49,445 nucleotides of DNA, taken from a bacterium (GTDB taxonomy: Bacteria > Bacteroidota > Ignavibacteria > Kapaibacteriales > UBA2268). Positions 1-49,445 of this stretch are shown piece after piece. The stretch spans positions 1 through 49,445 of the forward strand of contig JANJTB010000012.1 in assembly GCA_024711295.1 (NCBI GenBank), written 5' to 3'. The number at the start of each line of letters is the position of its first letter. The stretch's first letter is position 1. Under the pieces are notes generated by a model, which was given only the letters and a program-made list of their open reading frames with translations, was not told where the DNA came from and ran no database searches. The position numbers were made by a program, and so were the translations under genes.

Positions 1-425
1 ATGATTCTAAAAAATCAGGATAATCACAAAAATCAAGGTTCTGACGATTCAAGAAAGTATGAAAATGACATATTATTGCAGATGTTTGGAAATCCATCCA
101 CCCCACCTGCTACGGCAGTCACCCCTCAAGAGGGGAATTGAGAGTTGTGGAAATTCATCCACCCCACCCAATATAAATGTCTGAACTATGATTTGCATGA
201 TTTATTTGATTAATATGATTCTAAAAATCAGGGTAATCACAAAAATCAAGGTTCTGACAAGTTAAGAAAGTATGAAAATGATATATTATTGCCGGTGTTT
301 TGGAAATCCATCCACCCCACCTGCTACGGCAGGCACCCCTCAATGAGGGGAATTGAGAGTTTTTGAAAACCATCCACCCCGCCTGCTAAGGCAGGCACCC
401 CTCAAAGAGGGGAATTGAGAGAGTG
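1..425 (-). repeat. Dispersed intergenic repeat block, copy 1
   Basis: This gene-free stretch holds pieces of the composite repeat also found at 13819-14240 (opposite orientation) and 48960-49292. It contains three GC-rich double hairpins (91-140, 304-355, 369-418). Each is read here as CCATCCACCCC, then a GCCTGC/GCAGGC-type stem (imperfect in the first), then CCCCTC/GAGGGG and AATTG. It also contains two AT-rich dyads of GATT and AATC words at 9-bp spacing (3-34, cut by the window edge, and 190-247). The last hairpin lies just beyond the stop codon of the serine dehydratase gene, in the same relative orientation as the copy after hldC. No coding capacity is apparent. Double hairpins of this kind look familiar from Bacteroidota intergenic DNA, but I cannot name a family. 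Confidence 0.85.
190..247. repeat. 9-bp-phased GATT/AATC dyad (4+3 words)
   Basis: GATT occurs at 190, 199, 208 and 217, followed by AATC at 226, 235 and 244, always exactly 9 bp apart. AATC is the reverse complement of GATT, so the array is a dyad with variable 5-bp spacers. It is flanked by CTGAAC on the left and GGTTCTGAC on the right. A truncated copy lies at 3-34 (one GATT plus three AATC). Confidence 0.85.
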
Positions 426-430
426 TTTTT

Positions 431-1636
431 CTAAATTGTTTGGAGCTTAATATATTTTGCCATTCCGCCTTCGGAAGTTTCTTTGTATATACTAGGTAAA
501 TCATGGCCTGTAGATTTCATTACCTTCACAATTTTATCAAAAGTAACAAGATGCTTACCACCTGACAGAATTGAATAGGTAGCCGCGTCGAGAGCACGTG
601 CAGCAGCAAAAGCATTCCTTTCGATACAGGGTATCTGTACAAGCCCGCCAATGGGGTCGCATGTGAGCCCTAAGTGGTGTTCGAGCCCCATTTCTGCGGC
701 ATATTCTATTTCAAGAGGGTTACCGCCAAAAATCTGAGCTGCCGCTCCTGCCGCCATACTGCAAGCAGTGCCTATTTCACCCTGACATCCTACCTTAGCG
801 CCGGATATTGATGCATTTTGCTTAACAATATTGCCAATCAGACCTGCCGTTGCCAGAGCTTTTACAATGCGTGTATCTGGGTGTTTCAGGTTTTTCTTGA
901 GCATATACATAACTGCCGGCAATACTCCCGACGAGCCGCAAGTAGGTGCAGTAACAATTCTTCCTCCACAGGCATTTTCTTCACCTACTGCAAGTGCATA
1001 AGCAAAGAGCATACTCCTTCGCTTTATCGAGCCGGAGTAATTGCGTGCTTTTTCGCTGAATGATGATGCTTTGCGGGATAAACCCAGACCTCCAGGCAAT
1101 TGTCCCTCGTTCTTCAGCCCATTTTTCACCGAGCTTTGCATTGCTACCCAAACCTCTTCGAGGTAATCAAAAATCTTGATTCCCTCGTGCTCAATGACAT
1201 ACTCCCAAAAGGTACATCCTGTCTTTACTGTCCATTCGAGAATATCATTGAGGTGGGCATTGGGATATACATGCTCTTCGGTATCAGCCATTGTACCATC
1301 GGTAATCTTGCCTCCGCCAACACTATATACGGTCCACTCCGAAACAACATCACCGCTTGCATCGAAGGAGGCAAATTTCATCGCATTTGGATGATATGGC
1401 AGATATTCCTCAGGCTTCCAGATTATTTCGAAAGCTTTATCCGAAAATACCTCATTTATTGCTACATCAGTCAGGTGCCCTTTGCCCGTAGCGGCAAGAC
1501 TTCCGTATAGTGTACATTTATACGAAAATTCATCAGGATATTTGCTAATGAAATGAATAGCAGCATTCCTGGGTCCGATAGTATGGCTACTCGAAGGTCC
1601 TTTATCTATTTTGAATAGTTTGGATATACTTTCCAC
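431..1636 (-). CDS. sdaA: L-serine ammonia-lyase (serine dehydratase), single-chain, iron-sulfur dependent
   Basis: The predicted enzyme deaminates L-serine to pyruvate and ammonia in the cytoplasm. At 401 residues it is the one-chain form, with the beta domain N-terminal (GPSSSHTIGP at 13-22) and the catalytic alpha domain C-terminal. Cys284 (GCQGE), Cys326 (LTCDPIGG) and Cys337 (IPCIERN) are the conserved ligands of the [4Fe-4S] cluster that binds and activates the substrate; TAPTCGSSG lies at 229-237. The start is a GTG, chosen because the family motif follows immediately and no better ATG exists. It lies 19 bp downstream of the thioredoxin-like gene on the same strand, so the two are probably co-transcribed. 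A repeat hairpin follows its stop codon. Confidence 0.93.
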   Translation of the reverse strand: MESISKLFKIDKGPSSSHTIGPRNAAIHFISKYPDEFSYKCTLYGSLAATGKGHLTDVAINEVFSDKAFEIIWKPEEYLPYHPNAMKFASFDASGDVVSEWTVYSVGGGKITDGTMADTEEHVYPNAHLNDILEWTVKTGCTFWEYVIEHEGIKIFDYLEEVWVAMQSSVKNGLKNEGQLPGGLGLSRKASSFSEKARNYSGSIKRRSMLFAYALAVGEENACGGRIVTAPTCGSSGVLPAVMYMLKKNLKHPDTRIVKALATAGLIGNIVKQNASISGAKVGCQGEIGTACSMAAGAAAQIFGGNPLEIEYAAEMGLEHHLGLTCDPIGGLVQIPCIERNAFAAARALDAATYSILSGGKHLVTFDKIVKVMKSTGHDLPSIYKETSEGGMAKYIKLQTI

Positions 1637-1655
1637 AGTTATCTTATTTTTTAAA

Positions 1656-2171
1656 TTATTTCTTTACAAGCTTTTTGATTTGCTCGTATAATTCTTTTTC
1701 GTCACCTGCGGCATATCCGTTATGCTCCCATACTACTTCACCTTCAGCATTAATAAGGAATGTATGTGGCGGATTATTTACATTCAAAGCACGGCGGAGG
1801 TCGCTGTTTTCGTCGAGGTAAACTTCGTATTTCCAGTCTCTGCCTCTTACAAATGGTGCTACTTTACTGCTGTTGCGTGTATCATCAACAGAGACAGCGA
1901 TAATCTTTACACCGGTTTCTTTTTGCCACTGAGGGTAAATTTCGTGAAGGTTGTTGAGTTCCAAAATGCAGGGCTTGCACCAGGTAGCCCAGAAGTTTAT
2001 TACTATGGGTTTTCCATTGTTATCGAAATCTGCGGTAGATACTCTTGCACCCTTAAGATCTTTTATCTTAACGGCAGGAATCTTCTTTGCCTTTGGCTCG
2101 GCACTATTGAGAAAATTAATGGAAAAAATGCCTATTGCAAGCATTATTATCATCAAGAATGATTTTTTCAT
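1656..2171 (-). CDS. TlpA/ResA-like thioredoxin-fold protein, exported
   Basis: This is a 171-residue thiol-disulfide oxidoreductase of the TlpA/ResA/AhpC-TSA type. An N-terminal hydrophobic segment (about residues 4-22) is a signal peptide or membrane anchor, placing the domain in the periplasm. The redox motif is WCKPC (active Cys65 and Cys68) after VINFWAT, and a cis-proline-like PPHTFLI segment follows later, as expected for the fold. It probably reduces disulfides in exported proteins, possibly in cytochrome maturation, but no cytochrome genes are nearby. It is the first gene of a likely two-gene unit with the serine dehydratase and is divergent from the T9SS cargo gene at 2268. Confidence 0.85.
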   Translation of the reverse strand: MKKSFLMIIMLAIGIFSINFLNSAEPKAKKIPAVKIKDLKGARVSTADFDNNGKPIVINFWATWCKPCILELNNLHEIYPQWQKETGVKIIAVSVDDTRNSSKVAPFVRGRDWKYEVYLDENSDLRRALNVNNPPHTFLINAEGEVVWEHNGYAAGDEKELYEQIKKLVKK

Positions 2172-2198
2172 AATAAAATAGTCCTAAATTGTAACTTT

Positions 2199-2246
2199 TT
2201 AAAATAATTTTTGTCTATATACGAAACGAATTAAAATAATTTTTGT
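2199..2246. repeat. Pair of 16-bp direct repeats in a divergent promoter region
   Basis: The sequence TTAAAATAATTTTTGT occurs at 2199-2214 and again, identically, at 2231-2246, with starts 32 bp apart (about three helical turns). Both lie in the 96-bp space between the divergent genes at 2171 (minus) and 2268 (plus). This could be a duplicated promoter or an operator. The region is very AT-rich, so part of the match may be compositional. Confidence 0.5.
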
Positions 2247-2267
2247 TAAACTATAATTTTTAAAAAT

Positions 2268-3017
2268 ATGAAAAAATATCTACTTATACTCTGTTTTTTT
2301 GTTTTTGGTGTAAGTTTTTCTTATTCAGCTTCACCATTACAATTATTCAACTATGTAGAGAAAGTTGTCGGTGCTATTACTGATGACGAGCTCATCGCTT
2401 ATGCACAGCTTCGCAACACTACCGACCAACCTGTCGAGTTTACTCTTAATATGGAATTTTTGCAAATACAAATGGGTCACGAAGCTGCTGTTTGTTGGGA
2501 ATTATGCTACGACTATACCGATTTGGCTTTCCTTGTTCCGGGTACTACAACCCTCGGACCAAATGAATCAAGCTTACCGGGGCAGTTCAGTGCACACCTT
2601 CACCCATACAAGAGAATATCTCTCGATCCGCTTGTATATTCTGACCCTGTTGAGGGTGAAACAATCATTAAATTTACTTTTACACCTGTTAATAATCCCG
2701 AAGGTAAGCTCGAATATGTTGTTACTTTTGTGGTGGACGATCCTTCTTCGGTTGATGATGAATTAAGCATGGCACTTGAGGGCTTTTATCCAAATCCTTC
2801 ACAAAATTTCATCAATCTTAATTTCAACAATTCTATCAGTGAACAGTTGAACATTAATATTTTTGATATTAACGGCAACAGAGTTAAGTCTTTAACTGCT
2901 CCTGCCGGCACAAACAGTCAGATGATTGATGTTGCTGATTTAGCTACTGGTTCGTACCTTATCAATATTAATAACGGCAAAGTATCCAGAACAAAACAGT
3001 TTCAGGTTGTTAAATAA
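2268..3017 (+). CDS. Secreted protein with T9SS C-terminal sorting domain
   Basis: The 249-residue product has a signal peptide (MKKYLLILCFFVFGVSFSYS), a middle beta-rich region of about 150 residues that I do not recognise, and a C-terminal type A sorting domain from about residue 167. The sorting domain shows the usual FYPNPSQNFINL opening, an IFDINGNRV core and a basic end (SRTKQFQVVK). Such domains direct proteins through the type IX secretion system to the cell surface or medium. The middle region has two Cys close together (AVCWELCYDY) and no catalytic motif that I can see. A terminator hairpin follows at 3051. Confidence 0.85.
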   Translation: MKKYLLILCFFVFGVSFSYSASPLQLFNYVEKVVGAITDDELIAYAQLRNTTDQPVEFTLNMEFLQIQMGHEAAVCWELCYDYTDLAFLVPGTTTLGPNESSLPGQFSAHLHPYKRISLDPLVYSDPVEGETIIKFTFTPVNNPEGKLEYVVTFVVDDPSSVDDELSMALEGFYPNPSQNFINLNFNNSISEQLNINIFDINGNRVKSLTAPAGTNSQMIDVADLATGSYLININNGKVSRTKQFQVVK

Positions 3018-3050
3018 ACTAATTTTTATGTAAATTTAATGCGTAAATTA

Positions 3051-3075
3051 AAGGCTGATAATTCAGCCTTTTTTT
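3051..3075 (+). terminator. Rho-independent terminator between convergent genes
   Basis: The stem AAGGCTGA/TCAGCCTT (3051-3058 with 3063-3070) has a 4-nt loop and is followed by a T run. It lies between the stop of the T9SS cargo gene (3017, plus) and the stop of the HipA-like gene (3077, minus). Confidence 0.85.
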
Positions 3076-3076
3076 A

Positions 3077-3766
3077 TTACATATTTTTAATAAAATTTAT
3101 CCTGTTTGCAATTAGTCTTAATAAATCATTTTCATTCATTGATAATTCATCGAGTATTTCAACAGGTATTTCTGCAACAAGGTCTTTGTAGATGTCTATA
3201 TCCAGCAGTCTTTCATCAATTTTGTAGTCGAATAATTCATAATATTCACAAAAAATATGATTATCTACAACCTTTGAATATTGATAATTTTTGGAATGAA
3301 ACAGGAACATACTCCCATGGTCAATTATATATATTTTTCCGTTTTTATCTTTCAGAAAATTGCCTGATAATCTGCTCCTGTCCATATTTACGAAGAAATT
3401 ATCAATAGAGTAAACATCATCAATAATTTCATTCTCAAAAATATGATTCTTCATAGTATTTATCTGCTCAGAGTCTCCTATATAGTCCAGAGCTAAGTTC
3501 CACCCGGAGCTTTTTTGGAGTATATCGTCAAATTCATCTGTACCAAACTCCCAAGGAAAATTCTTCTCTATATACATCCAGTAAGCATTTGGCACAGGAT
3601 AGCCCAATATTGTGCAGACTCTGTTTACCACAAATTCAGATAGCAGACTTATTGTGCCGTTTCCCGCTCCCTTCATTTTCATAATATACTGATTATCAGA
3701 ATCATCAATTACCAATACAGGAAATGAGGAGCCCTTGAATTGTTTTATAAATTTTTTGAGTTTCAT
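3077..3766 (-). CDS. HipA-like kinase-fold protein
   Basis: This 229-residue protein resembles the catalytic part of HipA-family Ser/Thr kinases. An N-terminal beta strand pair with a lysine (YIMKMKGAGNG, about 27-37) matches the nucleotide-binding region. NMDRSRLSGN (127-136, with Asp129 and Asn136) matches the HipA catalytic N-x-D-R...N loop, and IIDHG (147-151, Asp149) matches the metal-binding aspartate. It is much shorter than classical HipA (about 430 residues), and no HipB-like DNA-binding gene is adjacent, so a toxin-antitoxin role should not be assumed. A TACTTTTG promoter word lies only 5 bp upstream of the ATG, suggesting a very short leader or leaderless transcript. Confidence 0.65.
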   Translation of the reverse strand: MKLKKFIKQFKGSSFPVLVIDDSDNQYIMKMKGAGNGTISLLSEFVVNRVCTILGYPVPNAYWMYIEKNFPWEFGTDEFDDILQKSSGWNLALDYIGDSEQINTMKNHIFENEIIDDVYSIDNFFVNMDRSRLSGNFLKDKNGKIYIIDHGSMFLFHSKNYQYSKVVDNHIFCEYYELFDYKIDERLLDIDIYKDLVAEIPVEILDELSMNENDLLRLIANRINFIKNM

Positions 3767-3771
3767 AATTT

Positions 3772-3779
3772 CAAAAGTA
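3772..3779 (-). promoter_or_regulatory. Candidate -7 element (TAnnTTTG) of the HipA-like gene
   Basis: Read on the minus strand, this is TACTTTTG, a full match to the Bacteroidota -7 consensus. It ends 5 bp before the start codon at 3766. I see no TTG at the -33 distance. Confidence 0.35.
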
Positions 3780-3834
3780 ATATATAAATAAGATATATTG
3801 CTAATTATTAATATTAATTGTAGTAAAGAATAGT

Positions 3835-3842
3835 TAAATTTG
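3835..3842 (+). promoter_or_regulatory. Candidate -7 element of mraY
   Basis: TAAATTTG matches TAnnTTTG and lies 35 bp upstream of the mraY ATG. No TTG sits at the standard 19-21 bp distance, so support rests on the -7 box alone. Confidence 0.4.
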
Positions 3843-3877
3843 CATTTTGTATCAGTACCATTACTAAAAAACTTTTT

Positions 3878-5008
3878 ATGCTTTATTACTTCGGACTTTG
3901 GCTAAGAGAATCATTCGAGATACCGGGATTCGGGTTATTTCAATATATCACTTTCAGAGCTGCATTAGCCGCCATTTCGGCATTACTTATCAGTTTCGTA
4001 TTCGGACCTGTAATAATTAAAATGCTCAAGAAAATGCAGATAGGCGAGCAGGCAAAGTCAGAGCTTCAGCAGGTAGGCAATCACTCACTCAAGGCAGGTA
4101 CACCTACCATGGGCGGTCTGATTGTATTAACAGCACTACTTGTTCCAACGCTATTATGGGCTGATATATCGAATATGTATATAATACTGATACTGCTTAC
4201 TACTGCCTGGCTCGGTGCGGTGGGCTTTCTTGATGATTATCTTAAAGTTATAAAGAAGTTCCCTAATGGGCTCATAGGTAAATATAAAATAGTCGGACAA
4301 ATCTGCATTGGTCTTATTCTGGGCGGTGTAATATACTTTTTCCCCGAGAGCTTTTCACCGGATTTCTACAAGATAAATACTCTTACAACTGTTCCATTCG
4401 AGAAAAATCTAAATTTTGACTTCGGTATATTTTATATTCCCATTATAATTTTCATACTAACGGCTACATCTAATGCTGTAAATCTTACAGACGGACTCGA
4501 CGGATTGTCTATCGGTACAGTTGGCATTGCTACACTTGCACTTGCTGTAATAGCTTATTTCAGCGGTAACGTTAATTTTTCGGACTATCTCAATATTGTA
4601 TATCTACGTAATTCAGGCGAGCTTACTATATTTGCCGCCGCACTCGTTGGCGCCGCATTGGGATTTCTGTGGTACAATTCTTTTCCGGCTCAGGTATTTA
4701 TGGGTGATACAGGTTCGTTAGCTCTCGGTGGTGCTATCGGTGGCTTGGCAATACTCATTAAGAAAGAATTTCTTTTACCCATATTAGGCGGAATATTTTT
4801 TGCTGAAACTTTATCTGTAATTATACAGGTTTCATATTTCAAATATACAAAGAAAAAATATGGTGTAGGTCGCAGAATTTTCAAAATGGCACCCCTTCAT
4901 CATCATTTCGAAAAAAGTGGTTTACACGAATCAAAAATTGTTACACGTTTTTATATCATCGCTGTTATGCTCGCAATTATTACTATGGCTACTTTCAAAG
5001 TTAGATAA
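3878..5008 (+). CDS. mraY: Phospho-N-acetylmuramoyl-pentapeptide-transferase
   Basis: MraY transfers phospho-MurNAc-pentapeptide from UDP to undecaprenyl phosphate, making lipid I in peptidoglycan synthesis at the inner membrane. The 376-residue length is normal, and about ten hydrophobic segments are visible. Family signatures are TPTMGG (75-80), the catalytic aspartates in FLDDYLKV (Asp119, Asp120), NLTDGLDG (202-209) and the late LHHHFEKSG motif (His341-343). The gene stands alone here: none of murE, murF, murD, ftsW or murG is adjacent, unlike the usual division and cell wall cluster. Confidence 0.96.
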   Translation: MLYYFGLWLRESFEIPGFGLFQYITFRAALAAISALLISFVFGPVIIKMLKKMQIGEQAKSELQQVGNHSLKAGTPTMGGLIVLTALLVPTLLWADISNMYIILILLTTAWLGAVGFLDDYLKVIKKFPNGLIGKYKIVGQICIGLILGGVIYFFPESFSPDFYKINTLTTVPFEKNLNFDFGIFYIPIIIFILTATSNAVNLTDGLDGLSIGTVGIATLALAVIAYFSGNVNFSDYLNIVYLRNSGELTIFAAALVGAALGFLWYNSFPAQVFMGDTGSLALGGAIGGLAILIKKEFLLPILGGIFFAETLSVIIQVSYFKYTKKKYGVGRRIFKMAPLHHHFEKSGLHESKIVTRFYIIAVMLAIITMATFKVR

Positions 5009-5306
5009 TCATAATTATATTACTATCTATATCTAAACATTAAATATATTTTCATAAATATCTAAAAAGGACTGAAATAGTCGGCTTTTATAAACGCTCA
5101 TAGTGGCTATTTTTTGGCATATTTTGATATAAAGTATATCTCTACTGCTAAATTTAAATAAAAATCATTTAAAAAGCATTTAAACTAATATGACATTTCA
5201 GCAATATAACAAAAATTTAAAAATTATAAGCTTCAATAATTTTTCTTAAATTTTAATTTTTAGATCTTCCTATAATCATATTAAGTTTACTTAAATAAAA
5301 AATAGC
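5009..5306. other. AT-rich intergenic stretch between mraY and serS
   Basis: About 350 bp separate mraY from serS. The stretch is strongly AT-rich with only weak short hairpins (around 5070-5110). I see no tRNA, no RNA gene with confident structure and no terminator with a strong stem. Only a promoter word at 5307 stands out. Confidence 0.5.
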
Positions 5307-5314
5307 TACTTTTG
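5307..5314 (+). promoter_or_regulatory. Candidate -7 element of serS
   Basis: TACTTTTG matches the Bacteroidota TAnnTTTG box, 42 bp before the serS start codon. The -33 region lacks a clear TTG. Confidence 0.45.
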
Positions 5315-5356
5315 TATTAATAAAAAATGTAAAATTATAAAAATGGATTTATCAAA

Positions 5357-6619
5357 ATGCTCGACCTAAAATTCATAAGAGAAAATATTGAACTTGTCAG
5401 AGAAAATATAAAGAATAAAAATGAATCTGCAAATATTGATTCCATTCTTGAACTCGACGAAAAAAGAAGAAAAGTAATCCAGGAAGTTGAGTCTCTTAAA
5501 AATGTAAGAAATGTAGTTACCAAAGAGATAGCCGAGTTAAAGAAATCTAAGCAGAATGCAGATGACAAAATTGCTTCGATGAAAGAAGTATCAGATAAGA
5601 TTAAAGAGCTTGATGATGAGCTTAGAGCAATCGAAACTGCCATAGATGATGTCGTAATCAAATTGCCAAATATGACCGGTCCTGATGTCCCTGTTGGGCG
5701 TTCAGCTGCAGATAACCAAATTGTTCGTACATGGGGCAGTATTAAAACAATGCCTGTAAAGAAAAATCATATAGAAATAGCCCGTGCACTCGATATAATT
5801 GACTTTGAGCGTGGTGGTAAAGTATCAGGTTCGGGATTTGCTTTCTACAAAGGCAAGGGTGCCAAACTCGAAAGAGCATTAATTAACTTTATGATTGATT
5901 ATCATTTGGATAATCATAACTATACCGAATTATTACCTCCGTTTTTGGTAAACAGAAATTCAATGATTGGTACAGGTCAGTTACCTAAAATGGCTGAAGA
6001 TATGTATCATGCTACCGAAGATGATATGTTTTTGATACCAACTGCAGAAGTACCTCTTACCAATTTTCATAATGATGAGATGCTTAATGCCGCAGAAATG
6101 CCAATCAAATATTGCGGATACTCACCATGTTTCCGTCGCGAAGCAGGTAGTTACGGAAAAGAAGTGAGAGGATTTTTGAGAGTTCACCAGTTCAATAAAG
6201 TAGAGATGGTAAATTTTGTAAAAAAAGAGGACTCTTGGAATCGCTTAGAGGAATTAACAGGTGAAGCAGAAGATATAGTAAAAGCTTTGGGGCTGCATTA
6301 CAGAGTATTACGTCTGTGTACCGGTGATACAAGTTTCTCATCAGCTATGACTTATGATATCGAAGTATGGTCACCGGGCGAAGAGTCATGGTTAGAAGTT
6401 TCAAGTTGCTCAAACTTTACCGATTTTCAGGCACGAAGAGCTAATATAAGATACAGACCTGAGCCCTCAGCCAAGCCGGAGTTCGTTCATACTCTCAATG
6501 GCAGCGGACTTGCTACTTCGAGAATTATGGTAGCTTTGCTCGAAACATACTATAATGAAGATGGTACTGTTACTATTCCAGAGTGCTTACACAAATATAC
6601 AGGTTTCCACAGTCTATAA
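5357..6619 (+). CDS. serS: Serine-tRNA ligase
   Basis: SerRS charges tRNA-Ser (and tRNA-Sec where present) with serine. The 420-residue protein has the standard order: an N-terminal long antiparallel coiled coil (about 1-100, opening MLDLKFIRENIELVRENI) that contacts the tRNA, then a class II aminoacylation core. Visible motifs are TAEVPLTNFHNDE, motif 2 with FRREAGSYGKEVRGFLRVHQF-type sequence, and motif 3 NGSGLATSRIMVALLE near the C-terminus. The start is chosen because MLDLKFIR is the usual family beginning. It is flanked by long AT-rich spacers on both sides and is probably monocistronic. Confidence 0.97.
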   Translation: MLDLKFIRENIELVRENIKNKNESANIDSILELDEKRRKVIQEVESLKNVRNVVTKEIAELKKSKQNADDKIASMKEVSDKIKELDDELRAIETAIDDVVIKLPNMTGPDVPVGRSAADNQIVRTWGSIKTMPVKKNHIEIARALDIIDFERGGKVSGSGFAFYKGKGAKLERALINFMIDYHLDNHNYTELLPPFLVNRNSMIGTGQLPKMAEDMYHATEDDMFLIPTAEVPLTNFHNDEMLNAAEMPIKYCGYSPCFRREAGSYGKEVRGFLRVHQFNKVEMVNFVKKEDSWNRLEELTGEAEDIVKALGLHYRVLRLCTGDTSFSSAMTYDIEVWSPGEESWLEVSSCSNFTDFQARRANIRYRPEPSAKPEFVHTLNGSGLATSRIMVALLETYYNEDGTVTIPECLHKYTGFHSL

Positions 6620-6946
6620 TTAATAACATATACTTTTTTGATTTTTCTTTTCTTTATATGTATGTTAATTATATTATATCCTGTTGAAATGTTGATTATT
6701 TATTTATAGATATTCTAAATAGCTTGAAATAAATAAATTAAATTAGTAAATAATCAAAATAGGTATGTTGATAATTGTGTTAATAAAAATTAGTTTCTAA
6801 CAAAATTGTTAATATTTTGTAAAATTTTTGTGAAGTATAATTTATTAACATTTTAGTATCATAAATTCAACATAAATTTTGTTAATTTTTGATAAATTTG
6901 TTGAAAATTAATTGATAATTTTTTAAAAATTTATAATTATAATTAA
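6620..6946. other. AT-rich spacer upstream of rpiB with near-DnaA-box words
   Basis: This 327-bp spacer is extremely AT-rich. It contains TGTTGATAA (6766-6774), TGTTAATAA (6778-6786) and the inverse TTATTAACA (6842-6850). Each is one base away from the DnaA-box consensus TTATNCACA, always at the same position. TGTTAAT words also occur at 6663, 6807 and 6880. No exact DnaA box is present. It may be an AT-rich promoter region, an origin-like element, or simply low complexity. Confidence 0.35.
6893..6900 (+). promoter_or_regulatory. Candidate -7 element of rpiB-mnmE-mnmG
   Basis: TAAATTTG matches TAnnTTTG and lies 46 bp before the rpiB ATG. No -33 TTG is seen at the expected spacing. Confidence 0.4.
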
Positions 6947-7408
6947 ATGATAGAATTAGACAAAACATTGAAGATAGCAATCGGCTCCGACCATGCAGGA
7001 TATAAATTAAAAGAGATTATTAAAGAATATCTCAATGAGAATTCATATCAGGTGCTTGATTTTGGTGCTTTTTCGGAGGAATCAGTGGATTATCCTGATT
7101 ATGCTTTTCCTCTTGCCGAAGCCGTAACCAGCGAGGTTGCAGATGTAGGTATTCTTATTTGCGGTACAGGTATTGGAATGTCTATTACGGCAAATAAGAT
7201 AAAAGGTATCAGAGCTGCAAATTGTATAAGCACAGAAATGGCGAAACTATCCCGCCAGCACAATAATGCAAATATTCTTACATTAGGTGCAAGACTTACT
7301 AATCCGGAAGAAGCAAAGCTGATTGTATATGAATTTTTGAATAATGGTTTCGAAGGAAACAGGCATATCCGTAGAGTAGAGAAGATTCATTCTCTCACAA
7401 ATTGTTAA
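6947..7408 (+). CDS. rpiB: Ribose-5-phosphate isomerase B
   Basis: RpiB interconverts ribose 5-phosphate and ribulose 5-phosphate in the pentose phosphate pathway. The 153-residue protein carries the RpiB/LacAB signatures: IAIGSDHAGYKLKE at the N-terminus (phosphate and ring-opening region), LICGTGIGMSITANK with the catalytic Cys72, and RQHNNANILTLGAR. Length and motif order are typical. It lies upstream of mnmE in the same direction with a short gap and is probably the first gene of a plus-strand unit. Confidence 0.95.
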   Translation: MIELDKTLKIAIGSDHAGYKLKEIIKEYLNENSYQVLDFGAFSEESVDYPDYAFPLAEAVTSEVADVGILICGTGIGMSITANKIKGIRAANCISTEMAKLSRQHNNANILTLGARLTNPEEAKLIVYEFLNNGFEGNRHIRRVEKIHSLTNC

Positions 7409-7476
7409 GTATATAAAAACAATAGTCATTAAAAGCCGTCTTATTAAAGTTATATTTTACTAAGATGGTTTTTTTT

Positions 7477-8811
7477 ATGTCGAGAACGATAGTAGCACTG
7501 GCAACCCCACCCGGAGTAAGTGGATTAGCCGTTATCAGAATGTCGGGTGATGAATCATTCGATATCATAAGCCGCTGCTTCGTACATAAAAATAAGATAG
7601 ATTACACAAAAACTGGTAGAATATACTACGGTAAAATTGTAGATAATGATAGCGTAATTGACAGTGTAACAATATCTGTATTTAAATCACCAAAATCATA
7701 CACCGGTGAGGATTCCATCGAGCTTGGTTGTCACGGAAATAGTATTTTGGCTTACAGTATAGTTGATATATTAGTCAAAAACGGAGCTACTTATGCTGAG
7801 CCGGGTGAGTTTACAAAGAGAGCATTTCTTAATGGTAAGATAGATTTGATACAGGCAGAGGCAATTGCAGACCTTATTCACAGTGTTAATGTTGCAGGAA
7901 TAACTACAGCAACCAAACAGCTCGAAGGAAAATTTACCGATAGATTAAAGATAATGAGGCAAAAACTGCTTGATATATCCTCTTTGCTCGAATTGGAATT
8001 GGATTTTGCAGACGAAGGTCTTGATTTAATCCAAAAGTCGCGTATAGAAAATGAGATTAATGAAGCAATAGATTTCTGCTCAGGATTGATTGCAGGATAT
8101 GTAAGTGCAGAGGCAGGCAGAAACGGTTATTATGTTGCAATTGCAGGTTATCCTAATAGCGGTAAATCTACACTTTTTAATGCATTGGCAGACAAAGACA
8201 GAGCTATTGTGAGTGATCAGGCAGGTACAACTCGGGACTACCTCGAAGAAACAATTTATATTGATGGCATTAAGATTATTGTTGCTGATACTGCAGGAAT
8301 AAGAGATACTGATGACACTATAGAAATTCAAGGTATTAGAATGGTTGAGAGTGTAATAAAGAAAGCACATCTTATTATTGTGCTGAATGATATTACAGTT
8401 TCATCAGGCAATTCCGATAATTTGTATAATACTTTTAAAGATAAATATTCAGATAAGGAAATACTGCTTGTACAGAATAAAGCAGACCTTATTAAAGTTG
8501 ATAATATTTATAGTATTAGTGCTAAGTATGGCGAAGGCATTATGGTGCTGAGAGCAATAATTGCAGAGAAAGCTGTAAATAGTATAAGTTTGTTGAATGA
8601 TTTGATGGTTAACTCACGGCATTTACAGTTACTACTTACTGCTAAGGAGCATCTTGAGAATGCACAAAGTGCAGTAAAGAATGATTATGAAAATGAGCTT
8701 ATTGCAATAGATTTGCGTAAATCTACAGGCATATTGGGCGAGATTACGGGTGAATCATGGAATGAAGAAGTGCTTGCAAACATATTTTCAAGATTTTGTA
8801 TAGGCAAATAA
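7477..8811 (+). CDS. mnmE: tRNA modification GTPase MnmE
   Basis: MnmE works with MnmG to add the (carboxymethyl)aminomethyl group to uridine 34 of certain tRNAs. The N-terminal folate-binding domain opens SRTIVALATPPGVSGLAVIR. The GTPase domain has G1 GYPNSGKST (from residue 224), G3 DTAG (271-274) and G4 NKAD (334-337). The C-terminus is the invariant CIGK, whose Cys is needed for modification. I prefer the ATG at 7477 (444 residues) because it gives the family-typical start; an in-frame ATG at 7465 would add four residues (MVFF). A parS site begins directly after the stop codon, in the gap before mnmG. Confidence 0.96.
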   Translation: MSRTIVALATPPGVSGLAVIRMSGDESFDIISRCFVHKNKIDYTKTGRIYYGKIVDNDSVIDSVTISVFKSPKSYTGEDSIELGCHGNSILAYSIVDILVKNGATYAEPGEFTKRAFLNGKIDLIQAEAIADLIHSVNVAGITTATKQLEGKFTDRLKIMRQKLLDISSLLELELDFADEGLDLIQKSRIENEINEAIDFCSGLIAGYVSAEAGRNGYYVAIAGYPNSGKSTLFNALADKDRAIVSDQAGTTRDYLEETIYIDGIKIIVADTAGIRDTDDTIEIQGIRMVESVIKKAHLIIVLNDITVSSGNSDNLYNTFKDKYSDKEILLVQNKADLIKVDNIYSISAKYGEGIMVLRAIIAEKAVNSISLLNDLMVNSRHLQLLLTAKEHLENAQSAVKNDYENELIAIDLRKSTGILGEITGESWNEEVLANIFSRFCIGK

Positions 8812-8827
8812 TGTTTCACGTGAAACA
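8812..8827. promoter_or_regulatory. parS site (ParB-binding centromere), copy 1
   Basis: The sequence TGTTTCACGTGAAACA is a perfect 16-bp palindrome identical to the canonical bacterial chromosomal parS. ParB (Spo0J) loads here as a CTP-dependent clamp and spreads, and parS sites cluster around the replication origin. It starts at the base after the mnmE stop codon and lies in the 49-bp gap before mnmG. Confidence 0.93.
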
Positions 8828-8860
8828 TTTTAAAGTAAAGAATAAATATATTTATAATAG

Positions 8861-10723
8861 ATGAAAAACATTTTTGACATAATAGTTATTGGCGGTGGAC
8901 ACGCTGGAATAGAGGCATCTGTAGCAGCTGCAAAGATGGGGCTTGATGTGGCTTTACTATCTATGGAGCTGAATAATATAGGGCGTCCATCGTGCAATCC
9001 ATCTATAGGCGGCAGTGCAAAAGGTCATATTGTTAAGGAGATTGATGCTCTTGGCGGTGTGATGGGCTTTTTGGCTGATTGTGCAGGTATTCATTTCAAG
9101 ATGCTCAATAAATCCAAAGGTCCTGCTATATGGTCTCCCAGAGCTCAGATTGATAAGGATCTCTACCCTACTTATGCAAAAAGTTTGCTTCTTAAAACTC
9201 CAAATCTGTTTCTTATCAAAGGTACAGCAAAAGAAATACTCATTCAGAATGATAAAGTAAAAGGTATCATTACAGATAAGAATGAAACAATTTATTCTAA
9301 AGCTGTAATACTTTGTGCAGGTACTTTCCTTAATGGTTTATTATATACAGGAGATAATATTACCAAGGGTGGACGCGTGGGTGAAAATGCCTCGTACCGC
9401 ATATCTGATATGCTCGATTATTACGGTTTCGAACGTGGACGCCTAAAGACGGGCACTCCTCCCCGCATTACGGCAGAATCAATAAACTATTCTAAAGTAG
9501 CAATCGAGCCAGGTGATGATTATCCTGAGCCATTTTCTTTCAGAACTAGTGAAGTAAAGAACAGATTAGTATGCTATGGCACAGAAACTAATTCCCAAAC
9601 TCATGAGATACTGAAAGAGGGTTTTGATAAATCACCAATGTTTACAGGAAGAATTAAAGGCGTAGGTCCCAGATACTGCCCATCTATCGAAGATAAGATA
9701 AATAGATTTGCAGAAAGAGAATCTCACAAAATACTTTTGGAACCTGAAGGATTAAATACAAATTCCGTATATGTGAATGGATTTTCGACAAGTTTACCTG
9801 TTGACGTTCAGATACGCGGGCTTCACAGTATTCCTGGACTTGAAAACGCTGAGATGAGCAGAGCGGGTTATGCAGTAGAGTATGATTTCTTCTACCCCTA
9901 TCAGTTAAAATTTACACTTGAAACCAAAAAAGTATCAGGACTATACTTTGCAGGTCAGATAAATGGTACTTCTGGATATGAGGAAGCGGCATCACAGGGC
10001 TTGATTGCAGGAATTAATGCTGCACTGAAAATTATGGAAAAAGAGCCCCTAATTATACGCAGAAGCGAAGGATATATAGGTGTATTGATTGATGATTTGG
10101 TAAATAAGAGCACTGAAGAACCATACAGGATGTTCACTTCATTGGCAGAGTACCGTCTGTTGCTTCGTCAGGATAATGCTGACGAAAGACTTATGAAGTA
10201 TGGTTACGGGTTGGGACTTGTACCGGAAAGAATTTTCAGAAAGCTTGAGAATAAGATTAGCTTAATTGCGGAGATTAGCAGACTTGCTAAATCTACAAAG
10301 CTAAAAGCTGAGATAATTAATCCCTATCTTGAATCCGTTGGTGAGGCAAATGTTGAGGCAAGTACAGATATTTACTCATTGCTGAAAAGAGCTAAGGTAA
10401 GTCTTACAGATTTGATTTATTTGGTAAACGGTGATAGCGGTGTATTGCAAAAAGCACTGAAATATTCTGATGTTATTAATAAAGTTGAGACTAATATCAA
10501 GTACGAGGGCTACATAAACAGACAGTTAAAAGAGATTTCCTACTTTATGGAAAATGAGAATAAGAAAATTCCTGATAATTTTGATTATTCTAGACTCAAC
10601 AGTCTATCCAACGAAGGCAGGGAAAAGCTAATGAAGATTAAGCCCGCATCACTTGGTCAGGCATCAAGAATATCCGGAGTATCTACTTCAGATATTTCTA
10701 TATTGTCTGTATATCTCAAGTAA
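8861..10723 (+). CDS. mnmG: tRNA uridine-5-carboxymethylaminomethyl modification enzyme MnmG (GidA)
   Basis: MnmG is the FAD-containing partner of MnmE in wobble-uridine modification. The 620-residue protein begins with the FAD-binding [10 protein letters not shown] motif. It carries [22 protein letters not shown]-type sequence, [25 protein letters not shown] and the C-terminal helical domain that binds MnmE. Length and motifs are standard. In many bacteria mnmE-mnmG sits at the origin next to rsmG-parA-parB. Here rsmG, parA and parB are not in the window, but the gene is bracketed by two parS sites (8812 and 10757). Confidence 0.97.
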
Positions 10724-10756
10724 TGAATTTAAAATTATATAAAAAAGGTTTATAAA

Positions 10757-10772
10757 TGTTTCACGTGAAACA
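10757..10772. promoter_or_regulatory. parS site (ParB-binding centromere), copy 2
   Basis: A second exact TGTTTCACGTGAAACA, 1945 bp from the first, lies in the 55-bp gap between mnmG and the reductase gene and ends 6 bp before the ATG at 10779. Two exact copies of a 16-mer this close together cannot reasonably be chance. Confidence 0.93.
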
Positions 10773-10778
10773 TATATT

Positions 10779-11666
10779 ATGAAAAAAATACTAATATTGG
10801 GCAAGCAGTCCCCTATTGCGGTAGCTGTTTACGAATTGATTCTAAAGGAAACAGACTGGATTGTTTCTTTGGAGCTGGATAACTATACACATTCAGATTC
10901 TGATGAAAAGTATTTAGAACCTATTTTCTACGATAAAAAAACTATTCGTAAGGTTGTAATGGATTATAATCCGGGATATATTATCAATCTGCTAAGCTAT
11001 GATATTGCCGAAAAGTGCGAAGAGCACCGTAAGGAATGTTGGGATTTTAATGTGGGTACCGTTGAGGCGCTAAGCAAAGCCGCATTTATGACAGAGGCAA
11101 AGCTGATAGTATTCTCGTCTGATAATATTTTTGACGGTACTAACGGTCCATACTCCGAAGATGTTCTCCCCAATCCATTAAATTACTACGGCAAAACTAA
11201 GCTGGGTTGTGATAATCTGCTTCTTGCCTCATCTATTCCATTTACTTCGATACGCCTTCCGGAGTATTACGGTAATAATAACAGTATCGGCTCTAATATT
11301 TTCTATAATATTATAAACAAAAAATCTATGTCTCTTTCGGTTAATTCATTCACCAATCCGATATTATTAGATGATATTGCACTGGGTGTAATTAAAATTA
11401 TTGAAGGAAACAAAACAGGTTTCTATCATTTTGGTGGTCCTGATTACATCAGCGAGTATGAATACGCTAATAAGATTGTGGACTATCTCGGAATGGATAA
11501 ATCGCTGATTCTCCCCTATACATATTCTTCAGAGAATGCAAAAATTAAGAAATATTTGAGGGGTGGCTTGATAAATTTAAAAAGCGAAGTTGAATTAGGC
11601 ATAAATTTTGTAAATTTGCATTCGGGATTGACTACAGTTAGATTTCAAATAAATTATAACAATTAA
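10779..11666 (+). CDS. RmlD-like NAD(P)-dependent sugar reductase (extended SDR)
   Basis: The 295-residue protein resembles dTDP-4-dehydrorhamnose reductase and related extended short-chain dehydrogenases. Visible features are an N-terminal Rossmann strand (KKILILGK), a catalytic serine region VFSSDNIFDG (Ser113/114) and the YxxxK pair Tyr137/Lys141 in NYYGKTK. The glycine-rich dinucleotide motif is degenerate: GKQSPIA replaces the usual GxxGxxG, so cofactor binding may be altered. No other rhamnose genes (rmlA, rmlB, rmlC) are nearby, so the substrate is unknown. It is first in a tight cluster: the gap to the DUF2461 gene is 2 bp. A surface-polysaccharide role fits the downstream heptose genes but is inferred. 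Confidence 0.7.
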   Translation: MKKILILGKQSPIAVAVYELILKETDWIVSLELDNYTHSDSDEKYLEPIFYDKKTIRKVVMDYNPGYIINLLSYDIAEKCEEHRKECWDFNVGTVEALSKAAFMTEAKLIVFSSDNIFDGTNGPYSEDVLPNPLNYYGKTKLGCDNLLLASSIPFTSIRLPEYYGNNNSIGSNIFYNIINKKSMSLSVNSFTNPILLDDIALGVIKIIEGNKTGFYHFGGPDYISEYEYANKIVDYLGMDKSLILPYTYSSENAKIKKYLRGGLINLKSEVELGINFVNLHSGLTTVRFQINYNN

Positions 11667-11668
11667 TT

Positions 11669-12370
11669 ATGAGTAAAATTTCTGAATTTGATAATTTTTC
11701 GAGAAGTATAGCCAACTTCTTCAAAGAGTTATCCTTGAACAACAACAAGCAATGGTTCGATGATCATAGAAATTTCTATGAACAGGAAATTAAAGACAAA
11801 TCGAAGCTATTTGTAAGCAGAATGTCGAAGGATTTTGAACAGGAAAATCTGCCGCTTATATCTGACAGCAAACTTAGTCTGTTCAGAATAAACCGAGATA
11901 TAAGATTTTCGGCAAACAAAGATCCTTACAAAACTAATATGGGTTTATTCTTCCCTTATAGCGAAAATCCTTTTAACGTTAATAAGGATACTTCGCTGGG
12001 ACTTTATATTCACTACGAAGTTGACCAGTCGTTCATTGCTTGCGGAATACACAATCCTGATTCCGAACAGCTCAAAAAAGTTCGCTATGCAGTGGCTAAT
12101 GACTACGAAAACTTTAAAACTATAGTTAATGAGAAGAGTTTCGAAAAGCATTTCCCCGAGATGTTTGCTTTGCTCAAGCCCGTTACAAGAGTAGCAGGAT
12201 ATAGCAAAGATCATCCGGCATTCGAGCATATTTGCCGCAAAGATTTTACCTATGGTGTGTATATTGACGACGATCTGGTCTTCGATATTCAGCTACCGGA
12301 GTTTATTATTGAAAAAGCTAAAGCGGCTAAACCGTTTTTGGCTTTCTTGTATCATGCTATTAATGGCTAA
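11669..12370 (+). CDS. DUF2461 (TIGR02453) family protein
   Basis: The 233-residue protein matches the DUF2461 family: FFKELSLNNNKQWFDDHR near the N-terminus, LSLFRINRDIRFSANKDPYKTNMG in the middle, and a DFTYGVYIDDD segment late. The family is widespread in Bacteroidota and its biochemical role is unknown to me. It has no signal peptide or membrane segment. It sits 2 bp after the reductase and 3 bp before hldA, so it is co-transcribed with the heptose genes, though a functional link is only suggested by position. Confidence 0.85.
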   Translation: MSKISEFDNFSRSIANFFKELSLNNNKQWFDDHRNFYEQEIKDKSKLFVSRMSKDFEQENLPLISDSKLSLFRINRDIRFSANKDPYKTNMGLFFPYSENPFNVNKDTSLGLYIHYEVDQSFIACGIHNPDSEQLKKVRYAVANDYENFKTIVNEKSFEKHFPEMFALLKPVTRVAGYSKDHPAFEHICRKDFTYGVYIDDDLVFDIQLPEFIIEKAKAAKPFLAFLYHAING

Positions 12371-12373
12371 ATA

Positions 12374-13357
12374 ATGCAAAGTATAAGTTCTATCAGAGTT
12401 AAAGAGATTATTGACAATGCTAAGGGCAAATCAATAGCCGTAATTGGTGATTTGATGCTCGACAGATATTTTTGGGGTTCGGTTACACGTATATCACCCG
12501 AGGCACCTGTGCCTGTTATTGATGTAGAAAGCGAAAGTCTTCACCTGGGCGGTGCAGCTAATGTTGCTAAAAATTTGTTCTCACTGGGAATTAATCCCCT
12601 ACTCTGCGGTGTGCTCGGTGATGATAATTCAGGCAAGAGCTTTATTGAAATTACCGGACAGTCAGGCATTGACTCAAAGGGTATATTTATTGACAAGGAC
12701 AGGCCCACTACGGTAAAAACAAGAATTATCGGGAATAATCAGCAAATTGCAAGGATTGACAGAGAAATTAGAAATGAAATTCCGCCTGCTGGACTGGACT
12801 TTATTTTGAAATCTCTCGAAAACACATCAGATTTATCGGGTATCATTCTCGAAGATTACAACAAAGGTACCATTTCTGCAAAGATGATCAGCACGGTTAT
12901 TAATTTTGCAAAAAATAATAATATTCCTGTATTTGTTGACCCTAAGAAAGATAACTTTTTTAATTATAAAGGTGTTACAGTATTTAAGCCAAACCGTAAA
13001 GAAGCACAGCAAGCGTTGGGATTATCCCTCCGTACAAAAGATGATGTTATAACTGCCGCAAAAAAACTTATTGAACTCCTGGAATGCCAGAATGTACTGA
13101 TTACTCTCGGAGCCGAGGGTATGATGCTCATCGAAAAAGACGGTACTATCTCTACTGTTCCGACAAGAGCACGGCACGTGGCAGATGTATCGGGCGCAGG
13201 TGATACAGCTATTGCAACTATTGCGGCGGCACTATCGGGTGGTGCAAATATCAGGGAAGCGTCTGCTATGGCAAATTATGCTTCAGGTCTTGTTTGCGAA
13301 AAACCGGGTATAGTATCTGTGGAAATTGATGAATTAATTGATGTAATAGGTGATTGA
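12374..13357 (+). CDS. hldA: D-glycero-beta-D-manno-heptose-7-phosphate kinase
   Basis: HldA (RfaE domain 1) phosphorylates heptose 7-phosphate at C1 on the route to ADP-L-glycero-D-manno-heptose, a building block of the LPS inner core. The 327-residue protein is a PfkB/ribokinase-type sugar kinase: [25 protein letters not shown] at the start, [10 protein letters not shown] for substrate binding, and the anion-hole GAGD with catalytic Asp277 near the C-terminus. The kinase and adenylyltransferase are separate genes here, not fused as in E. coli HldE. The stop TGA overlaps the next ATG by one base. Confidence 0.93.
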
Positions 13358-13818
13358 TGCTGGTAGCCAGAGAATTATTGGGTGAATTGTGCAATGAGTT
13401 ACGGCGAAGCGGGGAAAAAATCATTTTCACAAATGGTTGCTTCGACATTCTACACGTGGGACATACTCGCTATCTTGCTGAATCTAAAAGACTTGGCGAT
13501 ATTCTCATTGTGGGACTCAATTCAGATAGTTCAGTAAAAAGACTAAAGGGCGACAGCAGACCTGTCAATTCTGAGCCCGATAGAGCAGAAGTATTATCAG
13601 CTCTTGAGTCTGTAGATTTTGTAAGTATATTTGATGAAGATACGCCCTACGAACTCATTAAGTGCCTTATTCCTGATGTAATTACAAAAGGTGGAGATTA
13701 TAATCCCGATGATGTTGTAGGCGCCGACATAGTAAGAGCTAATGGTGGCGAAGTGATTATCATCAATTTCGTTGAAGGAAAATCTACCACCTCTGTAATA
13801 AATAAAATGAAAAGCTAA
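13357..13818 (+). CDS. hldC: D-glycero-beta-D-manno-heptose 1-phosphate adenylyltransferase
   Basis: HldC (RfaE domain 2) adenylates heptose 1-phosphate to ADP-heptose. The 153-residue protein has the nucleotidyltransferase signature [17 protein letters not shown] (HxGH at 33-36), [11 protein letters not shown], and [10 protein letters not shown] near the end. A TTG one codon upstream could also serve as start, but the ATG overlapping the hldA stop (TGATG) is the better choice and implies translational coupling. The gene ends the cluster; a GC-rich repeat hairpin starts immediately after its stop codon. Confidence 0.93.
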
Positions 13819-13922
13819 TTCCCCGCTTGAGGGGTGCCTGCCGTAGCAGGCGGGGTGGATGGATTTCCAAAACACCGGCAATAATATATCATTTTCATAC
13901 TTTCTTGAATCGTCAGAACCTT

Positions 13923-13990
13923 GATTTTTGTGATTATCCTGATTACCCTGATTTTTTAGAATCATTGCAATCAAATAAATCATGCAAATC
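13923..13990. repeat. 9-bp-phased GATT/AATC dyad (4+4 words)
   Basis: GATT occurs at 13923, 13932, 13941 and 13950; AATC at 13960, 13969, 13978 and 13987. Spacing is 9 bp within each half and 10 bp at the centre. The outer flanks GTCAGAAC and GTTCAGAC extend the inverted symmetry imperfectly. Confidence 0.88.
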
Positions 13991-14148
13991 AAAGTTCAGA
14001 CATTTATATTGGGCGGGGTGGATGGATTTTTCGGACAACTCTCAATTCCCCTCTTGAGGGGTGCCTGCCGTAGCAGGCGGGGTGGATGGATTTCTACACA
14101 CCGGCAATAATATGTCATTTTCATACTTTCTTGAATTGTCAGAACCTT

Positions 14149-14207
14149 GATTTTTGTGATTATCCTGATTTTTTAGAATCATTGCAATCAAATAAATCAT
14201 GCAAATC
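14149..14207. repeat. 9-bp-phased GATT/AATC dyad (3+4 words)
   Basis: GATT at 14149, 14158 and 14167; AATC at 14177, 14186, 14195 and 14204. It is the same element as at 13923 with one 9-bp word missing from the GATT half. Confidence 0.88.
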
Positions 14208-14327
14208 ATAGTTCAGACATTTATATTGAGCGGGGTGGATAACCTAAAAATAATAAAATATTCAAAAAATACTTCAATAACTGTAACTTTTCTTCCCTTG
14301 AGGTTTCATATATATGTAAATTATTTG

Positions 14328-14335
14328 TAATTTTG
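14328..14335 (+). promoter_or_regulatory. Candidate -7 element of the T9SS cargo gene at 14372
   Basis: TAATTTTG matches TAnnTTTG, 36 bp before the ATG. The nearest TTG upstream is 27 bp away, longer than the usual 19-21 bp. Confidence 0.35.
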
Positions 14336-14371
14336 AAATAAGTTTCTTATCAAAGTGCAGGATAAATTCTG

Positions 14372-15604
14372 ATGAAACAAAAAATGTTTACATTATTTGC
14401 TGTGGCAATACTTTTTGCCGCTACTACTGCTGACTCTTTTGCTCAACTGACTAAAATTTGGGACTTGAGTATGTATAATTTCGCCTTAGAACGTTTATGC
14501 CGACCAGGCAAACTGGCTGTAGTTTCACTTGATGGAATCAATCAATTTTTGATTGATTTAACCAACGGTGAGACCATCCATTCAACTATTTTTCCGGAAA
14601 GCTTATATACAAACTATTGGGGTGACAGATATTATATTCATAATGCAGAAGAAAAAATTCTTCGTGAATACGATATTAAAACCAAAGAATTTATTAAAAT
14701 AGCACTTAATTTTGTTAATTCTTCCGATTCTTCCGCTTGGAGGTTTGATTATAATCATAACAGTTTAGTGTTTTATAATGCCAATTCAGGAGAACTTCTT
14801 GACAGTTTTAAAATCCCGGGATCACCTGACGAACCTTTGTATTCATTAACCTCAGGGCAACATCGTTCTTATGATGCCAGATATATTGCATTTCACCTTC
14901 AGTTAAAAAACAAACCAACTCAGAATCATTTCTTTTTATACGACAGACAAGCAAGAGAAATCATAATGAGGAAAGATTTACCTGCAAATAACAATTTGCT
15001 TATGCAGTTCTTTAATAAAAGTAATCTGATGGCGTACTCTGAAAATATAAAATTACCCGAAGATGACAAACCATACTCTTACATACGAATATATGACCCA
15101 GACAAAAGAGAGGTGGTGAAGAATATTAAAACTGGAGATGAAATAAATTATGTTAGAAAGTTAGTAGTCAGAAATGATGACAAATTTATCTTATTCCGAT
15201 TATCAGGTAGCAATGAAACAAGATTTTATGATACCCAAAATCAACGAATATCTGATTATACAATCTTAGTTGCTAGTCCTATCTTTGCTGATGATTCAAT
15301 CATTGTAAATTTGAATTTTGAAGGTTATTCTTTTGATTGGTCAGTAGGTATTGGGAAAAATCCAGATACTAATCCAATAATCTATCCCAATCCCACTACC
15401 AACTCAATCTATCTGAATATTGATGAAAAATATTTCAACGGTCAATGGCAACTGACAGATTTGAACGGTAAGGATATTTTGAATGGAATGATACTCTCTA
15501 ATCCACAACTTCAAATCAATATTGAGCATCTCCCTGCTCAATCTTACTACTTACAATTAACGAAGGGTAGTTTTGTATTAACTTACCAAGTTGTTAAATT
15601 ATAG
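14372..15604 (+). CDS. Secreted protein with T9SS C-terminal sorting domain
   Basis: The 410-residue product has a signal peptide (hydrophobic stretch about 7-24, ending DSFAQ). A central region of about 300 residues with repeated short beta strands (LVFYNANSGELLDSF, RYIAFHLQLKN, FILFRLSGSNETRFYDTQNQ) looks like a beta-propeller of the WD/YVTN kind, though I cannot assign blades with confidence. From about residue 330 a T9SS sorting domain follows: IIYPNPTTNSIYL, WQLTDLNGKDI, LPAQSYYLQL, ending TYQVVKL. It is probably exported to the surface. No enzymatic motif is visible. It follows the repeat block and is convergent with the tricorn-like gene. Confidence 0.82.
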   Translation: MKQKMFTLFAVAILFAATTADSFAQLTKIWDLSMYNFALERLCRPGKLAVVSLDGINQFLIDLTNGETIHSTIFPESLYTNYWGDRYYIHNAEEKILREYDIKTKEFIKIALNFVNSSDSSAWRFDYNHNSLVFYNANSGELLDSFKIPGSPDEPLYSLTSGQHRSYDARYIAFHLQLKNKPTQNHFFLYDRQAREIIMRKDLPANNNLLMQFFNKSNLMAYSENIKLPEDDKPYSYIRIYDPDKREVVKNIKTGDEINYVRKLVVRNDDKFILFRLSGSNETRFYDTQNQRISDYTILVASPIFADDSIIVNLNFEGYSFDWSVGIGKNPDTNPIIYPNPTTNSIYLNIDEKYFNGQWQLTDLNGKDILNGMILSNPQLQINIEHLPAQSYYLQLTKGSFVLTYQVVKL

Positions 15605-15615
15605 GAGATTCAGTG

Positions 15616-15648
15616 ATGAAAAAAATAGCAATTTTGATTTTTTTGTAA
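15616..15648 (+). pseudogene. Orphan signal-peptide start (10 codons), probable gene remnant
   Basis: Eleven bases after the preceding stop, a good ribosome-binding site (TAGGAG) precedes ATG and the short frame MKKIAILIFL, then TAA. It looks exactly like the beginning of a lipoprotein or signal peptide that is cut off at once. It may be the stub of a deleted exported gene, or a small leader. The sequence after it has no continuing frame before the terminator. Confidence 0.4.
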
Positions 15649-15685
15649 TAGATGCAGTTTTCTTAGAGTTATTATTTCAATAGAA

Positions 15686-15722
15686 AAAGGGCTATTTTAA
15701 ATAAATAATATAGCCCTTTATT
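15686..15722. terminator. Bidirectional terminator
   Basis: The stem AAAGGGCTAT/ATAGCCCTTT (15686-15695 with 15710-15719) lies between convergent genes, with A-rich DNA on the left and T-rich DNA on the right, so it can terminate in both directions. Confidence 0.85.
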
Positions 15723-15747
15723 AATTTAGTGATTACTGCCGGAATTT

Positions 15748-18700
15748 TTATTTACCAAAATCTTCCTTTTTGTTAGGTAATTGCGGTATCTTAGGCAGTT
15801 TAGGTTTTTTATCAGTTTTTTGTAGTTCAAGTACGGTCTTAATAGCATAATTTAATTGCTGGTCGTTACCGTTTATTTCTTGCCAAGGGTCGTTATCAAC
15901 TTCAACATCAGGCACCATGCCAACGTCTTCCAGTACCCATTTACCATCGGCGCCGAAATTTGCTACTTCCGGGCGATTAACACTGCTACCGTCGAGCAAA
16001 GGCAACGAACCGTAAATGCCAATGACTCCACCCCAAGATCTTTTTCCTATCACCGGACCTAAACCTAATGTTTTGAATTGATAAGGGAATAAATCGCCGT
16101 CACTCATAGACATTTCATTAATAATACATACCATCGGACCTGTCATAACAGCATCAGGATTAGTCAGGACCGTTTCCATATTTCGTGCATACTTTGCAAT
16201 TACCAGTTCACGACGCAATCTTTCGATAATCATAGGCGAAACGTTGCCACCACCATTATATCTGTCATCAATAATAAGCCCTTCTTTGTTCAGCTGTGGA
16301 TAGAAATATCTGACGAACCAATTCAGACCGTTATTAGGCATCATATCGGGTATGTGAATATACCCAATTTTTCCACCTGTAGCAGAATCCACTTTTCTTC
16401 GGTTATTCTCTACCCAGTCAAAGTATCTAAGTGTTCGCTCATCATCAATTGTTTTGATATCAAGAGTTTTGGGATTACTTCCATCAGCATTATTGGAGAA
16501 TTTTACTTTCACAAACTTATTTGCTTTGTTGACTAATGCTGTATATGGTGTGTTTTCGGCGTCGAGCTTTTGTCCGTCAATTTCGAGAATATAATCACCC
16601 TCGCTGATATTGAATCCCGGCTCGGTAAGTGGAGACCTGATACCATTTTCCCAGTTCATCCCCTTAAATATTTTCTTTATTTTGTATGATTTAGCTGCAG
16701 AATTATATTCAAAGTCAGCTCCAAGCAGCCCTGTTTTAACTTCCTTGGGCTTAGGCATATCTCCACCACTTACATAGGCGTGGCCCGCATCCAGCTCTCC
16801 AATCATCTCCCCGATAATGTAAGTCAGGTCATTACGATGAGTTACGTGATTTAGCAGGGGCTCATATTTAATTCTGATAGAATCCCAATTATATCCGTGC
16901 ATATTGGGGTCGTAGAAGAAATCTCTGAAGTGACGCCATGATTCATTAAATACCTGTTTCCATTCTGCTCTTTTGTCAACTAATGTCTGCAACTGATCGA
17001 GCTCAAGCTTTCCCTCTTTGGGTGTAATCTTTTCGCTTAGCTTTGTGATGTAATAATCGCTTCCACTACGGAAGAAAATGTTCTTTTCGTCGTTGCTGAT
17101 GGCAAAATTACCGATATTGCCGACTTCTTTTTCTTCTTTGGTGGTCATGTCGTAATAATACATTGAGCGCGGTTTGTCCTTTTCGTCGCGTAAATAGTAG
17201 AGCTTATGCGACTTGACAGGTATAATGTTTGAATATACTCCGGCAGGTGTAGGCAACTTGAAAACTCGTTCCTGAATATTTGAGAAATCAATATTTACAA
17301 GCGGAATATCGTCTTTTTTGTCTCGTTTTTTCTTCTCATCATCTTCAGCCGGCTCGGAGTCATTTTCGAAGATCGCAAATGGATTTACTGTTGTGTCTTG
17401 AAGAGTTAATCCAAATACATTAGTCATGTGAGTATATTGAAAGTTGTACTCAAAATTGCCCATACTTGGCTGGAAATTTCGGTCGGAGAGGAAGAGCAAA
17501 AATCTTCCGCCGGGAGAGAATTTTGGACTATATGAGCTATACATAGGGCTGGTAACGGGATAAGCTTTGTTTTGCTGAATGGAATATATCCATATTTGTC
17601 CGATTTTGGAGTCTGGATAGTCCACATAAGCTATCCATTTACTATCCGGCGACCATTCGAAATCAGAAATATTCCAGATTTTACCTTTTGTAATTTGGGT
17701 TTGCTTTTTGGTTACGATATCAATCATTGTAAATGCGCGTGTGTTATCATAGGTTAGCAGCATTTTTGAGTCGGGCGACCATTTAATATTATAGCGGTAA
17801 AATTTACCGTTAGTAGTAAGTTGCATTTTGTCGCTTCCGTCGGGTTTCATAAGATAAATCTCGTCATTACCTGATTTATCGCTGATATATGCTATCCACT
17901 TGCCATCGGGCGACCATACAGCACTACGATTATGAACTCCCTGTTCGTTTGTCAGATTTTCGATATTACCTTTACTTGCAGGAACAGAATAAATATTGCC
18001 GCGTGCAGATATCAAAGCCCTTTTCGCATTAGGTGATAAATCAGCATTGCTGATTCTATTCTTTAGGTTTTCGAGTTTAGGTCTGATTGTTGCGAAATCG
18101 CTTTGAATAATAATATCCAATTTCTTAATCTGTTCTGTTGCCAGGTCCATCAGGTAAATATAGCCTCCATTCTCGAAAGCTATATGATTCTTGCCTAATG
18201 AGGGGAATTTAACGTCAAATTCTTTAAAATCTGTAATTTTCTTAGTTTGTTTGGTGCTCAGGTCGTAACAAAACAAATTCATCGTAAAATCTTTGTCTGA
18301 TAAGTAATAAACTTTGTTGCCTGACCAAAGAGGAATAATATCCTGAAATTTATTATTTGTGATATTTTCGGAAGCTCCGGTTTTTAGGTCATAGATTCTG
18401 ATGTCGTCCGCTTGACCTCCGCTGTAACGCTTCCAAGTCCGGTATTCTCTGAAAATTCTGTTATATGCGATTTTAGAGTTATCAGGGCTTAGCGACGCGA
18501 ATCCGCCTCTGGGAATTGGAAGCTGCTCGGGCAATCCTCCCGAAATGTTGGCATAGAATAAAGTTCCGCTAAGGTTCCATGCCGCATGCCTGCTACGGTA
18601 TAGAATTTTCTTAGAGTCGTTTGTCCACTGCATTATTATTTTGTCCGGACCCTGACGCTCTGAGGTGCCTATTTCGTTAAAAGAAAAAGTTATTCTTTTG

Positions 18701-18990
18701 GGCTCGTCAAATTTGTTTAAATCAAGCGTGTAAATTTCGTTATTACCATCGTATTCAGCAGTAAAGGCAAGTGTTTTGCCATCAGGCGAAAATCTCGGAT
18801 ATCGCTCTAATCCTTCGTGAGTTGTTAGTCTCTGTGCCAAACCCCCACTGATTGGGGCTATATATATATCACCACCATAAACAAATGATACCTGACTCTC
18901 AGATGTATTTGGATATCTGAGAAGCCGCGACTCCTGAGCGAATAGTGATGAAATACCTAGAAAAAATATTATTGCTGCAATTCTACTCAT
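15748..18990 (-). CDS. Tricorn-type protease (S41 family) with beta-propeller and PDZ domains, exported
   Basis: The 1080-residue protein has the tricorn architecture: a signal peptide (MSRIAAIIFFLGISSLFAQ), a first propeller with TolB/PD40-like repeats (FSPDGKTLAF), a second propeller (WSPDGKWIAYISDKSGNDEIY, WSPDSKMLL), a C1 helical domain, a PDZ domain (about 760-850) and the S41 catalytic C2 domain. Catalytic candidates are His737 (ELDAGHAY), Ser963 (NEMSMSDGD) and Glu1021 (WVLEDVG), close to the positions in archaeal tricorn. It probably degrades peptides in the periplasm or outside. A ribosome-binding site GGAG precedes the ATG, and a TACTTTTG promoter word lies about 40 bp upstream. No tricorn-interacting factor genes are adjacent. 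Confidence 0.92.
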   Translation of the reverse strand: MSRIAAIIFFLGISSLFAQESRLLRYPNTSESQVSFVYGGDIYIAPISGGLAQRLTTHEGLERYPRFSPDGKTLAFTAEYDGNNEIYTLDLNKFDEPKRITFSFNEIGTSERQGPDKIIMQWTNDSKKILYRSRHAAWNLSGTLFYANISGGLPEQLPIPRGGFASLSPDNSKIAYNRIFREYRTWKRYSGGQADDIRIYDLKTGASENITNNKFQDIIPLWSGNKVYYLSDKDFTMNLFCYDLSTKQTKKITDFKEFDVKFPSLGKNHIAFENGGYIYLMDLATEQIKKLDIIIQSDFATIRPKLENLKNRISNADLSPNAKRALISARGNIYSVPASKGNIENLTNEQGVHNRSAVWSPDGKWIAYISDKSGNDEIYLMKPDGSDKMQLTTNGKFYRYNIKWSPDSKMLLTYDNTRAFTMIDIVTKKQTQITKGKIWNISDFEWSPDSKWIAYVDYPDSKIGQIWIYSIQQNKAYPVTSPMYSSYSPKFSPGGRFLLFLSDRNFQPSMGNFEYNFQYTHMTNVFGLTLQDTTVNPFAIFENDSEPAEDDEKKKRDKKDDIPLVNIDFSNIQERVFKLPTPAGVYSNIIPVKSHKLYYLRDEKDKPRSMYYYDMTTKEEKEVGNIGNFAISNDEKNIFFRSGSDYYITKLSEKITPKEGKLELDQLQTLVDKRAEWKQVFNESWRHFRDFFYDPNMHGYNWDSIRIKYEPLLNHVTHRNDLTYIIGEMIGELDAGHAYVSGGDMPKPKEVKTGLLGADFEYNSAAKSYKIKKIFKGMNWENGIRSPLTEPGFNISEGDYILEIDGQKLDAENTPYTALVNKANKFVKVKFSNNADGSNPKTLDIKTIDDERTLRYFDWVENNRRKVDSATGGKIGYIHIPDMMPNNGLNWFVRYFYPQLNKEGLIIDDRYNGGGNVSPMIIERLRRELVIAKYARNMETVLTNPDAVMTGPMVCIINEMSMSDGDLFPYQFKTLGLGPVIGKRSWGGVIGIYGSLPLLDGSSVNRPEVANFGADGKWVLEDVGMVPDVEVDNDPWQEINGNDQQLNYAIKTVLELQKTDKKPKLPKIPQLPNKKEDFGK

Positions 18991-19029
18991 TACAACTCCA
19001 ATTTTTAATTATACAATTTTTAAATCAAA

Positions 19030-19037
19030 CAAAAGTA
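19030..19037 (-). promoter_or_regulatory. Candidate -7 element of the tricorn-like gene
   Basis: On the minus strand this reads TACTTTTG, 39 bp upstream of the start codon at 18990. A -33 TTG is not evident. Confidence 0.4.
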
Positions 19038-19191
19038 ATACTTTTTATTACGTTCAGCCGGCTATTAAGTTAAAAAAAAATGTGCTATGATCAATTATTT
19101 TTTTTTCTGCATCAACATATTGTAACATTTTCTAAAACTATCCGTCCTGAATTTGTAGAATTAATATTATTTTTATTAAGGAGAATTAATC

Positions 19192-19881
19192 ATGAAGATT
19201 CAGGTAATTTCGGTACTGTTGTTGTTTGCTCTAATTGTGGGCTCTTGCAGCGACTCTACCTCGCCCTCTCAGACTAACATTTCATTCAGAAGCGGTATCT
19301 CTGAATCCAGTGTTTCTGCCTCGGTAAATCCTAAATCTGACGAAGTACAGAGTGGAATTACGGAGATAAAAATCAATACCGTAAGAATATTGCTAAACGA
19401 GATTAAGGTAAAGCTTAACAGCGAAGACAAGAAAGTACGTACAGGTCCCGCAGTTTATACTATTACACCCGACTCGCAGTCAGTTGAGTTTGCTAATGCT
19501 GATTTGCCAAGCGGCTCTATCGAGCAAATTAAGTTTGAATTCCATAGATTTTCGTCGAGTGAGCTTGCTACTTACCAAAACAACAATACATTCAAAGATT
19601 TTGCCACCGCCGACAGATATTCGGTAATAATTACAGGTATCAAAAAAGTTGGTGATACAGAAACTCCATTTGAATATAAATCAAAAATGACTGCTAACTT
19701 AACTTACAACATTACTCCTCCTTTGGTGATTGACGACAAAAGCACTACTTATATAGATTTTGTATTTCAACCTGAATTTGTATTCAAAAAGACAGGCGCT
19801 CTTATTGACCCCGACGATCCGAAGAACTTTAACGACATTGATAATTTGCTCAAAGATGCTATCAAGGCACTTAAGAAATAA
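19192..19881 (+). CDS. Lipoprotein resembling the DUF4382 family
   Basis: The 229-residue product has a lipoprotein signal (MKIQVISVLLLFALIVGSC) with lipidation Cys19, so it is membrane-anchored. The following region (about 50-200) has a pattern like DUF4382: ITEIKINTVRILLNEIKVKL, then DLPSGSIEQIKFEFHRFSS. DUF4382 proteins often occur as surface or periplasmic lipoproteins of unknown role. A strong ribosome-binding site (AAGGAG) lies 8 bp before the ATG, unusual for this window. The gene is alone, divergent from the tricorn-like gene, and followed by a clear terminator. Family assignment is tentative. Confidence 0.7.
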   Translation: MKIQVISVLLLFALIVGSCSDSTSPSQTNISFRSGISESSVSASVNPKSDEVQSGITEIKINTVRILLNEIKVKLNSEDKKVRTGPAVYTITPDSQSVEFANADLPSGSIEQIKFEFHRFSSSELATYQNNNTFKDFATADRYSVIITGIKKVGDTETPFEYKSKMTANLTYNITPPLVIDDKSTTYIDFVFQPEFVFKKTGALIDPDDPKNFNDIDNLLKDAIKALKK

Positions 19882-19902
19882 ATTTATCTGATTAATTTAT
19901 AG

Positions 19903-19945
19903 AAAATCCCTTACCTTTTTTTACAGCAGGTAGGGGATTTTTGTT
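19903..19945 (+). terminator. Rho-independent terminator of the lipoprotein gene
   Basis: The stem AAAATCCCTTACC/GGTAGGGGATTTT (19903-19915 with 19929-19941, with one G-T pair) is followed by TTG and T-rich DNA. It lies 22 bp after the stop codon at 19881. Confidence 0.85.
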
Positions 19946-19997
19946 GAGTGATGATAAGTTGTTTAGTTGTATAATGTTATTAACAATAATTAATTTT

Positions 19998-20013
19998 AAT
20001 ATTTGCAAATATT
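19998..20013. promoter_or_regulatory. Perfect 16-bp palindrome, candidate operator
   Basis: AATATTTGCAAATATT is a perfect palindrome 45 bp upstream of the hydrolase gene at 20059. Its inner 14 bp recur exactly at 49370-49383 before the last gene of the window. It may be a binding site for a dimeric regulator. AT-rich palindromes arise easily, so confidence is modest. Confidence 0.45.
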
Positions 20014-20058
20014 TGATTAATTTAGAATTTAAAGATTGCTAAATTTCATACAAACTTT

Positions 20059-20916
20059 ATGTTAAATTGGTTAGATAAAGCTGAATATCCGTTTCAGTCT
20101 AATTATTTTGAGATTGACGGTTACAAGATGCACTACATAGACGAAGGTCAAGGTGATGTGCTCTTTTTTTTGCACGGAACACCTTCCTGGAGTTTTGAAT
20201 ATCGAAACCAAATAAAAGAATTATCAAAGAATTACAGATGTATAGCCCCCGACTACATAGGTTTTGGCTTGTCGGACAAGCCCGAAATTTATAATTATTC
20301 GACTCTAAACCACAGTATCTCTATCGGCAGACTGATTAAGCACCTGAAAATTGACAAAATGAATCTTGTTCTTCATGATTTTGGCGGTCCTATTGGATTC
20401 AATTTTGCGATTAATAATCCCGAAAAAATTGACAACATTGTTGTGATGAATTCCTGGCTTTGGAGCTCGGCAAATGACCCCAAATTCATTAAATTCTCGA
20501 AAATTCTGAAAAGTCCATTGCTACCGTTCCTCTACAAATACCTGAATTTTTCTGCAAGATATTTACTGCCTAAATCATTTGGCAGCAAAAAGATAAACAA
20601 GCATATCCACAAGCATTACACAAAACCTTTTGCTAACAGTAAAGAGCGAAACGGAACTTTGGCATTTGCTAAATCACTGCTCAACGACCATAACTGGTTC
20701 GAAGAATTATGGAATCAGAGAGGAGCCCTCAGAGATAAAAGATTTTTGTTTATTTGGGGTATGAGTGATACATTTGTGGGCAAAAACGAGCTCGATAAAT
20801 TCTTGCGCGGATTTAATTTAATGTACGAACTTAGGATCAATGAGTGCGGCCATTTTCCACAAGAAGAAGATCCCGAAACTGTCAATGCAGCCATACTTGA
20901 ATTTTTGAATAATTAA
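20059..20916 (+). CDS. Alpha/beta hydrolase related to haloalkane dehalogenases
   Basis: The 285-residue enzyme has the epoxide-hydrolase/haloalkane-dehalogenase form of the fold. Features are HGTPSWSFEYR (39-49) for the oxyanion region, an aspartate nucleophile in VLHDFGGPIG (Asp107), a likely acid Asp237 (IWGMSDTF) and a catalytic His265 (NECGHFPQEEDPE). An Asp nucleophile instead of Ser points to hydrolysis through an alkyl-enzyme ester. However, true haloalkane dehalogenases have Trp just after the nucleophile to hold halide; here it is Phe108. Dehalogenase activity is therefore doubtful, and another substrate is quite possible. No signal peptide is present. The gene stands alone. Confidence 0.75.
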   Translation: MLNWLDKAEYPFQSNYFEIDGYKMHYIDEGQGDVLFFLHGTPSWSFEYRNQIKELSKNYRCIAPDYIGFGLSDKPEIYNYSTLNHSISIGRLIKHLKIDKMNLVLHDFGGPIGFNFAINNPEKIDNIVVMNSWLWSSANDPKFIKFSKILKSPLLPFLYKYLNFSARYLLPKSFGSKKINKHIHKHYTKPFANSKERNGTLAFAKSLLNDHNWFEELWNQRGALRDKRFLFIWGMSDTFVGKNELDKFLRGFNLMYELRINECGHFPQEEDPETVNAAILEFLNN

Positions 20917-21003
20917 CATATTTTTTTTGTGGAGTCCGGAGACCACATTAGAAATAAACGGGGCGATATCCGAAAAGCCTTATGAGTAGGAGTGGGAGAT
21001 ATT

Positions 21004-21246
21004 ATGGAAGAGCAATACAACGCCGAGGTAATGTCGGTAAAAGAATGGTTCATTACAACTTTAATTTTGGCAATACCCATGGTTGGGTTGATTATGCTGT
21101 TTGTTTGGGGATTTGGTGCCGGTCACAACCCCAACAAGGCGAACTGGGCTAAAGCTATGTTGCTCTGGTATGCAGTTCTCGTTGCACTGACAATATTTAT
21201 CTTCTTAATATTCGGAGCAGCTCTGTTTACTACAATGTCCGCATAA
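21004..21246 (+). CDS. Small two-helix inner membrane protein
   Basis: This 80-residue protein has two transmembrane helices (about 13-35 and 52-76) joined by a short polar loop GHNPNKANWAKA. The start is the ATG at 21004, preceded by a ribosome-binding site (GTAGGAGTGGGAG); a GTG 12 bp upstream is less likely. The pattern SVKEWFITTLILAIPMVGLIMLFVWGFG...NPNKANWAKA resembles short uncharacterised membrane proteins found in many phyla, often alone or after a zinc ribbon. Function is unknown. A hairpin follows the gene. Confidence 0.7.
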   Translation: MEEQYNAEVMSVKEWFITTLILAIPMVGLIMLFVWGFGAGHNPNKANWAKAMLLWYAVLVALTIFIFLIFGAALFTTMSA

Positions 21247-21275
21247 ATCGGGGAAATAAATTTGACGTATTAACC

Positions 21276-21303
21276 ATAGCCCGCGAATTAATTCGTGGGC
21301 TAT
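21276..21303. terminator. Hairpin terminator after the small membrane protein gene
   Basis: The near-perfect inverted repeat ATAGCCCGCGAAT/ATTCGTGGGCTAT (one mismatch, no loop to speak of) ends in AT-rich DNA. It lies 30 bp after the stop codon. Confidence 0.65.
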
Positions 21304-21604
21304 AATTATGTAAAGAAAACGCATAACCGTTTTAGCTTTTTTCTTTGCCATCAGGATAATATTCACTAATTTTGTAAATTCACTTATCGAGAATTCGTAG
21401 ATAAGTGGTTTTGATATTGGAAGTGGGTATGTAGTAGTTAACGGCAATTAAAGAAAAAACAACCCTTGTGAAAAATTTACTGCAGAAAAGAAAAAAATGA
21501 TAGCCCAACCTCCACCCAAAAATAATACGAGTGGATTTCAAGAGATAAAGGGCAGACAACGGTAATAAATTTTAACTTTGACAATTGGAAAATTGAAGTA
21601 ATAA
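21304..21604. other. Spacer upstream of the restriction-modification cassette
   Basis: The 300-bp spacer contains an inverted repeat CACTTATC/GATAAGTG (21381-21388 with 21400-21407, 11-bp loop) and a TAACTTTG word (21573-21580), a possible -7 box 24 bp before the res ATG. I see no gene or integrase. It could mark the left boundary of the acquired cassette, but no matching direct repeat was found at the right end. Confidence 0.4.
21573..21580 (+). promoter_or_regulatory. Candidate -7 element of the res-rhuM-mod operon
   Basis: TAACTTTG matches TAnnTTTG and ends 24 bp before the res start codon. No convincing -33 element accompanies it. Confidence 0.4.
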
Positions 21605-24553
21605 ATGACGACAAAAACAGAAACAAAACAGTTTCAATACGAAATACAAAGCTATCAGGAGGACTGTGTTACAAACATTACCAGCCTTTTTGAAAGCCTT
21701 CGCCAAAAAGTGGATTTTGGTGAGGTGCTGACGGCACACCACAAAAAGAACAAATACAATTTTCCGGTTCAAGACACTAAAAACATTGACATAATGATGG
21801 AAACGGGAACGGGTAAAACTTTCACGTTTATAAAAACCATTTTTGAACTGAGTAAACATTTCGGCTACAAAAAATTTATCGTTCTTATTCCGACAGTTCC
21901 AATCAGAGAAGGAACAAAAACAAACTTAGAGGACACCAAAGATTACTTCAAAAGCTTTTACGCCAACGAGAAAGAAAAGGAAATTGAAACCTTTGTTTAC
22001 GAAGGTGGAAACATTTCAGCCGTTAGACAATTTATCGGCACTTCGCATTTATCGGTTTTGGTAATGACGCCAAGCTCATTCAGCCACAAAGACAATATCC
22101 TAAACCGACCTTTAGAGAGAGAAATTTATGCTCCTAATCTATTTGAAAATAATACAGAACCGCCAAAATCATATTTGGAATGCTTAAAACGCCTAAATCC
22201 AATCGTGATAATGGATGAGCCGCATCGCTTTGAGGGTGATGCTTTCAAAAAATACTTTGAAGGATTCGATAATTACTATTTGCGTTTTGGTGCTACTTTC
22301 CCAAAAAAGAAAGATAGTTTGCCTTTATCTAATGTTGCCTATGTATTAGACAGCATTTCTTCATTCCGACAAAGTTTGGTTAAGAAAATTGTGGTTTATA
22401 CGCAAGACGTGGTTGAGAATACAGACACACTCATTGGAATTGAAAAAGTTGGTTCTGTTTATAAAGCTCTGGTTGATAGATTTATTAACGGGGTTACAAT
22501 AAGACTTAGAGACAAAGATGCACTAGGCGTTGGTGCAGTTTTCAACGGAAAAAGCATAAAGAAAATAAACAAAGACACTATTGTTTTAGCGGACGATACG
22601 ATTGAAAAAGTTGATTATTCTTTATCGGACGGATCATTGCGGGCAATGATTAAAGAAACAATCAAAATTCACTTTGAAAAAGAAAAAGGATTGTTTGAGC
22701 AAGGCATAAAAGCTTTGACCTTGTTCTTTATGGAAAGCGACACCAGTTTATTTCGTGGCGACAATCCAAAAATCAAAACCTTTTTTGAAGAAGAATACAA
22801 AAAGCAATACACCGAAATTGTAAGCAAACTTGACCAATCAAGCGACTATTATAAATTCTTGAAGAACGATTTTGACAATGAAAATAATCTGCAAGTTCAC
22901 AAAGGTTATTTCTCAGGTGATAAAAAATATGCCTCAAAAGCAACAGAGGCAGATAAAGCAAAAGCAGATATTAATGAAATTTTGAGTGATAAAAAGAGAT
23001 TACTATCGTTTGAAAGTCCTACTCGTTTCATTTTCTCCATTTGGGCATTACAGGAAGGTTGGGACAATCCGAATGTTTTCACCATCTGTAAACTTTCAAA
23101 TCAAGGAAGTGAAATATCGAAATTGCAACAGATTGGTAGAGGTTTACGCATTTGCGTCAATCAAAACTTACAGCGAAACACGCTTAAAAATCTAAATGAC
23201 GACCAGGAAGCATTTTGGAAAATCAACAACCTTGATGTAGTCGTTTCAAGCAAAGAACACGGTTTTGTTGAAGCAATTCAAAACGAGATTTTAAGTAATT
23301 CATTCCTTATTTCTGAAACATTCACCGAACAAGAACTGATTAAAACACTCAAAGAAAAATCGGGCTTTGATGATGATACCGTAGTTACTTTGGTAGATGA
23401 TATTTTGAAAGACAAAAAAATGATTGTTCGCAAGGCAATTGTTGACGGACAAAAGATTTACGAAAAATCGCCTGAGTTTTCAACTATTCTTAAAGAACAA
23501 AATTTGCCTGAAGAACAAGTAAAAGCAATAGAAAGTTTGTTTGCAACCGATACAAACACATACGTTCAGAAAGCCGAGAAGAAAAAAGAGAAAAAGAAAG
23601 TTTTCATAAAGGCAACGCATTTGCAAGAGTTTCAAAACCTTTGGAACGCTATCAATAAAAATGCTTTCTATGTTTTAGAAACTTTGACCGCAGAGCAGGA
23701 AAGCAAACTGATACAAAACATTAAAACTGAAATTGAAGCCGTAAACATTGAAGAAATTATGTTACAAACCATTCGTGCAGAACTGAACGTAAACAAAATT
23801 GGCGAGCAAGGAGCAATTACAGAAAAGCTAACCGACACCGTTTCATACAAAAGCAAAGTTGATTATTTGGAACTGGTTCGAACGCTATCAAACAACACGA
23901 AAACGCCAATTTCTTTTGTTGTAAAGGTTTTCAATGCTTTGAGTGATGATTTCAAAACCAAAATGCTCTGCAACAATCCTGAACAGGCACAAAGACAAAT
24001 CTCCGAAATAATCAACAATAGCTTAATTACAATGCTCAAGGCAAACATTAAGTATGATGGAATTAACGGAACAGGTTTGCCCAATGTGTTCAAAACAGAA
24101 AAAGGAAAAACATACTTAGACACAGGAAGCGTAGGCAAATTTCAAAAAGACATTGCAGGCGATTTCAATTTAAAAGCCAAATGGGTATTTGAAGAAGTGA
24201 TTGAATACGATAGTGATTTTGAGCTAAACATTGTAGAGAATGACACCGATATGGATGAAATTGAAATATTCGGCAAACTTCCACGCCTAAAAATCAAAAC
24301 ACCTTTGGGTGATTACAACCCCGATTTTTGCTATGCTATTAAAAGCACCGAAGGCAACAAGGTTTTCCTTGTGGTAGAAGCCAAAGGATATAATTTGCTT
24401 ACCGATGTTCCAGAAAAAGAACAAGTCAAAATTGACTTTGCTAAAAAATATTTTGAGGCATTAGGCGAACACTACAAAGACCAAAAAATTAAAATTTCAT
24501 TTAAAGAACGTATTAACAAAACGCAATTAGCGGCATTGATAAATAACGGATAA
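21605..24553 (+). CDS. res: Type III restriction endonuclease subunit Res
   Basis: Res is the ATP-dependent translocating and cutting subunit of a type III restriction-modification system. The 982-residue protein is a superfamily 2 helicase with Walker A METGTGKT (65-72), Walker B IVIMDEPH (DEPH 204-207) and motif VI QIGRGLRI (from 509). A C-terminal PD-(D/E)xK nuclease is present with Pro906-Asp907 and Glu925-Ala-Lys927 (NPDFCY...VVEAKG). Length is typical and all key residues are intact. It heads a three-gene unit, with rhuM 4 bp after it and mod at the end. The A-rich coding strand differs in texture from the flanking housekeeping genes, consistent with horizontal acquisition. Confidence 0.93.
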   Translation: MTTKTETKQFQYEIQSYQEDCVTNITSLFESLRQKVDFGEVLTAHHKKNKYNFPVQDTKNIDIMMETGTGKTFTFIKTIFELSKHFGYKKFIVLIPTVPIREGTKTNLEDTKDYFKSFYANEKEKEIETFVYEGGNISAVRQFIGTSHLSVLVMTPSSFSHKDNILNRPLEREIYAPNLFENNTEPPKSYLECLKRLNPIVIMDEPHRFEGDAFKKYFEGFDNYYLRFGATFPKKKDSLPLSNVAYVLDSISSFRQSLVKKIVVYTQDVVENTDTLIGIEKVGSVYKALVDRFINGVTIRLRDKDALGVGAVFNGKSIKKINKDTIVLADDTIEKVDYSLSDGSLRAMIKETIKIHFEKEKGLFEQGIKALTLFFMESDTSLFRGDNPKIKTFFEEEYKKQYTEIVSKLDQSSDYYKFLKNDFDNENNLQVHKGYFSGDKKYASKATEADKAKADINEILSDKKRLLSFESPTRFIFSIWALQEGWDNPNVFTICKLSNQGSEISKLQQIGRGLRICVNQNLQRNTLKNLNDDQEAFWKINNLDVVVSSKEHGFVEAIQNEILSNSFLISETFTEQELIKTLKEKSGFDDDTVVTLVDDILKDKKMIVRKAIVDGQKIYEKSPEFSTILKEQNLPEEQVKAIESLFATDTNTYVQKAEKKKEKKKVFIKATHLQEFQNLWNAINKNAFYVLETLTAEQESKLIQNIKTEIEAVNIEEIMLQTIRAELNVNKIGEQGAITEKLTDTVSYKSKVDYLELVRTLSNNTKTPISFVVKVFNALSDDFKTKMLCNNPEQAQRQISEIINNSLITMLKANIKYDGINGTGLPNVFKTEKGKTYLDTGSVGKFQKDIAGDFNLKAKWVFEEVIEYDSDFELNIVENDTDMDEIEIFGKLPRLKIKTPLGDYNPDFCYAIKSTEGNKVFLVVEAKGYNLLTDVPEKEQVKIDFAKKYFEALGEHYKDQKIKISFKERINKTQLAALINNG

Positions 24554-24557
24554 AACA

Positions 24558-25547
24558 ATGGAGCAAAATATTATCATATATAATACTACAGATGGAAAAG
24601 CAAAGGTTACTTTGTACGCCAAAGATGGTTCGGTATGGATGAACCAAAACCAGCTTTCTGAACTTTTTGACACCTCAAAGCAAAATATTGGTCAACATAT
24701 CGCAAGCATATTAGATGACAATGAGTTAGATGCTAATACAGTTGTAAAGAATTACTTTACAACTGCTTCTGATGGCAAACAATATGAAGTTATGTTTTAT
24801 AGTTTAGAAATGATTTTGGCGATTGGGTTTAGGGTACGTAGTAAAAGAGGTACACAATTTAGAATTTGGGCTAACCAAAACCTAAAAGAGTATATGATAA
24901 AGGGATTTGTAATGGACGATGAACGGCTTAAAAATCCTGATGGACGACCCGATTATTTTGATGAATTGCTTGAAAGAATTCGCGAAATACGAACTTCCGA
25001 AAAACGTTTCTATCAAAAAGTTAAAGATTTGTTAGCATTGAGTAGTGATTATGATGCTACCGATAAAGCAACCCAAATGTTTTTTGCTGAAACTCAAAAT
25101 AAACTCATATTTGCCGTAACAAAACAAACTGCTGCAGAATTAATTGTTTCAAGAGCCGATGCTAATGCTCCGAATATGGCTCTTACATCATGGGCTGGCA
25201 GTAAAGTTAGAAAACAAGATATAATTGTTGCTAAAAACTATTTGAATAAGGATGAAATTGATACCTTAAACCGTCTGACAATTATTTTTCTTGAAACTGC
25301 CGAACTGAGAGTAAAAGAACGTAAAGACATAACACTTAATTTTTGGCGGGAGAACGTGGATCGTATATTGCAATTTAACGATAGAGAAGTGCTAAAAACA
25401 GCCGGTTCTATTTCTCACAATCAAATGGAAGAAAAAGTAAAACTTGTGTACGAGAAGTTCAATACTAAACGAAACGAATTTGAGGCAAAACAAGCAGATT
25501 TAGAGGATTTAAAAATTTTAGAAGAAAAAATTAAGAAGAAAAAATGA
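24558..25547 (+). CDS. rhuM: RhuM family protein inside the type III R-M operon
   Basis: The 329-residue protein matches the RhuM family. It has an N-terminal winged-helix-like DNA-binding region (VWMNQNQLSELFDTSKQNIGQHI, about 27-49), then FYSLEMILAIGFRVRSKRGTQFRIWA and a long helical C-terminal part ending in a Lys/Glu-rich coiled coil. RhuM was first named from a Salmonella pathogenicity island and often occurs near restriction genes, but its function is not established. The N-terminal part resembles phage antirepressor-type domains. Here it lies between res and mod, 4 bp after res and overlapping mod by 4 bp (ATGA), which implies coordinated expression. Confidence 0.88.
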   Translation: MEQNIIIYNTTDGKAKVTLYAKDGSVWMNQNQLSELFDTSKQNIGQHIASILDDNELDANTVVKNYFTTASDGKQYEVMFYSLEMILAIGFRVRSKRGTQFRIWANQNLKEYMIKGFVMDDERLKNPDGRPDYFDELLERIREIRTSEKRFYQKVKDLLALSSDYDATDKATQMFFAETQNKLIFAVTKQTAAELIVSRADANAPNMALTSWAGSKVRKQDIIVAKNYLNKDEIDTLNRLTIIFLETAELRVKERKDITLNFWRENVDRILQFNDREVLKTAGSISHNQMEEKVKLVYEKFNTKRNEFEAKQADLEDLKILEEKIKKKK

Positions 25548-27538
25548 GTGAACAAGAATTTTTACAAGCAGGATATACGGTTGTTGGAACAGAAAACAAC
25601 GAAAACAAATTATTGAGTTTTCTGAAAGAGAACTACCCTAACGTAATCCGTGACACCGAGATAAATTTAGAAGAACTAAAAGCCGTTTTGGGTTTACCCA
25701 TTGACGAAAAGGTAAACGGTTACGGTTTAAACTTTGTAGGCAGAAACTTTGCCCGAGCTAAATATGCTCAAAAGACAGAAAAGGAACTACGCCTGAATAA
25801 TACGCTGAGCAAGAATATTGACACAACAGAAAACTTGGTACTAAAAGGCGACAACCTCGACAGCCTGAAAATCCTGAAAAATCATTACAGCGGAAAAATA
25901 AAATGTATTTACATAGACCCACCTTACAATACCGATAAAGATGAATTTGTTTATCCAGACAAGTTCGACAAAGAAGAAGCTGAAGTATTAGGTTTGGCAA
26001 ACTTGAGTGAAAGCGATTTTGCAAGAATGGACTTTAGCTTTAAAACTAAAAAGAGCCATAACGGTTGGCTGGCGTTTATGTATCCTCGTTTATTATTAGC
26101 AAGAGATTTATTGAGCAAAGACGGAGTTATCTTTATCAGCATTGACGACAACGAACAAGCCAACTTAAAATTACTTTGTGATGATGTTTTTGGAGAAGAA
26201 AATTTTCAGACCGTTTTAAATATTCAAGTAAGATATGCTGATAAAAGTTTAAATGAAGAAAAACCCTTTAAGCCTTTACTAGAATATATTTTAGTTTATT
26301 CTAAAACAAATTTGTTTTCTCCTGACCGCCCTATAGACGAATACACTTCTGATAAGTTTATTTTTGAAATTGAAGAAATTGGTGTAGGTTCGGAATTTAA
26401 TATCGGAAATCAATTAGTTAAAATATTTAAAAAAGGTCAGTGGAAAATTATTAAGCACGAAGATGGAGACAATAAAAGATTAAAAGAAACTTGGATAACT
26501 GGAAGCATTTATAGCACGATGAGCTATGGAAAGGTATTTCAAAAGGTAGTTGAGCCTCGTATATCAGAAGACGGATTAGGATGTTTATATAAGGTATTTG
26601 GAAGAGGTGAAGACGGTTTAGGTTATAGGTATTACACGGGTCCTCAAAAAGCCAATGCTACAAAAGGAAAAATGTATTCAGGAATGCCGTTAGATAGAGT
26701 TGAAGAAATGAAAACAGAACAAGGAGCAATTCGATACACACCAATCCCAACCTTTTATGATTATAGTGCAGATTTTGGAAATATAAGACACGAAGGAGGC
26801 GTAGGGTTTAATAGTGGTAAAAAACCAATAAAAATGATAAAACAATTATTAGAATGTTCTGTATTTATCGATAAAAATGCAACTGTCCTTGACTTCTTTG
26901 CAGGTAGCGGGTCAACAGGTCACGCTGTAATGCAGTTAAATTCTGAAGACGGAGGCAATCGTAAATTTATTTTATGCCAGATTGATGAACCAATCAAAGA
27001 AGACAAAAATGATTATCAATTTTGTATAGAAAACAATTTGCCTCCCGTAATTTCAAGCATAACCATAGAACGTTTAAAACGTGCAGGTGAAAAGATTGCT
27101 AAAGAGCAAGAGGAAAAAAATAAGAAAAAAGATTGTGAGTTAGATTTTAGTATGGTTGCAGAAGAACAATCAAGCTATTATTCTAAAAGTAGTTTAGATC
27201 TTGGATTTAAAGTATTTGACAGCGCAGATGCACCAAAACTTAAAGTTGACGACAAAGGGCAAATTTCAATAACTGAAAATGAAACAGACGCTTTAAGTCG
27301 TATTTACAATATGATTTTTACGGTTGGTTTAGACGAGCCAACACAAGTTCCCGAAGAAGTTGTAAAAGATTGCATTTACAAAATCAGCAACCATTACTAC
27401 ATAACCAACAGCGAGAAAATCACAAGTGACGATTTCTCAAATGCCATTAAAAACGGCAAAGTATTTATTGACGGTTGGACAGCCAGCCTAAACGGAACAT
27501 TGCAGAATTATAAAGAAGATGTGAAGATTGTGTTTTAG
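25544..27538 (+). CDS. mod: Type III DNA methyltransferase subunit Mod
   Basis: Mod is the site-specific adenine-N6 methyltransferase that supplies sequence recognition for both methylation and cleavage. The 664-residue protein has the beta-class motif order: DPPY (125-128) before the AdoMet-binding FFAGSGSTGHAV (FAGSG at 452-456). The target recognition domain lies between (roughly 215-420) and is the variable part that sets specificity, which I cannot predict. The start codon overlaps the rhuM stop. No simple sequence repeat suggesting phase variation is visible in the gene or at its start. The gene ends 119 bp from the convergent TolC gene. Confidence 0.93.
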   Translation: MSEQEFLQAGYTVVGTENNENKLLSFLKENYPNVIRDTEINLEELKAVLGLPIDEKVNGYGLNFVGRNFARAKYAQKTEKELRLNNTLSKNIDTTENLVLKGDNLDSLKILKNHYSGKIKCIYIDPPYNTDKDEFVYPDKFDKEEAEVLGLANLSESDFARMDFSFKTKKSHNGWLAFMYPRLLLARDLLSKDGVIFISIDDNEQANLKLLCDDVFGEENFQTVLNIQVRYADKSLNEEKPFKPLLEYILVYSKTNLFSPDRPIDEYTSDKFIFEIEEIGVGSEFNIGNQLVKIFKKGQWKIIKHEDGDNKRLKETWITGSIYSTMSYGKVFQKVVEPRISEDGLGCLYKVFGRGEDGLGYRYYTGPQKANATKGKMYSGMPLDRVEEMKTEQGAIRYTPIPTFYDYSADFGNIRHEGGVGFNSGKKPIKMIKQLLECSVFIDKNATVLDFFAGSGSTGHAVMQLNSEDGGNRKFILCQIDEPIKEDKNDYQFCIENNLPPVISSITIERLKRAGEKIAKEQEEKNKKKDCELDFSMVAEEQSSYYSKSSLDLGFKVFDSADAPKLKVDDKGQISITENETDALSRIYNMIFTVGLDEPTQVPEEVVKDCIYKISNHYYITNSEKITSDDFSNAIKNGKVFIDGWTASLNGTLQNYKEDVKIVF

Positions 27539-27657
27539 AGCCAAAACTTGCCAAAGAGTATGCCTGTCCTTACGCATAAGTGTCAGATATTCAATACTTT
27601 ACCACCACCACCCACCCAAATAGCAGAGCACAAAAAAAGGGGTATGTGATGTTGGGT

Positions 27658-28965
27658 TTATTGGTAGTTTAGTGTTCCTGCAAGTATGTTTAGCTCTACT
27701 TCGCTAAGCTTGGCATCAATCAATGACTCATTAATTCTCAGTTTTGAGCGGTTAAGATTGAGCTGTGCCTCACGCAACTCGACCGAAGTAATTTGCCCCA
27801 TATCATATAGTTCTTTGGTGCGCAGGTAGTTTTGCTCTGCCGCATTTAGATTATCAATATCCATTTTGTGTATATTCATTTTCTCCTGCAAAGACTCGTA
27901 ATTATTAATGACAGCCATATCAATCTGCGTGCTTACCATATCTATCGTAATGTTGTTTATCTCAGCGAGCATCTTCGAATTTTCTGCCTGTATAGTGCTT
28001 TTCTGACCATCAAAGATGTTCCAGCTTAGGTTTAGCCCTGAATTCAGTCCGTATGACTGATTGACAAGTATAAATCCTGCATCGGCATCCGACCTGTTGA
28101 AGTTGTATCCGAGTGTGAAATTAAGTTTAGGCATAAAAGTAGTCTTTATCAGCTTGTAGTCGAGCTCGGTAATTTGCTTACTTTTTACCTGCTGAAGAAT
28201 TAAGTTATTTGTTTTACGTGCTAAATCTCGATATTCCTGCAAGTCTTTTTTTGCATTGAGGTTTACGGTAGAATCAATTTCAATTTCAGAACTAAATTTT
28301 TCACCTAAAAGGAATTGCAGCAATCTTACGGTATTGTTGAAATTAATCTGAGCTCTTTTGAAATTGGCGCTGTCGGTATTTAAGTCCACCTGTGCTCTTA
28401 GTATTTCGACACCTGTAGCACCGCCATATTCCTGTCTGTTTTTGAGCCGTTCGATACGTTTTGAGCTAAGCAGAATACTCTCGTTGAGCACATCAAGATT
28501 TTTGTCGAGCAATATCAGGTTATAGTATGCTTTAGCAATATCTCTGACAGTATTATCTATAGAAATCTTAAACTCGATATCAGATTTATTTTTCAGCTCT
28601 TTTAACTTTTCATAGTTGATAAACATTCCAAGGTCGTCGAGTATAGTCCATGATAATTGAACCCCACCGTTCACGGTTTTTGACACATTGCCCGACTGTT
28701 CGATTCTCTGACCTGTGACCAAATTTATGAAAAGGTCGGTATTGGAATAATTATAGCCACCGTTGACATCAATCCGTGGCAGCATTCCGGCATTCCCCGG
28801 GGATACATTATTCTCGGCAATACGTGTTGTTACTTTTGCCATCTTGATGGAATGGTTCCTCAGCAAAGCCCGCTCTACCGCATCCTTGAAAGTAATTTTC
28901 TCTGCAGAACTCAGTTGCAAAGCATTTATAAACATTATTCCGATAATTATATATATTAACTTCAT
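27658..28965 (-). CDS. TolC-family outer membrane efflux protein
   Basis: The 435-residue protein is the outer membrane channel of the adjacent RND efflux pump. It has a signal peptide (MKLIYIIIGIMFINALQLSSA) and two repeats of the OEP fold with long helical stretches (NRQEYGGATGVEILRAQVDL and, later, RTKELYDMGQITSVELREAQLNL). The paired EY/DMGQ...VEILRAQ/VELREAQ segments are typical of TolC homologues. It is the last gene of the operon, 8 bp after the pump gene, and is convergent with mod. Confidence 0.93.
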   Translation of the reverse strand: MKLIYIIIGIMFINALQLSSAEKITFKDAVERALLRNHSIKMAKVTTRIAENNVSPGNAGMLPRIDVNGGYNYSNTDLFINLVTGQRIEQSGNVSKTVNGGVQLSWTILDDLGMFINYEKLKELKNKSDIEFKISIDNTVRDIAKAYYNLILLDKNLDVLNESILLSSKRIERLKNRQEYGGATGVEILRAQVDLNTDSANFKRAQINFNNTVRLLQFLLGEKFSSEIEIDSTVNLNAKKDLQEYRDLARKTNNLILQQVKSKQITELDYKLIKTTFMPKLNFTLGYNFNRSDADAGFILVNQSYGLNSGLNLSWNIFDGQKSTIQAENSKMLAEINNITIDMVSTQIDMAVINNYESLQEKMNIHKMDIDNLNAAEQNYLRTKELYDMGQITSVELREAQLNLNRSKLRINESLIDAKLSEVELNILAGTLNYQ

Positions 28966-28973
28966 AAGTTTTA

Positions 28974-31900
28974 TTAATCCATATATTCTTTAATTTGCAA
29001 TTCCTCTTTGATTGCCGGCTCGAGTGATTCTCTTTCTGGCTTTTTGCCTGTCCAGAGCCATTTGGCACCTCTTTTAGCATCATTGAGTAAAACCAATAAT
29101 ACAGGCAAAAATACCAATACGAAAAATGATCCTATTGTCAGACCAAACGCAAGTGATATAGCCATAGGGATCAGGAACTTTGCCTGAAGACTTTTTTCAG
29201 CAAGTAGTGGCGCCAATCCCAGCACCGTAGTTCCAGTAGTTAGCAAAATTGGACGGAAACGGTTGATACCTGCTGCATAAATAGCATCAAAATATGCCAT
29301 TCCATCTTTGAGGTAACCATTAAATGTATTAATATAAACGATGGAGTTATTTACCACTACGCCAATCAATGCTATAATTCCGTATATTGACATAATATTT
29401 ACGGGCGTACCCATAAAATAATGCCCCCATATAGCACCGATAATACCCAGTGGCAATAAACCAAGTACGATTAACGCCTGACTAAATGAACGGAAGCTGA
29501 GCACTATCAGGAAAAACATCATGATGAATGCCAGACTGAGCCCTGTTCGGGCAGTATTTGCCATTTTCATTACTTCGCGTCGCTGCCCGGACTCTACTGT
29601 AGAGATGCTCGGGAATCTTGCAAATATCGGTTCCATGATTTCCGTGTTAATTTTTTGAAGTACAGGCGGAACTTCAGCGTTTTGGTCCACCATGTCGGCT
29701 TCGATAGTAATTTCCCTTTTTCCGTCAATATGGTTAATTACAGTTTTGCCTCTTACAATTTCGTATTCGGCAACTTCTCTGAGTGGATAGCTGTTGCCGT
29801 TTGGCAGGTTAATCCTCATATCTTCCCACTTGCCGATCATATCACGGTCTTCGGGTGAATATTTTACCCAAACTTTAATTTCATCATTTCCGCGTTGTAA
29901 TCTTTGAACTTCATCACCAAAGAATCCCTGGCGTATTTGTCTCAATACTTCCAAATTGCTAAGCCCAAGCATATAAGCACTCTCTTTTAGCTTTACTTTT
30001 ATTTCGCGCATACCGAGCGGGTCGTTATCGGTAATATTGCCAATCTCGGGCATTCTGGATAATTGTTCTTTGATTTTTATCTTTGTGCTGTCCAGATCTT
30101 CTAAGTCAGGGCTTACCAGAGAGAGAGAAACGGGCTTTCCGAATATCGAGCCACCGCCGAATGTTATGGTTTCGGCTTCATATAAAGGACCTACCTTATC
30201 GCGTATCATATTCGAAATTTTAAATGATTCCAGGTTTCTTTCTTCACCGTTCAAAAGACTCACCTGAATAGTTGCGTCATTTGAATTGCCGTTGCTTGCA
30301 ACCATTCCTTGCGGTCCTCTGAAACTACCGGGACCAGCCCCTATATGCTTGATAACATTTCTGATAACCTGCTGACCATCTTTACGCTTGGCTGTAAGCT
30401 CTTCGTTGACCTCCCAAACAGCTTTTTCGATTCTTGCAGCGATTGCCTCTGTTTGTGTTTCTCTTGTACCGGCAGGTAATGAAAGTTTAATCTCGAAGGC
30501 ATCACCGTCAATAAACGGGAAAAATGTAAACTTGATATGCCCTCCTGCAAATCCGCCAACCGTTAGTATGGTAATCATAATCATTATTGCTACAGCAATT
30601 GCCTTGTGCTCAACAAAGAATTTCAGTGAATTTTTGTATAACACATCTCTTGGATATTCCAGAAATTTGTTCAAAAACTGCCTGACTTTGTTCTCTTTAT
30701 GATTACCTCTTAGTGCTTTTGAGTGTGAAAGATGAACAGGCAACAGCAATGCAGCTTCCAATAATGAAATGATAAGTGCAACAATAACAACAAATCCCAT
30801 ATCTTTCATGCCAGCACCCGAGCGTCCATCAAGGAAAAAGAAAGGTATAAACATTGCAATAGTTGTAAGTACAGAGAAAATAACAGAATCCATCACTTCG
30901 AGTACACCTTTGATAGCTGCATCGAATGGCTTCATGCCCTTTTCGTAATTCTGGAATATTTGTTCGGCAACCACAACACCGTCATCAACTAAAATACCTA
31001 CCACAATGATACATCCGAACATTGAAATTACATTAATCGTGATGCCGAACATATATCCAACGAGGAACATACCTAAAAATGAAAACGGGATACTTAGTGC
31101 TACCCAAAATGATAACCTGATATTTAAAAACAAAGAAAGACCAAGTATAACAAGTATTGCACCCTGTCCGCCATTGCTAAGGAGAGTGTCAATTCGCTCA
31201 ACCAGTGACTCCGTAAAATCGTCAACAATTACTGCCTGATATGTACTTTTTTTATTATTAAATTGTTCAATGTAAGTTTTTACATTTTCTGTAATTTTGA
31301 GAATATTTTCACCCTGCAACTTGCTTACGGTGAATATGACTGCTCTTTTTCCGTTTATGAAGCTTTTATTTGGAGACTCTTCCCAGTCATTTTCAATCCT
31401 TGCAACGTCTCTTATTCTAATTACCTTTCCGTCAGCTTGAGATTTTATTACAACATCCTGCAATTCCTCGGCATAGTATTTACGCTCTTTCATTCTGATA
31501 ATAATCTCTTCATCAAGCGTTTTTACCGAGCCTGCAGTGATTTCAATATTAGCAGTTCTGAGGGCTCTCGAAATATCATCAAAGGTAAGTTTGTAAGCTC
31601 TGAGCGAAGTTTCATTAACATAAGCAGTAATATTTTCGGGGGGATATCCCGTAATTGTAACCTGAGATAAACCGGGAATAGCTCTGAGGTCGTCTTCAAC
31701 TTTCTTTGCCATAGATTTTAATGATGTTAAGTCGTCAACACCAAATATTCCGAAGCTGATGGCAAATTCTGTTGCCGGTGCTTTTGCTACCACAGGCGGT
31801 TCGATGCCTGCAGGGAATGAGTTTATTCTCTCCACGGCATTCTTAACATCCTGAAGCACTTCATCAGTATTGTAACTGCGAAATACTTCAATCCCCATAG

Positions 31901-32171
31901 CACCGAAATTTTCGCGTGAATTTGATGAATACCTGTCTATACCCTGTATGCCCTTAAGATTATCTTCAATTTTTTGTATAACACCCTGTTCGATTTCCTC
32001 CGGTGATGCTCCCGGATAAACCACGCTTATGGATATCATATTGCTGTCGAGCTCAGAGAAAAATGATGTTCGCATACTAAATATCGAAATTAAGCCGAAA
32101 GCCAATATGAGTATCTTAATTACGTAAGCCCAAATCGGATGTTTAATAAAATATGTTATTAATGATTTCAT
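28974..32171 (-). CDS. RND efflux transporter permease (AcrB/MMPL type)
   Basis: The 1065-residue inner membrane pump has the RND pattern of 12 transmembrane helices with two large periplasmic loops. The proton-relay aspartates are visible in GILVDDGVVVAEQIF (Asp396/Asp397), and the second half has the matching MSIYGIIALIGVVVNNSIVYI segment. IRPILLTTG-like sequence (RFRPILLTTGTTVLGLAPLL) is also typical. It pairs with the upstream fusion protein (10-bp gap) and the downstream TolC protein. The substrate is unknown; MarR control suggests drugs, bile-like compounds or aromatic acids. Confidence 0.94.
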   Translation of the reverse strand: MKSLITYFIKHPIWAYVIKILILAFGLISIFSMRTSFFSELDSNMISISVVYPGASPEEIEQGVIQKIEDNLKGIQGIDRYSSNSRENFGAMGIEVFRSYNTDEVLQDVKNAVERINSFPAGIEPPVVAKAPATEFAISFGIFGVDDLTSLKSMAKKVEDDLRAIPGLSQVTITGYPPENITAYVNETSLRAYKLTFDDISRALRTANIEITAGSVKTLDEEIIIRMKERKYYAEELQDVVIKSQADGKVIRIRDVARIENDWEESPNKSFINGKRAVIFTVSKLQGENILKITENVKTYIEQFNNKKSTYQAVIVDDFTESLVERIDTLLSNGGQGAILVILGLSLFLNIRLSFWVALSIPFSFLGMFLVGYMFGITINVISMFGCIIVVGILVDDGVVVAEQIFQNYEKGMKPFDAAIKGVLEVMDSVIFSVLTTIAMFIPFFFLDGRSGAGMKDMGFVVIVALIISLLEAALLLPVHLSHSKALRGNHKENKVRQFLNKFLEYPRDVLYKNSLKFFVEHKAIAVAIMIMITILTVGGFAGGHIKFTFFPFIDGDAFEIKLSLPAGTRETQTEAIAARIEKAVWEVNEELTAKRKDGQQVIRNVIKHIGAGPGSFRGPQGMVASNGNSNDATIQVSLLNGEERNLESFKISNMIRDKVGPLYEAETITFGGGSIFGKPVSLSLVSPDLEDLDSTKIKIKEQLSRMPEIGNITDNDPLGMREIKVKLKESAYMLGLSNLEVLRQIRQGFFGDEVQRLQRGNDEIKVWVKYSPEDRDMIGKWEDMRINLPNGNSYPLREVAEYEIVRGKTVINHIDGKREITIEADMVDQNAEVPPVLQKINTEIMEPIFARFPSISTVESGQRREVMKMANTARTGLSLAFIMMFFLIVLSFRSFSQALIVLGLLPLGIIGAIWGHYFMGTPVNIMSIYGIIALIGVVVNNSIVYINTFNGYLKDGMAYFDAIYAAGINRFRPILLTTGTTVLGLAPLLAEKSLQAKFLIPMAISLAFGLTIGSFFVLVFLPVLLVLLNDAKRGAKWLWTGKKPERESLEPAIKEELQIKEYMD

Positions 32172-32181
32172 TTTTGCCTGA

Positions 32182-33291
32182 CTAATTATATGACTGAACT
32201 TTCATGCCCAACACAGGATTTACCAAAGCATCAATTATTACTTTTTCTCCGATTTGTGGACCACTTATATACGCTTCGTTTTCCGATAATGCAAGTACTT
32301 TAATATCTCTTCGTTCAAGTTTTCCGTTATTTTCAACATAGACAAAGCTGTTGTTGACGAGTGCTTTACGTGGTAATACAAATGATGCAGGGATATTTTT
32401 GCCTGATATTTCGGCTAACATATACATACCGTCACTAAGCTCTGATCCGCTTACCTGAATATATATCTTAACAGTCTGTGTGGCTGGGTCGAGTGTTGAA
32501 CTTTTTCGGATAAGACTGCCATTGTACTCCTTATTGTCACCCAATACTTTAATCTGAGCTCCCGGACTGATTAAATCAGCATCGGCAGGACTCAGTGATA
32601 TTTCGAGCTCGAAAACTCCTGTTCCTGCAATTTCACCAAGCTTTTGCCCTACCCTTACAAGAGTTCCGGGCTCAATCATACTCATAGTAACAACGCCATC
32701 AAATGGTGCTCTGATAATATATTTAGACAATCGTACTTCCAGATTTTTGATGGCATAATACTGGCTTAGGACCTTGCGTGCAGCTAGAAAGAATTTTTCC
32801 TTGCCTTGTTCATATCCGGGCAATTCAGGTAATGGTTTATTTATATCAATATTTTCGGTAAATTTTACCCATTTATTATATGCTCCCGGAAATTCAAGCT
32901 TAATATCAGGTAGTGCGACAGCCATCAAATTCAGAAATTCGCTCTTCTGTGCATTCAACTGAAATCTGAACTCTTCGTTGTCGAGACTCATCAATATTTC
33001 ACCTTTGCGGAATGAATTTCCTACTTTGAATCTATTAGTATTGAGGTCTAATGTACCCTGTACTTCCGAGAATATTTCAGCTGAATTTTTTGAATTAAGT
33101 CTCCCGCTCGGTGTTATTCTGAACTTATTATCAGAATATGATGCTGCTATTACTTTTACATACTTTACAGCATCCATCTTAACCAGAGAGGGCTCTTTTG
33201 CTTTCTTTGCAGTCATCATCTTAAACATCACAAACGATAATGCGATTATGATTACAAATCCTGCCAGGCTTATTATCAGTTTTCTGTTCAT
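32182..33291 (-). CDS. RND periplasmic adaptor (HlyD/membrane fusion protein)
   Basis: The 369-residue adaptor links the pump to the outer membrane channel. It has one N-terminal transmembrane or signal segment (about 5-26). A biotinyl-lipoyl-like domain is split around a helical hairpin (SEVQGTLDL...VGNSFRKGEILMSLDNEEF, then IRAPFDGVVTMSMIEPGTLVRVGQKLGEI). A beta-barrel domain follows (DPATQTVKIYIQV). It begins 44 bp after marR; a palindrome resembling the one before marR lies in that gap. Confidence 0.92.
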   Translation of the reverse strand: MNRKLIISLAGFVIIIALSFVMFKMMTAKKAKEPSLVKMDAVKYVKVIAASYSDNKFRITPSGRLNSKNSAEIFSEVQGTLDLNTNRFKVGNSFRKGEILMSLDNEEFRFQLNAQKSEFLNLMAVALPDIKLEFPGAYNKWVKFTENIDINKPLPELPGYEQGKEKFFLAARKVLSQYYAIKNLEVRLSKYIIRAPFDGVVTMSMIEPGTLVRVGQKLGEIAGTGVFELEISLSPADADLISPGAQIKVLGDNKEYNGSLIRKSSTLDPATQTVKIYIQVSGSELSDGMYMLAEISGKNIPASFVLPRKALVNNSFVYVENNGKLERRDIKVLALSENEAYISGPQIGEKVIIDALVNPVLGMKVQSYN

Positions 33292-33320
33292 ACAATTTAA
33301 ATTAATTATAGTTTTAAAAT

Positions 33321-33336
33321 AGTTGCATATACAACC
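33321..33336. promoter_or_regulatory. Candidate MarR operator O2, before the efflux genes
   Basis: AGTTGCATATACAACC has half-sites GTTG/CAAC at the same spacing as operator O1 (33832). It lies in the marR-adaptor gap, touching the marR stop codon and 29 bp upstream of the adaptor ATG. Repression here would silence the pump genes separately from marR. Confidence 0.6.
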
Positions 33337-33821
33337 TATTCCGACAGATTTTCATAAATTCTGCGGAGATAGGATTTCAGAGTTTCAAGTTCATTTTCGG
33401 TAAATCCCAATGATGCTTTCTTATTCAGATTTAGCACCAACGGTGTCAGTTTTGAGCGTAATTCTTTACCCTTATTGGTCAGATAAATGAATTTATTCCT
33501 TTTATTGTTCCTGTCCGGAACCCTAACCAACAAATCTTTCTTTTCAAGTGTATCTATAAGCCGAGTTACAGTGGTTTTTTCTTTGTATATCATTTTGGTT
33601 AGCTCTTGCTGCTGACAGCCATCTTTAATCCAAAGCATCATCAGTATAGACCACTGTGCGTGGGTGATATCATGCCCATTCTCATTGAAAATTTTGGTTA
33701 CGGAATTTCGCATCGAATTGGATACAAATGCAACAAAAAAAACTACTGAATTATGCAAATCCTTTAGGTCTTCGACGTGTATTTCAATATTTGGATTACA
33801 AATCTCTTCGCTTTTCTGCAT
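33336..33821 (-). CDS. MarR-family transcriptional regulator
   Basis: The 161-residue protein is a winged-helix regulator of the MarR family. The recognition region is AQWSILMMLWIKDGCQQQELTKMIYKEKTTVTRLIDTLEKKDLLVR (about 58-103), with the wing VRVPDRNNKRNKFIYLTNKGKEL. MarR proteins bind palindromes as dimers and release DNA when a small ligand binds. It is the first gene of the unit marR-adaptor-pump-TolC. A 16-bp palindrome 10 bp before its ATG and a near-identical one before the adaptor gene suggest auto-repression together with control of the pump. Confidence 0.9.
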   Translation of the reverse strand: MQKSEEICNPNIEIHVEDLKDLHNSVVFFVAFVSNSMRNSVTKIFNENGHDITHAQWSILMMLWIKDGCQQQELTKMIYKEKTTVTRLIDTLEKKDLLVRVPDRNNKRNKFIYLTNKGKELRSKLTPLVLNLNKKASLGFTENELETLKSYLRRIYENLSE

Positions 33822-33831
33822 CTTCTTTGAT

Positions 33832-33847
33832 AGTTGTATTTACAACT
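33832..33847. promoter_or_regulatory. Candidate MarR operator O1, before marR
   Basis: AGTTGTATTTACAACT is a 16-bp inverted repeat (7-bp arms, 2-bp centre) ending 10 bp upstream of the marR start codon at 33821. It fits the MarR-family pattern of TTG...CAA half-sites, and its relative sits at 33321. Confidence 0.65.
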
Positions 33848-33930
33848 TTGTAATTGACATAAATAAAAAATTCTTATTGTTGATATTTCCCATTTTTTGA
33901 ATCGCAATTGAATATAATCAAAAGATTTAT

Positions 33931-35010
33931 CTATAATTCGATAAGAGAAATATATTTTTTTCTGTTAAATTCAAAATCAAAATTTTGATTATTGTGAATA
34001 TTGGCTCTGATATTTTTGATTATGTCGGGTTTTTTTACAGCATCAATCAGAATTTCATAAAGATTATCTAAATTATAAAATACCGAAGAATCGCAAATAT
34101 CCGGATACTGCAAAAAATACTCGTGACACATCAGAGGGGCATTATTAGCATAGGCAAGCAAATAAGTTCCGCTGGTTTTGTTTGTGCTGTAACTTTCAAA
34201 ATTACCCTTGCCCGGGTGAATCAATGGAGCAAATAAGTCTGCCTGCATCACATAATCCCTGAATACACTATTTTCGACAAAGTTATCGAACAAAACAAAA
34301 TTTGATGATAGAGAGTTAGCAGTAAGAAACTCCTTAATCAAAGCCCCTGCACCATTCTTATGCATTGATTTGCCTAAGAGAATAATTTTTAAATTCGTCG
34401 GCAAAGATTTTCCTTTAATTGAATCAAGGAATGTAAGGTAATCGCGTCTATCTTTCTCTACCAACCCGGGTATAACCAGCCAGAATTCACCTTCCGGTTT
34501 GCGAACAGTAATCTCATGTTTGGGATACTTAATGGGATAAATATGCTCGTTTTTTATATCTGCGTTATTGCCGGAATTTTCCCAGATATATGGTGCTAGA
34601 GTGAACATTTTTTTTATTTTCGGTTTGATAATTCTATCGAAAGTAAAGCTGTTACCGGTCAGATTTCCGGCATTGTGGATTATCCCCGCAACAGTGGTTT
34701 TGCCAAAAGGGAATAGGCAAAAATTCCTTACGGGTGTACCTTCGATTGTATTCAAAATAACTTTATCTATCAGATTACTCTTTATAAATTGCCAAGTTTT
34801 GTAAATCTGATAGAAATTGGCTGATTGCCCCTTGCCGAAGTCCAGAAATAGTTTTGAATCAATATTATCGTAATTACTTACTCTATCTTCAAGTTTTCTG
34901 TTTGAAATAAAATAAGTCCGGTAACCAGACCGTTTCAAAAATTCGAACTGCCCGTATAATATATCATCATGAGAATCACCAAATTCACAAATCGCAGCTT
35001 TTTTGTTCAT
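33931..35010 (-). CDS. Probable GT-B type glycosyltransferase
   Basis: The 359-residue protein lacks a signal peptide and looks like a two-domain GT-B glycosyltransferase. The N-terminal half begins AAICEFGDSHDDILYGQFEFLKRSGYRTYFIS, like the donor/acceptor Rossmann start of such enzymes. The C-terminal half has LVIPGLVEKDRRDYLTFLDSI, LKIILLGKSMHKNGAGALI and VLFDNFVENSVFRDYVMQADLFAPLI, which resembles the nucleotide-sugar domain of GT4-like enzymes. The usual EX7E motif is not obvious. The substrate is unknown, and the neighbours (efflux operon, Asp-box protein) do not help. The call rests on fold-like pattern only. Confidence 0.5.
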   Translation of the reverse strand: MNKKAAICEFGDSHDDILYGQFEFLKRSGYRTYFISNRKLEDRVSNYDNIDSKLFLDFGKGQSANFYQIYKTWQFIKSNLIDKVILNTIEGTPVRNFCLFPFGKTTVAGIIHNAGNLTGNSFTFDRIIKPKIKKMFTLAPYIWENSGNNADIKNEHIYPIKYPKHEITVRKPEGEFWLVIPGLVEKDRRDYLTFLDSIKGKSLPTNLKIILLGKSMHKNGAGALIKEFLTANSLSSNFVLFDNFVENSVFRDYVMQADLFAPLIHPGKGNFESYSTNKTSGTYLLAYANNAPLMCHEYFLQYPDICDSSVFYNLDNLYEILIDAVKKPDIIKNIRANIHNNQNFDFEFNRKKYISLIEL

Positions 35011-35330
35011 ATTTCTGATTATTTATATCAAGGGTTAATAAATCTAATTAATTGATTAACATAGATTTGTAAAAATAGTGAAAAATACTTGAATATTAAC
35101 CTAAAAAACCTTGATTACATAATGATTTCCATTAATCATCACTGGGTATTTTTAATAATCATAATATGCTAAAAGCAAAATAAATGAAGTTCTAATCCGT
35201 AACAAATATAATTGTATTTACTTGTAAATATAACAACAATATGTATCAAGGTTGTAACTTTTTAAGTTCTTGTGTTTATTAGTAATACAATATAAAAGTA
35301 ATTTGAAAAAAGTAAATAATTTTGTTGATT
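35011..35330. other. AT-rich divergent intergenic region
   Basis: About 338 bp separate the divergent genes at 35010 (minus) and 35349 (plus). It contains a short inverted repeat ATGATT/AATCAT (35122-35139) and many A/T runs. I see no gene, no RNA and no repeat shared with the rest of the window. Confidence 0.4.
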
Positions 35331-35338
35331 TATATTTG
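35331..35338 (+). promoter_or_regulatory. Candidate -7 element close to the Asp-box gene start
   Basis: TATATTTG matches TAnnTTTG but lies only 10 bp before the ATG at 35349, which would give a leader of a few bases. Either the transcript is nearly leaderless or the match is chance. Confidence 0.25.
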
Positions 35339-35348
35339 TTAAGGTCTT

Positions 35349-38300
35349 ATGATGTTTAGAAAGTACATCTTTTTTCTGCTGATGTTGAATATCTCTGTAA
35401 GTACAGAATTATTCTCATTATGGCAACCTTATAACGTTCCTGATTATATTCGTGCTGATTATTTCGAACGTTTCCCTGATTTTTATAAATACCCTATAAA
35501 CGGTAAGTTAAAGTATTACGAGCCTACCGCAGAGGATTTAAAATTTGTACCAGCCGAGACAAGTTTATTGTCGAGTGACGGTATCGAAGTAATTAATTTG
35601 TCCTCATCATTCCCAAATGCCAAAACTGAAACATGGATGGCAATAAATCCTTTCAATCCTGATAATCTTATTGCAACATGCAATGATAATGCTTATCTTG
35701 GCGGATTTGACGGATTCAGAATGACTGCATTTGTATCAAAGGATGCCGGACGCTCATGGACACACCGTCCTACTCCATCTAACCGTGGCGAGTGGTTTAC
35801 TCCTTCAGGCAATGCGGCAACGATATTCGATCCGGGTGTTGGCTTTGATTCGAAGGGCAATGCATATTACATTTACGGATTCTCCGAAACAAGCTGGGGA
35901 AGCGAGGATAAAGATACCGAGCAAAATGGTGTATTTATAGTAAAATCAACAAATGGCGGCGAAACATGGGATGCATTAAAGAATGGCTCAGAAAAGGGTA
36001 TTCAGGCAATTACCACTGACGCATTCCGTACATCAGGCAATCCATTCCACGACAGATATACCATCGGTGTGGATGCCAGCCCTACATCTGCTTACAAAGA
36101 CCACTTATATGTAACTTGGAGAGTATTCCGTGGTGTGGAAGGTATCGTTTACAGCAAGTCATCTGATGGCGGCGAAACATGGACTCCTTATCGCAGATTA
36201 GCTCCTAACGGGCAGGCTCCTCAGCCTGTAACAGGTCCTAATGGTGAAGTTTATATCACTTGGATTGATGCTGATATGAACAATTATGCCAAAGCTATGT
36301 TTTTACGCTCGTTCGATGGTGGCACCAACTTCAGCTCGCCACTCGAAGCTCAGAGAGTAATCAGCGTAGGCGACAGACATCCTGTAAGCTACAGATTCGT
36401 ATTAACTAACAAACAAAATATTCGTGTGTCATCTGTACCTCAACTTGCAGTTGACAATTCAAACTCACCTTACAGAGGAACACTTTATATCGTTCAGGCA
36501 GGACGTGATAATACAGGTGGTCCTTACGGTATATACTTGGCAAAATCAACAAATCAGGGCACAACCTGGATAAAGAATGTTCGTATTGACAATGCTACAC
36601 GCAGAAATGACATGTTCTTTCCAAGTATATCTGTTGACCCTGTTACCGGACTTATAGCAGTATTATATTATTCTTCACAGAATGACCCCGACAACGTAGG
36701 CGTTGACGCATATATCGCCTTGTCGAATGATGGCGGCGAAACATGGAAAAACATGAGAGTAAGCCCTAACACAACTTACCTCCGTGCTCCGAATACGGTT
36801 TTTGCACAGGGTGGTGAAGGCAATGTTTATTGGGGAGATTATACTCACGTCGTTGCTTACAACAATAGAGTTTATCCACTCTACTGGGCACCAACTGCCG
36901 AAAATTACCTATACTATTCAACTGCTCTATTTACTGCATTTATCTCTCCTGCTCCACAGCAGCCTTTCAATCCTGATTTTCTGACTATGACAGGACCTCT
37001 AAGATTAAAACTTACTTGGACACATCCGACTAAAAATCTTTTAGGTGAAAATTTAGGCAATTTCAAGATAAATGTTTACAAAGGTGATAATAAAATCGGC
37101 GAAGTAAACAAGAATCAAACTCCTGAATTTTTTGATAATGATGTAGTTTACGGACAAAAATATACCTACTACTTAGAAACAGAGTCAGATAATGGTTTGA
37201 AAAGCTCTAAGACTGAGTTAACGGCTACTGTTGGCGGCAATCCTAAGCCAAAAGCTCCGACCGAGCTTACATGGCGTCCGGCTGCAAATGGCGTTACATT
37301 GATTTGGAAAAATCCTTCACAAACTATAAATGATGAACCTTTCTTAGATGGATTAAAAGTTGCCGTTTATGATGCTTCGACTAATACACTGATAGAAACA
37401 TTCGGCTCATCAGAATTTACTGCAGGTAATACAGCAAGCCATACAGTTGCTCTCGAAACAAACAAATTCTATGATTTGAATATCAAAGTTGTTGGCGTTA
37501 GAGGTACTGTTGAGACAGAGTCAGATTTTTCTGCTACTCCTGTTATAGCTTATGCCGGAACACCAAAAACCGAGCTTGAAGAAACTTTCGATATACCTCA
37601 GGCAAGAGTTCCTGCTTATGTTAAAGGTAAATGGAATGTGACTACAAGCAAGAGTGTATCTGCTCCGAATAGCTTTACAGACTCACCTGACGGAAATTAC
37701 TCTGCAAATGCAAATGAGTTTTTCATTTTGGCGCCGGTTATTTTATCATCAGGCAAATCAACTATTAGTTTCGACCACATTGCTCTTATTGACACATTGG
37801 TTAGAATTGACAACCAAAATGTTCCAAGACTTGATTATGGCGAAATAGCTTATTCTGAAGATTTTGGCCAGACTTGGAAATTATTGAAATGGGTAAATAA
37901 GAATTCATCAGAAGACTTCATTATCAATAATCTCGAAGCAAGTAAATGGCAAAACTTAGCTTTCAATTTAAGCGGAAATGTTGGTGATACTATCTTGTTC
38001 AGATTTACATTATCATCAAACGATTTCAGAAATACTGACGGCTGGTACATTGACAACATCAAAATTGATGACAGACCATCATCAGTAAACTACAATCTTG
38101 AAGAAATGTCATTGATTTCTGTTAGCCCAAATCCTGCAAAAGATTTTGCAAGAGTAGGCATACGCACAGCCGTTGATTCTGATATCAGAATTGAACTTTT
38201 TGATGTGTTGGGCAACAAAATTATCAGTGAATTTTTGCCGTCTCAGTCAGCAGGAGAACTTATCAAAGAATATAATCTTTCAGATCTCGCTAACGGCATG

Positions 38301-38363
38301 TATTTTTATAGAATAAGCACCGGAAATTACTTCAAAACTATTCCTATAAATGTAAGTAAGTAA
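35349..38363 (+). CDS. Large secreted Asp-box (BNR) protein with T9SS sorting domain
   Basis: The 1004-residue product is exported: an N-terminal signal peptide (about 1-24) and a C-terminal T9SS sorting domain (about 925-1004, VSPNPAKDFARVGI, IELFDVLGNKI, LANGMYFYRI). Between them is a sialidase-like beta-propeller with Asp-boxes: SKDAGRSW, STNGGETW, SSDGGETW, SFDGGTNF, STNQGTTW and SNDGGETW. Fibronectin-like beta domains (about 540-730) and a jelly-roll/MAM-like region (GWYIDNIKIDD near 900) follow. Asp-box propellers occur in sialidases and in many non-enzymatic surface proteins; the sialidase FRIP motif is not seen, so I do not call an enzyme. ATGs at 35349 and 35352 are both possible starts. 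Confidence 0.85.
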   Translation: MMFRKYIFFLLMLNISVSTELFSLWQPYNVPDYIRADYFERFPDFYKYPINGKLKYYEPTAEDLKFVPAETSLLSSDGIEVINLSSSFPNAKTETWMAINPFNPDNLIATCNDNAYLGGFDGFRMTAFVSKDAGRSWTHRPTPSNRGEWFTPSGNAATIFDPGVGFDSKGNAYYIYGFSETSWGSEDKDTEQNGVFIVKSTNGGETWDALKNGSEKGIQAITTDAFRTSGNPFHDRYTIGVDASPTSAYKDHLYVTWRVFRGVEGIVYSKSSDGGETWTPYRRLAPNGQAPQPVTGPNGEVYITWIDADMNNYAKAMFLRSFDGGTNFSSPLEAQRVISVGDRHPVSYRFVLTNKQNIRVSSVPQLAVDNSNSPYRGTLYIVQAGRDNTGGPYGIYLAKSTNQGTTWIKNVRIDNATRRNDMFFPSISVDPVTGLIAVLYYSSQNDPDNVGVDAYIALSNDGGETWKNMRVSPNTTYLRAPNTVFAQGGEGNVYWGDYTHVVAYNNRVYPLYWAPTAENYLYYSTALFTAFISPAPQQPFNPDFLTMTGPLRLKLTWTHPTKNLLGENLGNFKINVYKGDNKIGEVNKNQTPEFFDNDVVYGQKYTYYLETESDNGLKSSKTELTATVGGNPKPKAPTELTWRPAANGVTLIWKNPSQTINDEPFLDGLKVAVYDASTNTLIETFGSSEFTAGNTASHTVALETNKFYDLNIKVVGVRGTVETESDFSATPVIAYAGTPKTELEETFDIPQARVPAYVKGKWNVTTSKSVSAPNSFTDSPDGNYSANANEFFILAPVILSSGKSTISFDHIALIDTLVRIDNQNVPRLDYGEIAYSEDFGQTWKLLKWVNKNSSEDFIINNLEASKWQNLAFNLSGNVGDTILFRFTLSSNDFRNTDGWYIDNIKIDDRPSSVNYNLEEMSLISVSPNPAKDFARVGIRTAVDSDIRIELFDVLGNKIISEFLPSQSAGELIKEYNLSDLANGMYFYRISTGNYFKTIPINVSK

Positions 38364-38384
38364 TTTTTGAACCAATAGTACAAT

Positions 38385-38425
38385 AAAAAGCGGTAAAATT
38401 ATAATTAATTTTTGCCGCTTTTTTT
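38385..38425 (+). terminator. Rho-independent terminator after the Asp-box gene
   Basis: The stem AAAAAGCGG...CCGCTTTTT (with a bulged G, A/T-rich upper stem) ends in seven T residues. It lies 22 bp after the stop codon and overlaps the -33 element of the tilS promoter. Confidence 0.85.
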
Positions 38426-38441
38426 AATTTCAGTAGTTTTG
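38412..38441 (+). promoter_or_regulatory. tilS promoter, Bacteroidota type (TTG-N19-TAGTTTTG)
   Basis: TTTG (TTG at 38412-38414), then exactly 19 bp, then TAGTTTTG (38434-38441) matches both halves of the Bacteroidota primary sigma consensus. It lies 34 bp before the tilS ATG. Confidence 0.65.
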
Positions 38442-38475
38442 TAAACCATTTTATCAGCAACTTAAATTATTTATA

Positions 38476-40878
38476 ATGGCAAAGACTTCAAAAAGTAAGA
38501 AAAAAACAGAACTAACAGATACTTTAGCGGATGAACAAACGATTGCGGTTGTCGAAACCGGAGCAAAATCATCCGGCAAAAAATCTGTTCGAAAAGTAAA
38601 GCCAGAAATTTCGGAGCAAACGGTTCAGGTTAACGATACAGTTAAAAATAAGCAGGAGACTCCCGAAAATGATAATCCGGCATCTGTGACGGAAGTGCGA
38701 TTAAAATCTAAACATAAAAAACCGAAGAAGATTGACGGTAAACCCTTAGATAAGAAAATTGACGACACAATACCAGGTAAACCACAAGGCAAAGCTGACG
38801 CTGAAATTAAACCGGAAGTGAAGGTCCCTGTTCAGGAAACTCCAAAAGATACTGTTGCTCTGACACCCGATAGTGATAATACTATCGTAAGAGGCAAGAA
38901 CTATCACAAAAATAAAAAGCTTAAGAAGATTGACGGTAAACCCTTAGATAAGAAAATTGACGACACAATACCAGGTAAACCACAAGGCAAAGCTGACGCT
39001 GAAATTAAACCTGAAGTGAAAGTTACTGTTCAGGAAACTCCAAAAGATACGGCTACTCTGACACCCGATAGTGATAATACTATCGTAAGAGGTAAGAACT
39101 ATTATAAAAATAAAAAGCGCAAGGAGAACATCAAAAGAAAGCTCGAACAAAAAAAACTTGCAGAAATTGATGCCCAAACTGAAGAGATAAATACAGTGGT
39201 TGCCGATGAATTACCTGTTGAAAATGTTGTGAGCCAAACTGAACCGGAAACAACATCAACTCAAAATAAGCATAATTCTCAAAAGCAATCTCCTAAAAAG
39301 CAAAAAAATCAACCTCAAAAGAAAGAAGAGACAAATAAGCCAAAGCTGCTTACCCAAACAGACAGAAAAAATAAAGATAAGAATACTAAAAAAACTGCAC
39401 CACCAAAGGTTAAGAAGGAATTGCTTTATTCGATTATGCCTGAGAAAAAGCAGCTCACCAAAAAGCAGTTATCTAGCGAAGTATTAATGAAATTCCTCGA
39501 AAATGTTGAGGACTACTTGCGCAAAGAAGCTTATATTGAGGCAGGCGGAAAGCTGCTTGTGGCTGTCAGTGGAGGTGTTGACTCGGTTGTTTTGATGGAT
39601 TCACTGTCGTACCTGGCTGATAAGATGAAGTTTACACTTTATGTTGCACACTTCAACCATCAATTACGCGGGCTCTCGTCTGATAATGATGAGTCATTGG
39701 TCAGACAGATTTGTAAAGATTACAATTTGCATTTTTATAGCGGTACAGGCAATGTTAAACATTATTCCACTAAGAACAGTTTGTCAATTGAGCACGCTGC
39801 AAGAATTTTGAGATACAACTTTTTCGAAAGAACCGCAAGAAATATTAATGCTGATATAGTTGCTACTGCACATACCGAAGATGATTTGGTAGAGACATTC
39901 TTTATCAACCTATTCAGAGGAAGTGGTTTGACAGGTCTTAGCAGTATGCCTTCGAAAAGAAAGTTTGTTAAGAATGTCACTTTGGTCCGACCATTTTTGC
40001 AGTTCAATAAAGCTGAATTGTATCAGTATGCCGAAATCAGAAATCTGAAATGGAATGAAGATGAAACCAATTCCCTTTTGAATTATACACGTAACAAAAT
40101 TCGTCACGACTTGATTCCAAAGCTGAAAAATGAATATAATCCTTCAATAATTCAGACCATAAACCGCACTGCAGAGTTGATTCAGGGAGCAGATGAAGTA
40201 ATAAAGGATTTCGTTGTAAAAACTGCACCTAATATTATCGAAGAGTCGAGCAACGAGAAGTTTAGTCTTAAGATTAATATGCTGCTGACATTGAACAGAT
40301 TTATGCAGGGCGAAGTTTTGCAATATGCATGGAGCAAATATTTCAGATTGCAGCCTATGTCATTGGCAGTTATTGACAGAATTTTGGAACTTACCGACAA
40401 ACAAACTGGCAGTATTTGCGAGATTTCTTCCGCGTATTTTGTTCTCAGAGACAGGAATAACCTGATTTTTGCTAAAAGAGCCAAAGAAGTCTCTACTTCG
40501 TTGATTATCGAAAAGCCCGGTGTATATAAATTGGGCAAAAATAAGCTGGAGATTACCGAGGTACAATGGCAGGATGTCAAGTTTAGCGAAGATAAAAATG
40601 TAGAGTACATACCGGCGGATATGGCATTGCCTTTCCTCGAAATTCGTAACAAACGCGAAGGAGATATTTTCCACCCCTTGGGTGCTCCAGGCGAGATGAA
40701 ACTGAGCGATTTCCTTACCAACGAAAAAGTATCATTGATAGATAAGACTAATGTATTGATTCTGACAAACAGAATTCATGTTTTGTGGGTGTTGGGATAT
40801 AGAATCAGCGAAAAAGCAAGAGTCGGCAAAAAGACTTCAAAGATATACAGATTAAGATTATTAAGTAACGAAAAATAA
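38476..40878 (+). CDS. tilS: tRNA(Ile)-lysidine synthase with long Lys-rich N-terminal extension
   Basis: TilS converts C34 of the tRNA-Ile CAU anticodon to lysidine so that it reads AUA. The catalytic part starts near residue 335. The PP-loop is VAVSGGVDSVVLMDS (SGGVDS 365-370), with HFNHQLRG and ATAHTEDDLVETFFINLFRGSGLTGL; the C-terminal TilS domain has HPLGAPGEMKLSDFLTNEKV and WVLGYRISEKARV. What is odd is the roughly 330-residue Lys/Glu/Pro-rich, probably disordered N-terminus, including a 66-residue tandem duplication (38725-38922 and 38923-39120). The frame is open throughout. In-frame ATGs at 39436 and 39487 could give a normal-sized enzyme. hpt follows after 20 bp. Confidence 0.9.
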   Translation: MAKTSKSKKKTELTDTLADEQTIAVVETGAKSSGKKSVRKVKPEISEQTVQVNDTVKNKQETPENDNPASVTEVRLKSKHKKPKKIDGKPLDKKIDDTIPGKPQGKADAEIKPEVKVPVQETPKDTVALTPDSDNTIVRGKNYHKNKKLKKIDGKPLDKKIDDTIPGKPQGKADAEIKPEVKVTVQETPKDTATLTPDSDNTIVRGKNYYKNKKRKENIKRKLEQKKLAEIDAQTEEINTVVADELPVENVVSQTEPETTSTQNKHNSQKQSPKKQKNQPQKKEETNKPKLLTQTDRKNKDKNTKKTAPPKVKKELLYSIMPEKKQLTKKQLSSEVLMKFLENVEDYLRKEAYIEAGGKLLVAVSGGVDSVVLMDSLSYLADKMKFTLYVAHFNHQLRGLSSDNDESLVRQICKDYNLHFYSGTGNVKHYSTKNSLSIEHAARILRYNFFERTARNINADIVATAHTEDDLVETFFINLFRGSGLTGLSSMPSKRKFVKNVTLVRPFLQFNKAELYQYAEIRNLKWNEDETNSLLNYTRNKIRHDLIPKLKNEYNPSIIQTINRTAELIQGADEVIKDFVVKTAPNIIEESSNEKFSLKINMLLTLNRFMQGEVLQYAWSKYFRLQPMSLAVIDRILELTDKQTGSICEISSAYFVLRDRNNLIFAKRAKEVSTSLIIEKPGVYKLGKNKLEITEVQWQDVKFSEDKNVEYIPADMALPFLEIRNKREGDIFHPLGAPGEMKLSDFLTNEKVSLIDKTNVLILTNRIHVLWVLGYRISEKARVGKKTSKIYRLRLLSNEK
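38725..39120 (+). repeat. Two tandem 198-bp repeats in the tilS 5' region
   Basis: Copies at 38725-38922 and 38923-39120 differ at about a dozen of 198 positions by my eye count, and each encodes 66 residues (KKIDGKPLDKKIDDTIPGKP onward). The length is a multiple of three, so the frame is kept. The high identity suggests recent duplication or ongoing homogenisation. Confidence 0.9.
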
Positions 40879-40898
40879 TATTTTGTAGGAGAATTATC

Positions 40899-41441
40899 AT
40901 GCAGGAAGAAAAAATTATTATTAAGGACAAGCGATTCAGAAAGTTTATTGAGAAGTCCGAAATTGATAATGCAGTACACAAAATTGCAAAGAGAATAAAT
41001 GCCGACTACGAAGGCAAAACTCCTACATTCCTTGTAGTACTGAAAGGTGCTATGCCGTTTGCAGCCGACCTAATACGATATGTAAATTTACCCTGCGAAC
41101 TCGAAGTGATGAGTGCCAAGAGTTATGGAACAAACATTAGCTCGTCGGGTGAAGTAAAACTTGCTGATTTTGGAGTAAAATTTGCCGGAAAAGATATAAT
41201 AATCGTTGAGGATATTGTTGACACTGGTCTTACTCTCAAGGCACTTTATAACAACATCAATGTTCACAATCCTGCTTCGCTGGCAGCGGCGGCTATATTA
41301 TCCAAGCCCGACTCCCGCGAAGTGGAAGTAGATTTGAAATATACAGGAATAGAGATACCGCCATATTTTGTTGTTGGATATGGACTTGATTATGCTGAAT
41401 ACGGTCGAAATTTACCCGATATTTACATACTTGATAATTAA
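40899..41441 (+). CDS. hpt: Hypoxanthine phosphoribosyltransferase
   Basis: Hpt salvages hypoxanthine and guanine to IMP and GMP using PRPP. The 180-residue protein has the type I PRTase PRPP loop VEDIVDTGLT (Glu104-Asp105 and Asp108-Thr109), the LKGAMPFAADL segment that binds pyrophosphate, and the base-binding PPYFVVGYGLDY near the end. A ribosome-binding site (TAGGAG) precedes the ATG. Together with tilS upstream it mirrors the tilS-hpt pairing common in bacteria. A damaged partial copy of this gene lies 640 bp downstream (42083-42259). Confidence 0.95.
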   Translation: MQEEKIIIKDKRFRKFIEKSEIDNAVHKIAKRINADYEGKTPTFLVVLKGAMPFAADLIRYVNLPCELEVMSAKSYGTNISSSGEVKLADFGVKFAGKDIIIVEDIVDTGLTLKALYNNINVHNPASLAAAAILSKPDSREVEVDLKYTGIEIPPYFVVGYGLDYAEYGRNLPDIYILDN

Positions 41442-41467
41442 CTTCCACACTTATTAATCGGATTTAA

Positions 41468-42070
41468 ATGAAAATAATATATATTTTAATTATTTTTCTT
41501 TATGCGTTACAAAGCTTTTCCCAGTCTGCAGAAGAATACTATTTTCGTGGGCTGAAATTCGCTTCAAAAGCAGAGTATCAAAATGCTATTAACAGCTTCA
41601 CGAGAGTTTTGGAAATGAATCCAAAACATTTCAAAGCATTTCTTGATCGTGGAATTTCTTATCATAAATTAAATGAATTAAGGAATGCGATAAATGATTA
41701 CACAAGTGCTATTGATATAAATCCTGATTTTTCTGATGCATATTCATTCCGCGGATTAGCAAAACTCGAACTTGGTGATAATGAAGGAGCTATCAAAGAT
41801 TTGGATTCATCAATAGTATTGAATCCAAATTTTCCAAAAGCAATATTTAATCGCGGGCAAGCAAAATACAGATTAAAAGATTATTCGGGTGCTCTGAATG
41901 ATTTCAACAGAGTTATATATCTTGACCCTTTCAATGCACATGCTTATATGAAACGTGGTATGTCTTATCTTGGTCTTGGGGATAAGGATAATGCATGTAT
42001 TGACTGGAACAAAGCTGCAGATCTTGGTTGGAAAGATGTTTACGAATACATAAGAGATTACTGTAGGTAG
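41468..42070 (+). CDS. Exported tetratricopeptide repeat protein
   Basis: The 200-residue product has a signal peptide (MKIIYILIIFLYALQSFSQS) and about five consecutive TPR units from residue 21 to 190 (EEYYFRGLKFASKAEYQNAI, then FLDRGISYHKLNELRNAIND, YSFRGLAKLELGDNEGAI, IFNRGQAKYRLKDYSGALND, YMKRGMSYLGLGDKDNACID). TPRs form a helical scaffold for protein contacts; no catalytic domain is present. It starts 26 bp after hpt and lies between hpt and the hpt remnant, so it was either inside the duplicated segment or inserted into it. Confidence 0.88.
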   Translation: MKIIYILIIFLYALQSFSQSAEEYYFRGLKFASKAEYQNAINSFTRVLEMNPKHFKAFLDRGISYHKLNELRNAINDYTSAIDINPDFSDAYSFRGLAKLELGDNEGAIKDLDSSIVLNPNFPKAIFNRGQAKYRLKDYSGALNDFNRVIYLDPFNAHAYMKRGMSYLGLGDKDNACIDWNKAADLGWKDVYEYIRDYCR

Positions 42071-42082
42071 ATATTCTATTTC

Positions 42083-42259
42083 AGTAGTGATTTTGATATT
42101 AATTACAAGTTAAAAGGATTAATCTTAGCTGATGATTTTGTTGATACCGGGCTTACTCTCGAGGTACTTTTTAATAATATCAATGTTCGCAACACTGTTT
42201 CGCTTGCTGGAATATCTACTTTTCCAACAAAATTTACCCGATATTTACATACTTTATAA
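42083..42259 (+). pseudogene. Degenerate partial copy of hpt
   Basis: In-frame translation gives DDFVDTGLTLEVLFNNINVRN, matching Hpt residues EDIVDTGLTLKALYNNINVHN, with similar sequence before (FDINYKLKGLILA against FGVKFAGKDIIIV) and after (SLAG). The copy then jumps to AAATTTACCCGATATTTACA, which matches the hpt 3' end but in another frame. About 110 bp, including the base-binding region, is thus missing. There is no start codon and the N-terminal half of the gene is absent. It cannot encode an active enzyme. It lies just after the TPR gene. Confidence 0.85.
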
Positions 42260-42334
42260 TGAATACTTAGTGGCATTTGTCCGGTATTTATACATTTTGA
42301 GATAGTAAGTTCACTAAGATAATTGTTTTTTTAG

Positions 42335-42342
42335 TATTTTTG
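42335..42342 (+). promoter_or_regulatory. Candidate -7 element of yicC-rqcH
   Basis: TATTTTTG matches TAnnTTTG, 67 bp before the yicC ATG. No TTG is present at the expected -33 spacing. Confidence 0.35.
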
Positions 42343-42409
42343 TATCCTTGTATCTAATTGAAATAAGAAATAATTCTAAATATAGATTTTATAATTAAGA
42401 GCTTTTTGT

Positions 42410-43285
42410 ATGATAAAAAGTATGACAGGATTCAGCAAAGCTGAATTAACAGAAAATGGTATTCATGCGTTAATAGAACTGAAATGCCTCAATGGCAGAT
42501 TTCTAGATATTAATTGCAAAATGCCCAGAAATATACAGCATCGCGAGTACGAAGTAAGAGAAATCATCAGAAATTCTGTTACCAGAGGTACACTAACAGC
42601 GAATATCACAATCGAAACGAATGCTTCGACAGGTGGTTTTGCGCTTAGCGAAAATGCTGCAAAAAATGTATATGGCTCTCTGAACAGCATCAGGAAAAAA
42701 CTCAGAATTAAAGAGCCTGTTAGTATGGACAACATACTTCATTTCGCATCTCAGCTGGTAGTAAGCGACAATTCGGAAGATGAAAATCTCATAATGAGTA
42801 TAGTTAAGAAAGCACTTCACGAAGCTATACGCAACCTCGATAATATGCAGAAAAAAGAGGGTCAGCAAATTATGAAGGACATCAATAACAGAATGAGAAA
42901 TGTCAGTGAGCTGGTTGAGAAAATTTCCAAATTAGGCCTCGAGAAAATTCCTGCAGAGAGAGAAAGGCTACGCCAGAGAATTGCTCAGTTATTCGAAAGT
43001 GATGAATATGATGAGCAAAGATTGCAGACAGAAATGGTGTTGCTTGCTGATAAACTTGATGTTTCGGAGGAAATTGTAAGGCTTAATTCCCACTTTAAGT
43101 TTTTCTACGAGTCTGTAAAATCTCCCGAACCTTCAGGCAGAAAAATAAACTTCCTGTTGCAGGAGATGGGCAGAGAGGTTAATACCATCGGCAACAAAGC
43201 CAATGATGCGATAATTTCGCAATATGTGGTCACGGTTAAGGAAGAGCTTGAAAGAATTCGCGAACAGGTCCAAAATATCGAATAG
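42410..43285 (+). CDS. yicC: YicC family protein (putative endoribonuclease)
   Basis: The 291-residue protein has the YicC N-terminal motif IKSMTGFSKAE and the conserved ELKCLNGRFLDINCKMPR. The C-terminal DUF1732 region (LLADKLDVSEEIVRLNSHFKFF, then GRKINFLLQEMGREVNTIGNKAND) is the family hallmark. E. coli YicC has been linked to RNA degradation. It is cytosolic with no signal. rqcH begins 6 bp after the stop, so the two are co-transcribed. Confidence 0.93.
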   Translation: MIKSMTGFSKAELTENGIHALIELKCLNGRFLDINCKMPRNIQHREYEVREIIRNSVTRGTLTANITIETNASTGGFALSENAAKNVYGSLNSIRKKLRIKEPVSMDNILHFASQLVVSDNSEDENLIMSIVKKALHEAIRNLDNMQKKEGQQIMKDINNRMRNVSELVEKISKLGLEKIPAERERLRQRIAQLFESDEYDEQRLQTEMVLLADKLDVSEEIVRLNSHFKFFYESVKSPEPSGRKINFLLQEMGREVNTIGNKANDAIISQYVVTVKEELERIREQVQNIE

Positions 43286-43291
43286 TTATTG

Positions 43292-44905
43292 ATGATTCGA
43301 AATTACTATACACTTACTCATATAGTCAAAGAGATTAATTCACTATGCGGGTGGGTAGTTGATGATGTTTTTACTCAAGACAAAGACTCTCTGGTTATCA
43401 GTCTGAATGATGGTAAAAGAGAGTCTTTTATGATTTTTGTATGTGACGGCAAGTTTGATTCTTTCTACCATAAAAACTCATTTGGCAAAGCCAGAAAAAA
43501 CGCATTCAGCTTGCTGAATGACCTTACGGGCGAAGTCTTTCAGGGTGCAGAAGTTATAGGCAAGAGTAGAATTATCAGGCTGAATTTTGTTCATACAACT
43601 GCTTATGCCGTATTATTTGGCGGTGCGAAAAGCAATTTTCTGCTTGTAAACAGTGATGGGCTAATCTTAGACGCATTCAAAAATAAACACCAAAATATTT
43701 CGAAGATATTTGCTCCTGAATCTGAGTCCAATAAAGAATTCGACAGCTTCTCGCCTGATACAACGCTTAAACATGCATTGGCTAACTCGTCATATTTGTT
43801 TGGTAGCACATATTCTGCTGAATTGCTTAGACGAACAGGCAAATTTGATGGCAGTGAAAAATTGGCTGACCTAAGTGCTGATGATTTATCTGAAATTCAA
43901 AATCATGCCATCGGTATGATAAATGAACTTACGAATGCCACGAAATTTTACTTGCTTTCGGGTTCTGATTCGAAGAAGATAATGTCGCCGCTGCTGCTCA
44001 ATGGATATAGTGAAATAGGCACTTACGAAACTTGCTCCGAAGCAGTTAACCGAAAGATAGTATCGCAAATAGTTGAGTCGGAGTTTAGTGTTGAGTACAA
44101 GAGAATATTTGCATATTTAGACAAACAAAAACGCAAAATTGACAAGCAGATTGAATTCATGCAGGATATTGAATCTGCCGAGCATAGACTTGCTGACTAC
44201 AGAAAGTTCGCAGAGTTATTAATGTCGCATCCGGAGTCCAGGAGCAAATTTGGAAATGCAATTACTCTTAATGATTGGGAAAACAATCAAGTAGAAATTA
44301 AACTTGATTCGAAATTAAATCTCGTTGACAATGCTGCAAAGTATTTTGACAAAGCAAGGGCAACTGTGACAGATATCAAAACGAGAAAGCAGAGATTGCC
44401 GGAAATGTTAGTCAAACAAAGAGACATTCACAAATCTGTCGAAGATTTGAAATCAGTAAAAAGCATTAAGGAACTTGAGAGATTTGATTCAAATATTAAG
44501 AAAGTTACCGGTGAAAGAACTAATACATCAAAAATGACTATGGAAGATAAATTTAGAAAATTCGAACTTGGCGAAGGCTATGTTTTGTATGCCGGGAAAA
44601 ATGCCTCAAATAATGATGAGCTAACTATGAAGTTTGCCAAACCAAATGATATTTGGCTACATGCAAGAGGCACCAGCGGCTCGCATACAATTATCCGTAT
44701 GGATAGTGAAGAGAAACCTCCTAAACTGATTTTACAAAAAGCAGCTGAAATTACCGCTTACTACTCGGGTGCTCGTAATGCCAAATATGTACCTGTAATA
44801 TGGACATACAAAAAATATGTTCGCAAGCCAAAAGGAGCAAACGTTGGTGCAGTGGTTGTGGCAAAAGAAACTGTAATCATGGCAGAGCCAAAGCTTCCTG
44901 AGTAG
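43292..44905 (+). CDS. rqcH: Ribosome quality control protein RqcH (NFACT family)
   Basis: RqcH binds obstructed 50S subunits and adds C-terminal alanine tails to stalled nascent chains. The 537-residue protein shows the NFACT-N domain at the start (YYTLTHIVKEINSL...DDVFTQDKDSLVISLNDG), a central coiled-coil region (about 270-400, FAYLDKQKRKIDKQIEFMQD) and a C-terminal NFACT-R domain (GYVLYAGKNASNNDELTMKF, DIWLHARGTSGSHTIIR). ATG at 43292 is preferred over a TTG one codon upstream. It is shorter than the roughly 570 residues of Bacillus RqcH, so the middle domains may be reduced. Its stop is only 3 bp from the stop of the convergent gene. Confidence 0.9.
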   Translation: MIRNYYTLTHIVKEINSLCGWVVDDVFTQDKDSLVISLNDGKRESFMIFVCDGKFDSFYHKNSFGKARKNAFSLLNDLTGEVFQGAEVIGKSRIIRLNFVHTTAYAVLFGGAKSNFLLVNSDGLILDAFKNKHQNISKIFAPESESNKEFDSFSPDTTLKHALANSSYLFGSTYSAELLRRTGKFDGSEKLADLSADDLSEIQNHAIGMINELTNATKFYLLSGSDSKKIMSPLLLNGYSEIGTYETCSEAVNRKIVSQIVESEFSVEYKRIFAYLDKQKRKIDKQIEFMQDIESAEHRLADYRKFAELLMSHPESRSKFGNAITLNDWENNQVEIKLDSKLNLVDNAAKYFDKARATVTDIKTRKQRLPEMLVKQRDIHKSVEDLKSVKSIKELERFDSNIKKVTGERTNTSKMTMEDKFRKFELGEGYVLYAGKNASNNDELTMKFAKPNDIWLHARGTSGSHTIIRMDSEEKPPKLILQKAAEITAYYSGARNAKYVPVIWTYKKYVRKPKGANVGAVVVAKETVIMAEPKLPE

Positions 44906-44908
44906 CAG

Positions 44909-45511
44909 TTAAAATACGTATCTTATCGCGATTGATACACCAAAGCCTGTATAAGTTGTGCCATCCGGTGAACGGTCCCAAAATTCAGAGAATGATGTGT
45001 TGTCGGATATCTGATGGAGCAAACCAACGCTACCGCTTATCGCAAATGCCGGCAGTATCTTGTATTCTATACCTACACCTGCACCAAGATTGATTATTTC
45101 GTCACTTATGATGTTCTTCTCCACAATTTCGCGGTCGTTGATGACATACCTTTTTACTCTGCGGTGCTCAAGGTTAAGATAGCTACCCCCAAGGAAACCG
45201 TATATTCTTGTGTTTCCCTGCTTAATAATGCTATGCTGATACTCTGCACCAAGTATAGTATAAAAATCGAGGTCGTCAGGTGGATTATCACCGTAATAAT
45301 AAACTATTCCTCCTAATTGCACAGCAGAACTCTGATTAAGCTCAATCTGATAATTAAGACCGGTACCCGAAAACGAGGAGTATGCAATGCCGAACTGGTG
45401 CTTGGGATATGTTTTCTTTTGTGCTGATAAATCAGCATGTTGAAATATCATTATAAGCACTATTATAACAAGCAATTTATTGAATTTTTCAAAATAATTC
45501 ATTATTTTCAT
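44909..45511 (-). CDS. Probable outer membrane beta-barrel protein
   Basis: The 200-residue product has an N-terminal signal peptide (about 1-30, LLVIIVLIMIFQHADLSAQ) and alternating amphipathic strands such as HQFGIAYSSFSGTGLNYQIEL, TRIYGFLGGSYLNLEHRR, NLGAGVGIEYKILPAFAISGSVGLL and TGFGVSIAIRYVF. The C-terminal phenylalanine after aromatic alternation is the classical signal for barrel assembly. An eight-strand barrel would fit the size. No specific function is recognisable. ATGs at 45511 and 45502 are both possible starts. Confidence 0.75.
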   Translation of the reverse strand: MKIMNYFEKFNKLLVIIVLIMIFQHADLSAQKKTYPKHQFGIAYSSFSGTGLNYQIELNQSSAVQLGGIVYYYGDNPPDDLDFYTILGAEYQHSIIKQGNTRIYGFLGGSYLNLEHRRVKRYVINDREIVEKNIISDEIINLGAGVGIEYKILPAFAISGSVGLLHQISDNTSFSEFWDRSPDGTTYTGFGVSIAIRYVF

Positions 45512-45523
45512 ATTAATAATTGG

Positions 45524-45531
45524 TATTTTTG
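45524..45531 (+). promoter_or_regulatory. Candidate -7 element of the TonB-dependent receptor gene
   Basis: TATTTTTG matches TAnnTTTG, 75 bp before the start codon at 45607, in the divergent gap with the beta-barrel gene. No -33 TTG at the right distance. Confidence 0.3.
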
Positions 45532-45606
45532 ATAATTAAGATAATTCATATTCACAATTAATTTAATTCATAGAAGAATTAAGTAAGTGTTTTATTGGAG
45601 TTAAAG

Positions 45607-48600
45607 ATGACAAAAAATTTTACTTATATATTTTTTATTCTTTCAGTATTATTTTTATTACCTTTTACTGCTAATTCTCAGGGACTTACAACTGCAGGTC
45701 TGAGCGGCACAATCAAGGATACCAAAGGTGAAATTCTTGTTGGTGCTAATGTCAAGGTCATTCACGAACCGTCGGGTTCGATTATGGGTGGTCGTAGTAA
45801 TAAGTCCGGTAGGTTTAATGTGGTAGGGCTCAGAGTAGGTGGACCTTTTACAGTTGAAGTAAGCATGGTCGGTTACGAAAAACATATAATTAATGATATT
45901 AATCTCGGAGTGGGCCAGAACCTGTCAATTGATGTAAAATTATCGCAGACAAGTATTCGTACGGAGAGTATCGAAGTAATAGCATCTAAAGGGGATATCA
46001 TCAGCAAGGAAAAAACCGGCGCCACACAAACAGTCGGAGAAGAAGAAATAAATAATTTACCTACAATTGCCCGCTCGATACATGATTATTCCAGATTATC
46101 TCCTCATGTGATATCCTCAACCAGCGACGGCTCGAATGTAGGTGGACGTAACAGTAAGTTCAACACAATACAGGTTGACGGAGCTGTCATGAGCGATGCC
46201 TTTGGATTGTCTGCATCGGGCACACCCGGTGGTCAGGCAGAGTCGCAGCCGATATCACTCGATGCTATTCAGGAGTTTCAGGTATCTGTTTCGCCTTTTG
46301 ATGTAAGAGAAGGTGGTTTTACAGGTGGAGCGATAAATGCTATTACCCGCAGTGGATCGAACTATATACGCGGAGGTTTGTATTTCTTCGGCCGTAACGG
46401 AGCATTGGTTGGCTCCAGCCCCGATGTCAACCGCCGCCCTTATGATGATTTCGGTGAAACGGTTATTGGCGGTCGTGTAGGTGGCCCACTAGTAAGAAAT
46501 AAGTTGTTTTATTTTGCAAATGTAGAATATAAGCTGCGCTCAGACCCTTATACCATAGGATTGGGTGACCCTCAAGCCTTGCGAACATTTCCGCTTACAA
46601 GAGATTCATTGGATATAATCAGGCAAATATCTATTAATAAATATAATTACGACCCCGGCACATACGACCAGTATTCACGAACTACAGATGCTTATAAGCT
46701 ATTTGCACGTCTCGATTATAATATTTCCGAGCATCATCGCCTCACATTCAGGCATAATTTTGTGCATGCAAATCAGGGTAAGGATATCACACGAAGCGAA
46801 ACATTTTACTCTTATGCAGGACAGGAATATATTTTTAACAGTATGCAAAATCAATCTGTACTGCAATTGAACAGCGTTTTTGGGTCCGGCTTTGCTAATG
46901 AATTGCGTGTTGCATACACATTTATTGATGATGCAAGAGATGTGCTTTCCAACTCTCCATATCCTCAGATAACAATTTCGAGATTAGGACCTGATGGAAC
47001 GGCGTCTGTATCTTTTGGTACCAGAAGTGCCAGCCAGGCGAATGAACTCGGACAGCGTATTCTTGAAATTACCGATAATTTTAACTGGTTTATGGGCGAC
47101 CACGTTCTCACTGTAGGTACCTCTAATCAGTTCATAACATTTGATAATTTATTTATTCAGGACTACAATGGTTCCTGGTCGTTCGAAGGAGTTGAGGCAT
47201 ACAAGCAAGGTATAGCAAGAAGTTTTACACGCAGCTATTCACTAATTGATGGTGTTAGTCAGCCCAGAGCAAAGTTTTCGTATGGTCAGCTGGGATTTTA
47301 CATTCAGGACGAATGGACTTTACAGTCAAATTTCAAGATTTTAGCCGGTGTTCGAGCTGATTTGTTTGTATTCCCAAACACTCCACTTGCAAATCCCAAA
47401 GTTGCTGAAACATTCGCGGGCTCTACCGACTTTTCGCCTGCCGGCCTGAAGACTGACATGAATCCCAATCCATTTGCCTATTCACCAAGAATTGGTTTCA
47501 ATTGGGATGTATTTGATGACAAAACTACTCAAATCCGAGGTGGAGTAGGTGTGTTTTCGGGTAGGACTCCCGGTGTTTGGCTATCCAATCAATATGCAAA
47601 TACAGGTATGGATCTTGCACGTACCGACCTTCGTGACCCTGCTTTTCAGTTTACCGAAGATATCGGCTTCAATCCACCGACTCAGACAAATACCAATTAT
47701 GAAATTAACTTAGTTGACCCTGATTTCAAAATGCCGCAAATATTCAGAGCTAATATAGCTTACGATCAGGAATTGCCTTATGGTATGTTTACAACATTAG
47801 AAGTTATATACGGCTCAACAATTTATGATGTTTTGTACAAGAATATTAATCTGAAATATGCACGCGACAACGAAGGCAATCAGATTTATGGCATTGACGG
47901 TCGTCCGATATACATGGGACGAAACAGACTTAATAATACATTCACACGTGTCTTGTACCTTACAAATACCAGCGAAGGCAACCAGGGTTCGTTCACTTTT
48001 CAGCTCCAAAAACCATTCCGACAGGGTATCTGGAGAGATTTGAGCCTTAACCTTGCATATACTTTCAATTTTGCCAATGATGTTAATTCACTTACCTCAA
48101 GTATAGCTGCATCAAACTGGCAATTTAATCATGTAACTGATGTTAATAATCCCGGACTTACAACATCACTGTTCAGTATTCCACACAGAATTCTTGCGAA
48201 TATTTCCTATATGTTCGAAATATCCAAAGGTTATAACACTACCATAGGTTTATTCTACGAAGGGCGCTCCGGTGCACCGTTTTCGATGGTTTACTTCTCA
48301 CAGGGATCTGTATTCTCAGGTGATGCAAATAACGATGATGTTTGGACAAATGACCTGGTATATATTCCTACCGGACCGGATGACACAAAGATGGTCCTGA
48401 CCACAAACAACTGGGACGAACTAGAATCATTCTTAAATCAGTTTGATGAAATTAAGGATCAACGAGGTAAAATATCCGAAAGATATTCTTTGCGTCAGCC
48501 ATGGAGAAATAACCTTGACATTAGAATTTCCCAGGAAATACCTACGGCTAACAAGCAAAAAATACAGTTCACACTTGATATTCTTAACTTATTGAATCTT

Positions 48601-48840
48601 TTGAACCATGAATGGGGCTATCAGTACTTCATTTCTAATTCAAGCTATAGTTTGATGCGCTACGAAGGAAGTGTTTCGCAGGCAGAGATTAACGCCGGGC
48701 TTTACAAACAGGAAGATTTGAACAAAATAAAAGCCGGATTTGTACCTAATTTCAGAGGGAATACCAAAGATGCAATCTTCAATGTTCTCGACCTTCAATC
48801 AAGGTGGCAAATGCAGTTAGGCATCAGGTATTTCTTTTAA
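45607..48840 (+). CDS. TonB-dependent outer membrane receptor, Oar-like
   Basis: The 1077-residue receptor has a signal peptide (TYIFFILSVLFLLPFTANSQG), a carboxypeptidase-regulatory-like domain (GTIKDTKGEILVGANVKVIHE...NKSGRFNVVGLRVGGPF, about 30-115), a plug domain (EEINNLPTIARSIHDYSRLSP, then LDAIQEFQVSVSPFDVREGGFTGG) and a large beta-barrel ending LGIRYFF. The HEPSGS and RVGGPFTVEVSMVGY features are typical of Oar-type receptors, one of which has been implicated in protease export in Myxococcus. No SusD-like partner is adjacent, arguing against glycan uptake. The ATG at 45607 with GGAG upstream is preferred over a TTG 12 bp earlier. Confidence 0.92.
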   Translation: MTKNFTYIFFILSVLFLLPFTANSQGLTTAGLSGTIKDTKGEILVGANVKVIHEPSGSIMGGRSNKSGRFNVVGLRVGGPFTVEVSMVGYEKHIINDINLGVGQNLSIDVKLSQTSIRTESIEVIASKGDIISKEKTGATQTVGEEEINNLPTIARSIHDYSRLSPHVISSTSDGSNVGGRNSKFNTIQVDGAVMSDAFGLSASGTPGGQAESQPISLDAIQEFQVSVSPFDVREGGFTGGAINAITRSGSNYIRGGLYFFGRNGALVGSSPDVNRRPYDDFGETVIGGRVGGPLVRNKLFYFANVEYKLRSDPYTIGLGDPQALRTFPLTRDSLDIIRQISINKYNYDPGTYDQYSRTTDAYKLFARLDYNISEHHRLTFRHNFVHANQGKDITRSETFYSYAGQEYIFNSMQNQSVLQLNSVFGSGFANELRVAYTFIDDARDVLSNSPYPQITISRLGPDGTASVSFGTRSASQANELGQRILEITDNFNWFMGDHVLTVGTSNQFITFDNLFIQDYNGSWSFEGVEAYKQGIARSFTRSYSLIDGVSQPRAKFSYGQLGFYIQDEWTLQSNFKILAGVRADLFVFPNTPLANPKVAETFAGSTDFSPAGLKTDMNPNPFAYSPRIGFNWDVFDDKTTQIRGGVGVFSGRTPGVWLSNQYANTGMDLARTDLRDPAFQFTEDIGFNPPTQTNTNYEINLVDPDFKMPQIFRANIAYDQELPYGMFTTLEVIYGSTIYDVLYKNINLKYARDNEGNQIYGIDGRPIYMGRNRLNNTFTRVLYLTNTSEGNQGSFTFQLQKPFRQGIWRDLSLNLAYTFNFANDVNSLTSSIAASNWQFNHVTDVNNPGLTTSLFSIPHRILANISYMFEISKGYNTTIGLFYEGRSGAPFSMVYFSQGSVFSGDANNDDVWTNDLVYIPTGPDDTKMVLTTNNWDELESFLNQFDEIKDQRGKISERYSLRQPWRNNLDIRISQEIPTANKQKIQFTLDILNLLNLLNHEWGYQYFISNSSYSLMRYEGSVSQAEINAGLYKQEDLNKIKAGFVPNFRGNTKDAIFNVLDLQSRWQMQLGIRYFF

Positions 48841-48911
48841 TTATATCATTTCTCAGATATAAAACAGATATCACCTCAATCCCTCAAGTGAATTAATCAC
48901 AATTCAGATTA

Positions 48912-48944
48912 ATCCTTCCGAAAGTTTGAAACTTTCGGAAGGAT
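48912..48944. terminator. Long perfect hairpin after the receptor gene
   Basis: ATCCTTCCGAAAGTTT and its exact reverse complement (48912-48927 and 48929-48944) flank a single G, giving a long stem. It lies 72 bp after the stop codon. There is no T run, so it may be a terminator, an mRNA stabiliser or another intergenic repeat. Confidence 0.6.
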
Positions 48945-48959
48945 GTCGCGTGCAGATAT

Positions 48960-49292
48960 TCATTATTCTTGTTGTGGAAACCCATCCACCACGCGCAAAG
49001 AAAATATCTGAACTATGATTTAATGATTGATATGATTATTATGATTTCAAAAATCAGAAAAATCAGGATAATCACATAAATCAAGGTTCTGACAATTTAA
49101 GGGAGTGAGAAGATGACATATTATTGCCGGTGTGTGGAAATCCATCCACCCCGCCTGCTACGCAGGCACCCCTCAATGAGGGGAATTGAAAAATTGGTTG
49201 CAAGATGGAGATGTTTGTTAAAATATTTGGCAACAGTGTGAAATCCGTCCACCCCGCCTGCTAAGGCAGGCACCCCTCAAGAGGGGAAATGA
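48960..49292 (-). repeat. Dispersed intergenic repeat block, copy 3
   Basis: This block has the same orientation as the one at 1-425. It contains a decayed CCCATCCACC start, a complete GATT/AATC dyad (49017-49082), the CAAGGTTCTGAC flank, the ATATTATTGCCGGTGT segment, and two double hairpins (49139-49188 and 49241-49290). It fills most of the 571-bp gap between the receptor and the last gene. Confidence 0.85.
49017..49082. repeat. 9-bp-phased GATT/AATC dyad (4+4 words)
   Basis: GATT at 49017, 49025, 49034 and 49043; AATC at 49052, 49061, 49070 and 49079. One step is 8 bp and all others are 9 bp. Confidence 0.85.
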
Positions 49293-49346
49293 GAAAAAAT
49301 ATGTGTTTTTTTTACTTTTTTCAAATATTTTGGGACAAAAATCAAA

Positions 49347-49376
49347 TTGATGTGTCTTTATAAATAGGTATATTTG
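49347..49376 (+). promoter_or_regulatory. Promoter of the last gene, Bacteroidota type (TTG-N19-TATATTTG)
   Basis: TTG (49347-49349), exactly 19 bp, then TATATTTG (49369-49376) is a full consensus match, 35 bp before the ATG at 49412. The -7 box is embedded in the palindrome ATATTTGCAAATAT (49370-49383), so a repressor bound there would block the promoter. Confidence 0.65.
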
Positions 49377-49383
49377 CAAATAT
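49370..49383. promoter_or_regulatory. 14-bp palindrome overlapping the -7 box, candidate operator
   Basis: ATATTTGCAAATAT is a perfect palindrome identical to the core of the one at 19998-20013. It covers most of the -7 element of the last gene. Confidence 0.45.
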
Positions 49384-49411
49384 TGAAAAACATTCTTTTG
49401 GGGTGAATGCT

Positions 49412-49445
49412 ATGATGCGTTTAATACTTATTTTTCTCTTTAGCG
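49412..49445 (+). CDS. Start of an exported protein, truncated by the window end
   Basis: The frame begins MMRLILIFLFS and runs off the window end. It reads as the start of a signal peptide. ATGs at 49412 and 49415 are both possible starts. It is supported by the consensus promoter 35 bp upstream. Nothing can be said about the mature protein. Confidence 0.5.
   Translation, partial: MMRLILIFLFS

Follow-up and report, generated by a model that had tools for sequence, protein, structure and literature searches.

Prokaryotic MITEs are short, multicopy elements with inverted ends, nearly all copies of which lack a gene of their own, and in the part of the review available in-frame fusions upon insertion are also mentioned (PMC10969869). 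The Rickettsia palindromic elements, treated in the same part of that review, are frequently inserted in frame within genes (PMC10969869). A minisatellite-bearing MITE, BrickBuilt, was described from Porphyromonas gingivalis, with about 19 intergenic copies, terminal inverted repeats like those of IS5 members and a tandem array of 23-nt direct repeats, for which the accessible part of the description gives no match outside the species (PMC4596501). REPs of the GTAG/CGTC families are short extragenic palindromes with stems of 5–13 bp and a 4-base tag, present in many copies in several phyla according to the portion of the source at hand (PMC3733652). The motif YTAR is given as the target duplication of IS5 in the section available (PMC10359306). 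In a search of open PubMed Central papers, no match to the element described below was recognised, and six short strings of the repeat were absent from the papers searched.

The Arrays and Their Copies in the Genome

The DNA analysed, here called the window, is a stretch of 49,445 nucleotides that makes up contig 29 of a 3.45-Mb genome. The five GATT/AATC arrays that a sequence-only reading had reported were all found where it had placed them. At the contig start, on the minus strand, lies a partial array (3–45) consisting of a left arm of three words, with the end GTTCTGAC at 38–45, followed by a complete array on the same strand (179–258; words at 190–247) with the ends GTCTGAAC at 179–186 and GTTCTGAC at 251–258. 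GC-rich modules of the repeat family D2 were located nearby on the minus strand at 83–144, 297–358 and 359–420, the last with no array of its own. The two central arrays, both on the plus strand, belong to tandem units about 226 bp apart, in the interval from the end of a cytidylyltransferase-like gene (13818) to the start of a Por-secretion-tail gene (14372). Each unit opens with the GC-rich module, continues through the linker into the array and finishes with a short piece that repeats the end of the module. The first comprises the module (13819–13867), the linker common to array copies (CAAAACACCGGCAATAATAT..., 13868–13911) and an array of 4+4 words (13912–14001; words at 13923–13990) with the ends GTCAGAAC (13912–13919) and GTTCAGAC (13994–14001); the second comprises the module at 14042–14094 and an array of 3+4 words (14138–14218; words at 14149–14207) with the ends GTCAGAAC (14138–14145) and GTTCAGAC (14211–14218). 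The fifth array, on the minus strand at 49006–49093 (4+4 words at 49017–49082, with one 8-bp step), has the ends ATCTGAAC (49006–49013) and GTTCTGAC (49086–49093) and is accompanied by D2 modules at 49130–49191 and 49234–49295 on the same strand. The GC-rich module, at 13819–13867 and at other sites, contains two short hairpins and also occurs free of arrays, followed by several different short sequences. An Rfam scan of the window gave no match at the arrays, and the DUF805 RNA at 20924–20996 was the one family that reached its threshold (58.2 bits versus 51.1). A 198-bp direct tandem duplication (38710–39105; 93% identical) was also observed within the ORF at 38476–40878.

When the 422-bp central region was used as a BLAST query against the genome, 43 places were found, of which 14 scored at least 181 bits, and many of the others corresponded to the GC-rich module alone. 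In total, 20 array copies were read, with about 60–90 bp between their ends and one of them cut by a contig end; most were preceded by the GC-rich module and linker. The number of words per half had been put at three or four; in the 20 left arms, four words were counted in six copies, three in eight, two in two, one in three and none in one. The 18 readable right arms always carried four words, with one word changed to AGTC in two of them and an 8-bp step in one. The outer flanks had been said to extend the symmetry, and here they do so at seven of eight bases (GTCAGAAC versus GTTCAGAC), whereas elsewhere the symmetry is often exact (GTCTGAAC...GTTCAGAC).

The picture of conserved tetramers with free spacers stood in its first half. 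Across the 18 right arms, departures from the consensus numbered 10 among 288 word cells and 39 among 270 spacer cells, and after removal of one copy shifted by a base the values were 2 of 272 and 26 of 255, respectively; since these copies are close relatives, this amounts to modest evidence of word conservation. The spacers were not free, as each array was found to use a 9-mer dialect of its own. One exceptional copy encloses two genes. In contig 17 of the genome (L013:561–1345), two ends of the repeat, the left with a single GATT word and the right reading TTCAGATATT...GGGTGGATGG as recognised by eye, have between them, where the array would be, a small gene lacking a Pfam match and a gene for a PemK-type toxin. 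This is a single case that could represent an insertion into an array; in nine other stretches inspected, no GATT arms split around a gene were seen.

Spacing of the Words

The phase of the words lies beyond chance. The pattern GATT-N5-GATT-N5-GATT was matched 15 times in the window, whereas 100 dinucleotide-shuffled sequences gave 0.05 matches on average and never more than one; 14 of the 15 matches were members of the arrays and one was located outside them, at 35646–35667. When the window was scanned with no word prescribed, 31 runs of three words had period 9, and the other periods from 5 to 15 had 0–3 each. In the whole genome, the three-word pattern gave 25 matches on the plus and 29 on the minus strand, against one on each strand for the reversed pattern, and a dyad of 3+2 words gave 21 and 23, against none on either strand for the reversed control.

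The 9-bp spacing, said to hold almost without exception, is not absolute, as steps of 8, 10 and 11 bp also occur. Within the window, the 8-bp step is found at 49017–49025; the one-armed arrays of phages step by 9, 8 or 10 bp; and the outermost step in a mainly Bacteroidales sample was 11 bp at 43 of 80 ends and 9 bp at 23 of 80. A probe that imposed no phase, TTGTCTGAAC-NNN-GATT, was run against viral contigs and gave at least 120 stretches with 109 distinct sites. Among the matches listed, the next GATT followed at +9 in 23 of the 109 sites and at any other distance in two at most, while 71 sites had no further GATT within reach; the 23 sites represent 16 loci, three of these in one contig. 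Strict 3+3 dyads in viral contigs were counted in six stretches at an 8-bp phase, in eight at 9 bp and in none at 10 bp, and the near parity of the first two weakens the idea of a strict 9-bp reader. One viral contig of 67 kb carries four one-armed GTCTGAAC-GATT arrays between genes (L227, L263, L292). GATT arrays of viral contigs (L254, L312, L321) also have a second dispersed repeat, GGTTGCTTCG...CGCAATGACG, within them or alongside.

Distribution in Other Genomes

The sequence-only reading had named two outcomes that would speak against it, the lack of copies outside the window, or copies with conserved spacers and no 9-bp words. Both were looked for; copies were found far beyond the window and the 9-bp words were kept. 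The strict 3+3 dyad was present in eight of 395 genomes of the same phylum, the present genome included and the sole one of its class in that sample (reversed control, 0), which makes for a rare and patchy occurrence. One congener carries one array. Among GTDB contigs, at least 116 stretches with the strict dyad were found in other genomes, which by title belong to many bacterial groups. The matches listed include isolates of Flavobacterium, Asticcacaulis, Larkinella and Anabaena, as well as metagenome-assembled genomes of Chloroflexi, Planctomycetaceae, Auribacterota, Desulfobacterales, Kiritimatiellae, Fibrobacteres and others. A record of Flavobacterium johnsoniae (L150) is among those with an array. 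Two styles of array were distinguished among these matches, one closed by GTCTGAAC/GTTCAGAC and the other resembling CCACAGATTACACAGATT or ACAGGATTAACAGG. A whole-genome search of 50 genomes, namely the present one and 49 picked for having an array (that of L047 left out), gave strict matches in all 50, with 1 to 65 per genome, a four-word array possibly counting twice; the reversed control gave none in any of the 50. A search for similar plasmid DNA gave no match. A larger repeat, about 120 bp per copy, is present in tandem in a Flavobacterium locus (L094:4821–5380) and includes a GATT arm as well as CACAAATT words.

Genomic Context

Checks on location relative to genes and on strand bias had been proposed and were carried out. 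The arrays are mostly intergenic: 20 of 133 lay inside an ORF of at least 60 codons, compared with 79% of random positions, and these 20 were mostly in short mechanical ORFs. The median distances to the nearest mechanical ORFs were 59 and 61 bp. No strand or orientation bias was found, as the flanking ORFs were tandem, convergent and divergent in 71, 14 and 11 cases (n = 96), against 221, 53 and 52 of 326 background gaps at the same loci, respectively. Nor was a common neighbour family recognised: of 139 neighbouring ORFs at loci L029–L037 and L041–L120, 138 were scanned (L030 duplicates L029), and no Pfam family, whether that of a RAYT transposase or another, had more than two members among them. 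One congener has an array inside the coding sequence of a DNA methyltransferase (L029:1500–1558), with the reading frame kept. The array occupies a hypervariable linker, which differs in length between four plasmid homologues, and because of that hypervariability it cannot be proved to be an insertion. A second in-frame candidate (L092) was rejected, as the array precedes the MatE domain and is probably upstream of the true start.

A link between GATT arrays and four-helix-bundle or GxxExxY genes was also considered and was not supported, with three-word GATT runs at none of 60 such loci and two-word pairs at 13. The present genome gave no four-helix-bundle or GxxExxY match, and the control genomes were silent too, though the model matched 113 of 148 genomes in a further search. 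The 30 four-helix-bundle loci (TIGR02436; L157–L186) contained 110 exact three-word runs at period 7, in varied words, and seven at period 9; AAGT words were present in one of the 30. Four GxxExxY genes (L187, L190, L194, L210) were seen by eye to have words resembling CACAGAG or GCAAAG in their flanks, irregularly spaced and in inverted orientation, and the exact three-word runs at GxxExxY loci numbered eight at period 10 and none at period 11.

Ends, Flanks and Probable Mobility

Terminal inverted repeats are present, as GTCTGAAC/GTTCAGAC in one lineage and as AGCCTG..ATTCATCA in an Auribacterota genome. The ends of the former were examined in a sample of 80 ends from 37 loci, made up of the copies from Tannerella and Symbiothrix together with 22 further loci and drawn mostly, though not solely, from Bacteroidales. 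A sharp end was found at TTGTCTGAAC, since from 3 to 25 bases outside it the commonest base reached 29 to 45%, whereas the two T of TTGTCTGAAC, which unlike GTC and GATT were not required by the search, were kept in 74 and 79% of the ends. An element of 151–152 bp in the Auribacterota genome (L055) has the array at its core. Identical 4-bp flanks were found in eight of its 20 copies and differed or could not be placed in 12; among copies with both ends matched at 12 or more of 13 positions, six of nine had identical flanks. Target duplication in this genome is probable. The identical flanks were CTAG (three), CTAA (two), TTAG (two) and CTAT (one), of which seven of the eight fit the IS5 motif YTAR (PMC10359306), and this suggests that the Auribacterota element may be moved by an IS5-type transposase. 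By eye, no target duplication was recognised in the GTCTGAAC-ended copies or in the mosaic of the present genome. In two Auribacterota copies (L409 and L417), inspection by eye showed the array core in the opposite sense to the outer flanks, which sets them apart from the other copies compared.

At the single site that was compared, neither of the two further genomes in the genus has the array: a different gene comes almost immediately after the orthologue of the upstream gene. Because gene order has also changed in these congeners, the locus cannot be taken as a clean empty site. The dispersed and probably mobile behaviour of the repeat had escaped the sequence-only reading.

Weighing the Explanations

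It had been proposed that the periodic words reflect either contact with a protein or a folded single strand, rather than slippage; of these, folding gained little support, a protein remains a candidate and slippage keeps a role. Pairing of the two arms, in a folded RNA or an extruded single strand comparable to a REP stem or an IS200/IS605-like end, would explain the rhythm as short helices separated by small internal loops. Four window copies do fold with z values of −4.08, −1.79, −3.76 and −4.78, and 18 cores of the genome reach −4.5 to −21.9 kcal/mol with their words paired in register from the outside, yet folding better than shuffled sequences is expected of any palindrome. The spacers are more informative. 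If base pairs were selected, spacers opposite each other should be complementary, and in Symbiothrix the mirror arrangement indeed scored 8.27 against 5.27 for the crossed one. Across 138 distinct arrays, however, the mirror value was 5.59 of 10 and the crossed value 5.40 of 10, with the mirror better in 48, worse in 45 and equal in 45, whereas the mean between different arrays was 3.09. When right arms were dealt at random among copies, in sets that are small and from which the unoriented Tannerella set was left out, the observed values were 5.67 against 5.90 dealt for Auribacterota (18 unique), 3.33 against 3.45 for the present genome (six unique) and 8.27 against 8.01 for Symbiothrix (11 unique), the last being reached in 389 of 2000 shuffles, or 217 of 2000 with G–U pairs. 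No copy-by-copy covariation of spacers across the dyad was thus detected, so that hairpin pairing is not supported as the selected feature; with the Rfam scan blank at the arrays as well, we regard this explanation as unlikely. The near equality of mirror and crossed values indicates instead that units within one element are alike in their 9-mer dialect but not in register for base pairing, which favours recognition or homogenisation unit by unit.

Homogenisation would be all that is needed if the repeat were a degenerate 9-bp minisatellite folding back through template switching, that is, the product of mutation bias and not of function. The units within an arm are alike at 2.60 and 2.79 of 5 spacer positions, on which the role left to slippage rests, and the range of zero to four words in left arms and the reversed cores of L409 and L417 point the same way. 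Against this stand the same core word and dyad across many bacterial groups, the period-9 excess in the window, the sharp conserved ends and the better conservation of words than of spacers, and slippage as the whole explanation seems distinctly improbable. A transcription signal, either a terminator or an operator between genes, would suit the mostly intergenic position close to the nearest ORFs, and three of the four one-armed arrays of the 67-kb viral contig have an ATG shortly downstream; given that orientation does not depart from background gaps and that the orthologous site carries no array in two congeners, this reading is considered highly improbable.

The explanation preferred here, to which about an even chance is given, is a non-autonomous palindromic mobile repeat whose units would be read in trans. 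Dispersal or mobility taken by itself is likely, and reading by a protein at 9-bp steps is put forward tentatively, with somewhat less than an even chance. Such an element would be a non-coding palindromic repeat of MITE or REP grade, its two arms forming inverted arrays of a unit of about 9 bp built on GATT, and its ends in one lineage being formed by TTGTCTGAAC/GTTCAGACAA. Such a repeat would spread in trans and could sit inside larger miniature elements or mosaics. A candidate protein, possibly a recombinase, nuclease or nucleoid protein, would read the words singly at 9-bp steps, with the dyad offering it two arrays that face each other. The dialect of each element may have arisen by co-evolution with the reader protein or by slippage homogenisation; from the sequences we infer these origins, as well as present-day movement and word-by-word reading. 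A wider reading, which we hold to be quite unlikely, would see a class of small mobile palindromes across many phyla, defined by phased words, whose period (about 9 bp for GATT) betrays a unit-counting protein of recombination or maintenance not yet described. The period-7 four-helix-bundle loci might then be a sister system, and small genes might be carried, as the PemK-type toxin pair suggests. Should spread by a trans-acting factor prove true, an uncharacterised element would be present in genomes of many bacterial groups, in up to dozens of copies and with a signature that is easy to search for, and a protein that counts 9-bp units would become a definite hypothesis, open to test.

Comparison with Known Systems

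The element shares with REPs, as far as the available part of the source describes them, the short extragenic palindrome, the many copies and the occurrence in several phyla, but it has arms of about 40 bp and ends of the type GTCTGAAC/GTTCAGAC in place of the short stems, as a rule no tag, and no neighbour gene common to its copies (PMC3733652). Since these REP features are lacking and target duplications were found in one genome only, it is placed in neither the MITE nor the REP family. The likeness to the Rickettsia palindromic elements (PMC10969869, available part) lies in the array set in frame within the methyltransferase gene, 9 bp being three codons; the frequent in-frame insertion of those elements differs from the one convincing case here, with 20 of 133 arrays in ORFs. 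Like BrickBuilt, for which part of the description was at hand (PMC4596501), it presents an intergenic tandem array in a miniature element that also occurs in Bacteroidales, although its unit is 9 bp instead of 23 nt, its arms are inverted rather than direct and its copies extend to many groups rather than one species. With prokaryotic MITEs, as characterised in the part of the review available (PMC10969869), it has in common the short length, the multicopy state, the inverted ends and, in nearly all copies, the lack of a gene of its own, and it differs from them in an interior made of an inverted array of phased words and in flanking 4-bp duplications that were seen in one genome only, that of Auribacterota.
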